From positions 354,416-418,415 of the forward strand of contig JBBCGY010000001.1 of the NCBI GenBank assembly GCA_037200005.1: a stretch of DNA of 64,000 bases, written 5' to 3'. Under the pieces are notes generated by a model. The model worked only from the letters and a program-made list of their open reading frames with translations, had not been told where the DNA came from and did not search any database. Below are positions 1 to 64,000 of the stretch, piece by piece. Every line of letters starts with the position of its first letter. Position 1 is the stretch's first letter. Source of the stretch: Alphaproteobacteria bacterium (GTDB lineage Bacteria; Pseudomonadota; Alphaproteobacteria; UBA9219; RFNS01). The position numbers were made by a program, and so were the translations under genes.

Positions 1-35
1 CATGGGGCGATTATACTATGGTTGCGCCGATTATT

Positions 36-1259
36 CTATTCCGCCGCTTCGCCGGCATCCCGTTCCGTCAATTCGGGGATATGGATGCCGCGCGGCTCGG
101 CGGCGATGGGGGCGACGTCCGGCAAATCCTCGCTGACGGAAACACCGAGCGTTTTCATCGTCCTGACCTTCGCCAGAATCCGGCTCTGCAGCGAGCCGAC
201 GGTGTCGTTATAGCTCTGCACCGCCTTGCCAAGACTGCCGCCGAGCTTTTGCCAGTGATCGACGAACGGCCCGAAGCTTTCATAGAGTTCCTTGCCCAGC
301 ACGGCGATCTTGCGCGCGTTCTCGGCGACATTCGCCTGCTGCCAGCCATAGGCGAGCGCGGAAAGCAGCGCGAACAAGGTCGTCGGCGTGGCGATGACGA
401 CGCGGCTTTCGAGCGCGTGCTGGATTAAGTCCTTGTCGACCCGCAAAGCCGCCGTGACTAAATGCTCGGCGGGAATGAACATCACGGTGAATTCCGGCGA
501 TCCCGGCATCGCGCGGCCGTAATCTTTTTTGCCGAGCGCCCGCACATGCTCGCGCAGGCTTCCGGCATGGTCGCGCAGCGCGATATCGATCTGCGCGGGG
601 TCTTCGGCGGTTTCGGCGCGGTAGTAATGATCGAACGGCGATTTGACGTCGATGACGATATGCTTGCCGCCCGGCAGGCGCAGCACGTAATCGGGCCGCA
701 GCACGCCGCCCTGTTCCAGCGGGATCGTCGCCTGCGCCTCGAAATCGCCGACATGCGCCTCCATGCCGGAGAGGCGGAAAATATTTTGCAGCTGCACGTC
801 GCTCCAGCGCCCGCGCTCAGCGGGATGCTTCATCAGCCGCGCGAGATCGGAGGTTTCCTTGCGAAGCTGTTCCTGGATCTGCTGGTTGTGGGCGATGTTC
901 TGCAAAAGCTGCTGATACGCGCCCTCGCGCTTGACTTCGAGCTCCTGCACTTGCTGCGAAAGATTCGTCACCTGCTGATGCATCGGCCGCAGCAGGGTTT
1001 CGATATTCTGCGTGCTGCTCTGGAGCATGGCGTTATGGGCCTGCCCGAACTGCGTCGAGGCCGCGCGCATCAACGCGTCCTGGCTTTCCTGCAGCGCGGC
1101 GGAGGCGATTTGCTTGAAGCGCCGATCGTCCTGGGTTTGCCGCTCCTCGTCCGCGATCAATTGGTTTTGCAGCACCATGATGCGCGCGCGCATGGCGAGC
1201 CAGGCGACCAAAGCGCCGAGCGCGATTCCCACGGCGAAAGTTCCGAAATCGAGATTCAT
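36..1259 (-). CDS. rmuC: RmuC family DNA recombination protein
   Basis: 407 residues. A single N-terminal membrane segment (about residues 5-22) is followed by a long Gln/Glu-rich coiled-coil stretch (about 30-140) and the RmuC domain (about 145-345). The domain shows the PD-(D/E)xK-like nuclease core, with Asp190 in RPDYV and Asp204/Lys206 in VIDVKSP. RmuC proteins limit inversions and rearrangements at short inverted repeats; the anchored coiled-coil layout is typical. The open frame runs further upstream without a stop, but that part is a shadow of the neighbouring glycosyltransferase gene. The ATG at 1259 gives the family N-terminus and overlaps the upstream gene's stop by 4 bases, implying translational coupling. 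Confidence 0.93.
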   Translation of the reverse strand: MNLDFGTFAVGIALGALVAWLAMRARIMVLQNQLIADEERQTQDDRRFKQIASAALQESQDALMRAASTQFGQAHNAMLQSSTQNIETLLRPMHQQVTNLSQQVQELEVKREGAYQQLLQNIAHNQQIQEQLRKETSDLARLMKHPAERGRWSDVQLQNIFRLSGMEAHVGDFEAQATIPLEQGGVLRPDYVLRLPGGKHIVIDVKSPFDHYYRAETAEDPAQIDIALRDHAGSLREHVRALGKKDYGRAMPGSPEFTVMFIPAEHLVTAALRVDKDLIQHALESRVVIATPTTLFALLSALAYGWQQANVAENARKIAVLGKELYESFGPFVDHWQKLGGSLGKAVQSYNDTVGSLQSRILAKVRTMKTLGVSVSEDLPDVAPIAAEPRGIHIPELTERDAGEAAE

Positions 1260-2962
1260 GATGATTCTTTCACTATGCCGATATTCTCCGGCGGCAATCC
1301 CCGCTCGTGCCGCGTCCAGGCGGATAGTAGCGCGGCGGAGAAATTTTTGACAAAGCTTTCCGTGTCGAAAAGCGGCAATCGCAGCCGGTTTTCGGCCAGA
1401 TGCTTGCGGATTTGCGCGCGCCGCGCCGGATTTTGCGCGAGGCTGACCACCAGTTTGCGGTAATCGGCGGCGTCTTTGGCGATCAAATCCGGAAGTTCGG
1501 CGGCGGCGAGCAGGCTCGCCCCCACGCGGCTGACGAAGCTTTCGCCCGGCAGGCTGACGGCGGGCGCGCCGATCCAAAGGGCATCGCTGGTCGTGGTGTG
1601 GCCGCCGACCGGGAAAGTATCGAGCGCGACATCGACATGGTGGTAGCGCGCCAAATGTTCCGCGAGCGGCAGCGGCTCGGCGAACAGCAGCCGAGTTTCG
1701 TCGATGCCTTGCGCCGCCATGAAGGCGCGGATGTTGCCGGGCGCTTCCTTGTTGCCCGCGAGCAGCCATAGGACGCTGTCCGGAACGTCGCGCAGGATAT
1801 CCGCCCACAGCGTGAGAAGCTCCGGCGCGAGCTTATAAGTCTGGTTGAAGCTGGCGAATACGATAGTATGTTCAGGCAGACCGTAATCGGCGCGCGGGCG
1901 CGGTTCCGGCAGCGGACGGCGGCGGTCATTGATCTGGTAACTATCAGGAAGATATAGGATTTTTTCGGAAAAATGTGCCGCCAGCGAAGGCGGCAGCGCG
2001 ATCCGGTCGGCGATGAAATAGTCGATAAAGTCGCAGCCCAGCGTGCCGGGAAAGCCGAGCCAGTGCATTTGCAGACTCGCGGGACGATAGGCGGGAATAT
2101 CCGGCCTGCCGCCGCGCGTATAGCCCTTGAGGTCGATCAGGATATCGATGCCGTCTTCGCGGATGCGCCGCGCGGCTTCATGCGCGCCGAGGCCGTTCAG
2201 ATCGACGAAGGCGTCGCAGGCGCTCGCGATGCGTTGCCGGATGTCCGATCCGTCATCGACGCCGTAGCTATAGGCATGAACCGAAAAATCCTTGCGGTCG
2301 AGAAGCTCGAATAATTCGGCGCACAGATAGGCGGTGGCGTGCCGGTGGAAGTCGCTGGACAGAAAGCCGAGGCGGAGCGGGCTGCCAGGTTTGCGCGCGG
2401 GGGATAAAAGTAGTGATGGGTGTGCCGCCTGCGGCGGCGGTTCAAGGCGCTTAGCCCAGGAAGACGCGTTGGCAAGCTGCGCGGCGGGACTGGGACGCAG
2501 CACCATCGCCGCCGCCGGAGACATAAGGCCGGAAGGGATCGCGGACGGCGTAAAATCGCATAGCTGCCGTTTGAGCAGCGCGATTTGCGCGGCGGCGGTT
2601 TCGTCCTTGGGCATCATCGCTTGCGCCGCCAGCATGGCGTCGAGCGCGGCGCGCGGGTCGCCCGCTCTCTCCGCCTCTATGGATTCGGCCCGGTGCATGT
2701 TAAAGCGCGCCTCGCGATTGTCCGGGGCGCGCGCGACGATCCGGCGGTAAAGCGCGAGCGACCGCATATTGTCGCCGCGCAAGCCCGCGAGCCATGCCGC
2801 CAAACCGAGGAAATTCAATTCGTTGGGTTCATGGCGGCGGAATCCGTCAAGCAGCCCATGCGCCTCGTCCAGGCTGCCAGCCCGGATCAAGGCCATGACG
2901 CGGTCGAACTTTTCCTGCTTAAGATTCAAGCCTTTCATGCCTGTCAATCTGGCGTTTAGCAT
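1256..2962 (-). CDS. TPR-containing O-linked GlcNAc transferase-like glycosyltransferase (GT41/SPINDLY type)
   Basis: 568 residues. Helical, TPR-like repeats fill about residues 10-130. The catalytic half starts near 195 with the OGT-type motif GFLSSDFHRH, whose His lies where eukaryotic OGT has its SSDFGNH histidine. Further hallmarks are LWADILRDVPDSVLWLL and DVALDTFPVGGHTTTSDALW followed by SLPGESFVSRV, which match the GT41 UDP-binding region. Such enzymes transfer a sugar from a nucleotide donor to Ser/Thr of proteins; the bacterial target cannot be read from sequence. It shares an operon with rmuC (4-base overlap). An alternative start is the in-frame ATG at 2938. Confidence 0.88.
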   Translation of the reverse strand: MLNARLTGMKGLNLKQEKFDRVMALIRAGSLDEAHGLLDGFRRHEPNELNFLGLAAWLAGLRGDNMRSLALYRRIVARAPDNREARFNMHRAESIEAERAGDPRAALDAMLAAQAMMPKDETAAAQIALLKRQLCDFTPSAIPSGLMSPAAAMVLRPSPAAQLANASSWAKRLEPPPQAAHPSLLLSPARKPGSPLRLGFLSSDFHRHATAYLCAELFELLDRKDFSVHAYSYGVDDGSDIRQRIASACDAFVDLNGLGAHEAARRIREDGIDILIDLKGYTRGGRPDIPAYRPASLQMHWLGFPGTLGCDFIDYFIADRIALPPSLAAHFSEKILYLPDSYQINDRRRPLPEPRPRADYGLPEHTIVFASFNQTYKLAPELLTLWADILRDVPDSVLWLLAGNKEAPGNIRAFMAAQGIDETRLLFAEPLPLAEHLARYHHVDVALDTFPVGGHTTTSDALWIGAPAVSLPGESFVSRVGASLLAAAELPDLIAKDAADYRKLVVSLAQNPARRAQIRKHLAENRLRLPLFDTESFVKNFSAALLSAWTRHERGLPPENIGIVKESS

Positions 2963-3141
2963 TGCATCTTGTCAAACCCGCGATAGACAGGCATTTTACC
3001 GCGGTGCCGAAAGGATTTTCCGCTCTGTCCGCCATCAACTCGAAAACCCGAGAAAAAACTCTGCCCTATTGGGGCCGGGTTTCATGTTTTCGCGGCGTCG
3101 GCGCGGCGGCGTTTCTTCCTGGTTTTCAAGCGGACTGACCC

Positions 3142-4449
3142 TTGTTCACCGAACTCATCATCGTCCTGTGCCTGATTTTGCTCAATGGCTATTTCGCCAT
3201 GGCGGAGATCGCCGTCGTGTCGGCGCGGCGGTCGCGGCTCAAGCAGCTGGCCGAGGAAGGCAGCCCCGGCGCGCGCCGCGCGCTTAAGCTCGCCGAGGAT
3301 CCCAGCCGTTTCCTGTCCACCGTCCAGACCGGCATGACGCTGGTCAGCGTGCTGGCGAGCGCCTTTTCCGGCGCGACCATCGCCGGCAGCCTGGGCGCGT
3401 GGCTCAACGAGAATATCTCATGGATCGCGCCGAACGGCGAGGCCTATGCCTTCGTCGCCGTGGTGGCGATTCTTTCCTACCTGACGCTGTTCATCGGCGA
3501 ATTGATCCCCAAGCGCGTCGCCATCGCCCGCGCCGAGGATATCGCGGTGGCGGTTTCCGGGACGCTGATGATCATGGAGCGGATGATCCGTCCGCTCGCC
3601 TGGTTCCTTCATGCCAGCACCGATTTCACGCTGCGGCTGCTCGGCGTATCCGAGGGGAAGGGCCACGCGGTCACCCAGGAGGAGGTCAAGACCATGATCG
3701 CCGAGGGCACCCGCGAGGGCGCGTTCGAGGCGGCGGAGAAGAAAATGCTGGAAGGCGTGATGCGCCTGACCGACCGCACCGCCCGCAGTCTCATGACGCC
3801 GCGCATCGACATGGTGTGGATCGGCGCCGACGATCCGGTGGAGGAAGTCAGGGAAATCATCCGCACCAGCGGCTATAGCCGCTTTCCGCTGGCGCGCGGC
3901 GATCTCGAAGAGGTGCTCGGCGTGGTGCAGGCCAAGGATCTGCTCAACGCCGCGCTTGCCGGGAAGCCGCTCGAGGTTCACGCGCTGAAGCGCCCGATTC
4001 TTTCGGTGCCCGAAACCATGCCGGTGCTCAAGCTCCTGGAGCAGTTCAAGGATCTCGGCCAGCACCAGGCGATCGTGATCGACGAATACGGCACGGTCGA
4101 GGGCCTGGTCACGGTGACCGATATCCTGATCGCCATCGCCGGCGAGCTGCCCGAGGACGGGCAGGAGGCTACCGACAGGCCCGTGCGCCGCGCCGACGGC
4201 AGCTGGCTGGTCGACGGCATGACGCCGATCGACGAGATCGAATCGCTGACCGGCCTCAAGCGGATCGGCGACGAGGGCGATTATCACACGCTTGCCGGGT
4301 TCGTGCTGGAGCGCATGGGGCGGATTCCCGCGCCGGGCGATACGGTCAGCTGGAACGGCGCTGCGTTCGAGGTGGTGGATATGGACGGCAGGCGGATCGA
4401 CAAGGTTCTGATCGTGCCGCCGCCATCCGCGCCGGAGAAGGATGTTTAG
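3142..4449 (+). CDS. CNNM/CBS/CorC-HlyC domain membrane protein (hemolysin-like ion transporter)
   Basis: 435 residues, TTG start. Domains in order: DUF21/CNNM membrane domain with about four hydrophobic segments (residues 1-175), two CBS domains (about 216-275 with TPRIDMVWI, and 285-335 with VIDEYGTVEGLVTVTDIL), and a C-terminal CorC_HlyC domain (about 350-430). Family members are linked to Mg2+/Co2+ homeostasis; the hemolysin name is historical. The start is chosen because the hydrophobic segment begins directly after it (FTELIIVLCLILLNG). It is monocistronic as far as can be seen, with a GC-rich hairpin after the stop. Confidence 0.9.
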   Translation: MFTELIIVLCLILLNGYFAMAEIAVVSARRSRLKQLAEEGSPGARRALKLAEDPSRFLSTVQTGMTLVSVLASAFSGATIAGSLGAWLNENISWIAPNGEAYAFVAVVAILSYLTLFIGELIPKRVAIARAEDIAVAVSGTLMIMERMIRPLAWFLHASTDFTLRLLGVSEGKGHAVTQEEVKTMIAEGTREGAFEAAEKKMLEGVMRLTDRTARSLMTPRIDMVWIGADDPVEEVREIIRTSGYSRFPLARGDLEEVLGVVQAKDLLNAALAGKPLEVHALKRPILSVPETMPVLKLLEQFKDLGQHQAIVIDEYGTVEGLVTVTDILIAIAGELPEDGQEATDRPVRRADGSWLVDGMTPIDEIESLTGLKRIGDEGDYHTLAGFVLERMGRIPAPGDTVSWNGAAFEVVDMDGRRIDKVLIVPPPSAPEKDV

Positions 4450-4455
4450 GCCGCG

Positions 4456-4490
4456 CTTCCCTCGCTCTTGCGGGGAAGGGCGGAAATTTT
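4456..4490 (+). terminator. Possible terminator after the CNNM gene
   Basis: The arms CTTCCC (4456-4461) and GGGAAG (4473-4478) form a stem that can be lengthened with a bulge (CGC/GCG). The trailing T run (AAATTTT) comes only after a GGCGG spacer, so termination strength is uncertain. Confidence 0.35.
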
Positions 4491-4510
4491 CTATAGTCAG
4501 GCAATCGATT

Positions 4511-4535
4511 CGTTTTTGCCGATCGTTTTTGCCGA
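4511..4535 (+). repeat. Tandem 13-bp direct repeat in the leader of the lysine-rich gene
   Basis: CGTTTTTGCCGA occurs at 4511-4522 and again at 4524-4535, directly upstream of the ATG at 4548. The second copy ends just before GAGG, the probable ribosome-binding site. No known operator was recognised. Confidence 0.6.
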
Positions 4536-4547
4536 GGAACATCGACC

Positions 4548-4913
4548 ATGAAGAGATTGCTGGCCTGTCTTGTCGTCCTTGCCCTGCTCGCGCCGGGAAC
4601 GGCGTTCGCGACCTATTCCGGCTTCGGCACCGGCACGCCTTATGACAGCACCGGCGGCATCAAGGTCACCAGCGAGGTGGTTTCGTCGGGCGAGATCAAG
4701 GCTGAAAAGCCCGCCAAGAAGGCGGACAAGAAGAGCAAGCACGTCAAGAGCAAAAAGAAAAAAGCCGCCAAAAAGACGGTCAAGAAAGCGCCTAAGCCCA
4801 AAAAAGCGAAGAAGGCCAAAAAGGGCAAGAAGGCCAAAGGCGCGGCGAAAGCCAAGCCCGCCGCGATCAAGAAAGACACGCTGCCTCCGGTCGACTTGCC
4901 TCCCGTACAATAG
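4548..4913 (+). CDS. Exported lysine-rich protein with histone H1-like tail
   Basis: 121 residues. The signal peptide (about residues 1-21, predicted cleavage after TAFA) is followed by about 30 ordinary residues (TYSGFGTGTPYDSTGG). From about 45 to 108 the chain consists almost wholly of Lys, Ala and Pro in KKA/KPKK repeats, ending in DTLPPVDLPPV. The tail composition resembles histone H1-like or AlgP-like proteins, but a signal peptide argues against a nucleoid role and for binding an anionic envelope polymer. Function unknown. The next gene's ATG follows its stop codon with no gap, so the two are probably one unit. Confidence 0.75.
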   Translation: MKRLLACLVVLALLAPGTAFATYSGFGTGTPYDSTGGIKVTSEVVSSGEIKAEKPAKKADKKSKHVKSKKKKAAKKTVKKAPKPKKAKKAKKGKKAKGAAKAKPAAIKKDTLPPVDLPPVQ

Positions 4914-5186
4914 ATGATTTTCAAAACGGCGATCCTGGTTGCGGCCTTGATGTCTCTGTCCGCCTGCGCGCCGGACGAGAAGGCCAACCTTCCCAACGCG
5001 ATCTATGATGTCGATATCAGGACCGGGCTTTGCTATGTGACCAGCGGCTTCATCGGCGCCGACGGCCTCGGCGTCACCAACGTCCCCTGCACCCCGCGCG
5101 TGATCAATATGCTGCCGCCCACGAAGCGCGGCTTCGCCATCCCGCCGGCCGAAGTCGCTCCCGCCCCCACCCGGTATCAGTTCTGA
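4914..5186 (+). CDS. Small putative lipoprotein
   Basis: 90 residues. The hydrophobic leader ends in a lipobox (LSAC, Cys at about residue 18). The mature part is short, has two further cysteines (GLCYVTSG and VPCTPR) that could form a disulfide, and a Pro-rich C-terminus. No family recognised. It starts directly after the stop of the lysine-rich exported protein, suggesting an envelope-located pair. Confidence 0.7.
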   Translation: MIFKTAILVAALMSLSACAPDEKANLPNAIYDVDIRTGLCYVTSGFIGADGLGVTNVPCTPRVINMLPPTKRGFAIPPAEVAPAPTRYQF

Positions 5187-5211
5187 GCGGTAAGATCGCG
5201 CTGCTTATCCA

Positions 5212-7827
5212 TCATCCGGCCCGCGGCACGTCCAGCGGCAGGTTCAGCTGCTTCGGCCTGCGCCGCAGTCTCGGCACGGCGTTGACCATCGAGACGGTCA
5301 GCGCCGCCCAGTAGGGCAGCGACTGCACCGTGAGCATCAGCGCCCATAGCACGGCATTCTGGTTGGCTACGCCATACTGGTTCAGGATAAAGCTGGCGCA
5401 GAAAATCAATCCGCCGAGCAGCGTCAATTCTTCCCAGGCCATCAGAACGCCTTGCATGAAGGCCGGGCGGTCTTCGCATTTCGGGGTGCGGAAAAACGGC
5501 GTTCCCGACGTGAACAGCCCCTGCCATACCGCCCGTCCCACGGCGTGGGTCAGCGCCATGCCCGCGATCGCCGCGCCGATCCGGTCGCGCCACGGGCATT
5601 TGATGCGCTCGGCATAGAGCCAGAAACCGGCGATGATCTTGAAGGCGAAGGCGCTCAGCGTCGGGATCAAGAACACGGCGGGCGGAAATTCCACCCATCG
5701 CAGCGCCAGCATCCCCGACCAGAAGATCGCCGCCACGGCGAAGACCAGATTGGCGGCGTCGGCGAACCAGGGCAGCCAGCCCGAGACGAAGTGATAGCGC
5801 TGGCCCGTCGTCAGCTCCTCGCCGCCCGGCAGCAGCGACGCCATGTGCCGCTTGATGATCTGCACCGCGCCATAGGCCCAGCGGAAACGCTGGGATTTAT
5901 AGCCCGCGAAACTGTCGGGAATCAGCCCCTTGCCGAAAGAATGATTGAGATAGACCGATTCATGCCCCGCCTCGAACAGGCGCAGCCCCAGTTCGGCGTC
6001 CTCGCAAATGCACCACTCGCTCCAGCCGCCGACATCGGCCAGCGCGGTTCTGCGGATCAGCGTCATGGTGCCGTGCTGGATGATCGCGTTGCGCTCGTTC
6101 CGCTGCACCATGCCGATATGGAAAAATCCGGCATATTCCCAGTTGCACATGGTCTTGAAAGCGTCGCCCGGCCAGTCGCGGTAATCCTGCGGCGCCTGGA
6201 CGAAGGCGATTTCCGGACGCTCGAAATAAGGCATCGTGGCGGCAAGCCAGTCCTTGGTCACGACATAGTCGCTGTCGATCACCCCGACGATGGCGGCGTC
6301 CGGGGCGGTTTGCGTGAGCGCGAAATTCAGTGCCCCCGCCTTATAGCCCGGCCATTTCGGCAGATGGAAGAAACGAAAACGGGCGCCGAGCAGCGCGCAA
6401 TGCTCTTCGAGCGGCTTCCATACCGCCTCGTCCTTGGTGTTGTTGTCGATCACCAGCACTTCGAAATCGGGATAGTCCATCGCCGCGAGGGCGTTCAAGG
6501 TCTCGATCACCATATGCGGCGGCTCGTTATAGCACGGCACGTGGATCGAGACCTTCGGCGCATTGGCCTGCGGCGGGCCGGCATGCGGCAGGAAATTGCG
6601 CCGCCAGCGGCTCGACCACACCACTTCGGTCAATTCGTAGCCGTCCACCAGCAGCACGGCGAGCAGCACGATCTGCGCCGCGATCAGCGCCACCCAGGCG
6701 AGCGAAGACACCGAGATGATATTTTCGATGAGCGCCGCCATCACCGCCCAGACCAGCACCGAGGCGACGGCCTGGATCAGTCCGGCGTAGAAGAACTGCC
6801 CGCCGAGCTTGAGGCTGCCATGTCGCCGCAGGAACCAGAACATCGGCAGCAGCGCGAGAAGCGTCGCCGCCAGGAAACCGTCCACCCAGTCATGCCGCTC
6901 GCTGATCATGCCGCTCATCGGGAATTTCGGGCTTCCGTCGCGCTCCCACAGGCCCCAATGCGCGCCGACCGAGCCTTCGATGGCGCGCTTCCACGGCGAG
7001 TCGAAAGCCTCGATGATGAAATAATCGAGCTGTTTTTCGGCCGCGAAATTGAGGAACTGGCGGATGAACTTTCCCTGGTTGATGCGCGACGGTTCCGCGC
7101 CCCTCACCCATTGCCCTTCGCTCGGCCAGCCCACTTCGCCGATGATGACATGCTTGCCCGGGAATTTTTTCTGCAATTCGTCATAACGGGTCGCGACGTA
7201 CTCGACGGCCTGGCCGATCGGAACGCCTTCCCAATAAGGCAGGATATGAACGGCGATGTAATCGGTAGCGGCGGCGAGTTCCGGATATTTCACCCATATA
7301 TGCCAGGGCTCGGCGGTCGAGACCGGCACCGTGACGTTCTGCTGAACCCGGCGGATATAGTCGGCCAGCTGCTCGGCGTCGACGTCTTCCCGCAGCAGGC
7401 TTTCGTTACCGACGATGATGCGGCGCACGTTCGGATTCGCGCGCGCAAGCTCGATGCCGGTCGCGATCTCCAGCTCGTTGGCGGCAAGGTCGGGCCCGAT
7501 CCACACCCCAAGCGTCACGTCGAGCCGGTGCCGCGCCGCGAGCCGGGGCACCATATCCTGTCCGCCATTGGCGCCGTAGGTTCTCACCCCTTGCGTGTGA
7601 GAGGCCATCAGCGCGAGATTGGCGTCGATTTCCTCCGGCTCGGCGTGATGGGCTTCTTCGGCTTTCAGCGCGCTGCGCCACGGCGTATAGGACAGGCCGG
7701 CGATGAAGCCGCCCCACGGCTCTTCCTCCACGCGTTGGTTCGAGAGCGCCCACAGGCCGAGATTGACGGCGGCAATGAGGGCGACGACGAGAACGGACCG
7801 GCGATAGGCGAGCAATTTGTTCTTCAT
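5212..7827 (-). CDS. GH17-GT2 fusion, NdvB-like beta-glucan synthase
   Basis: 871 residues. After one N-terminal membrane segment (about 10-30) comes a GH17 glucanase-like domain (about 38-310) with both expected catalytic acids, Glu142 in VGNESL and Glu231 in IIGEVGWPS. Several membrane segments (about 318-395) lead to a family 2 glycosyltransferase domain (about 425-660) with the processive signature: the VIDSD aspartates (518/520), ED at 609-610 and QRFRW (646-650). More membrane segments follow. The same fusion occurs in Pseudomonas NdvB-type periplasmic glucan synthases, so polymerisation of UDP-glucose with glucan remodelling or cyclisation on the periplasmic side is inferred. Monocistronic and divergent from the next gene. 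Confidence 0.88.
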   Translation of the reverse strand: MKNKLLAYRRSVLVVALIAAVNLGLWALSNQRVEEEPWGGFIAGLSYTPWRSALKAEEAHHAEPEEIDANLALMASHTQGVRTYGANGGQDMVPRLAARHRLDVTLGVWIGPDLAANELEIATGIELARANPNVRRIIVGNESLLREDVDAEQLADYIRRVQQNVTVPVSTAEPWHIWVKYPELAAATDYIAVHILPYWEGVPIGQAVEYVATRYDELQKKFPGKHVIIGEVGWPSEGQWVRGAEPSRINQGKFIRQFLNFAAEKQLDYFIIEAFDSPWKRAIEGSVGAHWGLWERDGSPKFPMSGMISERHDWVDGFLAATLLALLPMFWFLRRHGSLKLGGQFFYAGLIQAVASVLVWAVMAALIENIISVSSLAWVALIAAQIVLLAVLLVDGYELTEVVWSSRWRRNFLPHAGPPQANAPKVSIHVPCYNEPPHMVIETLNALAAMDYPDFEVLVIDNNTKDEAVWKPLEEHCALLGARFRFFHLPKWPGYKAGALNFALTQTAPDAAIVGVIDSDYVVTKDWLAATMPYFERPEIAFVQAPQDYRDWPGDAFKTMCNWEYAGFFHIGMVQRNERNAIIQHGTMTLIRRTALADVGGWSEWCICEDAELGLRLFEAGHESVYLNHSFGKGLIPDSFAGYKSQRFRWAYGAVQIIKRHMASLLPGGEELTTGQRYHFVSGWLPWFADAANLVFAVAAIFWSGMLALRWVEFPPAVFLIPTLSAFAFKIIAGFWLYAERIKCPWRDRIGAAIAGMALTHAVGRAVWQGLFTSGTPFFRTPKCEDRPAFMQGVLMAWEELTLLGGLIFCASFILNQYGVANQNAVLWALMLTVQSLPYWAALTVSMVNAVPRLRRRPKQLNLPLDVPRAG

Positions 7828-7954
7828 TTCAATCGGTTATTCTTTCACGCGCGGGCGATAAGGAGTTTTTATTACTTTCATGGAAAAATGTTAGAATTAT
7901 TTTTAGGCGGGATTGTGACGCAAAGCATTAACTATAATTCATAGGAGAGCAGGC

Positions 7955-8695
7955 ATGTCGAAATATAAAATCCTTCAAGGTCTTGCGGGTTTGGCGGCAC
8001 TGGCCAGCGTGGCTTGCGGCAAGGCGGGAACGCCCGAGGTCGCTGCTCCCGGCTCGGGCGCGGGAGATTGCGCCGTGTCCGTCGCGACGAACAAGGGAGG
8101 GCGTGTCCAGATCAAGACGACGGGAGGCTATAGCGAGACCGAAGCTTTTCGGGCCACCGGCGAATTCAACGAACAAGCAGACGCCGCATCCGCGCCCGCC
8201 GTCGCATCCATGGTCTGCGGTCCGGGCGCGCGGGACATCCCGTCTTCCCAAACGCAGTTTGTCGCCGTGAGCCATCCGCCTTCCGTAGCGCAGTTTGTCG
8301 TCGTGGGCCATGATGGCAAGGGCATGGACCCCGTTCCTCTGGATGTGACGAAACCCGGCTGTTCGATCGTCCGAACAGCCCTGAGCAACGGCCAGCTCCG
8401 GATTGACGCCTCAGCCTCGGACATGACGGAGGGAAAGGCGGCTGAGGAGGCGCAACTATTGAACAGCATGTCAGGAAAAACCATCGCAGGCGAGATTTAC
8501 ACGGCGCAATGCGGCCTTGGCCTGTCCGAAACGACGGTGCTGACAAATAGAGCGATTAGCCTGACGAAAGGCGGTCAGCCAACCTCATCCAGGACGGATA
8601 CCGTCCCCATGGGGGCGGTTAACGCTCCGGCGGGGGCCGCGATCACAAAATCTTCGGAGAAGTCCGTCGTCAATAGGCTTGCCCCTCGGCCGTAG
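7955..8695 (+). CDS. Hypothetical lipoprotein
   Basis: 246 residues. The leader ends with a lipobox-like SVAC (Cys at about residue 21), so it is probably outer-membrane or periplasm anchored. The mature chain is Ser/Ala/Gly/Thr-rich with four further cysteines (GDCAV, MVCGP, PGCSI, AQCGL), suggesting two disulfides. No family recognised. AGGAGA (7942-7947) lies 7 bases before the ATG, and a TATAAT hexamer (7933-7938) sits just upstream, so the promoter is close or the -10 match is fortuitous. A strong intrinsic terminator follows. Confidence 0.7.
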   Translation: MSKYKILQGLAGLAALASVACGKAGTPEVAAPGSGAGDCAVSVATNKGGRVQIKTTGGYSETEAFRATGEFNEQADAASAPAVASMVCGPGARDIPSSQTQFVAVSHPPSVAQFVVVGHDGKGMDPVPLDVTKPGCSIVRTALSNGQLRIDASASDMTEGKAAEEAQLLNSMSGKTIAGEIYTAQCGLGLSETTVLTNRAISLTKGGQPTSSRTDTVPMGAVNAPAGAAITKSSEKSVVNRLAPRP

Positions 8696-8730
8696 CCTTA
8701 GGGTCTGGACGCATCGGTAATATGATGCGT

Positions 8731-8768
8731 TGGCGAAAAAGCCTCCCGGCTTTTTCGCCACGTTTTTT
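8731..8768 (+). terminator. Intrinsic terminator after the hypothetical lipoprotein gene
   Basis: Perfect 12-bp stem TGGCGAAAAAGC (8731-8742) and GCTTTTTCGCCA (8749-8760) with a 6-base loop, followed by CGTTTTTT. It isolates the flagellar operon from the upstream gene. The rest of the gap up to flgE holds only the sigma-54 promoter. Confidence 0.9.
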
Positions 8769-8914
8769 AGGGCGCGGCGCTTTCTTCGAGGAAACGCGGG
8801 CTTTGAAGCCACCGGGCATTTCATGCCTTTGGGGTTGCGGACTAGCGGGGCAGGTTTTGCCGCCCGGACGGTCCTCCAAGAAAAATTATCCACAGGAATC
8901 AATCCGATAGGTTT

Positions 8915-8929
8915 TGGCACGGCGTTTGC
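8915..8929 (+). promoter_or_regulatory. Sigma-54 (RpoN) -24/-12 promoter for flgE-flgK-flgL
   Basis: TGGCACG (8915-8921), 4 bases, then TTGC (8926-8929): an exact match to the RpoN core with correct spacing. It lies about 70 bases before the flgE start, which carries a good ribosome-binding site (AAAGGAG, 8986-8992). Class III/IV hook genes in many alphaproteobacteria are RpoN-dependent. No enhancer site for a FlbD/FleQ-type activator was identified by eye. Confidence 0.85.
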
Positions 8930-8998
8930 TCCGGGAAAGCAGGATTTAGCTTGGCCGCCATGGGGCGAACCGGGCAGCCGCACACAAAGGAGCATGCC

Positions 8999-10354
8999 AT
9001 GAGCGTCTTTTCAGCCCTCAACGTCGCCGTCAACGGCCTCGACGCCCAGTCGAGAGCTTTCGCGAACGTCTCGGACAATCTCGCCAATACCCAGACCGTG
9101 GGCTATAAGCGCGTCGATACCAGCTTTCAGTCTCTGGTCACGGCCTCCAACGCCAACATCAACAATCCCGGCGGCGTCAGCGCGACCCCGATCTACCAGA
9201 ATTCGATCCAGGGCAATTTGACCCAGGTGGATAGCGGCACGTCGCTCGCGATCCAGGGCAACGGCTTCTTCGGCGTGCGTCGCGGCGTGACCAATGCCTC
9301 CGGCGATACCGCCTTCAGCGAAGAATCATTCTATACGCGCCGCGGCGATTTCGCGCTTTCCAAGGACGGCTATCTTATCAACGGCGCGGGCTATTACCTG
9401 ACGGGCTATCCGCTGGACGCGGACGGCAACAAAGCTTCCGCCGATCCCAACGAAATCCGCATCTCGCAGCTGATCGATAGCCCCGTGCCGACCAGCAGCC
9501 TTTCCTACGCCGCGAATCTTCCCGCGGGCGTGCCGATAACCTACGCCTCGTCGCCCTCGACCATCAACGTCATCGACGCTTTGGGCGGCAAGCACGAAGT
9601 CACTTTCACCTGGAACAAGGATAACGGCGGGGTCGCCGACGGCGAATGGACGCTCACGGCCAAAATCGCGGGAGGCGGAACGGCCGGCGCCGATCTGACG
9701 CTCAACATACCGTTCAATTTCGATACTTTAGATCCGAACGCGGGCACGCTCGCGGCCTATGTAGCCGCCGCCGCCGCCGGCTCGGGCATCGAGGCCGGGA
9801 CGGGCTATACCGTCACGAATCCCGCCAGCACGGTTCCGGCCGGCAAAGCCGTGGTTGCGTTCACCGCGACATTCGCCGGCGCGGGCGCGCAGAACGTCAC
9901 GCTGGATTTCGGCAGCTATCAGACGGCGGGCGGCGTGACGCAGTTCGCCGACAGCGATCTGCAGGTCACGACCTTCCAGCAAAACGGCATTCCGCGCGGT
10001 TCGTTCCAGGCGCTTGAAATCGACAAGAACGGCTTCGTCAGCCTGCATTACGATAACGGTTCGTCGAAAATCTTCTATCAGGTGCCGATCGTCCAGTTCT
10101 ACGCGCCGAATAACCTGCAGCGCCAGGAAGGCAACGCCTTCTCGGAAACCACGGAGAGCGGCAGTCCGCGCCTCGGCGCGGCGGGCGAGCTTGGCGCGGG
10201 GAATATCGTCGGCAATGCGCTCGAATCCTCGAACGTCGATATCGCCTCGGAATTCGCCAAGATGATCCAATACCAGCGCACCTATTCGGCCAACTCGCGG
10301 GTCATCAGCACCGGCTCGAACATGCTGGAAGAAATCATCAATGTCGTCAGGTAA
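8999..10354 (+). CDS. flgE: Flagellar hook protein FlgE
   Basis: 451 residues. The N-terminus has the rod/hook signature (SVFSALNVAVNGLDAQSRA followed by VSDNLANTQTVGYKR). The FlgE central domains follow, and the C-terminus has the matching hook signature (ESSNVDIASEFAKMIQYQRT, then SANSRVISTGSNMLEEIINV). It polymerises into the flexible hook outside the cell. The ATG at 8999 is preferred over an upstream in-frame ATG because of the ribosome-binding site and the conserved N-terminus. First gene of a sigma-54 operon with flgK and flgL. Confidence 0.95.
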   Translation: MSVFSALNVAVNGLDAQSRAFANVSDNLANTQTVGYKRVDTSFQSLVTASNANINNPGGVSATPIYQNSIQGNLTQVDSGTSLAIQGNGFFGVRRGVTNASGDTAFSEESFYTRRGDFALSKDGYLINGAGYYLTGYPLDADGNKASADPNEIRISQLIDSPVPTSSLSYAANLPAGVPITYASSPSTINVIDALGGKHEVTFTWNKDNGGVADGEWTLTAKIAGGGTAGADLTLNIPFNFDTLDPNAGTLAAYVAAAAAGSGIEAGTGYTVTNPASTVPAGKAVVAFTATFAGAGAQNVTLDFGSYQTAGGVTQFADSDLQVTTFQQNGIPRGSFQALEIDKNGFVSLHYDNGSSKIFYQVPIVQFYAPNNLQRQEGNAFSETTESGSPRLGAAGELGAGNIVGNALESSNVDIASEFAKMIQYQRTYSANSRVISTGSNMLEEIINVVR

Positions 10355-10469
10355 GGCAGGGGACGGAATAGCGCATGTTAGATGACAGGGAACAGATGGC
10401 CATGTTGACGCACCAATCCCGATATTCGACCGCCCGTCATCCGTCATCCGTTGGCCGGAGGCAAGCCTC

Positions 10470-11864
10470 ATGAGTCTCGACACCGCCATGAGCGGGGCGA
10501 CATCCGCCCTCAGGACCGTGCAGCAGCAGATCTCGCTGGTCTCCAACAACATCAACAACGCGACCACCCCCGGCTACACCCGCAAGGGCGTCAATCTCTC
10601 GCCGATGGGCGACGGCGTCGAGCTGGTCGGCGTCAAGATCAGCGATTACACGCGCGCGACCGACAGCAATGTCTTGAAGCAGCTTGCCGCCGCGCTTGCC
10701 ACCGACGGGATGAAATCGGCGCAGCAGGAATATCTCAGCCAGGTTCAGGACATTCTGGGCTCCAGCAGCGACAATGTCAGGCTCACCGCCGCGGTGCAGG
10801 CTTTCGGCGATTCATGGACGCAGCTTCAGGCCGAGCCGGAAAGCGTCGCGCTGCAGAACGAGGTCATCCGCAATGGCACCTCGCTGGCCGCCGAAATACG
10901 CCGCATCTCAAGCCAGGTCGAACAGCTCGACCGCTCCATCCAGAGCGATATTTCATCCTCCGTGACCGAGCTCAACCAGGCGCTCAGGGATGTCGAATCC
11001 GCCAATAGCCAGATTGCCACCGCGCATGCCGCCGCGCAGCCGACCGGCAATTACGAAGACCAGCGCGACGTCGCGCTGCAAAAGATCGCCCAGTTCGTCG
11101 ATATCCGCGTCATGGATCGCTCCAACGGCCAGATCGCCGTCTATACGCCCAAGGGCTATGCCCTGCTCGACGGCCAGCCGCAGCAATTCGCCTTCGACGG
11201 CACCAACGTCACGGTCGCGGGCAGCGCCACGGTCGTGAACGCCAATCTCGCGGGCGGCAAGTTCGAAGGCCTGCTCGGCCTGCGCGCCAATTCTTCGCCC
11301 GCCGCCGCCGATCCCAGCCCGACGCAGGAAGTGATCAGAAAATTACGCGCGCAGCTCGACCAGATCGCCAACGGCTTCCTCGCCGACACCACCGGCCCCG
11401 ACAGTTTCGCCCATGTCTATAACGGCGCGACCGCCGCGACCGGAGAATTGGCTACCGGCTTCTTCACCGGCACGAACCGCACCGATTTCAACGTCAATGT
11501 CAGCCTGCTGAACGGCAGCGCCACGGTCAAAAGACTGGCGGCCACGCCGGTCGCCACGGCGATGGCCGACGCGACCCGCAGTTTCGCGGCGGCCGGACAG
11601 ACGACTGCCAACGTCACCTATGGCGGTTATGCCCAGGACATGATCTCGACCTGGCAGACCGGCGCGAAGCGCGCCAAAGACGAAGCTGCGACGGCGGCAA
11701 GCCAGAAGGATTATTTCACCAAGCTTAACACCGACCAGACTGCCGTCAGCGTGGATAGCGAGATGGTCAAGCTGCAGCAATTGCAGATTTCCTATCAGGC
11801 GGCGGCGCGCCTGATCGGCGTGATCCAGCAGATGAACCAAGTCATCATCAACATGGTGTCATAA
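10470..11864 (+). CDS. flgK: Flagellar hook-associated protein 1 FlgK
   Basis: 464 residues, shorter than enterobacterial FlgK (about 550), mainly through a smaller variable middle. The N-terminus carries SGATSALRTVQQQISLVSNN and ATTPGYTRKGV. The C-terminal helix has the hook-filament junction signature (DSEMVKLQQLQISYQAAARL followed by QMNQVIINMV). It forms the first ring between hook and filament. GGAG (10457-10460) precedes the ATG. Its stop directly abuts the flgL start. Confidence 0.93.
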   Translation: MSLDTAMSGATSALRTVQQQISLVSNNINNATTPGYTRKGVNLSPMGDGVELVGVKISDYTRATDSNVLKQLAAALATDGMKSAQQEYLSQVQDILGSSSDNVRLTAAVQAFGDSWTQLQAEPESVALQNEVIRNGTSLAAEIRRISSQVEQLDRSIQSDISSSVTELNQALRDVESANSQIATAHAAAQPTGNYEDQRDVALQKIAQFVDIRVMDRSNGQIAVYTPKGYALLDGQPQQFAFDGTNVTVAGSATVVNANLAGGKFEGLLGLRANSSPAAADPSPTQEVIRKLRAQLDQIANGFLADTTGPDSFAHVYNGATAATGELATGFFTGTNRTDFNVNVSLLNGSATVKRLAATPVATAMADATRSFAAAGQTTANVTYGGYAQDMISTWQTGAKRAKDEAATAASQKDYFTKLNTDQTAVSVDSEMVKLQQLQISYQAAARLIGVIQQMNQVIINMVS

Positions 11865-12818
11865 ATGATCAGCGGCGTCAGCAATCTCAGCATTTTAAGC
11901 CAGGCGACCCGGTCGCTCAACACCGGCCAGGAAAACATGGCCGATCTTACCCAGCAGCTCGCGAGCGGGCGCAAGACGAGCGACATTACCGATTATTCGG
12001 TCTTCGACGCGCGCACGCTGCTCAGCAGCCGCGATCTGCAGGATAAATCCACCGCCTATATCGCCGCGATTCACAGCGTCAGCCCGCGCCTCTCGGTTTA
12101 TCAGAGCACGCTCTCCAGCCTCACGACATTGACCACCAATATCCAGAGCCTGATCAACAATACGCAGAACGCCACGGCGGCGCAGGAGCAAGGCTTGCCC
12201 GCGCAAATCAGCGCCGCCATCGATCAGGTGGAATATTATCTCAACCAGAAGGTCGGCGACCGGTACATCTATTCCGGGACGCGCTATACCCAGAAGCCGA
12301 TCGGCGACATCGCCGCCTTGCCCACGCCGCCGGCCGAGACCTTTCCCGCCGTCAGCGGCACGCTGCCGCCCTATGACGGCGCCGCGCCGGGCACCGACGC
12401 CAAGGCCTATGCTCAAGACAAGGTGATGATCGACGACAACCTGCAACTGAATTACGGCATCCCCTCGACCTCCCTGGGCATCCAGAACATGATCCAGGGG
12501 CTGCGTTTCGCCCTGTCCGCCACGAAGGACAGCGCCAATTACGATACCTATATGGCGCAGGCGCAGAGCTATTTGGGAACCGCCGTCAATGGCCTGCGCA
12601 ATCTCGAGGCCCAGACGGCGGGCAACCAGAAGATCCTGGCTCAAGCGGAAGCGGATCAGAAATCCACCATCAATCTTTTGCAGACCCGGATCGGCAATAT
12701 CCAGAATGTCGATCTTAACGAAGTGTCAGTAAAGATCAATGCATACCAGACTCAACTCAATGCTTCTTACGCGGCGACGGCAAAACTTATCAATATGTCG
12801 ATCCTGAATTATCTATAG
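11865..12818 (+). CDS. flgL: Flagellar hook-associated protein 3 FlgL
   Basis: 317 residues. A flagellin-like N-terminal coiled region (ISGVSNLSILSQATRSLNTG, then LTQQLASGRKTSDITDYSV) and a C-terminal one (DLNEVSVKINAYQTQLNASY) identify FlgL, the second junction ring protein. No spacer separates it from flgK, so coupled expression is expected. The operon may continue into the next two genes, which follow on the same strand without a terminator. Confidence 0.92.
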   Translation: MISGVSNLSILSQATRSLNTGQENMADLTQQLASGRKTSDITDYSVFDARTLLSSRDLQDKSTAYIAAIHSVSPRLSVYQSTLSSLTTLTTNIQSLINNTQNATAAQEQGLPAQISAAIDQVEYYLNQKVGDRYIYSGTRYTQKPIGDIAALPTPPAETFPAVSGTLPPYDGAAPGTDAKAYAQDKVMIDDNLQLNYGIPSTSLGIQNMIQGLRFALSATKDSANYDTYMAQAQSYLGTAVNGLRNLEAQTAGNQKILAQAEADQKSTINLLQTRIGNIQNVDLNEVSVKINAYQTQLNASYAATAKLINMSILNYL

Positions 12819-12873
12819 GCTGGGCCGGTGGAAGCCCGCGCGGCAGACACCGTTCGCCCTGGAGGAACACGCG

Positions 12874-14370
12874 ATGCAACAACATATCGATCTCGGGCCG
12901 GTTGAAATCAGCTACGCCGCGGCTTTGCGGGGCGTCAGGCCAAAAGGTTCGAGCCAGTCTTTCCGTTATATACGCGCCGGCCGCATGGACGCGGATGAAA
13001 TGCTATGCCTCGCGGCCAGCAATCCCGAAGGCGAATTCCTGTTCATCGACGAGAATGCGAGCCAGGCCGCCGAAGCGCAGCGCCGGGCGCGCGATCTTCA
13101 TCTTGCCAATGCCGAGTTTATCGGCATGAGTCTGGCGAAGCTCGAGGACGCGCTGGCGGCCGGCACCCATTTCATCGCCGCCGCCGACTATTTCTGCGTC
13201 GACCTGAGCTATGACGTGGCCGATAACGCCTCCTACGCGCACCAGCTTGCCGGCTCGCTGGTGCGGCCCGGCGGCCTGTTCGTCATTCGCTACGCGCCCT
13301 TCGCCAGCGCCCGGGACAGCCTGCATTTCATGACGGCGGAATTCGCTCCGGAACTAAAACCGAGCCAGCATACCGAATTTCTGCATGAATTGAAGCAGCT
13401 CGGCCATGCCTATTTCGCGCAGCATCCCGAGGACTCGGCCGCGCTCGACAACGCGCTGGGCGCCCAGAATCCCGAAAAATTCCTGAACGAATTCGCCGTG
13501 GCCACCAAGCCGCAATCGAGGACCATCGCCACGCTCGCTTCCATGGTGCCGCAGAAGTTCGCCTTTGTCGGCGACGCCCGTTTCTCCGCCAACTATCTCG
13601 AAATGATGGTGCCGAAGCCGTCGCAGGAAATACTTTATTCGCTTCGCGGGCATCTGCTGTACGAGGTCATCAAGGACTTCTCGGCGGCCCATGCTTTCCG
13701 CACCGACATCTGGATCAGGCAGCCGGGCGATTTCACCGGCGACCTCGCGCAGCTTTACGGCAATTTTTTCTACGGCCTTACCGACATGACGGGACCAGTG
13801 CCGGAAACCATCATGGCCGGAGGGCAGAGTCTCGATCTCTCCGCGCCGATCCTCGCGGCGCTGCTCAAATTCATGCATGTGATGCCGCTGACGGTCGGCG
13901 ATTTCCTCGATCATCCCGACGGCCGCGAGTTTAAGCCTCTCGATGTCGTCATGGCGGTGCAGATGCTGGTCGCCTGCGGCATCGCCGCGCCGATGCGCGG
14001 CAGCTTCGCAGGGCTCGGCCAGATCGATTACCGCTATCCCCGCCTTGCCGGGCTGTTCAATCAGCAGCTTCGCGCCGAACCGCTCCATGGCATGAGCGCC
14101 ACGCTGGCCTCGACGGTCGCGGGGCGTCCGGTCAAGCTGGAACTGCCCGAAGCGCTGGTGCTTCAGGCCGTCGGCCGGGTCGGATTCGAGGAATCCGCCG
14201 GGGCGCTGATGACGGAATTGCAGCGCGTCGCGGGCAACCCGGCGCAAGCCCGGCTGGTCTTTCCCTTCGCCCTGACGCCCGAGCATCATTTCGCCGAAAG
14301 CATGATCCGGCGGGTTTGCGAGCGCAATATCGTGAACTGGTATGCGCTGGGCGTGCTGGACGCGGCATAG
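12874..14370 (+). CDS. Methyltransferase-regulatory-domain protein with degenerate SAM site
   Basis: 498 residues. The layout matches proteins with a class I methyltransferase followed by a methyltransferase regulatory domain (PF10119 type). Residues about 31-110 align to the methyltransferase fold (acidic FIDENASQ at the end of strand 2, NAEFIGMSL), and FLNEFAVATKPQ resembles the regulatory domain's start. The Gly-rich SAM motif I (usually like LELGCGxGG) is replaced by IRAGRMDADE, so catalysis is doubtful. A good ribosome-binding site (GGAGGA) precedes the ATG. Its place behind flgL suggests a flagellar role; this is inference. Confidence 0.65.
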   Translation: MQQHIDLGPVEISYAAALRGVRPKGSSQSFRYIRAGRMDADEMLCLAASNPEGEFLFIDENASQAAEAQRRARDLHLANAEFIGMSLAKLEDALAAGTHFIAAADYFCVDLSYDVADNASYAHQLAGSLVRPGGLFVIRYAPFASARDSLHFMTAEFAPELKPSQHTEFLHELKQLGHAYFAQHPEDSAALDNALGAQNPEKFLNEFAVATKPQSRTIATLASMVPQKFAFVGDARFSANYLEMMVPKPSQEILYSLRGHLLYEVIKDFSAAHAFRTDIWIRQPGDFTGDLAQLYGNFFYGLTDMTGPVPETIMAGGQSLDLSAPILAALLKFMHVMPLTVGDFLDHPDGREFKPLDVVMAVQMLVACGIAAPMRGSFAGLGQIDYRYPRLAGLFNQQLRAEPLHGMSATLASTVAGRPVKLELPEALVLQAVGRVGFEESAGALMTELQRVAGNPAQARLVFPFALTPEHHFAESMIRRVCERNIVNWYALGVLDAA

Positions 14371-14411
14371 GCGCCGGATGACGTCCGATCCCGGTCATTT
14401 GGTGCCCGGCC

Positions 14412-16055
14412 ATGCCGACCGGTAAGCCCGCCGCCCAGATCGAAGAAGCCATGGAACTGCACCGGCGCGGCGATGTCGGCGCGGCGGCGGCGCTTTACCG
14501 GAAAATCATCGATGCCGACCCGGCCAATGCGGACGCATGGCAGCTTCTGGGGGTCGTGGCGCGGCAGATGGGCAAGACCGATCTTGCGCTGCGGCTGATC
14601 GCCGAGGCCCTCAAGCTCAATCCGCGCCACGCGCCCGCGCTCGCCAATCACGCGCTGCTGCTGCGCGAAGGCGGCGATCTCGATGCCGCCAGGAAACAGG
14701 CGGAAGCGGCGGTCGAGGCCGATCGGCATTATCCCGAGGCGCATACGGCGCTGGCGGGGGCGCTGCAGGCGCAGCGGGATTTCGCGGGCGCGCTGCGGCA
14801 TTATGAAATCGCGGCGCTGCGGAAAACCGGCGATCCCGACCTTTATAACAACATCGCCATCGCCCGGCAGCGGCTCGGGCTTCTGGCCGAGGCTTACGAT
14901 GCGGTGGCGCAAGCCTTGAAATTGAAGCCCGGCCTCGCCCGCCTGCACCATACGCGGGGCAATATCCTGCGCGCGGCGGGCTATCCCGATCTCGCCTGCG
15001 ACGCGTTCGCCGAAGCCCTGCGCCTCGATCCGGGGCTGAAGGAAACGGAAGTCAACGCCGCGATGACGCATCTTTTGATCGGGGATTTTCCGCGCGGCTG
15101 GGAATTGTTCGACCGGCGCGGCAAGGCGGACGCGCGGCATGAGAGCTTGACGCGCTGGCGGGGCGAGAAAAACGCGTCGATCCATTTGCTGATCCATGCC
15201 GAACAGGGACTCGGCGATACGATTCAATTCTCGCGCCTGGTCTTCTGGGCGCGCGGGCATATTGGCCGCATCATCCTCGAAGTGCAAAAGCCGCTGCGCT
15301 CGCTGATCGCGGCGTCGTTCCCGGACATGGATGTCATTGCGTCCGAGGACGATATCCCGGCGGGCGCGACGCATCATTGCCGTTTGCTGGATATCGCCGG
15401 GATGATGGCGCTCGACGGCGGCAATATTCCGGGCGCGGTTCCCTACATCAAGGCGCCGCCGCTGGCCGAGCCGCCGCGACTGTTGCTGGCGGGACGGAAA
15501 AAGCCCGTCATCGGCCTGGTCTGGGCGGGCAATCCCGGCCATCTGAACGACGCCAACCGTTCGCTGAAACTGCAGCAGCTCGCGCCCGCGCTGTCGCCTT
15601 TCGCCGCGCATATGGTTTCGCTGCAAAAAGGCCCGCAGGCCGAGGAGCTGGCATCGTCGGGCCTCGATATCGCCGACGGCGGCGCGCTGCTCGATGATTT
15701 CTCGGCGACGGCGGCGATGCTGGACGGCATCGACCTGCTGATCAGCGTCGATACGTCGGTCGCGCATCTCGCGGGCGCGCTTGGCCGTCCGGTCTGGGTA
15801 ATGCTGCCTTACGATCCCGATTGGCGCTGGCTGCTGGAGCGGCAGGATGCGCCCTGGTATCCTTCGGCGCGGCTCTATCGCCAGGCGGCGCCGGGCGATT
15901 GGGCGGAGCCGCTCGGAAATATGGCGGGTGATCTTGCTGCCTTCATCGGAGGCGACCCTTCCGTTCTGCAACCAACGGTTTGGGATCACCTTCCGGCGCG
16001 CCGCCCGCGTACGCCGCTCAAACTGCCCGGATTGGACGCGGGCGAATCTTCATGA
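14412..16055 (+). CDS. TPR protein with C-terminal GT-B glycosyltransferase domain (GT9/FlmG-like)
   Basis: 547 residues. Six or so TPR units occupy about residues 5-240 (for example PANADAWQLLGVVARQMGKT and PDLYNNIAIARQRLGLLAEA). The C-terminal domain (about 255-515) has heptosyltransferase-like motifs: HAEQGLGDTIQFSRL, PVIGLVWAGNPGH and DLLISVDTSVAHLAGALGRP, the last matching the nucleotide-sugar site. Caulobacter FlmG, a flagellin glycosyltransferase, has this same order of TPR binding domain then GT-B. Given the position behind flgEKL, flagellin or hook glycosylation is a reasonable inference. Confidence 0.8.
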   Translation: MPTGKPAAQIEEAMELHRRGDVGAAAALYRKIIDADPANADAWQLLGVVARQMGKTDLALRLIAEALKLNPRHAPALANHALLLREGGDLDAARKQAEAAVEADRHYPEAHTALAGALQAQRDFAGALRHYEIAALRKTGDPDLYNNIAIARQRLGLLAEAYDAVAQALKLKPGLARLHHTRGNILRAAGYPDLACDAFAEALRLDPGLKETEVNAAMTHLLIGDFPRGWELFDRRGKADARHESLTRWRGEKNASIHLLIHAEQGLGDTIQFSRLVFWARGHIGRIILEVQKPLRSLIAASFPDMDVIASEDDIPAGATHHCRLLDIAGMMALDGGNIPGAVPYIKAPPLAEPPRLLLAGRKKPVIGLVWAGNPGHLNDANRSLKLQQLAPALSPFAAHMVSLQKGPQAEELASSGLDIADGGALLDDFSATAAMLDGIDLLISVDTSVAHLAGALGRPVWVMLPYDPDWRWLLERQDAPWYPSARLYRQAAPGDWAEPLGNMAGDLAAFIGGDPSVLQPTVWDHLPARRPRTPLKLPGLDAGESS

Positions 16056-16102
16056 TAATTTTTCAGCATGATGTTCCATCCTGGCGTTGGGGCTGGTGAT
16101 TC

Positions 16103-17113
16103 TTGACCGAGCCGCCTGAAAAAACACCGCTGCCTGAAAGCACGGAAGAGCGCCGCTTCGCATGGGGCGCCCTGTTCGGCGTTATGGCGCTGGGAGGATT
16201 TCTTTGCGCGCTGGCGCTGGCGGCGTCGCTGCTCGTCCCCGGCCCCGCCATCGCGCCGCAGACCGTCATGATTCCGAAAAACAGCGGCGCGCGGGAAATC
16301 GGCCGCATCCTGGAAAACAGCGGCATTGTTTATCACCATCTGCATTTCGCGCTGGCGGCGCGTGCGATCGCGCGCGGCACGCTGCGGGCCGGCGAGTACG
16401 AGTTTCCGGCCGCCGCGCCCATTCTCGATATCATCGCCAAGATGCAGGCGGGCGAGACGGTGGTGCATCGCCTGACGATTCCGGAGGGGCTGACGGCGGC
16501 GGAGATCGTCGCGCTGGTCAAGACCGACGAGGCGCTGGCGGGCGAGGTGAGCGCGATTCCCGAGGAAGGCACGCTGCTGCCCAGCACCTATCATTTCAGC
16601 CGGGGCGACTTGCGCCAGGATTTGCTTGCGCGGATGGAAAAGCTCGAAGCGTCTTTGCTGCGCGAATTATGGGAGAAGCGCGATCCCGGCCTGCCCTTCG
16701 CCACGCCGGAGGAAGCGCGCGTTCTGGCTTCGATCGTGGAAAAGGAAACCGGCCATGAGGGCGAAAGGCCGCGCGTCGCCGGGCTGTTCATCAACCGGCT
16801 GCGCCAGGGCATGAAATTGCAGGCCGATCCCACGGTCATCTACGCGCTGACCCAGGGGCGCGGGCCGCTCGACCGCCCGCTGTCCCATGCCGATCTCGCG
16901 TTCGACTCGCCTTACAACACCTATGTCGCCGCGGGCCTGCCGCCGAAGCCGATCGCCAATCCCGGACGCGCCGCGCTCGAAGCGGTGATGCATCCCGAAA
17001 AGCACGGTTTTCTTTATTTCGTCGCCGACGGCAGCGGCGGGCATGTTTTTTCCCGGACGCTCGAAGAACATAATATCAATGTCGCCAACTGGCGGCGGCT
17101 GGAGAAAAGATAG
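16103..17113 (+). CDS. mltG: Endolytic murein transglycosylase MltG
   Basis: 336 residues, TTG start. A short cytosolic tail and one membrane segment (about 21-48) precede the YceG-like domain. The catalytic stretch SIVEKETGHEGE (about 210-221) and the substrate-site motif GMKLQADPTVIYAL are intact, as is the C-terminal DSPYNTYVAAGLPPKPIANPG block. MltG cuts nascent glycan strands in the periplasm and sets their length. The TTG at 16103 is the first start in frame after stops; no better codon lies before the membrane segment. Confidence 0.93.
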   Translation: MTEPPEKTPLPESTEERRFAWGALFGVMALGGFLCALALAASLLVPGPAIAPQTVMIPKNSGAREIGRILENSGIVYHHLHFALAARAIARGTLRAGEYEFPAAAPILDIIAKMQAGETVVHRLTIPEGLTAAEIVALVKTDEALAGEVSAIPEEGTLLPSTYHFSRGDLRQDLLARMEKLEASLLRELWEKRDPGLPFATPEEARVLASIVEKETGHEGERPRVAGLFINRLRQGMKLQADPTVIYALTQGRGPLDRPLSHADLAFDSPYNTYVAAGLPPKPIANPGRAALEAVMHPEKHGFLYFVADGSGGHVFSRTLEEHNINVANWRRLEKR

Positions 17114-17171
17114 AATCTAAACCGTTGTGCTAAACTGTTGTGATTGTGTGTAATTATCCTGGGATGGAATC

Positions 17172-17200
17172 TTTACATACAATCAACATGTTAGTATACT
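17172..17200 (+). promoter_or_regulatory. Sigma-70-type promoter of the DUF5678-like/retropepsin pair
   Basis: TTTACA (17172-17177), a 17-base spacer, then TATACT (17195-17200). Both hexamers are one base off consensus at ideal spacing, giving a leader of about 30 bases before the ATG at 17238. The AT-rich surroundings differ from the neighbouring genes. Confidence 0.75.
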
Positions 17201-17237
17201 CCTCTTATCAGAGTAAAAAACGAAAGCCTCTGCAAAC

Positions 17238-17504
17238 ATGGCGACACCATCTTCCGATCGCTCTCTTGATAGAGAGATTGATGCTTACAATGCCATGAAG
17301 GAAGATTTGCAAAAATCCTCCTTGAGGAAATGGGTGGTTTTTCATAACCGTCAGCTTCAAGGCACTTATGGGGATTTCGATTCCGCCGCCTATGCGGCGG
17401 TAGAAAAATTCGGGCGTGGCCCCTATCTTATCCGGCAAGTCGGGGAAGAAGACATGGTTCTTCCGGCATCTGTCGTTTATGCTGTTTCCCACGATGCAGG
17501 TTGA
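17238..17504 (+). CDS. Small DUF5678-like protein
   Basis: 88 residues. The core, KWVVFHNRQLQGTYGDFDSA followed by a FGRGPYLIRQVGEED strand, resembles the short DUF5678-type beta/alpha fold found beside retropepsin-like proteases. The biochemical role of that family is unknown. It has its own good promoter, and its end overlaps the start of the protease gene, so the two are likely co-translated. No signal peptide. Confidence 0.65.
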   Translation: MATPSSDRSLDREIDAYNAMKEDLQKSSLRKWVVFHNRQLQGTYGDFDSAAYAAVEKFGRGPYLIRQVGEEDMVLPASVVYAVSHDAG

Positions 17505-17958
17505 ATGCGGATTTCACGCGGAAAAGGATGGCCGCGAACTTCTGGTCGAGATTGGGCCGGAAATACAGGTGGTCATAAGCTTTGATCCAGCGCATTTCTC
17601 CAAGACCTTCATTCACAATCCGTCGCATCCTTTGCCGTCAATGAATGTGCAGGCTTTGGTCGATACCGGGGCAAAAAATAACCATATTGATGCCAATGTC
17701 GCCAAAGCCCTTAATCTGCCGGTTGTCAATCGCAGGACGATTGCGGGCAGCAGCGGAAAACATGTCGTCGATGTTTATCTGGCGCATATCCATATCCCCG
17801 CGCTTGAGGAAACCATTCCGGGAGAATTTTCAGGCGTAAAACTGGTCGAGGCGGGTTCCAGACATGGCGCTATCCTGGGCCGAACATTTCTCAAGAATAT
17901 CACCTTGGTCTATAAAGGATTGACCGGCCAAGTATCCTTGAGAAATCATCGTTCATGA
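17491..17958 (+). CDS. Retropepsin-like aspartic protease family protein
   Basis: 155 residues from the ATG at 17491; 17479 is an alternative start. The domain has the aspartic protease flap and active-site order: ALVDTGAKNNHIDANVAKAL carries the DTGA catalytic triad, followed by a hydrophobic strand and GAILGRTFLKNITLVYKG, where ILGR corresponds to the family's hydrophobic-Gly motif. One such domain per chain implies a homodimer. The start lies inside the 3' end of the small upstream gene (14-base overlap). Substrate unknown. Its stop overlaps the convergent holC stop by 6 bases. Confidence 0.75.
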   Translation, partial: TMQVECGFHAEKDGRELLVEIGPEIQVVISFDPAHFSKTFIHNPSHPLPSMNVQALVDTGAKNNHIDANVAKALNLPVVNRRTIAGSSGKHVVDVYLAHIHIPALEETIPGEFSGVKLVEAGSRHGAILGRTFLKNITLVYKGLTGQVSLRNHRS

Positions 17959-18402
17959 GGCTTTCTTCTCCCAGCCGCGCTCGCCCTGCTGCCAATAGCT
18001 GAGGTCGTGGCCGCCTTCCTGCGCGGCTTTCCAGCGCGTGCGCGCGCCCGCGACGGCGGCATCGTCATTGCCGTCGAACAGGTCGCAGACCCGGGCATAG
18101 TCCGCCAGTTTTTCCGATTGCGCGCCATCGACCAGGAATAAAACCTGCGCGCCGTTCGGGCGCTCGTCGCGATGCGTAAGCCAGACCGGCTGGTCTTCGG
18201 CGTCTCCGTCCTTGTCGCTGCCGTGCGGCAGAAAGCTGTCCTGGCGGTACGTCCACAAAAATTGCGCCAGCGCCTCGACGCGCTCCGCCGATCCGGCCAT
18301 CACCACCGCGCGCCAGCCGCGTTCGAGCGTCTTTTCCAGCAGTTCCGGCAGCGCCTGTTCGAGCGACGATTGCGTCAGGTGATAGAAGCTGATTTCCGCC
18401 AT
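17953..18402 (-). CDS. holC: DNA polymerase III subunit chi
   Basis: 149 residues. The N-terminus EISFYHLTQSSLEQALPELL and the motif RVEALAQFLWTYRQDSFLPH are characteristic of chi, which links the clamp loader to SSB. The C-terminal RTRWKAAQEGGHDLSYWQQ is also typical. ATG 18402 is chosen over an upstream codon because the conserved MAEISFYHL start lies there; it then begins 2 bases after the holA stop. Last gene of the leuS-lptE-ridA-holA-holC run. Confidence 0.9.
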   Translation of the reverse strand: MAEISFYHLTQSSLEQALPELLEKTLERGWRAVVMAGSAERVEALAQFLWTYRQDSFLPHGSDKDGDAEDQPVWLTHRDERPNGAQVLFLVDGAQSEKLADYARVCDLFDGNDDAAVAGARTRWKAAQEGGHDLSYWQQGERGWEKKAS

Positions 18403-18404
18403 CG

Positions 18405-19424
18405 TCAGGCCGCCCGCGCCAGCGTCACGAATAATTGCTGGCATAGCGCGGCGTCAGGCATGCCGGTGCGCTTGCATTTGGCTTCGGCGTCGGTCAGCGC
18501 GGCGAGCGCGCGCATGATTTTGGCGCTGCTCCATTTTTGCGCCTGGCGCGAGAATTGGGCTTCGTATTTCCAGAAGACGCGCGGCTGCAATTTATTCATC
18601 GCGTCCTTGGCGCTGTCGCCGTTTTCGATCCGGATCCGGACTTCGAGCACGCGCGTGAAATGGCGCTGCGCGGCGCGGAGCAGCGCGACCGGCGAGGCGG
18701 CTTCGGCCATCAGGCGGCGCAGGCTGCGGTCAAGCGCCGCGAAATCGCCGTCGCCGACCGCCAGAACCAGGCTGTCGGTATCGGCCGCCGCCGCGTCGCC
18801 GAGCGCGGCTTCGACATCGCTAAGGGAAATCGCCGCGGCCTCGCCCGCATACAGGGAAAGCTTCTCAAGCTCGCTCACGAGGCCAAGCCGGTCCGGCGGC
18901 GTAAGCTCGGCGAGGCGCGGCAGCGCGTCGGGCGCGATTTTAATTCCCCGCTCGCGCAGCATGCCCGCGATCGTCCGCATCCGCGCGTCGCCTTCTTCGG
19001 GATAGCAGGCAAGACCGGCGATCTGCGATGCGGCGCTTTCGGCCAGGGCGCGCAGCTTCGATCTCTTGTCGAGATCGCCCGCCTCGATCACCAGCAGGGA
19101 ATCCGTCTGCGGCAGATCCTGCAGCAATTTCGCCAGCGGCGCGGCCAGCTTGTCGTCCGCCTCGGCCACGCGCACCAGGCGCCGCCCGCCGCCCAGCGCC
19201 ATCGCCGCCATTTCGTCGTGCAGCAAGGTGGGGTCGGCGCTTATGTCGTCGGTCTGCAGCAGCGCGACGCGGAACGGATCGTTGAGATCGGCGGCGGCGC
19301 TGCGGGCGATGCTGTCGGCGTAAAGGCGCACCGCGCCCGCGTCGGGGCCGAAAATCACCGCGATACGCAAGTCGGACGGCGGTGTCTTGACGAAGGATTC
19401 GATGCGGGCGGACGGCACTTTCAT
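18405..19424 (-). CDS. holA: DNA polymerase III subunit delta
   Basis: 339 residues, the usual length. The N-terminal part contains VIFGPDAGAVRLYADSI and the clamp-loader AAA-like fold, and the C-terminal helical domain includes SQIAGLACYPEEGDAR and RALAALTDAEAKCKRTG, typical of alphaproteobacterial HolA. Delta opens the beta clamp. The start overlaps the ridA-like gene's stop by 4 bases. In alphaproteobacteria holA usually sits directly behind lptE; here a RidA-like gene lies between. Confidence 0.92.
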   Translation of the reverse strand: MKVPSARIESFVKTPPSDLRIAVIFGPDAGAVRLYADSIARSAAADLNDPFRVALLQTDDISADPTLLHDEMAAMALGGGRRLVRVAEADDKLAAPLAKLLQDLPQTDSLLVIEAGDLDKRSKLRALAESAASQIAGLACYPEEGDARMRTIAGMLRERGIKIAPDALPRLAELTPPDRLGLVSELEKLSLYAGEAAAISLSDVEAALGDAAAADTDSLVLAVGDGDFAALDRSLRRLMAEAASPVALLRAAQRHFTRVLEVRIRIENGDSAKDAMNKLQPRVFWKYEAQFSRQAQKWSSAKIMRALAALTDAEAKCKRTGMPDAALCQQLFVTLARAA

Positions 19425-19795
19425 GCGATGACTGCTATGGCATCGGCGGCCACGCGCCAGCCGCCCTTGAGCGCCGCGAGTGGCAGCACGCCGCGAGCCG
19501 GCTTATGATCGCCCATGAAATCGGCGAAAGCGCCGTTCACTTCCGCCCAATCTTCGATATTCACGACATAGAAAGTGACGCGCACGAAGCTTGCGGCGCT
19601 GCCGCCCGCTTCGGCGACGACGGCCAGCAGGGATTCCATCACGCTCTGCGTCTGCCGCGTGGGCGATTGCCAGAATCCCGGCGTGCCGTCATCGGCGGGA
19701 AGCTGAGTCGAAAGATAAAGCGTCGATCCCGCCAGGATGCCCTGGCTGTAATGGCCGTTGGGCTTGGGAGCTTTTTCGCTATGGATGGGTTTCAT
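19421..19795 (-). CDS. RidA/YjgF family protein
   Basis: 124 residues, single domain. NGHYSQGILAGSTLYLSTQL matches the N-terminal RidA block and VRVTFYVVNIEDWAEVNGAF the middle block. The C-terminus (KPARGVLPLAALKGGWRVAA) keeps the active-site Arg position but differs from the canonical xxxLPxxxxVEIExxA ending, so it may belong to a Rid subfamily without deaminase activity. RidA hydrolyses reactive enamine/imine intermediates. The gene overlaps lptE by 17 bases and holA by 4, so it is embedded in the operon. Confidence 0.85.
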   Translation of the reverse strand: MKPIHSEKAPKPNGHYSQGILAGSTLYLSTQLPADDGTPGFWQSPTRQTQSVMESLLAVVAEAGGSAASFVRVTFYVVNIEDWAEVNGAFADFMGDHKPARGVLPLAALKGGWRVAADAIAVIA

Positions 19796-20339
19796 CGCGG
19801 TCTTCGAAATAAAGCGCCAGGCGGTTGACGATCTGGTCGCTGGCCTCGCGCAGCGCGCGCGCGCGCGCGTCTTCGGACGAGACGAGGTTGGCGTATTGCG
19901 CGTCGAGCTTGCTGTAGCTCACCGTGGATTTAGCCTCCCCTTTCACCAATCGCTTGCCGCTGTCGATATCGGTCATCGCATAGCGCGCGACGAGGTTGAG
20001 CTGCGCCCGCGACGCGGTGGCGTCCTTGCGGATGCCGAGATCGACGGCGGTTTCGGTGAGCGAGATAGCCAGCTCATAGCGCGGCGATACTGGGCGGCCT
20101 TCCAGATACATTTTGTCGATCAGGAAATTGCGCATCATTTGTCCCGAACGGTCGGGAATATTGCCGATTTGCACCTGGCCGAGTTCGGTCGCGGCTTTGC
20201 CGGTGCCGCCGATATTGCCGTAAAGCGGGTGGAAGCCGCAGCCCGCCAACAGAAAACAGATGGCAATAAGGAGGGGCCGGGCGGCAACCGGCGTTCCCCA
20301 TCGTCCGATATCGAACATGCGATGGCGATCATCCGACAT
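19779..20339 (-). CDS. lptE: LPS-assembly lipoprotein LptE
   Basis: 186 residues from the ATG at 20339; 20351 and 20318 are alternative in-frame starts. The signal peptide [20 protein letters not shown] ends in a lipobox (LAGC), and CGFHPLYG is the hallmark of alphaproteobacterial LptE. The chain is all beta/alpha LptE-like, with [14 protein letters not shown] and [18 protein letters not shown]. LptE plugs LptD in the outer membrane for LPS insertion. The start overlaps leuS by 11 bases. Confidence 0.9.
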
Positions 20340-22899
20340 CGGCCACCACATTCACGATCTTGCCCGGCACGACGATGACCTTGCGCGGCGCGGCTCCGGC
20401 GAGCGCGCGCTGGACGCCGGCTTCGGCGAGCGCGAGGCGTTCGGTTTCCTTGGCGGCGCTGTTGCGCGGCACGGTGATGGTCGCGCGCAGCTTGCCGTTG
20501 ACCTGCACCGCGATGGTCACGGTCTCGTCGGTCAGCAGCGCGGGGTCCGGTTTCGGCCATGGCGTGTCGCACAGCGGAACGTCATGGCCCAGCGCTTCCC
20601 ACATTTCCTCGGCGATATGCGGCAGCATCGGCGACAAAAGTTGCGCCAGGACTTCCAGCCCTTCGCGCAATACCCAGGCTTCGCCGCCCGCCGGGCCGTC
20701 AAGCTCGCCGAGCGCGTTGGAAAGCTCGCGCGCCCGCGCCACCGCCTTATTGAAATGGAAGCGTTCGAAATCCTGCGAGATGTCGGCGATGGTGCGGTGG
20801 ATGACGCGCCGCGCCGCCTGCGCCTTCGCGCTTAAATTTTCCGGCATCGGCGCGTCTTTGGACGGCAGCGGCAGGGACGGCTCGCTGACCATGCGCCACA
20901 GGCGGTTGATATAGCGCCATGCGCCGTCGACGCCGCTTTCGGTCCATTCCAGATCGCGCTCGGGCGGACTATCTGAAAGCATGAACAGCCGCGCGGTATC
21001 GGCGCCGTAGCTTTCGATGATGCGCGCGGGCGGCACGACATTCTTTTTCGATTTGCTCATGACCTCGACGCGGCCGAGGGTCACCGGCTGGCCGGTTTCG
21101 GCATGCGTGGCGCGACCATCGGGGTGCTTCACCACTTCTTCCGGGTAGAGCCATCTGCCGTGATCGTCTTTGTAGGATTCGTGGCAGATCATGCCCTGCG
21201 TGAACAGGCCCGCGAACGGCTCGGCAAGTTTCAGGTGGCCGGTCTTTTCCATCGCGCGGGTGAAGAAGCGCGCGTAAAGCAGATGCAAGATCGCGTGCTC
21301 GACGCCGCCGACATACTGATCGACCGGCAGCCAGTAATCGACGGCGGCGGGATCGACGGGCCGCGCGTCGTCATGCGGCGAGCAGAAGCGGGCGAAATAC
21401 CAGCTGCTGTCGACGAACGTGTCGCAGGTGTCGGTCTCGCGCCGCGCATCCTTGCCGCATTGCGGGCATTTGACCTTGCTCCAGGACGGGTGATGGTCGA
21501 GCGGATTGCCCGGCTTGTCGAACGTCACGTCTTCGGGAAGCTTCACCGGCAGGTCGGCTTCCGGCACCGGCACCGCGCCGCAGCCGCCGCAATGGATGAC
21601 GGGAATCGGGCAGCCCCAATAGCGCTGGCGGCTGACGCCCCAGTCGCGCAGCCGGAACTGAATCGTGCCGTGGCCCGCGCCGAGCTCTTCCAGTTTTTTG
21701 ATCGCGGCGGCTTTGCCCTGCTCGACATCGAGGCCGTCGAGGAATCCGGAATGGCGCAGGCGGCCCGGGCCGGTATAGGCCTCGGTGCTGATGATGATCC
21801 GGTCGCCGTCTTCGGGAATCACCACGGGCCGTATCGGCAGGCCGTATCGGTTGGCGAAATCGAGATCGCGCTGGTCGTGGGCGGGACAGCCGAAAATCGC
21901 GCCGGTGCCGTATTCCATCAGCACGAAATTGGCGACATAGACCGGCAGCCGCGAATCTTTAAGGAAAGGATGCTGCACCCGGAGGCCGGTATCATAGCCC
22001 AGCTTTTCCTGGGCCTCGAGCGCCGCCTCGCTGGTGCCGGTGCGGTTGCATTCGGCGATGAATCCGGCAAGCTCGGAACTGTCGGCGGCCAAGGACGCCG
22101 CCAGCGGATGATGCGGCGAAAGCGCGATGAAGGACGCGCCGAACAGCGTGTCGGGCCGGGTGGTGAAAACCTCGATGCCGCCGTCGCGCTCGACCAGCTT
22201 GAAAGACAGCTTCGCGCCCGCCGACTTGCCGATCCAGTTCTCCTGCATCAGCCGGACTTTTTCCGGCCAGCGGTCGAGGCTCTTCAGCGCCGCGAGCAGA
22301 TCTTCGGCGTAATCGGTGATTTTCAGGAACCATTGCGACAATTTGCGTTTTTCGACCAGCGCGCCGCTGCGCCAGCCGCGTCCGTCGATGACCTGCTCGT
22401 TGGCCAGAACCGTATGGTCGACCGGGTCCCAATTGACCCAGGATTCCTTGCGGTACACCAGTCCGGCGCGCCAGAAATCGAGGAACAGTTTTTGCTGCTG
22501 CTTGTAATAGGCGGCGTCGCAGGTGGCGAATTCCCGGCTCCAGTCGATGGCAAGCCCGATGCGCTGCAATTCGCCGCGCATGACGGCGATATTGTCGTAA
22601 GTCCATTTCGCGGGATGCACCTTATTGTCGCGGGCGGCGTTCTCGGCGGGCAGGCCGAAGGCGTCCCATCCCATCGGGCAAAGGACGTTGAAGCCCAGCG
22701 CTCTTTTGTAGCGGGCCACGACATCGGAAAGCGTGTAATTGCGCACATGCCCCATATGAATCCGCCCCGAAGGGTACGGAAACATCGACAGCACATAGTA
22801 TTTCGGTTTCGCCGGGTCTTCGGCAGCCTTAAAGCTATCCCGGCCTTGCCAGAATGTCTGCCATTTGGCTTCGGCGGCCTGGACGTTGTAGCGGGTCAT
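20329..22899 (-). CDS. leuS: Leucyl-tRNA synthetase
   Basis: 856 residues, full length. The class I HIGH motif is HMGH (residues 48-51) and the KMSKS loop appears as VMSKSKKN. A zinc-type knuckle ([15 protein letters not shown] and [15 protein letters not shown]), the editing domain ([11 protein letters not shown]) and a C-terminal anticodon/tRNA domain ([12 protein letters not shown]) are present. It starts 4 bases inside the DUF3576 gene's stop (ATGA), so the lipoprotein gene leads the operon. Confidence 0.97.
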
Positions 22900-23462
22900 T
22901 TATTGTCCGGCTTCTGCTTCTGCGCCACCTTCATCTGCCGCGCGCGCGTCAGGACGGCTTCCTCGAGCGCCGTGGCGACGCTAGGCTCGACGGCGGCATC
23001 GGCCCAGCCTTGCGGCTCGGCGCGGATTTGCTTGAAAGCCTTCACCCGGACGCCGTCCGCGCGAAGCTCGCGGTCGAGGATGAATACGTTCAGCTTCATT
23101 CTTTCATTGGGATTGCCGGGCGACGCGTACCAGTCGGTCAGGATCGTTCCGCCGAAAGGATCGGCGGCGAGCAACGGCATGAAGCTGACCGTATCGAGCG
23201 CGGCGCGCCACAGATAGGCATTGACGGTGATGCCGCTCGCGCCGCCGTCCTTGGCTTTATCGGGACCGAAAAGCAGCATGCCGCCTTCGTCGGACAGCAG
23301 GCTGCCCTGCTTATATTCCTCGTCCTTCTTCTTGTCGGGGAATTTAGCTTCGGTATTCACGCCGGAACCGCAGGCGGAAAGCAGACATGCGGCGACCGCG
23401 AGCGCGATCAGCCGACGGTGAATCTTCGGGAAGCCGTGGTTAATAATTGCATATTTTTGCAT
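22896..23462 (-). CDS. DUF3576 lipoprotein
   Basis: 188 residues from the ATG at 23462; a longer frame starts at 23525. The leader ends in a lipobox (LLSAC). The core, [20 protein letters not shown] and [12 protein letters not shown], is the DUF3576 signature common upstream of leuS in alphaproteobacteria. Function is unknown; an outer-membrane role is likely from the lipobox and the lptE neighbour. First gene of the leuS operon, translationally coupled to it. Confidence 0.85.
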
Positions 23463-23728
23463 CACGAGTCCATGAATGCCGGAACAGAGATCGCCGATTC
23501 GCTCGGCCAGGCCATTGTTAAACAATAAAATTATAGCCGACGCAAGCCGCCTCTACAGAATGACCGGTTGTTGCGGGAAAGCAACATTTGAGCGCTGAAA
23601 ACCGGACAGGCTGTTTTAGTGCTTGTCTGTGCAAGGGCGCTCGGTCAAATTCCCCCCTGTCTGGGCAGTTCACCACGCCCATTGTTTCTTGGTCTTTAAC
23701 TTCAAACCCACTTCAAGGGGGCACTCAC

Positions 23729-25012
23729 ATGCGTAAGATTCTCCTGGCGACAACGGCCCTGGTCGGCATCGCCGCGTTCGCGCCTGCCGCGCAGGCTCAA
23801 AATGACGCGCCGCTCAATGTCACGCTCGGCGGGTATGTCGATTTCCGCGCCGGCTTCTTCCGCGAGAGCGCCAACAACAGCACCGCTTTCGCGGCCCCGG
23901 CGGCGGCTCCCGCCGTTGCCGTCCCGACGCGCCGCAGCGCCGACTTCGAAACCGAATGGCGCCTTAACGTCGACGTGACCGGCAAAGGTCCGCGCGGCGT
24001 CGAATACGGCGGCCGGGTCAGCTTCTGGAACGGTTCCACCTATAACGACGGTTTCCAGGGCAATGGCACGAACGTCAACACCCGCGAAGCCTATGTCTTC
24101 CTGTCGGGCGCATACGGCAAGCTGGTCGGCGGCGACCATCGCGGCGCCCGCGACCTGTTCGTCTATGCCCCGACCGTCGGTCTCGGCCAGGTCGATGGCA
24201 GCTACACGGATTTCACCGATCCGCTGACGCTCACGGCCTTCCAGCCGACTTTCTTCGACGACACCGAAACCAGCACCAAGATCACCTATTTGACCCCGCA
24301 AGTCGGCAACGACAAGCATAAGGTGCAGGCTGCCGTCTCCTTCGCTCCCCAGCTTTGGGATCAAGGCCAGAATATCGTCAAATATTCGAATGCCGGTCAG
24401 TTCAACAACATCAACAACACCGTCTCGCAGGTCTCGCCGCCGTACAACACGACCGGCCCGATCTACAAGAACTTCGTCCAGGCTGCGGCGCAGTATCAGG
24501 GCGATTTCAGTCCGGTGACCTGGGTGTTCAGCCCGTTCTTCGCCACCGGTTCGGGTGACAGCGCCATGTCTCCCTTCAAGAGCTTCGCCATCTGGGGCGC
24601 CGGCACGCAAATCGGCTATGCCGGTTTCACCCTCGGCGGTTCTTACGTGGATGGCAGCAGCTTCCTGCGCACCGACCTTCAGAACCGCGACCAGAAAGTC
24701 TGGACCGCCGGCCTGAAGTATGAGTGGGAGAAGTATGCGGTTGCGATCAGCTACCTCGACGGCGAAGGCTATAACAATGGCTTCGCTGCTCAGGGAACCG
24801 CGGCCACCTCGCTGAACAACGTCAACAGCGTGAACTATGTGACCAACTTCAACCTCTACAGCGTTGGCGGCGCCTATACCTGGTTCCCAGGCATGGCCAC
24901 CCAAGCCGATCTGGCCTTCTTCCAGCAGAATCGCGGCGATGCAATCGGCGCGGCTGCTGCGGACCAGAATACCGGCGGCGTGTTCATCGTGTCGCAGAAG
25001 CTGACGTTCTAA
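23729..25012 (+). CDS. Outer-membrane porin
   Basis: 427 residues. The signal peptide (cleavage after PAAQA, about residue 22) is followed by alternating amphipathic strands typical of a 16-stranded porin: LGGYVDFRAGFF, ETEWRLNVDVTGKGPRGVEY, a conserved EAYVFLSGAYGKLVGGDHRG block, and a final aromatic strand GGVFIVSQKLTF ending in Phe. It forms trimeric pores for small solutes. ATG 23729 is preferred over an upstream codon because it opens the signal peptide and has a strong ribosome-binding site (CAAGGGGG). Confidence 0.9.
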   Translation: MRKILLATTALVGIAAFAPAAQAQNDAPLNVTLGGYVDFRAGFFRESANNSTAFAAPAAAPAVAVPTRRSADFETEWRLNVDVTGKGPRGVEYGGRVSFWNGSTYNDGFQGNGTNVNTREAYVFLSGAYGKLVGGDHRGARDLFVYAPTVGLGQVDGSYTDFTDPLTLTAFQPTFFDDTETSTKITYLTPQVGNDKHKVQAAVSFAPQLWDQGQNIVKYSNAGQFNNINNTVSQVSPPYNTTGPIYKNFVQAAAQYQGDFSPVTWVFSPFFATGSGDSAMSPFKSFAIWGAGTQIGYAGFTLGGSYVDGSSFLRTDLQNRDQKVWTAGLKYEWEKYAVAISYLDGEGYNNGFAAQGTAATSLNNVNSVNYVTNFNLYSVGGAYTWFPGMATQADLAFFQQNRGDAIGAAAADQNTGGVFIVSQKLTF

Positions 25013-25028
25013 GGCGCTTTGTTAACGA

Positions 25029-25056
25029 GCCGCGCCTCTCGGGGCGCGGCGAGTTT
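25029..25056 (+). terminator. Hairpin behind the porin gene
   Basis: GCCGCGCC (25029-25036) pairs with GGCGCGGC (25043-25050), followed by GAGTTT. It is a strong stem with a short T tract, 17 bases after the porin stop. The remaining sequence up to pgk holds a second terminator and no ORF that looks coding. Confidence 0.65.
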
Positions 25057-25160
25057 ACAAAAGCCCATGAACGCCCTTGGCGTTCAAACCGGCATAGCTC
25101 CCGCGAGAGCGGAAGCGACGCCGGATCGGTCAAGAATATAGACCGGAACAAAGAAATTGC

Positions 25161-25194
25161 AGGGCGGCTGGGCAACCAGCCGCCCTTATCTTTT
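25161..25194 (+). terminator. Strong intrinsic terminator between porin and pgk
   Basis: GGGCGGCTGG (25162-25171), loop GCAA, CCAGCCGCCC (25176-25185), then TTATCTTTT. About 150 bases after the porin stop, with no ORF between, so it either backs up the porin terminator or ends a short non-coding transcript. Confidence 0.88.
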
Positions 25195-25316
25195 GGGCCG
25201 CCTTTTCCGCCCATTTTTGCCACCCTCTTTTGTTGCCCTCTTTTGCCGATTGTCTTTGCCGGAGAATTGGTCTTTATTCGCCTCCTCGGCCTTATATGCG
25301 GATTGGGGAGATTATG

Positions 25317-26549
25317 ATGGTGCAGCGCGATTATTTGACGCTTGAGGAAATCGTCGTGACCGGCAGACGGGTGCTGCTGCGCGCCGACCTGAATGTCCCG
25401 GTCAAAAACGGCAAGATCACCGACCGCACGCGTCTCGAGCGCCTCGTGCCGACGATCAAATATCTGCGCGACCATGGCGCGCGGGTGGCGATTCTTTCCC
25501 ATTTCGGCCGTCCCGACGGCAAGCCGGTGCCGGAATATAGTCTGCGCCCGATCGCGGCGGAGCTGGCGCAAATTCTCGGCGCGGACGTGGCGTTCGCGTC
25601 CGATTGCATCGGCCCGGAGGCGAAAGCCGTCATCGATCGCCTGCCTCAGGGCGGTCTCATCGTTCTGGAAAATACCCGCTTCCACGCCCAAGAAGAACAA
25701 AACGACCATGCTTTTGCCGCGTCGCTGGCCGCGCTCGGCGATATCGCCGTCATGGACGCCTTCTCGGCGGCACACCGCGCCCACGCCTCGACGGCGGGGC
25801 TGCTCGACCTTTTGCCCGCCGCGGCGGGACGGCTGATGCAGGCCGAGCTTGAGGCGCTCTCGAAAGCGCTCGAGACGCCGCAGCGCCCCGTGGCCGCCAT
25901 CGTCGGCGGCGCGAAAGTGTCGACCAAGCTCGGCGTCCTGACGCATCTGATCGACAAGGTCGACATGCTGGCGCTCGGCGGCGGCATGGCGAATACATTT
26001 CTCGCCGCGCAAGGCAAGCCGATCGGCAAGTCGCTCTATGAGGCCGACATGCTGGATACCGCGCGCGACGTCATGCAGCGCGCCGCGAAGAACGGCTGCC
26101 GCCTGATCCTGCCGCAGGATGTCGTGGTCGCGGCGGAATTCAAGGCCGGCGCGGCGTCCGAGACCGTGCTCGCCGACAAGACGCCCGCCGACAAGATGAT
26201 CCTCGATGTCGGGCCCGCGACCTGCGCCGAGATCGCCGCCGCGCTCGCCGGATGCAAGACCATCGTCTGGAACGGGCCGATGGGCGTGTTCGAAATGCCG
26301 CCTTTCGACGAAGGCACGCGCGCGATCGCGCTGACCGTCGCCGGCCTGACGCAGCAACATCATATCGTCTCGGTCGCAGGCGGCGGCGAAACCGTCGCCG
26401 CGCTCGCGGTCACCGAGCAGACCGAAAACCTGACTTATGTTTCGACGGCGGGCGGCGCGTTCCTGGAATGGCTGGAGGGCAAGGAATTGCCCGGCGTCGC
26501 CGCGCTGCGCCACGCCAAGCTGCGCATGAATGGGAAGTTGAGCGCTTAA
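25317..26549 (+). CDS. pgk: Phosphoglycerate kinase
   Basis: 410 residues. Family signatures are all present: LRADLNVPVKNG, SHFGRPDGKP, ENTRFHAQEEQND, DAFSAAHRAHAST, GGAKVSTKLGVL, WNGPMGVFE and the GGGETVAAL nucleotide motif. It transfers the acyl phosphate of 1,3-bisphosphoglycerate to ADP in glycolysis. Two ATGs in a row (25314, 25317) occur; the second has the better spacing from GGGGAG (25305-25310). No gap or fba neighbour, unlike many relatives. Confidence 0.97.
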   Translation: MVQRDYLTLEEIVVTGRRVLLRADLNVPVKNGKITDRTRLERLVPTIKYLRDHGARVAILSHFGRPDGKPVPEYSLRPIAAELAQILGADVAFASDCIGPEAKAVIDRLPQGGLIVLENTRFHAQEEQNDHAFAASLAALGDIAVMDAFSAAHRAHASTAGLLDLLPAAAGRLMQAELEALSKALETPQRPVAAIVGGAKVSTKLGVLTHLIDKVDMLALGGGMANTFLAAQGKPIGKSLYEADMLDTARDVMQRAAKNGCRLILPQDVVVAAEFKAGAASETVLADKTPADKMILDVGPATCAEIAAALAGCKTIVWNGPMGVFEMPPFDEGTRAIALTVAGLTQQHHIVSVAGGGETVAALAVTEQTENLTYVSTAGGAFLEWLEGKELPGVAALRHAKLRMNGKLSA

Positions 26550-26558
26550 GGAAAAAAC

Positions 26559-27272
26559 ATGGCTATAATGAAAATTCCGCAACCTGCCGCTCCTTTACAG
26601 AATCCAAATCTGTTTCAAATCGATGGGGTTGCAGGACAGGAGGTATCTTCTTCGGCTATCTCAATCCGATGCCCTCATTGTCGTGAGTTAGGATCATTTG
26701 CAAAAATGACCCAAGCGGGATTTTCTTATTTGAAGAAGACCACTCAAGCTGTTTCTGTCCCATTTGCAGCTACGATAAGAATTTGCCCCAATCAAATATG
26801 TAGAGGGTTAGTTCTTGTTATTGAGCAGAGTGGACGGGCTTTAAAAATAGAACCGCCTCAATTGCTAGACTTCAATGCTAATAATTTGCCTTCAGTATGC
26901 CAAGAAACCTTAAAGGAGGCTGTGGCTTGTCATGCGGCTGGTGCATATAGAGCGGCGGCTATGATGGTGCGCCGCCTTCTCGAAGAAATATGTGAATTGA
27001 ATAAAGCCGAAGGTGCTAATCTACACAATCGGCTCGATGCTCTCAGAAGCATCATTGTTTTGCCTCAGGCTCTCTTTGATGCAATGGGTGAATTAAAGGC
27101 TCTAGGAAATGATGCGGCTCATATTGAAGCCAAAGCTTACGACAATATTGGAAGAGAAGAAGCGGAAGATTCTATAGAGCTTGCAAAAGAAATTTTAAAG
27201 TCACTTTATCAGCTTCAAGGTCTTGTTGAGCGTCTTCAAGCTAGAAAGAAGGGCGGCTCTACCTCAACTTAA
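26559..27272 (+). CDS. DUF4145 (HEPN-like) domain protein
   Basis: 237 residues. The N-terminal part has cysteine pairs that could bind zinc (CPHC and CPNQIC). The C-terminal helical domain carries the DUF4145 signature: YRAAAMMVRRLLEEICELN and LKALGNDAAHIEAKAYDN. DUF4145 belongs to the HEPN superfamily, and the GNDAAH stretch sits at the HEPN Arg-x(n)-His position. The gene is clearly AT-richer than pgk or ruvC, suggesting recent acquisition. It converges with the nucleotidyltransferase gene and overlaps it by 9 bases. Confidence 0.75.
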   Translation: MAIMKIPQPAAPLQNPNLFQIDGVAGQEVSSSAISIRCPHCRELGSFAKMTQAGFSYLKKTTQAVSVPFAATIRICPNQICRGLVLVIEQSGRALKIEPPQLLDFNANNLPSVCQETLKEAVACHAAGAYRAAAMMVRRLLEEICELNKAEGANLHNRLDALRSIIVLPQALFDAMGELKALGNDAAHIEAKAYDNIGREEAEDSIELAKEILKSLYQLQGLVERLQARKKGGSTST

Positions 27273-27806
27273 ATATCGACCTCGCTGTGCTTTCTGATCC
27301 AAAAACCCTTCCAGCGCCGCGATGTCCTCGATATCCACCGGCCTTTTGAGCAGGGTTTTATAGGCGATCAGCTGCTCCGGCGTCATGACCGGGATGGTCA
27401 GGCCGAAGATTTCGCGCGGCGCGGCGGCGGCAAGATCCATCGGCACGGAAACCCATATGTTATTCTGGGCGTCGAAAATCTTCGTGTCGTCGCCGCCGCA
27501 GATATCGATATCCTGGCCGTGATGGTTCAGCACGATGATCGGCAAATCCCAATTTTCGTCGACAAGCCTGGCCGGACCGAAGGTGATGTAGGGCTTGATA
27601 TCATCGACAAGCCGGGGGAAATCCGCCGCGCGGATGTCGACATCAATGTCCTGCAGCGGCCTTTGCGCGCCATAGCTTCGCACCGCCAGGCCCCCTCCCA
27701 CGACAAAAGGGACGCTGTGTTTTTGGAGAATGCCGACCAGCCAGTGGAAGCTTTTGCATGAATTGCGCATGAAGCCATGATGGTCTTTTGGGGCGTGCCC
27801 GGTCAA
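27264..27806 (-). CDS. Nucleotidyltransferase-fold protein (MNT/AbiEii-like)
   Basis: 180 residues. VVGGGLAVRSYGAQRPLQDI followed by DVDI matches the nucleotidyltransferase core G[GS]xxxR...DxD with both metal-binding aspartates; LPIIVLNHHGQDIDICGGDD may supply the third acidic residue. The C-terminal MTPEQLIAYKTLLKRPVDIE resembles the helix of AbiEii-type antiphage/toxin-antitoxin proteins. It is divergent from the Phd/VapC pair and convergent with the DUF4145 gene. The start may instead be ATG 27770. Confidence 0.7.
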   Translation of the reverse strand: MTGHAPKDHHGFMRNSCKSFHWLVGILQKHSVPFVVGGGLAVRSYGAQRPLQDIDVDIRAADFPRLVDDIKPYITFGPARLVDENWDLPIIVLNHHGQDIDICGGDDTKIFDAQNNIWVSVPMDLAAAAPREIFGLTIPVMTPEQLIAYKTLLKRPVDIEDIAALEGFLDQKAQRGRYLS

Positions 27807-27811
27807 ATCCC

Positions 27812-27859
27812 TTGACTTTTTTCGCCAATAGACTAGTCTATTAGACCTAAACTAATAGA
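27812..27859 (+). promoter_or_regulatory. Promoter and nested palindromic operator of the toxin-antitoxin genes
   Basis: TTGACT (27812-27817) is a good -35. AATAGACTAGTCTATT (27827-27842) is a perfect 16-base palindrome covering the -10 region. It overlaps a second perfect inverted repeat, TCTATTAG (27837-27844) and CTAATAGA (27852-27859), with a 7-base spacer. Autoregulation by the Phd-type antitoxin, alone or in complex, is the expected use. Confidence 0.75.
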
Positions 27860-27894
27860 GAACATCTGGATTGATAGAAAAGATGGAGGCGGTG

Positions 27895-28143
27895 ATGGAA
27901 GTCAGTAGTTACGAGGTTAAGACCAAATTCGCGGAAATGTTGCGACGGGTCGAGGCGGGGGAGAGCATTACCGTCACCCGGCGCGGCGTGCCAGTGGCGA
28001 CGCTTAATCCTTTCAAATCCCGGCGTGATGCGGAAAAAATACGCCAGGCCGCCGCCGATATTCATGCCTTGCGCGCGCGGCTGAACTTGCGCGGCATAAC
28101 TTGGGAAAATGTAAAGACGTGGCGGGATGAAGGACGGCGTTGA
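27895..28143 (+). CDS. Phd/YefM-type antitoxin
   Basis: 82 residues. EVSSYEVKTKFAEMLRRVEA and GESITVTRRGVPVATLNP form the N-terminal Phd/YefM DNA-binding fold; the C-terminal part (residues 45-82) is the likely toxin-neutralising segment (NLRGITWENVKTWRDE). GGAGG (27885-27889) sits 5 bases before the ATG, which decides this start over a TTG at 27871. The stop and the toxin's ATG share a base (TGATG). Confidence 0.88.
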   Translation: MEVSSYEVKTKFAEMLRRVEAGESITVTRRGVPVATLNPFKSRRDAEKIRQAAADIHALRARLNLRGITWENVKTWRDEGRR

Positions 28144-28568
28144 TGCGCGATTTCGTCCTGGATGCATCGGTTGCCTTGGCATGGCTGCTGCCGGATGAGG
28201 CGTGCGCGGCAAGCGTCGGCGCGTTGCTGGACGATGCCGAAAACATCACTCTTGTGGTTCCGGAATTATGGCGGCTGGAGATCGCCAATATTCTCCTGAC
28301 GGCGGAATGGACCAATCGTTTTCGCGCGCAGGAAATTGATTTCTTTATCGAGCGGCTGGAAGCCTTACCCGTCGCGGTTTGGCGGGACGACATATCCTCC
28401 TTCGGCGATGTGATCCAATTGGGCCGCAAGCATCGCCTTACGGCCTATGATGCTTCCTATCTCAATCTGGCGCTGCGGCTTGGTTTGCCGCTTGCCACGC
28501 TGGACAAGCCTTTGCGCCGCGCCGCGAACGCGGAAAACATTCCCGATCCGCTGGGGCTGGCGGCATGA
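28143..28568 (+). CDS. PIN-domain toxin (VapC-like)
   Basis: 141 residues. The PIN catalytic acids are visible: Asp in [16 protein letters not shown], Glu in [11 protein letters not shown], and Asp in [20 protein letters not shown] followed by LDKPL. VapC toxins are Mg2+-dependent RNases acting on tRNA or rRNA. The start overlaps the antitoxin stop by one base and its stop overlaps the ruvC start (ATGA), so the pair was inserted seamlessly ahead of ruvC, which may be partly expressed from the toxin-antitoxin promoter. Confidence 0.9.
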
Positions 28569-29077
28569 GGAATGCGGGCCCCGTCACCATCCTCGGCATC
28601 GATCCCGGCCTGCTGCACACCGGCTGGGGCGTGGTGCGCGCCGAGGGCAACAGGCTGAGTTTCGTCGCGGCGGGCACCATCGATCCGTCCGCCGGGCTCC
28701 CGATGGCGGCGCGGCTCGCGGCGCTGGCTGCCGGGCTTGGAGAGGTTATCGCGCGGCATCGTCCCGACGAGGCCGCCGTCGAGGAAAGCTTCGTCAACGG
28801 CAATGCCCGCGCGGCGCTGAAGCTCGGCCAGGCGCGGGGCGTCGCGCTTTTATGTCCGGCGCAGGCTGGCATCCCCGTAGGCGAATATGCCGCCAACCTC
28901 ATCAAGAAATCGGTAACCGGCTACGGCCATGCCGACAAAAAGCAGATTCAGGCAATGATCGGCATTTTACTTCCGGGCGCGGACGCGGGTATGGCGGCGG
29001 ACGCGGCGGATGCTCTGGCGGTGGCTATCTGCCATGCGCATCACCGGGGGGCGGAAAGACTTCGCGGGGCGTCATGA
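28565..29077 (+). CDS. ruvC: Holliday junction resolvase RuvC
   Basis: 170 residues. The four catalytic acids are in place: [16 protein letters not shown] (Asp), [20 protein letters not shown] (Glu) and [16 protein letters not shown] (Asp pair). It cuts Holliday junctions moved by RuvAB. The start overlaps the PIN-toxin stop and the end overlaps the dehydrogenase start by 4 bases each. Confidence 0.96.
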
Positions 29078-30012
29078 AGCATGTGAAACTGCTGTCGCTG
29101 CGGAATTTTTCGGACGAGCAAATGGCGAAGCTGAACGCGGCGGCCAAGGTGACGGCTTACCGCGAAAATGTCGCCGGCTATGACGAGAACGAAATCATTG
29201 CCCGGCTTGAAGGGGCGGATATCGCGCTGGTGAATCCATCGGCGCCGGTAAGCAAACAGGCTTTGGCGGCAAGACCGGGGCTGCGTTTCATTGTCTCCTC
29301 GACGATGGGAATCAATCATATCGATCTGGCGGCGTGCCGCGAGGCTGGCGTCCGGGTGCGCTGGTTCCCCGGCTATTGCGCGCGAACGCTGGCTGAACAT
29401 GCATTCGCCATGATCCTGATGGGGCTTCATTTCATGATTCCGGCGATCGACAATGTGCGGGCAAAGCGCTGGGATTATCTTGATTTCCGCGCTCGCGAGA
29501 CGCCGGGCAGGCGGCTGCTGATCCTTGGATTGGGGCAATCGGGAAGTCACGTCAAACAATTTGCCGAAGCTTTCGGCATGGAAGTATCATGGACGAATTC
29601 GAAAACTCCGGCCACCGAGGTCGATGCTCTGATCGCCCGCGCCGACGTCATCAGCATGCACATGGCGCTGAATGACGGCACGCGGCAATTCATGGATCGC
29701 CGCCGCCTGAATCTCATGAAACCCGGCGTGGTGCTGGTCAATACCGCGCGCGGCGCGATGGTCGAGGAGGACGCTCTGTGGGAATTCATGGAGCGGAATC
29801 CCGGTGCGACGGCGTTTTTGGATGTTCTCGAGCATGAGCCGCCCGCGCCGGATCACCGGCTTTATCGGCTCAAGAACGTCGTTGTGACGCCGCATATGGC
29901 GTGGCACTCTGAGGAAGGCGCTGCGTTCCTGTGGCGGGCGATTTTCGAGGCTTTGATGCTCGCCATAAAAGACGAATGGCCCGCGAGCGATGAAACGGCG
30001 GGGTGGTTATGA
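29074..30012 (+). CDS. D-isomer 2-hydroxyacid dehydrogenase family protein
   Basis: 312 residues. The NAD-binding Rossmann motif is [16 protein letters not shown], and the catalytic triad appears as Arg in [13 protein letters not shown], Glu in EHEPPAPDH and His in [10 protein letters not shown]. This places it among glyoxylate/hydroxypyruvate-reductase-like enzymes; substrate unknown. A much longer open frame upstream is a shadow of ruvC and vapC. It is stitched by ATGA overlaps between ruvC and ruvA, an unusual guest in that operon. Confidence 0.9.
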
Positions 30013-30632
30013 TCGGAAGATTGAGCGGCATTCTCGATAATATCGGCGGCGGGCAGATTCTGCTCGATGTCGGCGGCGTCGGCTATATCGTGTCATGCTC
30101 GGCGCGGACGCTGCGGCAGCTTCCGGCGGCGGGACAGCCGCTGCGGCTCTTGATCGAAACGCAGATGCGCGAAGACGCGATGAATCTCTACGGCTTCATG
30201 GAAACGGAGGAACGCGACTGGTTTCGTTTGCTGGTCACGGTGCAGGGCGTCGGCGCGAAAGTCGCGCTCGCCATTCTAGGTTCGCTCGGCCCCGAACAAT
30301 TGGTCGCGGCGATCACCGCGCAGGATAAGGCGATGCTGACCCAGGCCGACGGCGTCGGGCCGAAGCTGGCCGTGCGCTTGATGACCGAGCTTAAGGACAA
30401 GGTGAGCGGATTCGCCGTGACGAGCATCGCGGCGAAATCCGCGCCCGGCGCGATCATGGGCATCGACCAGACGATGGCCGATGCGCTGTCGGCGCTGGTC
30501 AATCTCGGCTATCGCCGCGCCGAAGCGTTCGACGCGCTGTCGAAGACGCGCAAGGACATGCCCGAAGCGCGGCTCGATAGCTTGATCCCGGCGGCGCTGC
30601 GGCAGCTCGGACGTTCCGGCGAGGCCGCATGA
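30009..30632 (+). CDS. ruvA: Holliday junction branch migration protein RuvA
   Basis: 207 residues. The start [10 protein letters not shown] is the family N-terminus, so ATG 30009 is preferred over GTG 30003. Helix-hairpin-helix elements ([34 protein letters not shown]) bind the junction, and the C-terminal domain ([20 protein letters not shown]) contacts RuvB. ATGA overlap with the dehydrogenase and 4-base overlap with ruvB. Confidence 0.96.
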
Positions 30633-31687
30633 ATTCCGTTTCCGCAACACTGCAATCCGAACGATTGGTAGCCCGCGACGCGCAGGATGGCGACGAAACC
30701 GGCGCCGCGCTGCGGCCCTTGCAATTGGCCGAGTTCATCGGCCAGCCGGAACTGCGCGACAATCTCTCCGTGTTCATCCAGGCGGCGAAGGGCAGGCGGC
30801 AGGCGCTCGACCATGTGCTGTTTTACGGCCCGCCCGGCCTCGGCAAGACCACGCTGGCGCAGATTGTGGCGCGCGAACTGGGCGTCAGTTTCCGCGCCAC
30901 CTCCGGCCCGGTGATCGCGCGGGCGGGCGACCTTGCCGCGCTGCTGACCAATCTGCAGCCCAATGATGTGCTGTTCATCGACGAAATTCACCGGCTCAGT
31001 CCGGCGGTCGAGGAAATCCTCTATCCGGCGATGGAGGATTTCCAGCTCGATCTGATGATCGGCGAAGGGCCCGCCGCGCGCTCGGTGCGCATCGATCTGC
31101 CGCCCTTCACGCTGGTCGGCGCGACGACGCGTTCGGGGCTGATCACGCGGCCGCTGCGCGAAAGATTCGGCATTCCTCTCAGATTGCAGTTTTACGCGCC
31201 GGACGAGCTGGCGGTGATCGTGGCGCGCGCCGCGCGTTTGCTCGATCTCGATTTGACCGAAGACGGCGCGGCGGAAATCGCCCGCCGCTCGCGCGGCACG
31301 CCACGCATCGCCGTGAGATTGCTGCGCCGGGTGCGCGATTTCGCCGCCGTCGCCGGACGGATGCGCGTGGACCGTAAGGCTGCCGACGAGGCGCTGACCC
31401 GGCTCGACGTGGATGCGAGCGGCTTCGACGGCATGGACCGCAAATATCTGCGGCTGATCGCCGAGAATTACGGCGGCGGGCCGGTCGGCGCGGAGACGCT
31501 GGCGGCGGCGCTGTCCGAACAGCGCGACATGATCGAGGATGTCATCGAGCCTTATCTGTTGCAGGAAGGCATGGTCCAGCGCACGCCGCGTGGGCGCACG
31601 CTCACCGACGGCGGCTATCGCTGCCTCGGCCTCGCCCCGCTGGCCGGACGGCAGGGGGATTTGGTGGGCGCAGCGGAAGAAGAGTAA
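30629..31687 (+). CDS. ruvB: Holliday junction helicase RuvB
   Basis: 352 residues. AAA+ motor with Walker [12 protein letters not shown], Walker [12 protein letters not shown], sensor GATTRSGL and the C-terminal winged helix. The DNA-contacting [19 protein letters not shown] is typical. It drives branch migration with RuvA. The leader before [18 protein letters not shown] is slightly longer than usual. Confidence 0.97.
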
Positions 31688-31778
31688 GGCCGTATCTCTA
31701 TCGGCCGTCTTGTTATATGCCCTGCCGCCATGTTATCTGTAGCTTTCTATATTCAATGCTATTGTAGGAAGTTAGGAC

Positions 31779-32561
31779 ATGGATTTTTGCCCATTGCGCC
31801 CGCCGTCCCCGCCCGATTTGGGCAAAATTCCCTATAGCGACCTCGAAATCGTCGGCGTGAATGGTTGCGTGAACGAATGCGGCGTCACTAGGCCGACCTA
31901 CGCATCGAAAGAACTGCTCGTCATTCCGAAAAAACGGGAAGATGACGGGGTGATTGCCAATCCTGACAGCACCGAGCCCCGGCGCTTTCTAGACAGCCAT
32001 ATCGAGCGTGGGATGTGGCCTCTCGAATCGCCGCAGCCCGCGACTCAGACCGTGGGTTATATTGATGCGGAATTCGGCGCGCAATTCCGCGACCTGACGG
32101 GCCGGGACTGTCCTGTCTGGCAAGGGCCCACGGCGCGTCTGGCGCGCGAAGTCGATCCACAGCATACGGTAACGCTTCTTCTCGGATCGCAGGCGGATAT
32201 CACGGGCTACATGAAGCGCATGATATATCCGTTAATGATGGCGTCCATCCATGCTGCCCGTGCCGACGATTTCGCGCGCGCCGACAAAGCGGCGGGATTG
32301 GCATTCGTGTCGATAGCCTACGGCGACAGGACGATGCATTTTCAGGCAACATCGCTGTTTTTCGCTGTCAGGCTAGAAATGGGGAAAGTGAAGCCGGACG
32401 AACTTGCGCAGAAGTTTCGGGACTTCATCCAATGTGAGCACCGCAATGTTTCTTGCGAAACATGGCTCGGCCGTCTCGACCGCTACAGAAATTTATGGAG
32501 CGGGCCGACGAGGCCCGGAGGCAGCGTCGGCAATTCGCCGACTGTCATTTCACAGCCCTAA
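31779..32561 (+). CDS. Hypothetical protein
   Basis: 260 residues, no signal peptide or membrane segment. Six cysteines are spread along the chain (NGCVNECGV is the densest). A middle segment (YMKRMIYPLMMASIHAARAD, then ADKAAGLAFVSIAYG) is helical. No family recognised. AGGAAGTTAGGAC directly upstream supports the ATG. Between ruvB and the convergent ispA; its stop abuts that of ispA. Confidence 0.55.
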   Translation: MDFCPLRPPSPPDLGKIPYSDLEIVGVNGCVNECGVTRPTYASKELLVIPKKREDDGVIANPDSTEPRRFLDSHIERGMWPLESPQPATQTVGYIDAEFGAQFRDLTGRDCPVWQGPTARLAREVDPQHTVTLLLGSQADITGYMKRMIYPLMMASIHAARADDFARADKAAGLAFVSIAYGDRTMHFQATSLFFAVRLEMGKVKPDELAQKFRDFIQCEHRNVSCETWLGRLDRYRNLWSGPTRPGGSVGNSPTVISQP

Positions 32562-33461
32562 TTAACTCCGCCGTTCCACCACGAACCGGGCGATGCCTTC
32601 GAGCGCGACGGCGCGGCCCTGGAAGATGGCGAGATGCTGGATCGCCTGCTGCGACAGCAGCGTGGCCTGCGAGCGCGCCCGCTCGGCGCCGAGGATGGTG
32701 ACGAAAGTCGCCTTGCCCGCGCCCGCGTCGCGGCCCACGGATTTTCCGGTTTCCTCTTCGCTGCCCTCATGGTCGAGCAGATCGTCGATGATCTGGAAGG
32801 CGAGGCCGAGATCGTGCGCGTAGTTGCGCAGCGCCATGTAATGCGAAGACGGCGCGCGTCCCAGGATCGCGCCCGACACGCTGGAAAAGGCGATCAGATC
32901 GCCGGTCTTCATGCGCTGCAGCCGCGTGATCGCGCCGATATCGAGCTGGGTTTTTTCCGCGATCAGGTCGAGCATCTGCCCGCCTGCCATGCCGTGCGCG
33001 CCCGAAGCGCGCGCGAGTTCGGTGATAAGCTGGCAGCGCACCTTGGGGTCTTCGTGGGTGTCAGGGTCGGCGAGAATCTCGAAGGCCAGCGTGAGCAGCG
33101 CGTCGCCCGCCAGCATTGCCGTCGCGTCGTCATATTGCTTATGCACGGTGGGGCGGCCGCGCCGCAGGTCGCTATTGTCCATCGCCGGAAGATCGTCATG
33201 GATCAGCGAGTAGCAATGCAGGCATTCGACCGCCGCCGCCGTGCGCAAGGCGCAAGTCTCGTTGACGTTGAACAGGCTCGCGGAACTGATGACCAGGAAG
33301 GGCCGCAGCCGCTTGCCGCCGCCCAGCGCGCCATAACGCATCGCCTCGAACAGGCGGCTTTCCGCGAAGCCGGATTGCGGCAACAGCCGGTCGAGCATTT
33401 TTTCGATGGAGGCGGCGGCTTCGGCCATCGAGGCCGAAAGGTCGGGGTGCAGGGATGGCAT
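32562..33461 (-). CDS. ispA: Polyprenyl synthetase, probable farnesyl diphosphate synthase
   Basis: 299 residues from the ATG at 33461; the open frame extends upstream. The two aspartate-rich motifs are IHDDLPAMDNSDLRRGRPT and IIDDLLDHEG, with GGGKRLRPFL and the GGQMLDL block between. These bind Mg2+-diphosphate for condensation of DMAPP/GPP with IPP. Behind HDAC-like and xseB; the common alphaproteobacterial order xseB-ispA-dxs is broken because dxs lies 15 kb away. Confidence 0.93.
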   Translation of the reverse strand: MPSLHPDLSASMAEAAASIEKMLDRLLPQSGFAESRLFEAMRYGALGGGKRLRPFLVISSASLFNVNETCALRTAAAVECLHCYSLIHDDLPAMDNSDLRRGRPTVHKQYDDATAMLAGDALLTLAFEILADPDTHEDPKVRCQLITELARASGAHGMAGGQMLDLIAEKTQLDIGAITRLQRMKTGDLIAFSSVSGAILGRAPSSHYMALRNYAHDLGLAFQIIDDLLDHEGSEEETGKSVGRDAGAGKATFVTILGAERARSQATLLSQQAIQHLAIFQGRAVALEGIARFVVERRS

Positions 33462-33492
33462 TATGGAATCTTTCGGTTCGTTAGTCGGTTCG

Positions 33493-33753
33493 TTAGGGGG
33501 CAAACGGCTTGCCGGCGACGGCGCCGTCGGCATTCAGGGTTATCTGTTCGATCTTGAGCTGCGCTTCGCGCAGCTTGGTCTCGCAATGGCGGCGCAGGAA
33601 ACTGCCGCGCTCATAGGCGGCGATGGCGTCGTCGAGCTTGGCCTTGCCGTCCTCGAGCTGCTTGATGAGCTGTTCGAGTTCGGCCAGCGCCGCCTCGAAA
33701 CTGAGCGCGGCGATGTCGGCAGGAATTATGTCGGCGGCGAGCTTGGCTGGCAT
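33493..33753 (-). CDS. xseB: Exodeoxyribonuclease VII small subunit
   Basis: 86 residues from the ATG at 33753. LSFEAALAELEQLIKQLEDG and KLDDAIAAYERGSFLRRHCE are the XseB helical hairpin. It partners XseA in degrading single-stranded DNA. The longer frame upstream is a shadow of the deacetylase gene. Confidence 0.93.
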   Translation of the reverse strand: MPAKLAADIIPADIAALSFEAALAELEQLIKQLEDGKAKLDDAIAAYERGSFLRRHCETKLREAQLKIEQITLNADGAVAGKPFAP

Positions 33754-33775
33754 GAGGATCTGGTTCGCGGGGAAA

Positions 33776-34732
33776 TTAGGCGCTAACGGCGCTGCTGTTA
33801 TGCGCGGATTCGGCGGTGTCATCAAGGGCGCGCATATGCGCCGCCACCGAGGCGGCGAGCGCCGGGATATTATAACCGCCTTCGAGGCAGGAAACGATCC
33901 TGCCGTCGCACAATTCCTCGGCCAGCGCGGCAAGCTCGCGCGTGACCCAAGCGAAATCCTCCTCGACCAGCTTCATGCCGCCGAGCGGATCGTCGCGATG
34001 CGCGTCGAAACCGGCGGAAATGAATATAAAGTCCGGCGCGAAGGCCTTCAGGCGCGGAAAAACCTGCCATTCGTAGGCGGCGCGGAATTCGGCCCCGGCG
34101 GTTCCGGCGGCGAACGGGATATTCAGGATATTGTCAAGCGGGCCGCGTTCGTCCGCCGCGCCGGTGCCGGGATAGAGCGGCATCTGGTGCGACGAAATGA
34201 ACAGCGCGCGCGGCTCGGTTTCGGCCCAGACCTGGGTGCCGTTGCCGTGATGAACGTCGAAATCCACGATGGCGACGCGCTTGACGCCGCGCGTCAGCGC
34301 ATGGGCCGCGGCGATGGCTATGTTGTTGAAAAGGCAGAAGCCCATGGCCCGGTGCGGTTCGGCGTGATGGCCGGGTGGGCGCAAGGCGCAAAAAGCGCGC
34401 CGCGCCTGTCCCGATAAAACCGCGTCGACGGCGGCGATCCCCGCACCCGCCGCGAACAGCGCGGCTTGCGTCGAACCGGCGGACATGGATGTATCCGAGT
34501 CCAAAACGATACGCTCTTTCGTTCCTCTGGCGGCAAGGATCTCGTCGATATGCGCGGCGGTGTGCACGCGGGCGATTTCCTGGCGCGTGGCTGCAGGCGC
34601 TTCAAGACAAGGGTAATCGGAAAACTCACGGCTTTTCAGGACTTCAAGAACGGCTTCCAGCCGCGCCGGGCTTTCGGCATGGCCGGGTCCCTGATCATGA
34701 TCCAAGCATGAAGGATGGGTAAAAAGCAGCAA
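33776..34732 (-). CDS. Histone deacetylase family protein (acetoin utilisation/deacetylase fold)
   Basis: 318 residues, TTG start. Zinc-site and catalytic motifs are complete: LRPPGHHAEPHRAMGFCLFN (His-His pair), VDFDVHHGNGTQ (Asp/His zinc ligands) and SAGFDAHRDDPLGG (Asp). The ligand sets match active class II HDAC-like enzymes, which in bacteria act on acetylpolyamines or acetyl-lysine. First gene of the deacetylase-xseB-ispA run (22 bases to xseB). Confidence 0.9.
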   Translation of the reverse strand: MLLFTHPSCLDHDQGPGHAESPARLEAVLEVLKSREFSDYPCLEAPAATRQEIARVHTAAHIDEILAARGTKERIVLDSDTSMSAGSTQAALFAAGAGIAAVDAVLSGQARRAFCALRPPGHHAEPHRAMGFCLFNNIAIAAAHALTRGVKRVAIVDFDVHHGNGTQVWAETEPRALFISSHQMPLYPGTGAADERGPLDNILNIPFAAGTAGAEFRAAYEWQVFPRLKAFAPDFIFISAGFDAHRDDPLGGMKLVEEDFAWVTRELAALAEELCDGRIVSCLEGGYNIPALAASVAAHMRALDDTAESAHNSSAVSA

Positions 34733-34837
34733 AGGTCAGCCCTTTATAAAAAATTACCCCTTTATCAATAGCTTGTGCGCGGTCAAAAAACAATGAGAAC
34801 CTGCAAGTGAATCTTAATTGCTTGATATAACAAGGGC

Positions 34838-34885
34838 TTGACATTAACTATAGTTCGGCCATTTCCATTATGTACTAATTCAGTC
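34838..34885 (+). promoter_or_regulatory. suf operon promoter region with IscR type-1-like site
   Basis: TTGACA (34838-34843) is an exact -35 hexamer; no -10 at ideal spacing is obvious. Downstream, TACTAATTCAGTC (34873-34885) matches the IscR type-1 core GACTRWWWYAGTC at 12 of 13 positions, though the outer flanks fit poorly. A TATAAT (34894-34899) lies too near the ATG to serve a normal leader. Feedback by the Rrf2 regulator encoded next is the simplest reading. Confidence 0.55.
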
Positions 34886-34904
34886 CTTAATATTATAATC
34901 GCTG

Positions 34905-35351
34905 ATGCTTCGTCTTCCCAAACTAACCGATTATGCCGTTGTCCTTCTGGCCGCCTTGGCTGCGGGCGAAGGCGCGACCGCCGCCGTGCTGGCGGCGAGG
35001 GCGGGATTGCCGTTGCCGACGGTTTCCAAGATATTGAAAAGGCTTGCAAAAACAGACCTCGTGAGTGCCCAGCGCGGCACCGGCGGCGGCTATCGTCTGG
35101 GACTTCCGGCGGCGAATATTTCAGTTGCCGATATCGTCGCGGCCATGGACGGGCCGGTTTCGCTGACCCAATGCGTCGACGGCCATCACGGCCAATGCGG
35201 CGTCGAAAGCCGGTGCGCCATGCGCGGCCACTGGAACAAGATCAACGGCGCGATCCGCGTGGCGCTGGAGTCGGTCAGCCTTGCCGAAATGACTCAAGGA
35301 CCGCCGATTGGCTGGCCTGCCGATGCGCATCTTTCCCAGCGGGCGGAGTAA
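34905..35351 (+). CDS. Rrf2 family Fe-S regulator of the suf operon
   Basis: 148 residues. N-terminal winged helix of the Rrf2 type (LPKLTDYAVVLLAALAAGEG, then PLPTVSKILKRLAKTDLVSA, GTGGGYRLGLPAANISVADI). The three cysteines of the cluster site are CVDGHHGQCGVESRC, the spacing class seen in IscR/SufR-like sensors. It most likely binds an Fe-S cluster and represses or activates the suf genes according to cluster demand. First gene of the suf run, 6 bases before sufB. Confidence 0.88.
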   Translation: MLRLPKLTDYAVVLLAALAAGEGATAAVLAARAGLPLPTVSKILKRLAKTDLVSAQRGTGGGYRLGLPAANISVADIVAAMDGPVSLTQCVDGHHGQCGVESRCAMRGHWNKINGAIRVALESVSLAEMTQGPPIGWPADAHLSQRAE

Positions 35352-35357
35352 AAGAAT

Positions 35358-36820
<1,463 letters not shown>

Positions 36821-36821
<1 letters not shown>

Positions 36822-37468
36822 TGTTTTCCGCGCCGCCAATTTATTTTCTCGCTAATCTAAAAGACATCCGCCGGGTGCGTTCCAGCCCTTTATTCACTTC
36901 GAAAGAGGAGGCGAACGCAAACATGAAAAGCGCCCTTATGGGCGTTGTTAGAATTTTTATCTTTGACCTTCTTTTCTTAGGGATCGTTTTCGCAGTTATC
37001 GTATTTTTGCCGAAATTTTTTCCTGAAAAACTAAGTAACAATACGATGCTCGGATTTACATGGATGTTCTGGATATTTGTGCCTTTACCCCTTTTTATTT
37101 TTCTGTTTGGAGCATTTATATCGCCGAGAATTTTCTTTGAGATCACCAACGAGAGAATCTCTGCTTTGTCGGCACCTTTTCGTCTGGGCTTTCTAGGAAA
37201 GCAAACGAACTGGCAGAAACCAATCGCTGATTATCAGGGCATACAAATTGTTTCTTGCGCTGATTTTGGTCTTGCCCAGAGTCAACAACGTTTCTCCGTT
37301 GGATTTTTTCATGCCGATGAGCCTTATACGATATATCTTCCCTGTACGACCGATAGGGATGAAGTAGAGGCGTTGGCTAAAGGCTTAAGCAAATCAATGG
37401 GATTGCCGTTATTGCCGGATGCTGAGGTCGATGGCCGGGGTCGCAAAGTGACTAAGGGAAACGAATAA
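36821..37468 (+). CDS. AT-rich two-TM hypothetical membrane protein inside the suf operon
   Basis: 215 residues. Two hydrophobic segments (about residues 43-64 and 77-102) flank a short loop, followed by a soluble C-terminal domain of about 110 residues. No family recognised. Base composition and codon choice are AT-richer than sufB or sufC, pointing to acquired DNA, yet it is stitched by TGATG to sufB and by TAATG to sufC with its own AAGGGA site before sufC. An insertion that duplicated stop/start junctions, or a long-resident foreign gene, would both fit. Confidence 0.7.
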
Positions 37469-38208
37469 TGCTCAAAATCAATAATCTTCATGCCGCCGTC
37501 GATGGCAAGGAAATCCTGCGCGGGCTTGATTTGCAAGTGCCGCAAGGCGAGGTGCATGCCGTCATGGGGCCGAACGGCGCGGGGAAAAGCACGCTGTCCT
37601 ATGTGCTGGCCGGACGCGAGGGCTATGACGCGATCGCCGGAACCGTGAGTTGGAATGGCAAGGATTTGCTCGCGCTCGCGCCGGAACAGCGCGCGGCGGC
37701 GGGCGTATTTCTCGCCTTTCAATATCCGGTGGAAATTCCCGGCGTCGGCAATACTGTGTTTCTCAAGACCGCGCTGAACGCGCTGCGTACGGCGCGGGGG
37801 CAGGACGAACTCGACGCGGTGCAGTTCCTGAAATTGCTGCGCGCGAAGGCGAAGGCGCTCGGCATCGGCGAGGACATGCTCAAGCGCGCGGTGAATACCG
37901 GCTTTTCCGGCGGCGAGAAAAAGCGCAACGAGATTCTGCAGATGGCGCTGCTCGAGCCGGAACTGTGCGTGCTCGACGAGACCGACAGCGGCCTCGATAT
38001 CGATGCGCTGCGCGTGGTCGCGGACGGGGTGAACGCGCTGCGCGGCAAAGATCGCGCGATGCTGGTCATCACGCACTATCAGCGCCTGCTGGATTACATC
38101 AAGCCCGACCGCGTGCATGTGCTGGCGGGCGGCAGGATCGTGCAGTCGGGCGGGCCGGAGCTGGCGCTGGAACTCGAAAAAAGCGGCTATGCCGCCTATG
38201 CCGCGTGA
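37468..38208 (+). CDS. sufC: Fe-S assembly ATPase SufC
   Basis: 246 residues. ABC ATPase with Walker A GPNGAGKST, the SufC-specific signature FSGGEKKRNEILQM and Walker B CVLDETDSGLDID. It dimerises on SufB/SufD and drives scaffold opening. ATG overlaps the upstream stop by one base. Confidence 0.97.
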   Translation: MLKINNLHAAVDGKEILRGLDLQVPQGEVHAVMGPNGAGKSTLSYVLAGREGYDAIAGTVSWNGKDLLALAPEQRAAAGVFLAFQYPVEIPGVGNTVFLKTALNALRTARGQDELDAVQFLKLLRAKAKALGIGEDMLKRAVNTGFSGGEKKRNEILQMALLEPELCVLDETDSGLDIDALRVVADGVNALRGKDRAMLVITHYQRLLDYIKPDRVHVLAGGRIVQSGGPELALELEKSGYAAYAA

Positions 38209-38215
38209 GGATGCC

Positions 38216-38896
38216 ATGAGCGCCGGAAAACTGGTGGTCTTCGACTGGAACGGAACCTTGATCGACGATGTCGATCTCGTGCAGGGCGCGGCGAATGTCA
38301 TCCTGAAACATTTCGGCCGCGCGCCGGTCGGGCTGGCGCGGTTCCAGGAATGTTTCGACGCGCCCATCGCCAGATTCTATGAAAATCTTGGTTTCCTGGC
38401 GCATGAACTCGGCGAAGTTCTGGAACGCACCCAGGATATCTTTCACGATTATTACGAAGAGCGCGCCATTGCCGCGCCGTTGCGGGACGGGGCCGCGCAG
38501 CTTTTGCAGTCCGTCAAGCGGACGCCGGGCATGACGATCATCCTGAGCAATCATATCCAGGAGCCGATCCGCCTTCAGCTTGGCCGCTTCGGGGTCGAGA
38601 AACATATCGATCATGTGCTGGCTTACGAAAGCCGGGCGACGCAGTTCAAGCATGAAACCAAGGGCCAGAAGCTCAAGCGTTTCATGGAGGAAAATAAAGT
38701 CGCGCCGGGAAACGCCGTGATTATCGGCGACACGCCGGAAGAGGCGCATATCGCGCATGAATACGGCATGACCGGAATTTTGATCACCGGCGGCTATGCG
38801 TCGGAGGACAGATTGCGAGCGGCCAGGCCGCATCATCTGGTGCATGATTTCGCCGAACTGCATGCCGTGCTGCGCGAGCGGGAGTTCACGGCATGA
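38216..38896 (+). CDS. HAD family hydrolase inside the suf operon
   Basis: 226 residues. Motif I VFDWNGTLIDD (nucleophile Asp), motif II ILSNH, a Lys in HETKGQKLKRF, and motif IV VIIGDTPEEAHIAHE mark a phosphoglycolate-phosphatase-like HAD enzyme with a helical cap. Substrate unknown. It lies 7 bases behind sufC and overlaps sufD by 4 bases, so it is an integral operon member, which is uncommon for suf loci. Confidence 0.88.
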   Translation: MSAGKLVVFDWNGTLIDDVDLVQGAANVILKHFGRAPVGLARFQECFDAPIARFYENLGFLAHELGEVLERTQDIFHDYYEERAIAAPLRDGAAQLLQSVKRTPGMTIILSNHIQEPIRLQLGRFGVEKHIDHVLAYESRATQFKHETKGQKLKRFMEENKVAPGNAVIIGDTPEEAHIAHEYGMTGILITGGYASEDRLRAARPHHLVHDFAELHAVLREREFTA

Positions 38897-40005
38897 GCGT
38901 CGCCGCCATCATCGCACAATCCAAATCGCGGCGCGAGGCGTGGAAATATACCGCGCTGACGCCGCTCGCCGGAATCGAATTCATGCCCGCCTTGCATGGC
39001 GCGGCGATCTCCGGCATGGCGGTGCCGAGCGCGCTGCCCGCCGGAGGCCGCCACCGGCTGGTCTTCGTCAATGGCGCGCTCAGCGCCGAATGGTCGCGGC
39101 GCGACGGGCTGCCTGCCGATATCGTGACCGGCGATCCGCTGGAAGGATACGATCTGCGGGTCGAGGCGCAGACCTGCCTGATCGCCGCGCCGCTGGAGGT
39201 GGTTTTCATCGCCGCCAAGGATGCCCACGCCCGGCAGAGCATGGCGAAGCTGCGCGTTACTCTCGGGGCCAGCGCGCGCCTGACGCTGATCGAGCATCAT
39301 GCCGGTTTCGGCGCGGGCGCGGCGCATGCGGCGGTGACCGAAGTATCCGTCGCGCTCGGCGCGCAGGCGAAATTGCTGCATGCGAAATTCCAGGATATGG
39401 GCGCGGAGGATTATCATCTCGCCGCGACGAAAGTAGATGTCGAAGGCGGCGCTTATTACGACCGTTTCGCGATGACCACCGGCGCGGCCTTATCGCGCGA
39501 CGAGGTTCATGTGACGCTCAAAGCGCCTTTGGCGCAGACGCAATTGCACGGCGTCTATCTGCAGCGCGGCGCGCAGCATGCGGACACCACGACGGTCATC
39601 GATCACGCCGCGCCGCATACCAGCAGCCGCGAAGTCTATAAGGGCGTGCTCGACGGAAAATCGCGCGGCGTGTTCCAGGGGCGCATCACGGTGCGCCCCG
39701 GCGCGCAGAAAACCGACGGCCATCAATTGAGCCGCGTGCTGCTGCTCTCCGATCAGGCCGAGGCCGACGCCAAGCCGGAGCTTGAGATTTACGCCGACGA
39801 CGTGAAATGCAGCCACGGCGCGACGATTGGGCAATTGGACGAGACGGCGCTGTTCTACCTGCGCTCGCGCGGCATTCCGGAGCGCGAGGCGCGGGCGCTG
39901 CTGATCCAGGCTTTCGCCGCCGAGATCATCGACGGGCTGGCGAGCGAGGAATTGCGCGCCTACGCTTCGGCGCGGGCGCATGAATGGCATGGGGGCCGCC
40001 CATGA
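38893..40005 (+). CDS. sufD: Fe-S cluster assembly protein SufD
   Basis: 370 residues. After a variable N-terminal part, the beta-helix core shows HTSSREVYKGVLDGKSRGVF, GRITVRPGAQKTDGHQLSR and DDVKCSHGATIGQLDETALF (with the conserved Cys-x-His ligands) plus FYLRSRGIPEREARALLIQA. It pairs with SufB. 4-base overlaps with the HAD gene and sufS. Confidence 0.95.
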   Translation: MSVAAIIAQSKSRREAWKYTALTPLAGIEFMPALHGAAISGMAVPSALPAGGRHRLVFVNGALSAEWSRRDGLPADIVTGDPLEGYDLRVEAQTCLIAAPLEVVFIAAKDAHARQSMAKLRVTLGASARLTLIEHHAGFGAGAAHAAVTEVSVALGAQAKLLHAKFQDMGAEDYHLAATKVDVEGGAYYDRFAMTTGAALSRDEVHVTLKAPLAQTQLHGVYLQRGAQHADTTTVIDHAAPHTSSREVYKGVLDGKSRGVFQGRITVRPGAQKTDGHQLSRVLLLSDQAEADAKPELEIYADDVKCSHGATIGQLDETALFYLRSRGIPEREARALLIQAFAAEIIDGLASEELRAYASARAHEWHGGRP

Positions 40006-41270
40006 GCCAGAACCAAGCCGCCGAACTTTTCACCTGCGCCGCGCCGCGTGGCTTCGATGCCGCGAGATTGCGCCGCGATTTTCCCGCGCTCGACCAGCAG
40101 ATCAACGGCAAGCCCCTGGTCTATCTCGACAGCGCCGCCAGCGCGCAGAAGCCGCTGCAGATGCTGGAGGCGATGGAGCGATTCTACCGCAGCGACTACG
40201 CCAACATCCATCGCGGCGTGCATGAGCTTTCGGGCCGCGCCACCGCGCAATATGAAGCCGCGCGCGCGTCGGTGCGGCGTTTCATCAACGCGGCGGACGA
40301 GCATGAGATCGTCTTCACCCGCAACGCGACCGAAGCGGTCAATCTCGTCGCGGCGAGCTGGGGCCGGAGAAATCTGAAGGCGGGCGACGAGGTGCTGGTC
40401 ACCGCGCTCGAGCATCACGCCAATATCGTGCCATGGCAGATGCTGGAGGCGGAACTTGGGATTAAATTGGTCGCCGTGCCGATCTCCGACGCGGGCGAAG
40501 TGACCATCGAGGCGGTACGCGCCTGCCTCACATTGCACACGAAACTGGTGAGTGTCGCGCATGTCTCGAACGCGCTCGGCACGATTTTGCCGGTCGCGGA
40601 GATCATTGCGCTGGCGCACGGGCGGAATATTCCCGTTCTGATCGACGGCTGCCAGGCGGTTTGCCATATGCCGGTCGATGTGCGGGGGCTGGGCGCCGAT
40701 TTCTATGTTTTCTCCGGCCACAAGCTTTACGGCCCGACCGGCATCGGCGTGCTGTATGGCCGCGCGGAAGTGCTGGCGGACATGCCGCCCTATCAGGGCG
40801 GCGGCGACATGATCGAAACCGTCTCCTTCAAGGGAACGGTTTTCAAGGAGCCGCCTTTCCGTTTCGAGGCCGGGACGCCCGCGATTGCTGAGGCCATTGG
40901 CCTCGCGGCGGCCATCGATTATGTTTCCGCCATCGGCATGAGCCGCATTGCCGCGCATGAGCAGGATTTGCTGGCTTACGCGACGGAACGGCTGAAGGGC
41001 ATCGACGGCTTGCGGCTCGTCGGCACGGCGAAGGAAAAAGCCTCGGCGATTTCCTTCGTGATCGAAGGCGCGCATCCCGGCGATATCGGCACGCTGCTCG
41101 ACAAATACGGCGTCGCGGTGCGCACAGGGCATCATTGCGCCCAGCCGGTGATGGAGCGGCTGGGCCTGCCGGGCGGCACCGTCCGCGCCTCGTTTGGGCT
41201 ATATAATACGCATGAGGATATCGACCGTTTTGTCGCGGCGCTCAAGGAAGTCCGGGAGATGCTCAGGTGA
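40002..41270 (+). CDS. sufS: Cysteine desulfurase SufS
   Basis: 422 residues from the ATG at 40002 (ATGA overlap with sufD). The PLP lysine is in FSGHKLYGPTGIGVLYG and the catalytic cysteine loop is RTGHHCAQPVMERLG; EIVFTRNATEAVNLVA and ALEHHANIVPWQ are further class V aminotransferase marks. It strips sulfur from cysteine for the SufBCD scaffold. No SufE gene is visible in the window. Confidence 0.96.
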   Translation: MSQNQAAELFTCAAPRGFDAARLRRDFPALDQQINGKPLVYLDSAASAQKPLQMLEAMERFYRSDYANIHRGVHELSGRATAQYEAARASVRRFINAADEHEIVFTRNATEAVNLVAASWGRRNLKAGDEVLVTALEHHANIVPWQMLEAELGIKLVAVPISDAGEVTIEAVRACLTLHTKLVSVAHVSNALGTILPVAEIIALAHGRNIPVLIDGCQAVCHMPVDVRGLGADFYVFSGHKLYGPTGIGVLYGRAEVLADMPPYQGGGDMIETVSFKGTVFKEPPFRFEAGTPAIAEAIGLAAAIDYVSAIGMSRIAAHEQDLLAYATERLKGIDGLRLVGTAKEKASAISFVIEGAHPGDIGTLLDKYGVAVRTGHHCAQPVMERLGLPGGTVRASFGLYNTHEDIDRFVAALKEVREMLR

Positions 41271-41617
41271 ACGAAGCTGCGGAAATAAAAGACGATGCGG
41301 CGGTTGAAGATTTGCGCGCGCGCATCATTTCTCAGTTGCAGACCGTGCACGATCCGGAAATTCCGGTGAATATTTACGATCTTGGGCTAATCTATCGTTT
41401 AGATTTGATGCCGGAGGGCGACGGTTACCGCGCGGAGATCGACATGACGCTGACCGCGCCGGGCTGCCCCGTCGCGGGCACGATGCCGGGCCTGGTGGCG
41501 GACGCGGCGCGGCAGACGCCGGGGCTGACGGATGTGAAGGTCGAGCTGGTCTGGGACCCGCCATGGGACCGCTCGCGGATGTCAGAGGCGGCGCGGCTGG
41601 AATTGAATATGTTCTGA
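41267..41617 (+). CDS. sufT: SufT (DUF59/MIP18 family) Fe-S maturation factor
   Basis: 116 residues, GTG start overlapping the sufS stop. HDPEIPVNIYDLGLIYRLDL, LTAPGCPVAGTMPGLV (conserved Cys) and KVELVWDPPWDRSRMSEAAR are the DUF59 signature. Members assist delivery or maturation of Fe-S clusters. Confidence 0.93.
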   Translation: MNEAAEIKDDAAVEDLRARIISQLQTVHDPEIPVNIYDLGLIYRLDLMPEGDGYRAEIDMTLTAPGCPVAGTMPGLVADAARQTPGLTDVKVELVWDPPWDRSRMSEAARLELNMF

Positions 41618-41650
41618 CGCGATATGTGATATCTTGTAGAAGAGGTTTTT

Positions 41651-42052
41651 ATGAAAAACGCCATTACGATCCATGCCGATGTCGTCGCTTATCTCAAAGA
41701 TAAGATCGCGATGACGGCGTCGCTCGATCCGGGCAAGAAAGTCATCGGCCTGTGGGTCGAGGTGACGAAAAAGGGCTGCTCCGGCAACGCCTATGATTTC
41801 GACGTGATGACCGAGGAGAGACTGGCCGAATTCGCCGGGCGCAACCGCTTCGACCAGCCGGAAAAGATCGAGCAGGACGGTGTGACGGTCTATCTCGATC
41901 CGCAGTCGGTGATGAAAATCGTCGGCTCGGAACTTTATCTCATCAAGGATCAGTTCAGCGCCCGCCTGGATTTCCGCAATCCCAACGCCAAGGAATTTTG
42001 CGGCTGCGGCGAGAGCTTCACGGTGGAAACCCCCGTTCAAGGCCACGCCTGA
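41651..42052 (+). CDS. sufA: A-type Fe-S carrier SufA/HesB family
   Basis: 133 residues. The three conserved cysteines occur as KKGCSGNAYDF and FCGCGESF. The chain is slightly longer than usual (about 110). It carries clusters from the SufBCD scaffold to apo-proteins. GAAGAGG provides the ribosome-binding site. Last gene of the suf run, convergent with cobS. Confidence 0.93.
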   Translation: MKNAITIHADVVAYLKDKIAMTASLDPGKKVIGLWVEVTKKGCSGNAYDFDVMTEERLAEFAGRNRFDQPEKIEQDGVTVYLDPQSVMKIVGSELYLIKDQFSARLDFRNPNAKEFCGCGESFTVETPVQGHA

Positions 42053-42059
42053 GTCCGGC

Positions 42060-43082
42060 CTAAAGCCCCTCGCGCCGCGCCAGCGTGCGCCCGAGCGGAA
42101 GATCGACGCCGAAGCAGCGCTGGTAATATTCGGCGACGATGGGGCGCTCGGCCTCGTCGCACTTGTTGAGGAAGCTCAGGCGGAAGGCCGCCGCGATATC
42201 GCCGAAGATTTCCGCGTTCTCGGCCCAGGTGATGACGGTGCGCGGCGACATCACGGTGGAAAGATCGCCCTGGATGAATCCCTGGCGGGTCATCTCGGCG
42301 AGCGCGACCATCGTCGCCGCCGTCTTCTGGCCTTCCGCATTGTTGAGCGCGGGAACCTTGGCGCAGACGATTTCGACCTCGGCGGCAAGCGGCAGATAAT
42401 TGAGCGTCGCGACGATGTTCCAGCGATCCATCTGGCCCTGATTGATTTGCTGCGTGCCGTGATAGAGGCCGGTGGTGTCGCCCAGCCCGACCGTGTTGGC
42501 TGTGGCAAATAAACGGAAGGACGGATGCGGATAGATGACGCGGCTTTGATCCAAAAGCGTCAGTTTCCCTTCGACTTCCAGAACTCGCTGAATCACGAAC
42601 ATCACGTCCGGGCGGCCCGCGTCATATTCGTCGAACACCAGCGCGCAGGCGTGCTGCAGCGCCCAGGGGAGAATGCCCTCGCGGAATTCGGTCACCTGCG
42701 CGCCTTCGCGCAGCACGATGGCGTCCTTGCCGATCAGGTCGATGCGGCTGATATGCGAGTCGAGATTGACGCGCACGCACGGCCAATTGAGCCGCGCCGC
42801 CACCTGCTCGATATGCGTCGATTTGCCGGTGCCGTGATAGCCTTGCACCATCACGCGGCGGTTATGGGCGAAGCCCGCCAGAATCGCCAGCGTGGTGTCG
42901 TGGTCGAAGCGGTAGGCCGGGTCGATCGCGGGCACATGCTCTTCGGCGGCGCTGAAGGCCGGGACTTCCATGTCGATGTCGAGGCCGAAAGTCTCGCGCA
43001 CTTTGACAGTCGTATCGGGGGCGGTCGCGTCGGGCTTGCCGGGCATCGCGGCGGCATTCTTGGTTTTCGGCATCGCGGTCAA
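42060..43082 (-). CDS. cobS: Aerobic cobaltochelatase subunit CobS
   Basis: 340 residues, TTG start; GGGAG lies 6 bases upstream, so it is preferred over ATG 43073. The AAA+ ATPase shows Walker [16 protein letters not shown], Walker [14 protein letters not shown] and [20 protein letters not shown]. The family inserts Co2+ into hydrogenobyrinate diamide with CobN and CobT. No cobT follows; the gene ends against sufA, so CobT must be encoded elsewhere if the enzyme is functional. The J-domain gene upstream is the usual neighbour. Confidence 0.9.
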
Positions 43083-43164
43083 GAGCGGCTCCCTGTTGAG
43101 ACAGGATCAAGATGGAACAGGCGGGGAAGATTCGGAAGCTAAATTTGTCGCGGTGGCATGAGAA

Positions 43165-43749
43165 TCAAGTCCAATCCCCGGCCGCATGGATTTTCCGCAG
43201 CGTGGTGAAGGCGAGGTTGATCTCTTTCAGTTTCGCCTCGGCGCTTAGGCTGCCGCCATTGGCGTCGGGGTGATGCTTCTTGACCATGACCTTATACTGC
43301 GCCTTGACGCAGGCGAAATCGGCGGGCGGCACGAGTTCCAGGACTTCGAGCGCCGTCACGACCGAGGCGGGCATATGCCGGGTTCGCGCTTTGAAGGGCG
43401 GCGGGGCGGCATCGCCGTCTTCGCCGAAGAATTCGCGGGCGACATGCTCTTTCAGGGTTTCTTCGCGCCGCCGCCAGCTGCCGAGCGGCTTGGTTTCACG
43501 CTCCCAGCAGACGGCGTCCTTGATCGCCGCCTCGATCTCGGCCTCGTTCATGCCCGCGTAATAGTCCCAGTTCAGGTTGTATTCCCGCACATGGTCGAGG
43601 CAGAACTGGTAGTAATCGGTCAGTTCCCGGTTTTTGGGCGCGCGATATTCTCCCTGGCCCGGACAGCCGGGACAGTCGCAGGCGCGGGTTTTCACCGGCC
43701 GGTCGAGGCCGAAGAAAATCGCGTCCGTGACTTTGGTTTCGTAGCGCAT
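43165..43749 (-). CDS. J-domain (DnaJ-like) protein
   Basis: 194 residues. A cysteine pair near the N-terminus (RACDCPGCPGQGEYRAP), then a coiled middle part, and a C-terminal J domain (about residues 130-190) with the intact HPD motif in KKHHPDAN. It is commonly found beside cobS in alphaproteobacteria. The role is probably co-chaperone; its client is unknown. Confidence 0.88.
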   Translation of the reverse strand: MRYETKVTDAIFFGLDRPVKTRACDCPGCPGQGEYRAPKNRELTDYYQFCLDHVREYNLNWDYYAGMNEAEIEAAIKDAVCWERETKPLGSWRRREETLKEHVAREFFGEDGDAAPPPFKARTRHMPASVVTALEVLELVPPADFACVKAQYKVMVKKHHPDANGGSLSAEAKLKEINLAFTTLRKIHAAGDWT

Positions 43750-43808
43750 GATGCTTTAATATGGCGTCTCGTTCGTTCTACCGCAACTATAGCCCGGAAA
43801 GTTTTACC

Positions 43809-44087
43809 ATGTCGTCAACTTCTCCATTCGTCGCCGACCGGATCAAGGCCAGGCTTATGGCCGCATTTTCGCCGGTTTCGATGGAACTGATCGACGAATC
43901 GGCAAGCCATGCCGGCCATGCGGGCTATAAGCCGGGCGGCGAAAGCCATTTCCGGCTGACGATCGCGGCGGCGGCGTTCGACGGCAAAAGCCGCCTCGAG
44001 CGCCAGCGCATGGTGAATCAGGCCCTGGAAGAGGAGCTTGCCGATATTCACGCCTTGAGGCTGACGGTGCGCGGCGCAGAAGAATAA
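43809..44087 (+). CDS. BolA family protein
   Basis: 92 residues from the ATG at 43809; an upstream in-frame ATG lies at 43761. The BolA fold shows FVADRIKARLMAAFSPVSME, ESASHAGHAGYKPGGESHFR and the RLERQRMVNQALEEELADIH helix. BolA proteins partner monothiol glutaredoxins in Fe-S and iron signalling, in keeping with the suf operon nearby. Divergent from the J-domain gene. Confidence 0.9.
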   Translation: MSSTSPFVADRIKARLMAAFSPVSMELIDESASHAGHAGYKPGGESHFRLTIAAAAFDGKSRLERQRMVNQALEEELADIHALRLTVRGAEE

Positions 44088-44166
44088 AGAAGCGTATATG
44101 GGGATATAAAATAGCTATATCAAAAACAATTATGAATTGTATTCATATCATCATACGAGGGTAACG

Positions 44167-44183
44167 CCATTTTCCTAAAATGG
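44167..44183. promoter_or_regulatory. Perfect palindrome in the AT-rich gap before the RHH gene
   Basis: CCATTTT (44167-44173), 3 bases, AAAATGG (44177-44183). It lies in an AT-rich 211-base gap between bolA and the RHH gene, which also holds a TATGAT (44234-44239) that could be its -10. No T tract follows, so a repressor site is likelier than a terminator. Confidence 0.4.
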
Positions 44184-44298
44184 TATTATGCTAATGATAT
44201 TACAATAAAAAATTGTTGATTTTTATAAAATGATATGATTACCTGTGCGTGTATTCCTCTCTGTCTAGTCCGGTCGTTCGAGCCCGGGGAGTTTCTGG

Positions 44299-44700
44299 AT
44301 GCATACAGAATCTGTTGCGCGCGCGGTGTCGAGGCTCTCCGATCTCGAAGCCAAAGACAGCAATCTTGTCAGCCGTAATGTTACCGTCGATGGGCATCGC
44401 ACCAGCGTGCGGCTGGAGCCAGAAATGTGGGAGGCGGTTAAAGAAATATGCCGCCGGGAACGGGCCAGCCTGCATGAAATCTGCACGATGGTGGCGCAGT
44501 ACCGCCGCCCCAATTCCTCGCTTACCGCGGCGGTCAGGGTTTTTATCATGGCTTATTTCCGAACCGCCGCGACCGACGAAGGCCATGATCGCGCCGGACA
44601 TGGCCGCGGGCCGTCGCTGACTCTCGCCGCCAATACGGTGATGCGGACCGATTTTGGCGCCGGCAGGGTCATGGCCGTTCCTCAGGACAAGTCATCATAA
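44299..44700 (+). CDS. Ribbon-helix-helix (RHH_4) domain protein
   Basis: 133 residues. LVSRNVTVDGHRTSVRLEPE followed by MWEAVKEICRRERASLHEIC is the RHH_4 signature of small alphaproteobacterial DNA-binding proteins, and NSSLTAAVRVFIMAYFR completes the domain. The C-terminal 40 residues are unstructured. Such proteins bind operator DNA as dimers, so autoregulation through the palindrome in its leader is possible. Confidence 0.85.
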   Translation: MHTESVARAVSRLSDLEAKDSNLVSRNVTVDGHRTSVRLEPEMWEAVKEICRRERASLHEICTMVAQYRRPNSSLTAAVRVFIMAYFRTAATDEGHDRAGHGRGPSLTLAANTVMRTDFGAGRVMAVPQDKSS

Positions 44701-44896
44701 AAGGCGCCGCCGAGTCGGCCATCTCGGCTTTCCGGGGGTCAGGGCGCAGCCTCGCCACGCCTTAATTTTGAGCGGGAACGGAAAAATATCTTCTTGACAA
44801 CTTGTGAATAACTTCGTGGAAGGTTCATATATGCATTTGAAATATCATGAGTTTTCAAAAGGCTTAAGCCTCGTTTGTTAATAAATGCCATCTCGG

Positions 44897-44911
44897 TTAA
44901 TTTGAAGTTAA
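44897..44911 (+). promoter_or_regulatory. CtrA-like site upstream of the M23 peptidase gene
   Basis: TTAA (44897-44900), 7 bases, TTAA (44908-44911) matches the CtrA consensus TTAA-N7-TTAA. It sits 97 bases before the GTG start, with TTGACA (44933-44938) just downstream. The 307-base gap otherwise contains a weak hairpin after the RHH gene (44709-44728) and no coding ORF. Confidence 0.5.
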
Positions 44912-45007
44912 AGGCCCGGCGGAAGTTTGGGGTTGACAGTCAATCATGGCTTAATCATCTTCACGCTCAATGCAGAGGAAATAATCCCGGCATGAGGAAA
45001 GTATCGC

Positions 45008-46567
45008 GTGAAATTCTACTCTGACCTTCGCTTCGCCAGTTCTCAGTTCTCTGAACAGATTACCGCTCTCATTCTTGCTGGAGTTGTTGCTGTCATTGTC
45101 GGCGGTGTCGCTCATGTGGGCGTTCACCATCGCGATATTGCGCGCCAGGATCGGGACGCCGAAACCCGCGCCGCCGTTTCGGCGATGAATGCCGGCGGGA
45201 ATGCCGCCGGGATTTTGAACAGCCAGCCCATTATGCAATCGGGTATGTCGGCGCGCGATGCTCATGCTTCGAACGCGGCCGCCGCGCCGTCCTTACCGAC
45301 AATATCCGCCGCGCCCAGCGCCGCCCCTGTCTCACAGGTCTCGCCCGCCCTTCATCAATTAGCCGAAAACGCCAAGGCGGCGATTCTGACGCCTGAGCCT
45401 GTCGTGCGCGCCGTCGAACTCAGCCGGGGCGATACGCTTGCCAGCCTGCTCGCCGATGCCGACCTCGAAGCCAGCGACGCTCATGAAGTGCTCGAAGCCA
45501 TCGGCAGCGTCTATAATATGAGGAAGCTGCCGCGCGGCCTCGAAGTCAGCATGCGTTTTACGCGCCTGGGCTCCGAGGAGACTTTCGACGGCCTGACCTT
45601 CCAGCCTGAGCCGACGGCGGAGATTCGCGTGGCGCGGGTCGATGGCGCCTTTAAGGCCGAGAAAATCGTCACGCCGGTGGAACGGCAGCGTTTCGCGGTC
45701 GAAGGCGCGATCGATTCTTCGCTATACGAGGCCGGCGCCGCCAAGGGCGTGCCGCATAGCGTCATGGCGGCCATGATCCATGCTTTCTCGCATACCGTCG
45801 ATTTCCAGCGCGATCTCCAGCCCGGCGACAAGTTCCGCGTCCTTTACGATCAGCCCAGGACCAAAAGCGGCCAGCCTGCTGGCGACGCGACGATCATTTA
45901 CGCGGCTCTCGAGGTCGGCGGCGTGGCCAAAGCGGTCTACCGCGTTCTTTACAGCGACGGCACCTCGGAATATTTCAACGACAAGGGCGAAAGCGTCCGG
46001 CGCGGCCTGATGCGCACGCCCATCGACGGCGCGCGCCTGAGCTCGTCCTTCGGCATGCGCCGCCATCCGATCCTGGGCTACAGCAAATTCCATAAAGGCA
46101 TCGATTTCGCCGCGCCCACCGGCACGCCGATTTTCGCCGCCGGCGACGGCGTGGTGCAGGAAGTCGGATTCAAGAACGGCTATGGCCGCTTTATCCTGGT
46201 GCGGCATACGGACGGCCTTGCCACCGCCTACGGCCATATGAGCCGCTTTGCCAGGGGGATCAGCCGCGGCAGCCGGGTGCAGCAGGGCGATGTCATCGCC
46301 TATGTCGGCATGACCGGCCGCGCCACCGGCCCGCATTTGCATTTCGAGGTTCGCCGCGAAGGCCAGCCGGTCAACCCGCTCAGCGTCGATATGCGCGCCC
46401 GCTACGCCCTCACCGGCAAACAGCTGACGCAATTCACCAGCGGCAAGGCGATGATCGATCAGGAATTCAAGCGCCAGACGCTTGCCGACGCCGAGAAAGC
46501 CGCCGCAAAAGGCCGGGAAGTCCAGGTCGCTTCCAACAACGGCCGTCCGAAGCTGGGCGACAATTAA
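45008..46567 (+). CDS. M23 family metallopeptidase (envelope peptidoglycan hydrolase)
   Basis: 519 residues, GTG start with GAGGAAAG upstream. One membrane segment (about 18-38) is followed by a low-complexity linker and an OapA/LysM-like region (about 130-220). The C-terminal LytM domain (about 345-460) has all zinc ligands: His362/Asp366 (KFHKGIDFAAPTGTP), His410 (YGHMS) and His445 (GPHLHFEV). It should cleave cross-links in the periplasm, probably at division; the CtrA-like site upstream would fit cell-cycle control. Confidence 0.92.
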   Translation: MKFYSDLRFASSQFSEQITALILAGVVAVIVGGVAHVGVHHRDIARQDRDAETRAAVSAMNAGGNAAGILNSQPIMQSGMSARDAHASNAAAAPSLPTISAAPSAAPVSQVSPALHQLAENAKAAILTPEPVVRAVELSRGDTLASLLADADLEASDAHEVLEAIGSVYNMRKLPRGLEVSMRFTRLGSEETFDGLTFQPEPTAEIRVARVDGAFKAEKIVTPVERQRFAVEGAIDSSLYEAGAAKGVPHSVMAAMIHAFSHTVDFQRDLQPGDKFRVLYDQPRTKSGQPAGDATIIYAALEVGGVAKAVYRVLYSDGTSEYFNDKGESVRRGLMRTPIDGARLSSSFGMRRHPILGYSKFHKGIDFAAPTGTPIFAAGDGVVQEVGFKNGYGRFILVRHTDGLATAYGHMSRFARGISRGSRVQQGDVIAYVGMTGRATGPHLHFEVRREGQPVNPLSVDMRARYALTGKQLTQFTSGKAMIDQEFKRQTLADAEKAAAKGREVQVASNNGRPKLGDN

Positions 46568-46603
46568 GGCGCTTCCGCGCGCCTCATAATAAAGGGGGCG
46601 CGC

Positions 46604-47155
46604 ATGACTTCCTCTGTTTCTTCTGTTTCCTGGGTTTCCGCGGGCCCGCCTGTCGCCGTCGACGGGCTGCTGGAGCATCAGCGCCTGCAAGAGCCGCGAA
46701 GCCGGATTCACGTTCAGCCGATGCCGCTCGGCGCCATACCGGACGCGGAGACGCTGATCCGTCAAGTCGAACGAGGCGGCGGCGCGGATTGCGCGCTTGA
46801 AGAGCGCGCCGGCAGGTTTGTGCTGGTGCATCGCCCCGATCCGGCGGAAAATTTCCAGTGGGAGACGGAGTTCAGAAAGCCGATCAAAGAAGAAATCGAA
46901 AATGTGATGCTGCGGCAGCCGATATTTGCCGGTGGCGAGACCAAGCTTGCCGGGATTTGGCTGGTGGATACGCCCTACCTGGCTGTCGTCGCGTGGAACG
47001 ACAAGCATCGCATGGCGCTGCCGATTGTCGGGCTCGGTTCGTCGCTAAGACCGCTCGATCGATATCTCAGCCAGTTATCCGAAGCGGTATCTGCGGCGCC
47101 GTCGCGGCCCGGCGCATCCTCATCGCCGCCGTCGAATCCGCCGGTACCCGCTTAA
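46604..47155 (+). CDS. Hypothetical protein
   Basis: 183 residues, no signal peptide. The middle (EERAGRFVLVHRPDPAENFQ and ETKLAGIWLVDTPYLAVVAW) looks folded, with Ser/Pro-rich ends. Same strand as the M23 gene, 36 bases downstream, with AAAGGGGG before the ATG, so co-transcription is possible. Family not recognised. Confidence 0.55.
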   Translation: MTSSVSSVSWVSAGPPVAVDGLLEHQRLQEPRSRIHVQPMPLGAIPDAETLIRQVERGGGADCALEERAGRFVLVHRPDPAENFQWETEFRKPIKEEIENVMLRQPIFAGGETKLAGIWLVDTPYLAVVAWNDKHRMALPIVGLGSSLRPLDRYLSQLSEAVSAAPSRPGASSSPPSNPPVPA

Positions 47156-47176
47156 GCGCGCCGATCCGAACCCCGT

Positions 47177-47614
47177 CTATTTATAGCCTGTCGTCACGCA
47201 CTGGCCTTCATTCAGGGCCTGCTGCATCGCGCTTGGATATTCTTTGCCGTCCATCACGTAGGTCGACTGGATGTTCGAGCCGCTGGCGGAGGCCGTGCCA
47301 TGGGTTTTGCCGCTTATGGGTTTTCCCGAAGCGTAATTCCGGAGTTCCTCGGTCACGGCCTGGCGCATCTCGGGCGTATAGGCGCATTCAAGCCTGCCGC
47401 CGCCCGGCATCTGCTCCGTGTAAAGGCATTTGCCGTTATTTTCGCCGCGGATGTTTTTTTCCATCGCCTGACGCGTGAAAGGATGGACGAAGCTGCATTG
47501 ATAGGGAGAGCAGGACTCGAGCATGGCGGGAAAATCGGCGCAATCGTCCGCGCGGCTTTGGCCGGGCATGGCGGCGAGAAACGCGCATGCCAGCAAGAAT
47601 AAACGATATTTCAT
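47177..47614 (-). CDS. Secreted cysteine-rich hypothetical protein
   Basis: 145 residues from the ATG at 47614. A clear signal peptide (MKYRLFLLACAFLAAMPGQS, then RADD) precedes a mature chain with six cysteines (DDCADF, ESCSPYQCSF, GKCLYT, LECAYT, GQCVTT), consistent with three disulfides in the periplasm. No family recognised. It lies just behind the MlaC-like gene on the same strand. Confidence 0.65.
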   Translation of the reverse strand: MKYRLFLLACAFLAAMPGQSRADDCADFPAMLESCSPYQCSFVHPFTRQAMEKNIRGENNGKCLYTEQMPGGGRLECAYTPEMRQAVTEELRNYASGKPISGKTHGTASASGSNIQSTYVMDGKEYPSAMQQALNEGQCVTTGYK

Positions 47615-47659
47615 ATTTCTCTCCGCGATCATGACTGCGCCGGGAATCGAATCCAGGGA

Positions 47660-48340
47660 TTACGTGTTCTTCATTCCCTTGGCTTTTTTATCCAGCACGT
47701 CGATCAGCGCCTGAACGCCGTCGTCGCGGATGACCGAGGAAAACTCGGCGTGGCGGACGGCAAGCTCGCTGATGGTCGCGTCGAGATAGACATCGTTGAT
47801 GCGCCATTCCTTGTTCGCGTCCTGGCGCAGCAGATAGTTCAGCGTCACGGGCGTCTCGCCTTCATGCGGCACCAGCCTGGTTTCGACGATCATGCCGCCG
47901 CCCGGGGCGGGTTTCTCGCCGATGACTTCAAACTTTTCGCCCGAGAATCCGGCGAAGCGGCTGGCGTAGGTCGCCACGCTGAAATCGCTGAAGGCGGCGA
48001 TAAGGCGCTGCTGCTCCGCGGGCGCGGCCTTGAACCAGTCGCTGCCGACGGCGAAGCGGGTCATCATCGGCAGATCCAGCGCGCGCTCGATGGCAGGCTT
48101 GAGCTGGGCGTAGCGGCCCTCGAAGCCGAGCTTGTCGCCGCGCTGCATCACGAACAGCAGCTGGCCGTAGAAAGTCTTCACGACGTCCTGGGCGCTTTGC
48201 TGCGCTTCGGCGCGCGGCTGCTGGACGGGCTTCGCCATGGCGGCGCGCGCAACCTTGTGCGGCTGTTTCGGCATATCCGCGGCTTGCGCGGCGCCGTGCG
48301 CGGCAAGAAAGATCGCCGTAGCGGTTAAGAGGAATCGCAT
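47660..48340 (-). CDS. MlaC/HpnM-like phospholipid-binding periplasmic protein
   Basis: 226 residues. A signal peptide (cleaved near AAQA) is followed by the MlaC fold: LPMMTRFAVGSDWFKAAPAE, FSDFSVATYASRFAGFSGEK and YLLRQDANKEWRINDVYLDA. MlaC shuttles phospholipids to the inner membrane; HpnM paralogues serve hopanoid-related transport. The dxs gene upstream slightly favours an isoprenoid setting, but sequence alone does not separate the two. Confidence 0.82.
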   Translation of the reverse strand: MRFLLTATAIFLAAHGAAQAADMPKQPHKVARAAMAKPVQQPRAEAQQSAQDVVKTFYGQLLFVMQRGDKLGFEGRYAQLKPAIERALDLPMMTRFAVGSDWFKAAPAEQQRLIAAFSDFSVATYASRFAGFSGEKFEVIGEKPAPGGGMIVETRLVPHEGETPVTLNYLLRQDANKEWRINDVYLDATISELAVRHAEFSSVIRDDGVQALIDVLDKKAKGMKNT

Positions 48341-48361
48341 GGTGGTGTCTCCTGTTATGGC

Positions 48362-50391
48362 CTAGGCGTAAGCCGCCTTGGCTTCCTTCGTCGCGTCTTC
48401 GATCGTCATGCCCAGCATGTTCAGCGCCGTGGCGACGATATGCGCGGCGTTCAGCCTGGCTTCGTCATACTGCTTCATCGGCGCGTCATGCTCCTGGAAT
48501 TGATCCGGCAGGGTCATGGTCCTGATCTTGAGGCCGTTGTCGAGCGCGCCCATTTGCGCGAGGTGATGCAGCACATGGCTGCCGAAACCGCCGATCGAAC
48601 CTTCCTCGACGGTGATGACGGCTTCATGCTCGGCGGCCAGCATGCGGATAAGGTCGAGGTCGAGCGGCTTGGCGAAGCGCGCATCGGCCACGGTGGTGCT
48701 CAGGCCGCGCGCCTGTAGCGCATCGGCGGCTTTCAGGCACTCGCCCAGACGGGTGCCGAGACTGAGCAAGGCGATCTTGCCGCCCTCGCGGACGATCCGG
48801 CCTTTGCCGATCGGCAGCACGGAGCCGCGTTCCGGCAACGCGACGCCCATGCCCTCGCCGCGCGGATAGCGAATAGCGGAGGGCGCGTCGTCGATGGCGG
48901 CCGAGGTCGCCACCATGTGCATCAGGTCGGCTTCGTCCGCCGCCGCCATGATGATCATGCCCGGCAGGCAGCCCATATAAGCGAGGTCGAAGGAACCGGC
49001 GTGAGTCTGGCCGTCGGCGCCGACCAGCCCGGCGCGATCCATCATGAACCGCACCGGCAGCTTTTGCAGCGCCACGTCATGCACCACCTGGTCATAGGCG
49101 CGCTGCAGGAAGGTGGAATAGATCGCGCAGAAAGGCTTAAATCCTTCGCAGGCGAGACCGGCGGCGAAGGTCACCGCATGCTGTTCGGCGATGCCGACAT
49201 CGAAGGTGCGCTTGGGAAAGCGCTTGCCGAAAATGTCGAGTCCGGTGCCGGACGGCATCGCCGCGCTGATGGCGATCACGCGCTCGTCATGCTCGGCTTC
49301 CTTGATCAGCGCTTCGGCGAAGACCTTGGTGTAGCTCGGCGCGGCGGGCTTGGGCTTGATCTGCTCGCCGGTGACGACGTTGAAGCCCTTGGTGACGGGC
49401 GTGGAGCTTATCGGCGGACGATTCCGCCGGGGCGTAGCCGTGGCCCTTTTCGGTGACGACATGGATCAGCACCGGGCCGCCGACGGGATCGTTCTTGACG
49501 TTTTCCAGCACCGGAATCAGATGGTCGAGATTATGGCCGTCGATCGGGCCGACATAGTAGAAGCCCATTTCCCTCGAACCAGGTGCCGCCGGTGATCATG
49601 CCGCGCGCGTAATGCTCGGCCTTGCGCGCCGCCTCTTTGATTGGGCGCGGGAACAGATCGGCGAAGACGCCCGCCATATGGCGGATATTGCGGTATTCCT
49701 TGGACGAGGCGCAGCGCGACAGATAGGCGCTCATGGCGCCCGTCGGCGGCGCGATCGACATGTCGTTGTCGTTCAGGATGACGATCAGGCGGGAATTGGA
49801 CGCGCCCGCATTGTTGAGCGCCTCATAGGCCATGCCCGCGCTGATCGCGCCGTCACCGATGACGGCGATGACATGGTTGTTCTTGCCCTTGAAATCGCGT
49901 CCCGCCGCATAGCCGCAAGCCGCCGAAATCGAAGTCGAGCTGTGCGCCGCGCCGAAGGGGTCGTACTCGCTTTCGCTGCGCTTGGTGAAGCCGGAAAGCC
50001 CGCCGCCCGTCCGCAAGGTGCGGATACGGTCGCGCCGCCCGGTAAGGATTTTATGCGGATAGGCCTGATGGCCCACGTCCCAGATCAGGATGTCGGCGGG
50101 GGTCTCGAACACATAATGGATGGCGACCGTCAGCTCGACGACGCCCAGGCCCGCGCCCAGATGCCCGCCGGTATGCGACACCGCGTCGATGGTTTCGGCG
50201 CGCAGTTCGGCGGCCAGTTGCGGCAATTGCTCCACATCAAGTTTGCGGAGGTCGGCGGGGATTTTGACCAGATCGAGTAACGGGGTAACCGGCTTGCCGC
50301 CCGCGAGCGGCTGGATCGCCTCGGCTTCAACGAAGCACTCGGTTTGCACGGGGGAAAGCTTATCGGCATTCGGACGATCAATTTTGTTCAA
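48362..50391 (-). pseudogene. dxs: 1-deoxy-D-xylulose-5-phosphate synthase with two +1 frameshifts
   Basis: The sequence is complete Dxs split over three frames. Segment 1 (from TTG 50391) carries the thiamine-site motifs [18 protein letters not shown] and [16 protein letters not shown]. One extra C/G in the run at 49571-49573 shifts the frame ([16 protein letters not shown] resumes). Another at 49397-49399 shifts it back so that [12 protein letters not shown] continues. Segment 3 holds the transketolase core ([39 protein letters not shown]). Removing the two bases restores 675 residues. MEP-pathway dxs should be essential here, so sequence error is more likely than decay. Confidence 0.85.
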
Positions 50392-50698
50392 GGTCTATAC
50401 TCCCCAATGAAGACGCGCCTCGCCCGCGAGCGGCAGCGCATCGTTCTAAAGCCGTTATGTGTAGCGGGTCAGGTGGCAGAAAAGCAAGCACAACGGCGAA
50501 TAATTTCGCTTGCAGAACAGTAGCTTGGTTAATTTTTTCACAGGCGTGGCCGTGCCGCCACAGCCGAATCGGGAATTTTGCAACTGCGAAAGGCGGATAA
50601 TGGAAAGCGGATATCAAAGAGCCTGATTCGCATTTCAATTATTTTCATGGAATTCGGGGTATTGTCGAAGGCTGATATTACGAAGGAGGGCATGGGTT
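50392..50698. other. Intergenic stretch between dxs and a small forward gene
   Basis: 307 bases of mixed composition. It must hold the dxs promoter on the reverse strand; GGGGAG lies 8 bases before its TTG. At the other end AAGGAGGG (50683-50690) serves the small forward gene. A short GTGGC/GCCAC inverted repeat is present, but no credible ORF, RNA or terminator was found. Confidence 0.4.
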
Positions 50699-51047
50699 AT
50701 GTCCAAATTGCGCGGCACGCTTATCGCCGATATGGGTGAAAAGCGTAAATAAAGAAGCCGAAAAGGCTTCCGGGTTTTCGCGTCTGCGCGGCGACTTGGC
50801 CAAGCGGCAAGCCGAATTCCTGGCCAGCGACGGAAAAACCGTCATTAAGCCCGGCGACGAGGTTCAGACCAAATCCGTCGAATCCGGCAATCTGAATCAA
50901 TGGACGGTGCAGGAGATTTTCACGCAGGAAAAAAGGGGGTTATGCGTCAGGCTGGCGCAGGGACCGGCCCGCGTCGTTTTCAGCCAGAATGACGTCAAGC
51001 AAACGGCGGACAGGCTGACGTTGCTGCGCAAAGCCCTCGTCCCTTAA
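50699..51047 (+). pseudogene. Small hypothetical gene with one +1 frameshift
   Basis: With the ATG at 50699 the frame stops at codon 18 (TAA 50750-50752). Removing one G from GGG at 50734-50736 joins it to the downstream frame, giving 115 residues: SKLRGTLIADMVKSVNKEAE, then a soluble domain ending DVKQTADRLTLLRKALVP. No known family. AAGGAGGG precedes the start by 8 bases. It converges with the uracil-DNA glycosylase gene and overlaps it by 53 bases. Confidence 0.6.
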
Positions 51048-51644
51048 GCCTGCTCTTTCCCTCTCCTTTCACTTTTCTCATATGCCCGACCCACTGCGGC
51101 ATCAGCGCCCAGTTGCCGCGCAGGATGAAGCTCGGGTGATAGGTGCAGATCACCGGGATTGTCGGCGCGAAGCGGCAGGGATGGGTCTTGCCCGCCTCTG
51201 CCGTCACGCCATTGAGGCCGGTCAGCGCCCATAGCGGCGTGCGCCCGACCGCCAGCAGTGCGCGGGGCTTTTCGGCCAGGATCGTATCACGCAAATGCTC
51301 AAGCTCGGGCTTGAATTGGGCGAGGCACAGCTTGCCGCTCATCAGGCCCCAATCCTCAGCCAATGCTTCGCCCGCCGCCTTCGCCGCGCGGCGCGAGGCG
51401 AAGAAATGGTCCACCCTTGTTGCCCGGCGGCTGATAGCGAAAGACATTGGCGATGAAGCTGGCGGGGCGCTCGATGCCCGCCTCGGCCAGGGCTTTGTCG
51501 AGCAGTTGCCCGCTGCGCCCGACGAAGGGGCGGCCCTGCCGGATTTCCCTCGGCTCCCGGCGCTTCGCCGACGATCATGACGCCGTTCCAGGCCGCGCGT
51601 GGCCGTTCATAATCGGCGAAGGGAAGCGTTAATCTTTGGGGCAT
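50995..51644 (-). pseudogene. Uracil-DNA glycosylase family protein with two +1 frameshifts
   Basis: The parts in three frames join to a 215-residue family 4/5-like UDG: VMIVGEAPGAEEIRQGRPFV with GRSGQLLDKALAEAG, then FIANVFRYQPPGNK, then RALLAVGRTPLWALTG and CTYHPSFILR. The breaks are an extra G at GAGGGAAAT (run 51547-51549 on the plus strand) and an extra G in AAGGGTGG (run about 51413-51415). The N-terminal cysteine ligands of classic type 4 enzymes are not evident. It would remove uracil from DNA. Confidence 0.7.
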
Positions 51645-51742
51645 GGCGCGGCGTTCAAGAGGGTTTTACTTTCGCGATTCGTTGTTATAATTAGCCCGAT
51701 TTAATTTAATTGCGCGCTCATTTATTTTTTTAGGAGTCCGTC

Positions 51743-51989
51743 ATGAAAAACGATGGCTTTGCGGAATTCGCCCAAGATTTGACCCGCGCCGCGCTGGAAG
51801 CGGGATAGCGCCTGGGTCGCCGCCAGCAACCTTGCCGTTCTGAGAAAAATTGTTAAGGCCGATAGGTCGCTCGCCGGATGGCACATGACAAGGGATCTGC
51901 TCGATATTCAGGAAAAATATCCCACCGGCCCCGCGCGCCGCGCGGCAAATGCCGTATGGGATCTTCTTCCGAAGCCGGCGGCCGCTTAA
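51743..51989 (+). pseudogene. Small hypothetical gene with one +1 frameshift
   Basis: ATG 51743 has AGGAG (51732-51736) upstream. The frame stops at TAG 51806-51808. Removing one G of GGG (51802-51804) yields an 81-residue soluble protein (FAEFAQDLTRAALEADSAWV, VKADRSLAGWHMTRDLLDIQ) ending KPAAA. No family recognised. The same type of insertion affects dxs, the UDG gene and the small gene upstream. Confidence 0.6.
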
Positions 51990-52055
51990 AGCTGTTTGCC
52001 GTACCGGTTGCATCCGCGCCGCCGATTAATGTAAACGAACCCCTCTTGTGGCAGA

Positions 52056-52130
52056 GGGCGCGTAGCTCAGCGGGAGAGCACTACCTTGACATGGTAGGGG
52101 TCACAGGTTCAATCCCTGTCGCGCCCACCA
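52056..52130 (+). tRNA. tRNA-Val (GAC)
   Basis: 75 bases with an encoded CCA. Acceptor GGGCGCG/CGCGCCC, D arm GCTC/GAGC, anticodon stem CTACC/GGTAG with loop TTGACAT (anticodon GAC), and a T arm ACAGG/CCTGT with TTCAATC loop. All stems are perfect. Three tandem hairpins follow immediately. Confidence 0.97.
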
Positions 52131-52132
52131 CT

Positions 52133-52238
52133 GGTTTTTCTTAGCGAGCGCAGCGAGTTTAGAAAAACCGAGTGTCCGCCATAGCTCGCGTAGCGAGCGA
52201 AGGCGGACTGGCCGTCATGCGCGCCTTCGCGCGCGGCC
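52133..52238 (+). repeat. Three tandem hairpins directly behind tRNA-Val
   Basis: Hairpin 1 pairs GGTTTTTCT with AGAAAAACC (52133-52169, with CGAG repeats in the loop). Hairpin 2 pairs GTCCGCC with GGCGGAC and, inside it, GCTCGC with GCGAGC (52174-52208). Hairpin 3 pairs GGCCG with CGGCC (52210-52238) with a GC-rich inner stem. None has a clear T tract, so tRNA 3' processing, REP-like repeats or an integration relic are possible. Confidence 0.7.
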
Positions 52239-52289
52239 CATATTCAGCAGCTATTGGCACCTCAGCCCAAAAATTGCTTTACTGGAATT

Positions 52290-53252
52290 ATGGCTGATTC
52301 GCGTTCCGGGTCGAAAAAAACACGGGCTTCCCCCAAAGGCGGCGGCTTCGCCGCTGGCTTGGCGCGCCTGGCGTCCGGTTTGCGCCGGAAAATTTTTTCC
52401 AAACCCGCGCCGCGCGCCGCGACCATTCAAAAAGCCATCAAGCCCGAACCTGCCGCCGTTGCGCCCGCTTCACCTCCGGCCGTGCGTCCGGGATGGCGGA
52501 CAAGCCGTCCGGAGCTGCTTGAAAGAATATGGGGCGCGGGGTGGCACCTGCCGCTCGGCAAGCCCCTGATGGAAGTCATGGTCGCGCCCTTCGGCCTGAC
52601 CAAGGAAATGAGCGTCGTCGATCTTTCCGCAGGGCTTGGCGGCATGGCGCGGAGGATCGCCGGCGAATACAAGACCTATGTCACCGGCCTGGAACCCGAT
52701 CCCGCGCTCGCGGCTTACGGCGCGGCGCAGTCGCTGCGCCAGGGCATGGCCCGCAACGCGCCCGTCGATCACTATGACCCCGAGATCCACGAAGCCGAGC
52801 GGCGCTATGATTGCGTGCTGGCGCGCGAGCTTTTTTTCCGGATCAAAGACAAGCCGCGCTTCATTGGCGTCGTGACCGGCAGCCTGAAAAGCTACGGCCA
52901 GGTGTCATGGACCGATTTCATCGTCGAGGAACCCGATCTTTCGCTGCCCGCGATGGAGGCATGGCTCGGCCATGAAGCGGGCGCGCGGCCATTGTCGCTC
53001 AATGCCTCGCAGGAATTATGGTCGGGCTTCGGCTATGATATGCGGGTCAGCGAAGACCGCACCGAGGCCTATAAAAAAGATATTCTGCAGGCGCTGGCGC
53101 GCTTCGTGCCGTTTCTCAAGCAGCAAAAGCTCGCCGAGGACGTCAAGCCGCTCATCATGGGCGAAATCGAATTATGGGCGCGCCGCGCCGCCGCGTTCCA
53201 GGCCGGGATGAAGTTCTACCGTTTTTACGCCACCAAGAAGACGGGCGCGTGA
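52290..53252 (+). CDS. Class I methyltransferase-like protein
   Basis: 320 residues from the ATG at 52290 (an upstream TTG is in frame). An N-terminal basic, Pro/Ala-rich tail (about 1-65) precedes a Rossmann-like domain with VVDLSAGLGGMARRIAGEYK (motif I, DLSAGLGG) and VTGLEPDPALAAYG (motif II). The C-terminal part is helical and unassigned. Substrate unknown. It follows the tRNA and its hairpins. Confidence 0.75.
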   Translation: MADSRSGSKKTRASPKGGGFAAGLARLASGLRRKIFSKPAPRAATIQKAIKPEPAAVAPASPPAVRPGWRTSRPELLERIWGAGWHLPLGKPLMEVMVAPFGLTKEMSVVDLSAGLGGMARRIAGEYKTYVTGLEPDPALAAYGAAQSLRQGMARNAPVDHYDPEIHEAERRYDCVLARELFFRIKDKPRFIGVVTGSLKSYGQVSWTDFIVEEPDLSLPAMEAWLGHEAGARPLSLNASQELWSGFGYDMRVSEDRTEAYKKDILQALARFVPFLKQQKLAEDVKPLIMGEIELWARRAAAFQAGMKFYRFYATKKTGA

Positions 53253-53260
53253 TTTAGAGA

Positions 53261-54079
53261 TCACCGCCGCGCGTGATGTTCCGAGAAATCCCAGATCAGC
53301 TCCTCAGCGCCGGACGGCCATGCGTGGGCGCCGCCGGGGATCGTATAGAAGGCGGCATCCGCGCCGTAGCGGCAGTCGCTCCACTGTTCGGCGATCATCC
53401 CGCTTCTTATGGCGCGCGCGGGTTTCGGATCGCAGCGATTTTGCGCCGTCCTGCCGCGCATGAAGGCGCGCGGGCCGAACTGGATGAAGCGTCCGTAATA
53501 AGGCATGATTTTATCCGCCGTGCCGTGAAACGCGATCACCGGAAGCGGCAGGCTGCTTTGGCAGTCATCGTAGAGCGGATAACTGCCCGCGACCGGCGCG
53601 ATCGCCGCGAACAGATCCGGCGCGACGCATCCCATGCGCCATGCCATCTGCGCGCCGTTTGAAAGACCGGCCAGAATAATGCGCCCCGTATCGACGGGCA
53701 TGCGGGCGGCGATGTCGCCGATCACGGCGCGGATGAAGTCTACGTCTTTTTGCGAATCCTGCTGTGCGAAGCGCCAGCCGCCAGTTTCCGCTTCGGGATA
53801 GGCGGCGATGAATCCCTGCCGGTCGGCCATCGCCGAAAATCCGCTCAACGATTCCATCGCGGCGGCGCTTTCGCCGAACGCGTGCAGGACGATGACCAGC
53901 GGCGCGGGCATGGCGCTTTGCTGCTGCGGCAGATGCAGCAGATAATGCCGAGGCTCGTTGTCAGATTTGACGGTTATATCATGGCTCTGCGTCTGATCGA
54001 ACAGGCAGGCATGGGCTGGCGCATCGGCCGTGACGAGGAATGCAATGAGGGCGAGGAAAGTGCAGCGCCTTTTATGCAC
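53261..54079 (-). CDS. Secreted PHB-depolymerase/feruloyl-esterase-like hydrolase (LpqC family)
   Basis: 272 residues, GTG start. After a signal peptide (cleavage near AHA) the alpha/beta hydrolase shows PLVIVLHAFGESAAAMESLS, the nucleophile elbow GLSNGAQM and the catalytic His in GGAHAWPSG; ADKIMPYYG may hold the Asp. The family cleaves esters such as short polyhydroxyalkanoate or feruloyl esters in the periplasm. A hypothetical gene ends 3 bases before it. Confidence 0.82.
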   Translation of the reverse strand: MHKRRCTFLALIAFLVTADAPAHACLFDQTQSHDITVKSDNEPRHYLLHLPQQQSAMPAPLVIVLHAFGESAAAMESLSGFSAMADRQGFIAAYPEAETGGWRFAQQDSQKDVDFIRAVIGDIAARMPVDTGRIILAGLSNGAQMAWRMGCVAPDLFAAIAPVAGSYPLYDDCQSSLPLPVIAFHGTADKIMPYYGRFIQFGPRAFMRGRTAQNRCDPKPARAIRSGMIAEQWSDCRYGADAAFYTIPGGAHAWPSGAEELIWDFSEHHARR

Positions 54080-54082
54080 GCG

Positions 54083-54481
54083 CTAGCCCGTCGAGGTCGG
54101 CGGCGCGGGCTGATGGCTGAAATTCATGCCGGGCGTGGCCGCGGCGCGGCGGGCTTGGTTCTTCGCGACTGGCGCTGCCTTGTTTTGCGGACCGCCCCGG
54201 TTTTGCGCCGCCTCCCGCTCTTGCGCGACTAGGCGGTAGCCGAGAATGCCTGCCGGGTCGATGAAGGGATTTTTATCGCCGACCTCGATATAGCGCTGGA
54301 TGCCGCCGAAAGACAGCCGATCCCGGCCCCCGCTCTCCTTGTCGCCGAACAGCGCTTCGCGGGCCAGCTCTTCGATCTCGGGCGGCAGGATGGGCACGGG
54401 CGCGTCGATGTCGGCCAACCGGTCAAGAGGGAAGCCATCGTCGATCGCGCGCTTCAAAACCTCTGGGGGCGCCTTATACAT
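54083..54481 (-). CDS. Hypothetical protein
   Basis: 132 residues from the ATG at 54481 (54517 is an alternative). Predicted soluble; YKAPPEVLKRAIDDGFPLDR and the acidic ILPPEIEELAREALFGDKE precede a Gly/Gln/Ala-rich, low-complexity C-terminus. No family recognised. Runs in series with its neighbours on the reverse strand. Confidence 0.5.
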   Translation of the reverse strand: MYKAPPEVLKRAIDDGFPLDRLADIDAPVPILPPEIEELAREALFGDKESGGRDRLSFGGIQRYIEVGDKNPFIDPAGILGYRLVAQEREAAQNRGGPQNKAAPVAKNQARRAAATPGMNFSHQPAPPTSTG

Positions 54482-54491
54482 GGTGTGAACC

Positions 54492-54797
54492 CTAACCGGC
54501 CTCTGCCGGCTCTTCATAATATTTGCCGTTGCGGTATTTCACGAAGCTCGTGTCATAGCCTTCGATCACTTTTTCATTTTCTATTCTAATAAGCAATATC
54601 TTACGGATTTTTGTTAGGTAATAATTGACCTCGTCCGTCGCCATCCAATCCATCGGATAGTCGGTTCCGGTATCGAAGATGATTTTCATTTTTTTGGCGT
54701 CGATATCGTAGGCGACCCATACCGGGACCGCCTCGAAAGCCTCGTCATGGACAAGGCATACTTTGCCCTTGGCATTAATGATCAAGCCGATATTCAA
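54492..54797 (-). CDS. Hypothetical protein
   Basis: 101 residues, TTG start. Beta-rich, with KGKVCLVHDEAFEAVPVWVA and MKIIFDTGTDYPMDWMATDE; AT-richer than its neighbours. No family recognised. Overlaps or abuts the next gene depending on that gene's start. Confidence 0.5.
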   Translation of the reverse strand: MNIGLIINAKGKVCLVHDEAFEAVPVWVAYDIDAKKMKIIFDTGTDYPMDWMATDEVNYYLTKIRKILLIRIENEKVIEGYDTSFVKYRNGKYYEEPAEAG

Positions 54798-54904
54798 AAC
54801 AGCCCTCGTGGAAATGAGGCCCGCGCCCCATGCTTATCTGTGCGACGCCGAAGACATGTTGTCAACCGAATCCGTTAAGAAGCGGTGAAAGCGGTTCAAC
54901 TTCC

Positions 54905-55495
54905 TTATGACGCTTTTTTTCGCCCCAGCATCGCCGCCGTCAGGGTCCCGTCATCGAGATAGTCGAGTTGTCCTCCCACCGGCAAACCATGACCCAGGCG
55001 GCTGATATGGATGCCCCCCGGCGCAAGCCTTTCGGCGACATAGTGGGCGGTGGTCTGGCCGTCCACGGTGGCGTTGAGCGCCAGGATGACTTCCTGCACC
55101 GTGCCGTTGCCCGCGCGCTCCATAAGCTCGGCGATGCGCAGATCGCCGGGCCGGATGCCGTCGAGCGCGGACAAGCTGCCCCCCAGCACATGATAAAGCC
55201 CGCGAAAGGCATGGCTGCGCTCGATCGCCCACAAATCGGCGACATCCTCGACGACGCAAATCCGCGTCCGGTCGCGCGCGGCGTCGGTGCAGACCCGGCA
55301 GGGATCGACGACGTCGAGATTCCCGCATTGAGAGCAGAAATTCATCTGCGCCGCCGTTTCCTGCAGCGCCTCGATCAGCGGCAGCATCAGCGTCTCGCGC
55401 TTTTTCAGCAGATGCAGCACCACGCGCCGCGCCGAGCGCGGGCCGAGGCCGGGAAATTTCGCCAGCAGCTGGATCAGGCGTTCGAGCGCGTTCAT
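54905..55495 (-). CDS. recR: Recombination protein RecR
   Basis: 196 residues from the ATG at 55495. HhH motif [18 protein letters not shown], zinc finger [16 protein letters not shown], Toprim core ([20 protein letters not shown]) and the C-terminal [20 protein letters not shown] are all present. It loads RecA at gaps with RecFO. The usual ffs-dnaX-ybaB-recR order is interrupted by an acetyltransferase gene. Confidence 0.96.
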
Positions 55496-55983
55496 GCGTG
55501 GCTCATGGCGGCGGCTTTTTCCAAATCTTCGCGGCCGATCGTGCAATAGGACCAGCCGGGATAAATGACCGCTCCGGCTTTCTTGTACAAATCTTTGGCC
55601 ATCTCGTTATGGCTTTCGACGACGCCGCTGATGAACTGAAAGCCGTGATCGAGGGCGTAGCGCGCGACGAAACGGTATAATCGTATGCCGTAACCGAGGC
55701 GCTGATATTCCTTCTCGACATAGATTCCCGGAATGTAAAGTCCGCGCTGGCAGCCATAAGAGGTGAAGGCTTCGTAGAACATGACGAAGCCGATGGGCCG
55801 CCGGTCGCGCTCGCCGAAAAAGGCCCGCACATTGGTGCCGCCGAAAAAAAGCTGCTCGCCAAGCTCGCGCGCGTTGATCTCGATTTTATAGCCGTCATGC
55901 GCGGCGAGATCGACGCAGAACCGCGCCAGAATATGCAAATCTTCCGCCTTGTCGGTCACCGGCCTGATCGTGAAGAAACTCAT
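55492..55983 (-). CDS. GNAT family acetyltransferase
   Basis: 163 residues. The acetyl-CoA loop is [24 protein letters not shown] and [20 protein letters not shown] form the remaining GNAT core, and the start [17 protein letters not shown] is typical. Substrate unknown. It ends 4 bases inside recR. Confidence 0.85.
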
Positions 55984-56016
55984 AGTCCCCTATGGCGGTA
56001 AAAATAACTCTAGCGC

Positions 56017-56340
56017 TTAAAACGGCAATTTCACGCCCGGCGGCAGCTTGAGGCCGCCCATCATTTTCTCGGTTTCGCCCGCGACGGCGGCTTCGGCGTT
56101 GGTCTTGGCGTCGCCCGCGGCGGCGAGAATCAGGTCTTCGAGCATCTCGACCTCGCCGGGATTGACGATCTTGGGATCGAGCTTGATTTTGCGCATCCGG
56201 CCTTTTGCGGTCATCGTGATTTGCACCAGTCCGTTCGCGCTCTGGCCGGTGACTTCGATCTCGTCGAGCCGTCCCTGGAGCAGCGCCATCTTGCCTTGCA
56301 TTTCCTGCGCCTGTTTCATCATTTGCGCCAGATTGGTCAT
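56017..56340 (-). CDS. YbaB/EbfC nucleoid-associated protein
   Basis: 107 residues. LAQMMKQAQEMQGKMALLQG, the ITMTAKGRMRKIKLDPKIV strand and the ANAEAAVAGETEKMMGGLKL type C-terminus match the family. It binds DNA as a dimer. Directly behind dnaX, which is the conserved order. Confidence 0.94.
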   Translation of the reverse strand: MTNLAQMMKQAQEMQGKMALLQGRLDEIEVTGQSANGLVQITMTAKGRMRKIKLDPKIVNPGEVEMLEDLILAAAGDAKTNAEAAVAGETEKMMGGLKLPPGVKLPF

Positions 56341-56343
56341 GAA

Positions 56344-58140
56344 TTACTCCTCGGTGGGGTCAAAAACGGGTTCAAGGGGACTGTCGGTTTCGTTTTCCGC
56401 GGCGGGTTTCGATTCGGGCGGCGCGACGGCGTAACGGATTTTGCCGAGTTTCGCGCCCGGAAACAAGCCGAGCGCGGTTTGCACCAGGGGATGGCCGAGA
56501 ATCGCCTCGCGCTCCGCCGCTTCCCGTTCCGCGTCCAGAGTCGCCAATGTCGGAGCCCCGGCGTCGCGCGCCAGCGTGACGAGCCAGCGTTGTCCGGTCC
56601 ATGCCGTCAGGCACGCCCCGGCGCGCGAGGCGAGATCGGGAGACGCATGAGGATCGAGGAACAGTTCCAGCTTGCCGGGCTCCAGTTTGACCGGATGGGC
56701 GAACTGGTATAATTCGCCGTAAAGCTTGACTTCGCGCCCTTCGGCGAACATGGCGACCAGCGCGCGGAAATCATCCGGCATCGCCATCGGCGGCTTGATC
56801 TGGAGGTCGGCGGCGGGCGCGGCGACGGGCTGCGGATTCCTGACGGCGAGCGCGACATTGCCGCGCGTCATCATGGCCACTGGACCGCCGCCATGGCCCG
56901 GCCCGCCGGAAGGCGATGGCGCACTCGCCGCGGCCTGATCTTGCTGCAATTTGCGGATAAGGTCGGCGGGCGGCGGCAGCGAGGCGGCGTAAGCCAGCCG
57001 GATCAAGACCATCTCCGCCGCCTGCGCCGGATGCGCCGCGGCTTGAACTTCACCGATGCCCTTGAGCAGGATTTGCCAAGCGCGGGTCAGCGCCGGAATC
57101 TCGAGCTTGCCCGACGCGGCGATGAACTGCTTTTCGATTTCCGGCAGCGCGCTGCCTTGCGCCATGTCCGGCGCCAGCTTCGCGCGGGTCAGAAGATGCG
57201 TCAGCTCCGCCATGTCCTGAAGCAGCACCAGCGGATCCGCGCCGCTTTGCTGCATGTCGTCATAGACGCCGATTCCTTCGCGCATCTCGCCGAAGAAAAT
57301 ATGCCGCGCCAGATCCATGACCCGGGTGCGGTCGGCGAGGCCGAGCATTTCCTGCACGGCGGCGGCGGTGACGCTTTCGCCGCCGCGCGCGATGGCCTGA
57401 TCGAGCAGGCTTAAGCCATCCCGCACCGAGCCGTCGGCCGCGCGGGCGATCAGCGCCAGGGCTTCGGGCTCGATGGACGTTTCCTCGGCCTTGGCGACGC
57501 CGGCGAAATGCGCGATCAGGGTTTCCGCGTCCACCCGGCGCAGATCGAAGCGCTGGCAGCGCGACAGCACCGTCACCGGAACCTTGCGCACCTCGGTGGT
57601 GGCGAAAATGAACTTCACATGCGGCGGCGGCTCCTCCAGCGTCTTGAGCAACGCGTTGAAGGCGTTCTTGGACAGCATGTGGACTTCGTCGATGATATAG
57701 ACCTTGTAGCGGGCGTTGACCGGATTATAGCGCACGCCGTCGACGATCTCGCGGATGTCGTCGACGCCGGTGCGCGACGCCGCGTCCATTTCCAGCACGT
57801 CGACATGCCGGTCGGCGGCGATGGCGACGCAATTGCCGCAGACGCCGCACGGGTCAGGCGTGGCCTCGCCCTTGCCGTCCGGGCCGGTGCAGTTCAGTGC
57901 CCGGGCGATGATGCGCGCCGTCGTGGTCTTGCCGACGCCGCGGACTCCCGTCAGCATCCAGGCCTGGGCCAGCCGTCCGGCCTTGATCGCGTGGGTCAGC
58001 GTGCGGACGACGACCTCCTGGCCGATCAATTCCTGGAAATTCTTGGGGCGGTATTTGCGGGCGAGGACGCGATAGGGCGCGGCGCTGCCGCCGGGAACCG
58101 GATCGGAATCGGGGAGAGCGGCGGCGGGAAATAAGCTCAT
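56344..58140 (-). CDS. dnaX: DNA polymerase III subunit gamma/tau
   Basis: 598 residues. Clamp-loader AAA+ motor: Walker A GVRGVGKTTTARI (about 65-77), zinc ligands C84, C98, C101 and C104 (DPCGVCGNC), Walker B YIIDEVHML, and LSRCQRFDLRR. Then DnaX-type domain III and a C-terminal tau-like region about 230 residues long. No obvious internal frameshift signal for gamma was seen. The SRP RNA gene lies 80 bases upstream. Confidence 0.96.
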   Translation of the reverse strand: MSLFPAAALPDSDPVPGGSAAPYRVLARKYRPKNFQELIGQEVVVRTLTHAIKAGRLAQAWMLTGVRGVGKTTTARIIARALNCTGPDGKGEATPDPCGVCGNCVAIAADRHVDVLEMDAASRTGVDDIREIVDGVRYNPVNARYKVYIIDEVHMLSKNAFNALLKTLEEPPPHVKFIFATTEVRKVPVTVLSRCQRFDLRRVDAETLIAHFAGVAKAEETSIEPEALALIARAADGSVRDGLSLLDQAIARGGESVTAAAVQEMLGLADRTRVMDLARHIFFGEMREGIGVYDDMQQSGADPLVLLQDMAELTHLLTRAKLAPDMAQGSALPEIEKQFIAASGKLEIPALTRAWQILLKGIGEVQAAAHPAQAAEMVLIRLAYAASLPPPADLIRKLQQDQAAASAPSPSGGPGHGGGPVAMMTRGNVALAVRNPQPVAAPAADLQIKPPMAMPDDFRALVAMFAEGREVKLYGELYQFAHPVKLEPGKLELFLDPHASPDLASRAGACLTAWTGQRWLVTLARDAGAPTLATLDAEREAAEREAILGHPLVQTALGLFPGAKLGKIRYAVAPPESKPAAENETDSPLEPVFDPTEE

Positions 58141-58222
58141 ATCAATCAGCGATCAGTCATCGATGGCCGGAAAAGCACGCCTTCCGGCGGCTCGCGACTG
58201 TTACCTGTCCTCATGGTTAAGT

Positions 58223-58319
58223 GGGAGATTGAAACGACGACCCGGCGCGAAACTCGTTACGGTTGCTGCCTTTCGGCCCTGGCCGGATTGGCGAGAACGC
58301 CGTCCGCCGCCAATCTCCC
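58223..58319 (-). ncRNA. ffs: Small SRP RNA (4.5S, ffs)
   Basis: Read on the reverse strand it begins GGGAGATTG and ends CAATCTCCC, closing a long hairpin. The apex contains the SRP54-binding element GGCCAGGGCCGAAAGGCAGC followed by AACCGTAACGAG. Length about 97 bases. Same strand as dnaX, with no gene between. The rest of the gap to galU holds no ORF. Confidence 0.93.
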
Positions 58320-58515
58320 GCCGTTTTTATAGCAGGATTCCAATGCCTCGTGTCCAATGATTCTTCCGGGCCGCGAAGCTTGCGCGCCGGGGCGGTTTTA
58401 ACCCCGATTCCCGAACACGAAAACCTTTTTACTTTCCCGAAAAATCGTTATTAATTGGGGCTGTAAGGACATTTTACGGTTAAACTTTATCGTTCATTGA
58501 TATGGAAGAATAAAA

Positions 58516-59460
58516 ATGGCCGATTCTATTCGCATCGCCGTGATTCCAGCCGCCGGTCTTGGCACCAGAAATTTCGTGTCGCCGGAGCTTCCGAAGGAAA
58601 TGCTGCCGGCTTTCGACCGACCGCTGATTCATCATATCATCGACGAGGCGCGCGAGGCGGGCATCGACCGCTTCGTCTTCGTGCTGAGTCCCGGCAAGGA
58701 AATATTGCCGAGGCATTTCGAGCCGCATCCGGAACTCGAAGACACGCTGCGGGCGCGGGGCAAGAAAGATGTTCTCGATTTTCTGAGCGCCGCCGCGTTG
58801 CGGCCCGAACAGGTCGAGGTGGTCTATCAGGAACGGCCCTTGGGACTCGGCCATGCGGTGCTGTGCGCTAACCCGTATGTCGGCGACCGGCCTTTCGCGG
58901 TCATGCTGCCCGACGAGATCACGCTGGGCAGGCCCCGATGCCTCGAGCAGATGATGCAGGCCTATAGGCGGCATGGCGGTAATATCATCGCGGCCACGAA
59001 CGTGCCGCGCGACCAGACCAACCGCTACGGCATCCTGAAACTCGGCGCGCCCGAAGGTCAGACCGCCGCGATCGAGGGCATGATCGAAAAGCCCCGGCCA
59101 GACGTTGCGCCTTCGACGTCGGCGATTGTCGGACGTTATATCCTGCAGCCGAGAATTTTCTCCCATCTCGCCAGAACCGGGCAAGGCGCCGGCGGCGAAA
59201 TCCAGCTTACCGACGCCATGGAAAGACTGAGGCAGGAGCAGTCGTTTCGGGGTTTCGTATATCCCGGCATGCGTCACGATTGCGGCCATCTAGTCGGGCT
59301 TTTAGGCTGCGCCGCCGCCGTGGCGCTGCAGCATCCGCGATACGCCGCCGAAGCGCGCGCTCATCTCAGCGCCCTTCTTGCTCCGGTCCGCCCGCCGCCG
59401 CAGCCGGGCGGCGAAACGGGGCAGACTCCGGAAAGCGGGATTGACCTTGCGCCTAAGTAA
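58516..59460 (+). CDS. galU: UTP-glucose-1-phosphate uridylyltransferase
   Basis: 314 residues. Family marks: IPAAGLGTRN, PKEMLP, PLIHHIIDEAREAGIDRFVF, PLGLGHAVLCA, VMLPDEI, GMIEKPRPDVAPS and GAGGEIQLTDAMERL. The nucleotide loop is one residue shorter than the canonical GLGTR-x8-PKE and lacks the usual Lys (GLGTRNFVSPELPKE). It makes UDP-glucose, a donor for glucan synthesis such as the GH17-GT2 enzyme in this window. GGAAGAA before the ATG. Confidence 0.88.
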   Translation: MADSIRIAVIPAAGLGTRNFVSPELPKEMLPAFDRPLIHHIIDEAREAGIDRFVFVLSPGKEILPRHFEPHPELEDTLRARGKKDVLDFLSAAALRPEQVEVVYQERPLGLGHAVLCANPYVGDRPFAVMLPDEITLGRPRCLEQMMQAYRRHGGNIIAATNVPRDQTNRYGILKLGAPEGQTAAIEGMIEKPRPDVAPSTSAIVGRYILQPRIFSHLARTGQGAGGEIQLTDAMERLRQEQSFRGFVYPGMRHDCGHLVGLLGCAAAVALQHPRYAAEARAHLSALLAPVRPPPQPGGETGQTPESGIDLAPK

Positions 59461-59509
59461 CGGGTGAGGCATCAGTAACCGTGCCAACATTCAAGGTCAG
59501 GTGCCCGCG

Positions 59510-60511
59510 ATGCTGAAATCATTGAAGCTGATATCTCTTGTCGGCGCAGCGCTTTTCTTGTTCCCCCACGGTCTGCGCGCGCAGGAGGCCCCGGCCCAGG
59601 AAAAACCCGCCCCGGAAAAAATAATCTATGCCGGTTCGCCGGGCATCTCCGTTCCCGTCATCGTCGCGCTCGCGAAGGGCTATTTCGCCGAAGAAGGGCT
59701 CGAGGTCGAATACGAAACCATCGAGACCGGCAAGCTCGGCATGGAGGCGCTGCTGGCGGGGCGGGCGGATTTCGCCTCGGTCGTGGCCACGAATCTCGTC
59801 TATGCCGGATTCCAGACCGACGCCTTGCGTGTCATCGCCTCTTACGGGGTCAGCCTGGACGACGCCGTGATGTTCCCGGCGGACTCGCCGATTCAAAAGC
59901 CCGCCGACCTTAAAGGCAAGAAAATCGGCCTCGCCGCTTCCACCTCGTCGCAGGCGTTCCTGATCCGCTTGCTGGAAAAGAACGGCATGAGCTGGGGCGA
60001 TATCACGCCGGTTCCGCTGCAGCCGCCCGCGGGAGCCGCGGCGCTGATCGGCGGGCAGATCGACGCGTTCGTGACATGGCAGCCCTGGCGCACCGCGATC
60101 CGCAAGGCGTTCGAGGGCAAAGTGCGTGAAATCGAGAATGACGGCTTCTATCCGCGCCAGAGCTTCTGCGCCGCGACCCAGGCCTGGCTCGACGCGCATC
60201 CCGGCGTCGCGGAGAAATTGCTGCGGGCGCTGATCAGGGCGGAAGCGGATATCAATCTGCATCCCGAGGAAAGCGCCCGTATCGTCGCCGTGCGCACCGA
60301 GCAGGACATGGCCTTCGCGCGCAGCTATGTCGTGCCGCCGTTTCGCGTCGACATGAATAAGGACATTCTGCCGCTGGTGACATCCTATGCCGAATGGGTG
60401 GTGAAGAATCAGGAGGAATTCATCGGCAAGCCGCTGCCCGATTACGGCAAAAATCTCGCGACCGGCCCGATGAAAGCCGTCGTGCCGGAGCGCGTCGGGG
60501 AGGGCATGTGA
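59510..60511 (+). CDS. ABC transporter substrate-binding protein 1 (NMT1/SsuA-like)
   Basis: 333 residues from the ATG at 59510. The signal peptide (cleaved near RAQ) is followed by a two-lobe type II fold with KGYFAEEGLEVEYETIETGK, ADLKGKKIGLAASTSSQAFL and GGQIDAFVTWQPW, typical of binding proteins for taurine-, nitrate- or pyrimidine-type ligands. Ligand unknown. It is the most divergent of three tandem paralogues and shares their RVGEGM C-terminus. Its stop overlaps the next start by one base. Confidence 0.88.
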   Translation: MLKSLKLISLVGAALFLFPHGLRAQEAPAQEKPAPEKIIYAGSPGISVPVIVALAKGYFAEEGLEVEYETIETGKLGMEALLAGRADFASVVATNLVYAGFQTDALRVIASYGVSLDDAVMFPADSPIQKPADLKGKKIGLAASTSSQAFLIRLLEKNGMSWGDITPVPLQPPAGAAALIGGQIDAFVTWQPWRTAIRKAFEGKVREIENDGFYPRQSFCAATQAWLDAHPGVAEKLLRALIRAEADINLHPEESARIVAVRTEQDMAFARSYVVPPFRVDMNKDILPLVTSYAEWVVKNQEEFIGKPLPDYGKNLATGPMKAVVPERVGEGM

Positions 60512-61479
60512 TGCGCCTTGCGCGGGCGGCGCTTGCTTTCCTGCTTTTCCTGCCCGCTTCCGTTTCGGCGGCGGACAAGCCCATAACCTTCTGCCGTCCC
60601 GATAACCTCGTGGCGTTGCTGGGCTATGTCGCCGAGGAAAACGGGTATTTCAAGGAAGAGGGCATCGCGCCGGTTTTCCTGACCGCCACCAACGCCAAGA
60701 TATGCCAGGACAATCTGGTCGCCGGAAAGGGCGACATGATGTTCGGCGGCGAGGGGCCGTTCACCTATCTGGGATTCCGCGCCCATCCTCTGCTGCTCGT
60801 GGCGCAGCTCGGCACCAATCCCGAGACGGCGGTGTTCGCGCGCGCCGACGCCGGGATCGCCGCCGAAAGCGATCTGAAGGGCAAGCGCATCGGCTATCTG
60901 CCCGGCACGGTGTCGGCCTTGTATCTCGCCCGCCTGATGGAAAAATTGAAATTGACCGCCGATGACGTCAAGCTTACGGCAATGCAGCCGCCGGTAATGC
61001 CGCAGGCGCTGCGGGGCGGCATGATCGATGCCTTCGTGATGTGGGAGCCGTGGGGCGACGCGGCGCTCAAGCAATTGGGCGGCAAAGCTATAAGACTACG
61101 CGATCCCGCCTTGTATAATTACGCGTCGGTTTTCAGCGTGACGGCGGCTATCGCGCAAAACGATCCCGCCGCGGTGCGGGCGGTTCTGCGCGCGCTGCTG
61201 AAAGCGGAAATTTTCGTCAAGGACCATCCGGCGGAAACGATGCGGATCGCGGCGAAGGCGGTGCGTTTCGACGCGGCGGTGATCGAGAAATACTGGCCGG
61301 ATTACGATAACCGGATCACGCTCAACCCGTCCCTGACGGCGTTGCTGGAAAAGAACGCGCGCTATATCATCCGCGACGATCCGAATTTCAAGGATAAAGC
61401 CGTGCCCGATTTTCGCCCATTTATCGATCCGTCGTTCCTCCGCGCCGTCGCGCCGGATCGGGTGGGAGAGGGGATGTGA
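60511..61479 (+). CDS. ABC transporter substrate-binding protein 2
   Basis: 322 residues with a signal peptide (cleaved near VSA). It shares FCRPDNLVALLGYVAEENGY, AKICQDNLVAGKGDMMFGG and GKRIGYLPGTVSALYLARLM with the third protein, and the C-terminus is PDRVGEGM. The ligand is likely of the same class as its neighbour's. Single-base overlap upstream (TGATG). Confidence 0.88.
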   Translation: MRLARAALAFLLFLPASVSAADKPITFCRPDNLVALLGYVAEENGYFKEEGIAPVFLTATNAKICQDNLVAGKGDMMFGGEGPFTYLGFRAHPLLLVAQLGTNPETAVFARADAGIAAESDLKGKRIGYLPGTVSALYLARLMEKLKLTADDVKLTAMQPPVMPQALRGGMIDAFVMWEPWGDAALKQLGGKAIRLRDPALYNYASVFSVTAAIAQNDPAAVRAVLRALLKAEIFVKDHPAETMRIAAKAVRFDAAVIEKYWPDYDNRITLNPSLTALLEKNARYIIRDDPNFKDKAVPDFRPFIDPSFLRAVAPDRVGEGM

Positions 61480-61481
61480 CG

Positions 61482-62450
61482 ATGCACCGCCTCGTCCTGC
61501 TGTGTGCGGCGCTTCTGCTGTCCTTTCCCGCGCGGGCGTCGGAACTGGAAAAGGTGATTTTCTGCCGCCCGCAGAGCCTGGCGTCGGAACTGGCCTATAT
61601 CGCGGAGCAAAAAGGCTATTTCCGGGAGCAAGGATTGGATGTCGAATTCCTGCCGTCCGTCAGCGGCAAGATATGTCAGGACAATCTCGTCGCGGGTAAG
61701 GCCGATTTCGGTTATGTCGGCGATGGGCCGATCAGCTATCTGGGGTTTCACGACCACGGCCTGCGCGTTCTGGCTCAAGTGCAGCGCAATCCGGAACAGG
61801 CCCTGATCGCGCGCCGGGATCACGGCATCGCGCGCGAGGCGGATATAAAAGGCAAGCGCATCGGCTATCTGCCCGGCACGACTTCTTATTTCTACCTGGC
61901 GCGGCTTTTGGATAAATTGGGCCTGCGGCTGGACGAAGTGAAGCTGCAGCCTTTGCAGCCGCCCGCCATGCCGCGCGCCCTTGAGGGCGGCGTGATCGAC
62001 GCCTTTGTCGTCTGGGAGCCTTGGGGCAGTCAGGCCATGCGCCTTCTGGGCGATAAGGGAATACGTCTGCGCGACAAAACTTTATATGACTGGGCGTGCC
62101 TGCTTGTCGCTACCAAAGCTATGACGGATGAGCGGCCCGCCACCGTTGAAAAGCTTCTGAAGGCGATGCTTAAGGCCGAAGCCTATATTCGGGACAATAC
62201 GGAAGCCGTCATACCCTTGCTTGCCGAAACGGTTAAGATGGATATTGAGGTGGTCAAACTGGATTGGCCGGATTTCGATCATGGAATTAAACTTGACCGC
62301 AGCCTGACCGGCTTGCTGGCCGCGAATGCGCATTACATTCTTCGCGACGACGCGAATTTCAAGGACAAACCCATGCCGGATTTCCGCAAGAGCTTCGAGC
62401 CGAAGTTCCTCCGCGCTGTCGCGCCGGAGCGGGTTCAGGAAGGATTCTGA
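61482..62450 (+). CDS. ABC transporter substrate-binding protein 3
   Basis: 322 residues from the ATG at 61482; a GTG at 61476 is an alternative. After a signal peptide (cleaved near ARA) it repeats the paralogue motifs: FCRPQSLASELAYIAEQKGY, GKICQDNLVAGKADFGYVGD and GKRIGYLPGTTSYFYLARLL. The C-terminus is PERVQEGF. The two closest paralogues probably arose by tandem duplication. The permease follows after 3 bases. Confidence 0.88.
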   Translation: MHRLVLLCAALLLSFPARASELEKVIFCRPQSLASELAYIAEQKGYFREQGLDVEFLPSVSGKICQDNLVAGKADFGYVGDGPISYLGFHDHGLRVLAQVQRNPEQALIARRDHGIAREADIKGKRIGYLPGTTSYFYLARLLDKLGLRLDEVKLQPLQPPAMPRALEGGVIDAFVVWEPWGSQAMRLLGDKGIRLRDKTLYDWACLLVATKAMTDERPATVEKLLKAMLKAEAYIRDNTEAVIPLLAETVKMDIEVVKLDWPDFDHGIKLDRSLTGLLAANAHYILRDDANFKDKPMPDFRKSFEPKFLRAVAPERVQEGF

Positions 62451-62453
62451 CGC

Positions 62454-63218
62454 ATGAACGCGCGCGGGCACAGGGCCGAGTTTCTTCTGGGGTTCGCGCT
62501 GATGGCGCTCGCTTGGCTGCTGTTCGCGGATGTCGGCGGCATTGCCAATCCGCTGCTGCTGCCGCCTTTGGGCGAAGTCGTGAAACGGCTATGGCAGCTT
62601 GTCGAAAACGGCGCGCTGGGACGCGATCTTGGCGCGACATTGTGGCGCTGGCTGCAGGGCTTCGCGGCGGGCGCGGTTCTGGGAACCGGCGCGGGTCTGG
62701 TGCTGGGCGCGCTGCCCAGGCTCTACCGGATGGTCGAGGGGCCGATCGAATTTTTCCGCGCCATGCCGGTGACGGCGATCTTCCCGCTGTTCCTGATGAT
62801 TTTCGGCATCGGCGACGAAAGCAAGATCGCGATGGCGTTCATGCCGACCTTTCTGCTGATGCTGATCAATGCGGGCTATGGCGTCCTGCATGCCAGCCGC
62901 GATCGCCGCCGCGCCGTCCGGGTGTTCGGCGCGAACCGCTGGCAGGTTTTCCGCCATGTGGTGGCGTTCGAGGCGCTGCCGCAGATTTTTATAGGTCTTC
63001 GTTTGGCGCTGTCGCTGTCGCTGATCGTCATCGTGGTGTCGGAGATGTTCATCGGCACCGATACCGGCATCGGCCAGCGGATTTACGATTCCTATCTCAC
63101 CAACGCGGTGACGACGTTGTACGCGCTCCTGCTGGTGCTGGGGCTGACGGGCTACGTGCTGAACAAGCTCAGCGTTGCCGCCGAGAAACGCTGCGTCTTC
63201 TGGGCGGGGCGCGGATGA
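62454..63218 (+). CDS. ABC transporter permease
   Basis: 254 residues with about six membrane segments and the EAA-type loop VRVFGANRWQVFRHVVAFEA followed by LPQIFIGLRLALSLSLIVIV. Such permeases pair with SsuC/TauC-like ATPases. Its stop overlaps the ATPase start (ATGA). Confidence 0.9.
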   Translation: MNARGHRAEFLLGFALMALAWLLFADVGGIANPLLLPPLGEVVKRLWQLVENGALGRDLGATLWRWLQGFAAGAVLGTGAGLVLGALPRLYRMVEGPIEFFRAMPVTAIFPLFLMIFGIGDESKIAMAFMPTFLLMLINAGYGVLHASRDRRRAVRVFGANRWQVFRHVVAFEALPQIFIGLRLALSLSLIVIVVSEMFIGTDTGIGQRIYDSYLTNAVTTLYALLLVLGLTGYVLNKLSVAAEKRCVFWAGRG

Positions 63219-63973
63219 TCGCGTTCGAGAACGTCCGCCGCATCTATGCCGAGAACGGGCAAGAGCATGTCGTGCTCGACGATATCAGCTTCAAGGTGGA
63301 GGCGGGCGAATTCGTGACGCTGTTCGGCCCGAACGGCTGCGGCAAATCGACGCTGATGAATCTGCTGACCGGCATCGATCGTCCGAGCGGCGGCGTCATC
63401 GGCGGCGCGGCGGCGCTGAAGGGCCAGATCGGATTCGTGTTCCAGGATTACCGCCGCGCGCTGCTGCCATGGCGCAGCGCCGCCGAAAACATCATGCTGC
63501 CGCTGGAATTGCGCGGCATGAAGCGCGCGGCGCGCCAGGCGAAGCTCAAGGGCCTCGTGCGGCGTCTGCATCCGGATTTCGATCTCGAGCAGCCGATCTA
63601 CACGCTGTCGGGCGGACAGGCGCAGATGGTCGGGCTGATGCGCGCCCTCATCATCGAGCCGAAAATCCTGATTCTCGACGAGCCGTTCTCGGCGCTCGAT
63701 TACGCCCGCACGCTGGCTTTGCGCCAGACGATCATGCAGGCGGCGAAAGAGTTCGATCTGACCGTGCTGTTCATCAGCCACGATCTCGAGGAGGCGCTGT
63801 ATCTCGGCGACCGGGTGGTGTTCTTCACCAAAAAGCCGACGCGCGTCGCGGAAATCCTCGACGTGAATTTCGCGCGGCCGCGCCATCCCGATCTGATCGG
63901 CTCGCCGGACTTCGCCGCGCTCAAGCTCAAGGCGCTGCATGTTTTCGAGGGCTGCGCGGGGGTGTATTTATAG
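63215..63973 (+). CDS. ABC transporter ATP-binding protein
   Basis: 252 residues. Walker A FGPNGCGKST, Q-loop FVFQDYRRALLPW, signature LSGGQAQMVGLMRA, Walker B ILILDEPFSALD and switch His ISHDLEEAL. It energises the permease and, by position, serves all three binding proteins. The window ends 27 bases after its stop, so further operon genes may follow. The far longer frame upstream is a permease shadow. Confidence 0.93.
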   Translation: MIAFENVRRIYAENGQEHVVLDDISFKVEAGEFVTLFGPNGCGKSTLMNLLTGIDRPSGGVIGGAAALKGQIGFVFQDYRRALLPWRSAAENIMLPLELRGMKRAARQAKLKGLVRRLHPDFDLEQPIYTLSGGQAQMVGLMRALIIEPKILILDEPFSALDYARTLALRQTIMQAAKEFDLTVLFISHDLEEALYLGDRVVFFTKKPTRVAEILDVNFARPRHPDLIGSPDFAALKLKALHVFEGCAGVYL

Positions 63974-64000
63974 CGCGGCGTTTGCGCCGGCCCGTCTTCG

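Follow-up and report, generated by a model that had tools for sequence, protein, structure and literature searches.

A relative of outer membrane protein lysine methyltransferases with a decayed AdoMet site in a flagellar late operon of an alphaproteobacterial order

The outer membrane (OM) protein lysine methyltransferases PKMT1 and PKMT2 of Rickettsia and KmtA of Acinetobacter act on exported surface proteins, and in PKMT1 the residues Asp102 and His146 form critical hydrogen bonds to AdoMet (PMC11784438). The protein analyzed here has the same domain order, matches the PKMT fold over its whole length and contains the PF10119 domain. In contrast to PKMT1, PKMT2 and KmtA, its family has mostly lost AdoMet motif I and wholly lost the AdoMet-binding His and the motif IV Trp, together with the Asp in 27 of 32 members, and it is encoded in a flagellar operon, a location not known for the described enzymes. 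A methylase-related protein tied to flagella is also found in Salmonella, i.e., the flagellin lysine methylase FliB. FliB depends on a [4Fe-4S] cluster bound through a Cys-rich motif (PMC8598068), whereas our protein has a class I methyltransferase fold with four scattered Cys residues.

Flagellin may also be glycosylated. FlmG, the flagellin O-glycosyltransferase of Caulobacter, combines an N-terminal TPR domain with a C-terminal GT-B domain (PMC7591256). Its donor is pseudaminic acid, which is made via NeuB. A TPR glycosyltransferase (TPR-GT) with this domain layout is encoded next to the PKMT-like protein.

Gene order behind flgL

We analyzed a stretch of 64,000 nucleotides from one alphaproteobacterial contig, in the following called the window. 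The flagellar operon in it comprises these features:

8731–8760 (+), intrinsic-terminator-like stem-loop, strong, with a 13-pair stem followed by a T run; lies before promoter and operon
8915–8929 (+), sigma-54-type promoter TGGCACGGCGTTTGC, a motif match to TGGC-N7-TTGC, 5' of flgE
8999–10354 (+), flgE, hook protein; NCBIfam PRK05682 (331 bits) and TIGR03506 (268 bits)
10470–11864 (+), flgK, hook-filament junction protein 1; TIGR02492 (230 bits, cut-off 171)
11865–12818 (+), flgL, hook-filament junction protein 3, directly behind flgK; Flagellin_C above cut-off, TIGR02550 below cut-off (77 bits)
12874–14370 (+), PKMT-fold protein with decayed AdoMet site; intact ORF, 498 aa
14412–16055 (+), TPR and GT-B glycosyltransferase of OGT/SPY/FlmG architecture; intact ORF, 547 aa
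16103–17113 (+), mltG/YceG-like gene; PF02618 (264 bits), 47 bp behind the TPR-GT gene

For flgE we took the ATG at 8999 as start; the ORF list begins at a TTG further upstream. The NCBIfam identities of flgE and flgK are secure, and flgL is assigned from Flagellin_C, the sub-threshold FlgL model and its position. As the original prediction had stated, the PKMT-like gene and the TPR-GT gene follow flgL on the same strand, with gaps of 55 and 41 bp, respectively, and a scan of the window found no terminator-like site on the + strand between 12232 and 16080. The mltG/YceG-like gene is possibly the last gene of the operon.

It had likewise been predicted that these are late flagellar genes read from a sigma-54 promoter. 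The window contains 7 TGGC-N7-TTGC motifs where 4.5 are expected, which does not exceed chance. At the related loci, the motif lay upstream of flgE within 100 bp in 24 of 25 cases, and in all 25 with one base relaxed, compared with 2.5% of stretches drawn at random from these loci. The late-operon reading is hence well supported.

Of the order's 33 genomes, 31 yielded the PKMT-like gene, among them all 21 of good quality, and each time it is the next gene after flgL (gap −113 to 55 bp). In the remaining two, G012 and G022, the match to flgL is truncated close to a contig end, and the TPR-GT gene of G012 begins about 120 bp from the contig end; assembly gaps therefore explain why the gene is lacking there. 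A sample of 385 genomes of the class, 194 of which had flgK above cut-off, yielded one further full-length relative outside the order. It belongs to G132, a member of another order, shares 27% identity and is also encoded directly behind flgL. More distant matches in class and phylum have canonical motifs where these were read and do not lie beside flgE, flgK or flgL. The constant partner of flgL throughout the order is the PKMT-like gene.

The same constancy was not found for the TPR-GT gene, so that the two genes do not form the fixed pair originally envisaged. Of the 30 operons of the order that could be assessed, 18 have TPR-GT as the next gene after the PKMT-like one, as does G132. In the other 12, the next gene encodes a calcineurin-like phosphatase or is unidentified, or nothing follows on the strand. 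This excludes TPR-GT as an obligatory partner of the PKMT-like protein. Calcineurin-like metallophosphatases take the place of TPR-GT in four genomes from two genera of family f3, with a Pfam match in G015 and similar sequences in G020, G026 and G031. Oriented along the PKMT-like gene, they are located as follows:

L029:9233-9976, calcineurin-like metallophosphatase, the one with a Pfam match
L066:3065-3790, calcineurin-like metallophosphatase, by similarity
L071:9898-10626, calcineurin-like metallophosphatase, by similarity
L016:2967-3692, calcineurin-like metallophosphatase, by similarity

Fold and AdoMet site of the PKMT-like protein

The first gene behind flgL had been described as methyltransferase-like. 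In the window protein, the Pfam methyltransferase domain stays below cut-off (17.1 vs 27 bits) and only PF10119 passes. A phmmer search of the PDB with the single sequence gave nothing useful, whereas a profile of 19 relatives matched Rickettsia PKMT1/2 (E 5e-10). We modeled the window protein with AlphaFold2 (pLDDT 88.7, pTM 0.87). Foldseek matched the model to PKMT1 (5dnk) over the whole length with E 4.7e-17, and also to 5doo; VIA against PKMT1 gave Z 20.7 with 412 residues aligned at an rmsd of 6.3. Other methyltransferases scored well below PKMT1 and matched mainly the N-terminal domain. The whole-length matches thus cover the complete PKMT architecture, i.e., AdoMet, dimerisation, middle and C-terminal domains in about 500 residues. 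Profile-profile alignment (hhalign) with 19 canonical relatives from the class extended over 482 columns (P 100%, E 2e-55). From the whole-length PKMT1 match and this alignment we conclude that the protein is truly related to the OM protein lysine methyltransferases. PF10119 is present in 19 of 19 flagellar and 19 of 19 canonical relatives; the Pfam methyltransferase domain, in contrast, is recognized in all 19 canonical but only two of the 19 flagellar proteins.

The AdoMet site is where the two groups part. We aligned the proteins by HMM, which places PKMT1 Asp102 at window residue 59 and His146 at residue 110, and counted residues in 32 flagellar and 19 canonical relatives. Relevant positions in the window gene are:

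12970–12996 (+), codons of former AdoMet motif I, residues 33–41; IRAGRMDAD where canonical relatives have xELGCGxGx
13048–13050 (+), codon of D59, the PKMT1 Asp102 position; kept in the window protein, lost in 27 of 32 flagellar members
13201–13203 (+), codon of D110, the PKMT1 His146 position and an AdoMet contact; Asp where most canonical relatives have His
13543–13719 (+), stretch matching PF10119 MethyTransf_Reg; 32.1 bits, cut-off 25.5

The window protein accordingly reads RAGRMDA for ELGCGxG in motif I and, of the Asp/His couple, keeps the Asp while the His is replaced by Asp. Across the families, the motif I glycines G38 and G40 are found in five and three of 32 flagellar proteins, respectively, and each in all 19 canonical ones. 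D59, the Asp that binds the ribose, is kept in 5/32 compared with 19/19. In motif IV, neither H110 nor W115 occurs in any of the 32 flagellar proteins (canonical: 15 and 19 of 19, respectively). At the old pocket, other residues have become conserved throughout the flagellar family, i.e., SNPEG at 49–53 and D, N or E at 110.

Conservation at the AdoMet columns was lower in the flagellar than in the canonical group (bootstrap 95% range of the difference −0.25 to −0.16), a drop that runs against the bias expected of a shallower group. In the middle and C-terminal domains it was higher (+0.06 to +0.15), which is partly expected because the flagellar group is less diverged than the canonical set.

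Three proteins of family f2 (G004, G008 and G010) keep ELGCG(T/M)GE and the Asp, and the motif IV His and Trp are gone; the methyltransferase domain of G008 still scores 55.7 bits in Pfam. Phylogenetically, the flagellar proteins group together as a single clade (support 100/100). Within it, a clade of f2 and G132 is sister to all remaining flagellar proteins (95/81), with the placement of G132 unsure owing to its long branch. This position of f2, still equipped with motif I, fits stepwise decay. Judged from the sequences, the simplest history would be that motif IV was lost on the stem and that motif I and the Asp were lost later. Some AdoMet binding may survive in the f2 trio, with motif I and the Asp in place, and in the window protein, with its D59. 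Of the term methyltransferase-like, homology and fold have thus held up; a working enzyme is unsupported with the AdoMet residues lost.

The TPR glycosyltransferase and its donor sugar

The second gene behind flgL encodes a TPR glycosyltransferase, as predicted from the start, with Pfam TPR matches, the structural model and matches to OGT and SPINDLY in agreement. Its two parts are:

14424–15077 (+), TPR superhelix, residues 5–222; Pfam TPR matches and helices of the model
15171–15971 (+), GT-B domain, residues 254–520; motifs EQGLGD, WAGNPxHxND..RS, DTSVAHLAGAL and DPDWRW

The model (pLDDT 89.3) consists of 14 TPR-like helices and a GT-B domain and matched eukaryotic OGT and plant SPINDLY over the whole length with Z of about 20–22. 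Like these, TPR-GT carries a TPR superhelix and GT-B across its whole length, but it has about 14% identity with them and is much shorter. The GT-B motifs are conserved across nine operon homologues.

With FlmG, TPR-GT shares the order of TPR and GT-B domains, a flagellar context and a comparable size (547 aa, 596 aa in FlmG) (PMC7591256). It differs in lying in the flgEKL operon, whereas flmG lies beside flmH, and the likeness is one of architecture. It also differs in genomic background. The original prediction had proposed to look for genes of pseudaminic or legionaminic acid synthesis. NeuB (PF03102) was not found in the window's genome, which is 95% complete, and it is present in only two of 33 genomes of the order; the same search found NeuB in Caulobacter. 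FlmG-type pseudaminic-acid chemistry is hence unlikely for TPR-GT. The parallel with FlmG thus stands for the TPR/GT-B architecture and falls for the sugar: on sequence evidence the likeness is at most one of layout, and the donor is predicted to be something other than a NeuB-made sugar.

A second relative of TPR-GT in the window's genome (G000:C1:1780878-1782615) is broken up over different reading frames and contains an internal TAG, possibly a pseudogene or a sequencing error. The one clear flagellin gene of this genome is located about 1 Mb away (L025:9991-11351, i.e., G000:C1:1388991-1390351) and is followed by flbT, with a GT4-type glycosyltransferase gene a few kb beyond. In G016, the opposite strand immediately downstream of the operon carries a flagellin-like gene (L037:11426-12253, coordinates in the direction of the PKMT-like gene).

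Role of the PKMT-like protein

On balance, we consider the PKMT-like protein to be probably the descendant of a PKMT/KmtA-type lysine methyltransferase that has been taken into the flagellar late operon as a dedicated component and binds flagellar proteins without methylating them. Decay of the AdoMet site makes binding rather than methylation the probable function. The protein would have given up methyl transfer from AdoMet and kept the substrate-binding part of PKMT, and it could work as a cytoplasmic holdase or export adaptor for proteins of the same operon, which fits late-operon co-expression. Likely partners would be the junction proteins FlgL and FlgK, perhaps also hook protein or flagellin. 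Where TPR-GT follows, the PKMT-like protein may present subunits to it. TPR-GT itself is a predicted active cytoplasmic O-glycosyltransferase that would recognize a flagellar subunit via its TPRs, as FlmG does. We infer the chaperone or adaptor role of the PKMT-like protein from the linkage and the retained domains.

In a narrower form, a dead PKMT would have been recruited once, order-wide, as cytoplasmic chaperone or export adaptor for FlgK and FlgL, with f2 as decay caught half way; this version is tentative, and we rate it as possible rather than probable. No genome of the order has FlgN above the curated cut-off, which is only a hint, as the same model misses Caulobacter too.

The altered pocket might instead serve another ligand or chemistry, or be an unusual AdoMet site that methylates the sugar transferred by TPR-GT. 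The newly conserved pocket residues (SNPEG, D/N/E at 110) and the adjoining TPR-GT gene in many genomes speak for such an enzyme. We nevertheless consider it improbable: the PKMT-like gene persists where no glycosyltransferase follows, and the new residues do not correspond to any known cofactor motif. Moreover, sugar methyltransferases normally retain motif I.

Quite improbable, too, is an active modification module as originally suggested, in which the methyltransferase methylates and TPR-GT glycosylates filament or hook subunits. It is consistent with the shared operon and its sigma-54 promoter, with the FlmG architecture and conserved GT-B motifs of TPR-GT, and with the methylation of secreted surface fibres by PKMT homologues (PMC11784438). 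Against it stand the AdoMet-contacting residues, gone in nearly all members, a methyltransferase domain that is unrecognized in 17 of 19 flagellar sequences, an inconstant gene pair and the absence of NeuB. The suggestion is at most half true, i.e., for the flagellar operon and the glycosyltransferase; methyltransferase activity, the fixed pair and nonulosonic acid fall away. That the PKMT-like protein is an adaptor or stabilizer of TPR-GT only, with incidental linkage to flgL, agrees with the 18 operons and G132 in which TPR-GT follows and is just as doubtful, since the constant linkage is to flgL and 12 genomes, some with the phosphatase instead, lack a glycosyltransferase behind the gene.

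Our literature search found no paper on this protein or on a degenerate methyltransferase as a regular member of a flagellar operon, and none on PF10119 or on a pseudo- or catalytically inactive methyltransferase with flagella. A dedicated flagellar binding protein of this descent would offer a testable case in which an enzyme for surface protein modification became a binding factor, with what looks like an intermediate still extant in family f2. Meanwhile, these genes should not be annotated as flagellin methyltransferases.

Two further genes lie upstream of the operon in the window. The nearest large one, on the other strand (5212–7827, −), encodes a GT2-type membrane glycosyltransferase of 871 aa with a GH17-like stretch, perhaps a glucan synthase. 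A small Lys/Ala-rich basic ORF (4548–4913, +) is reminiscent of a histone-like tail.
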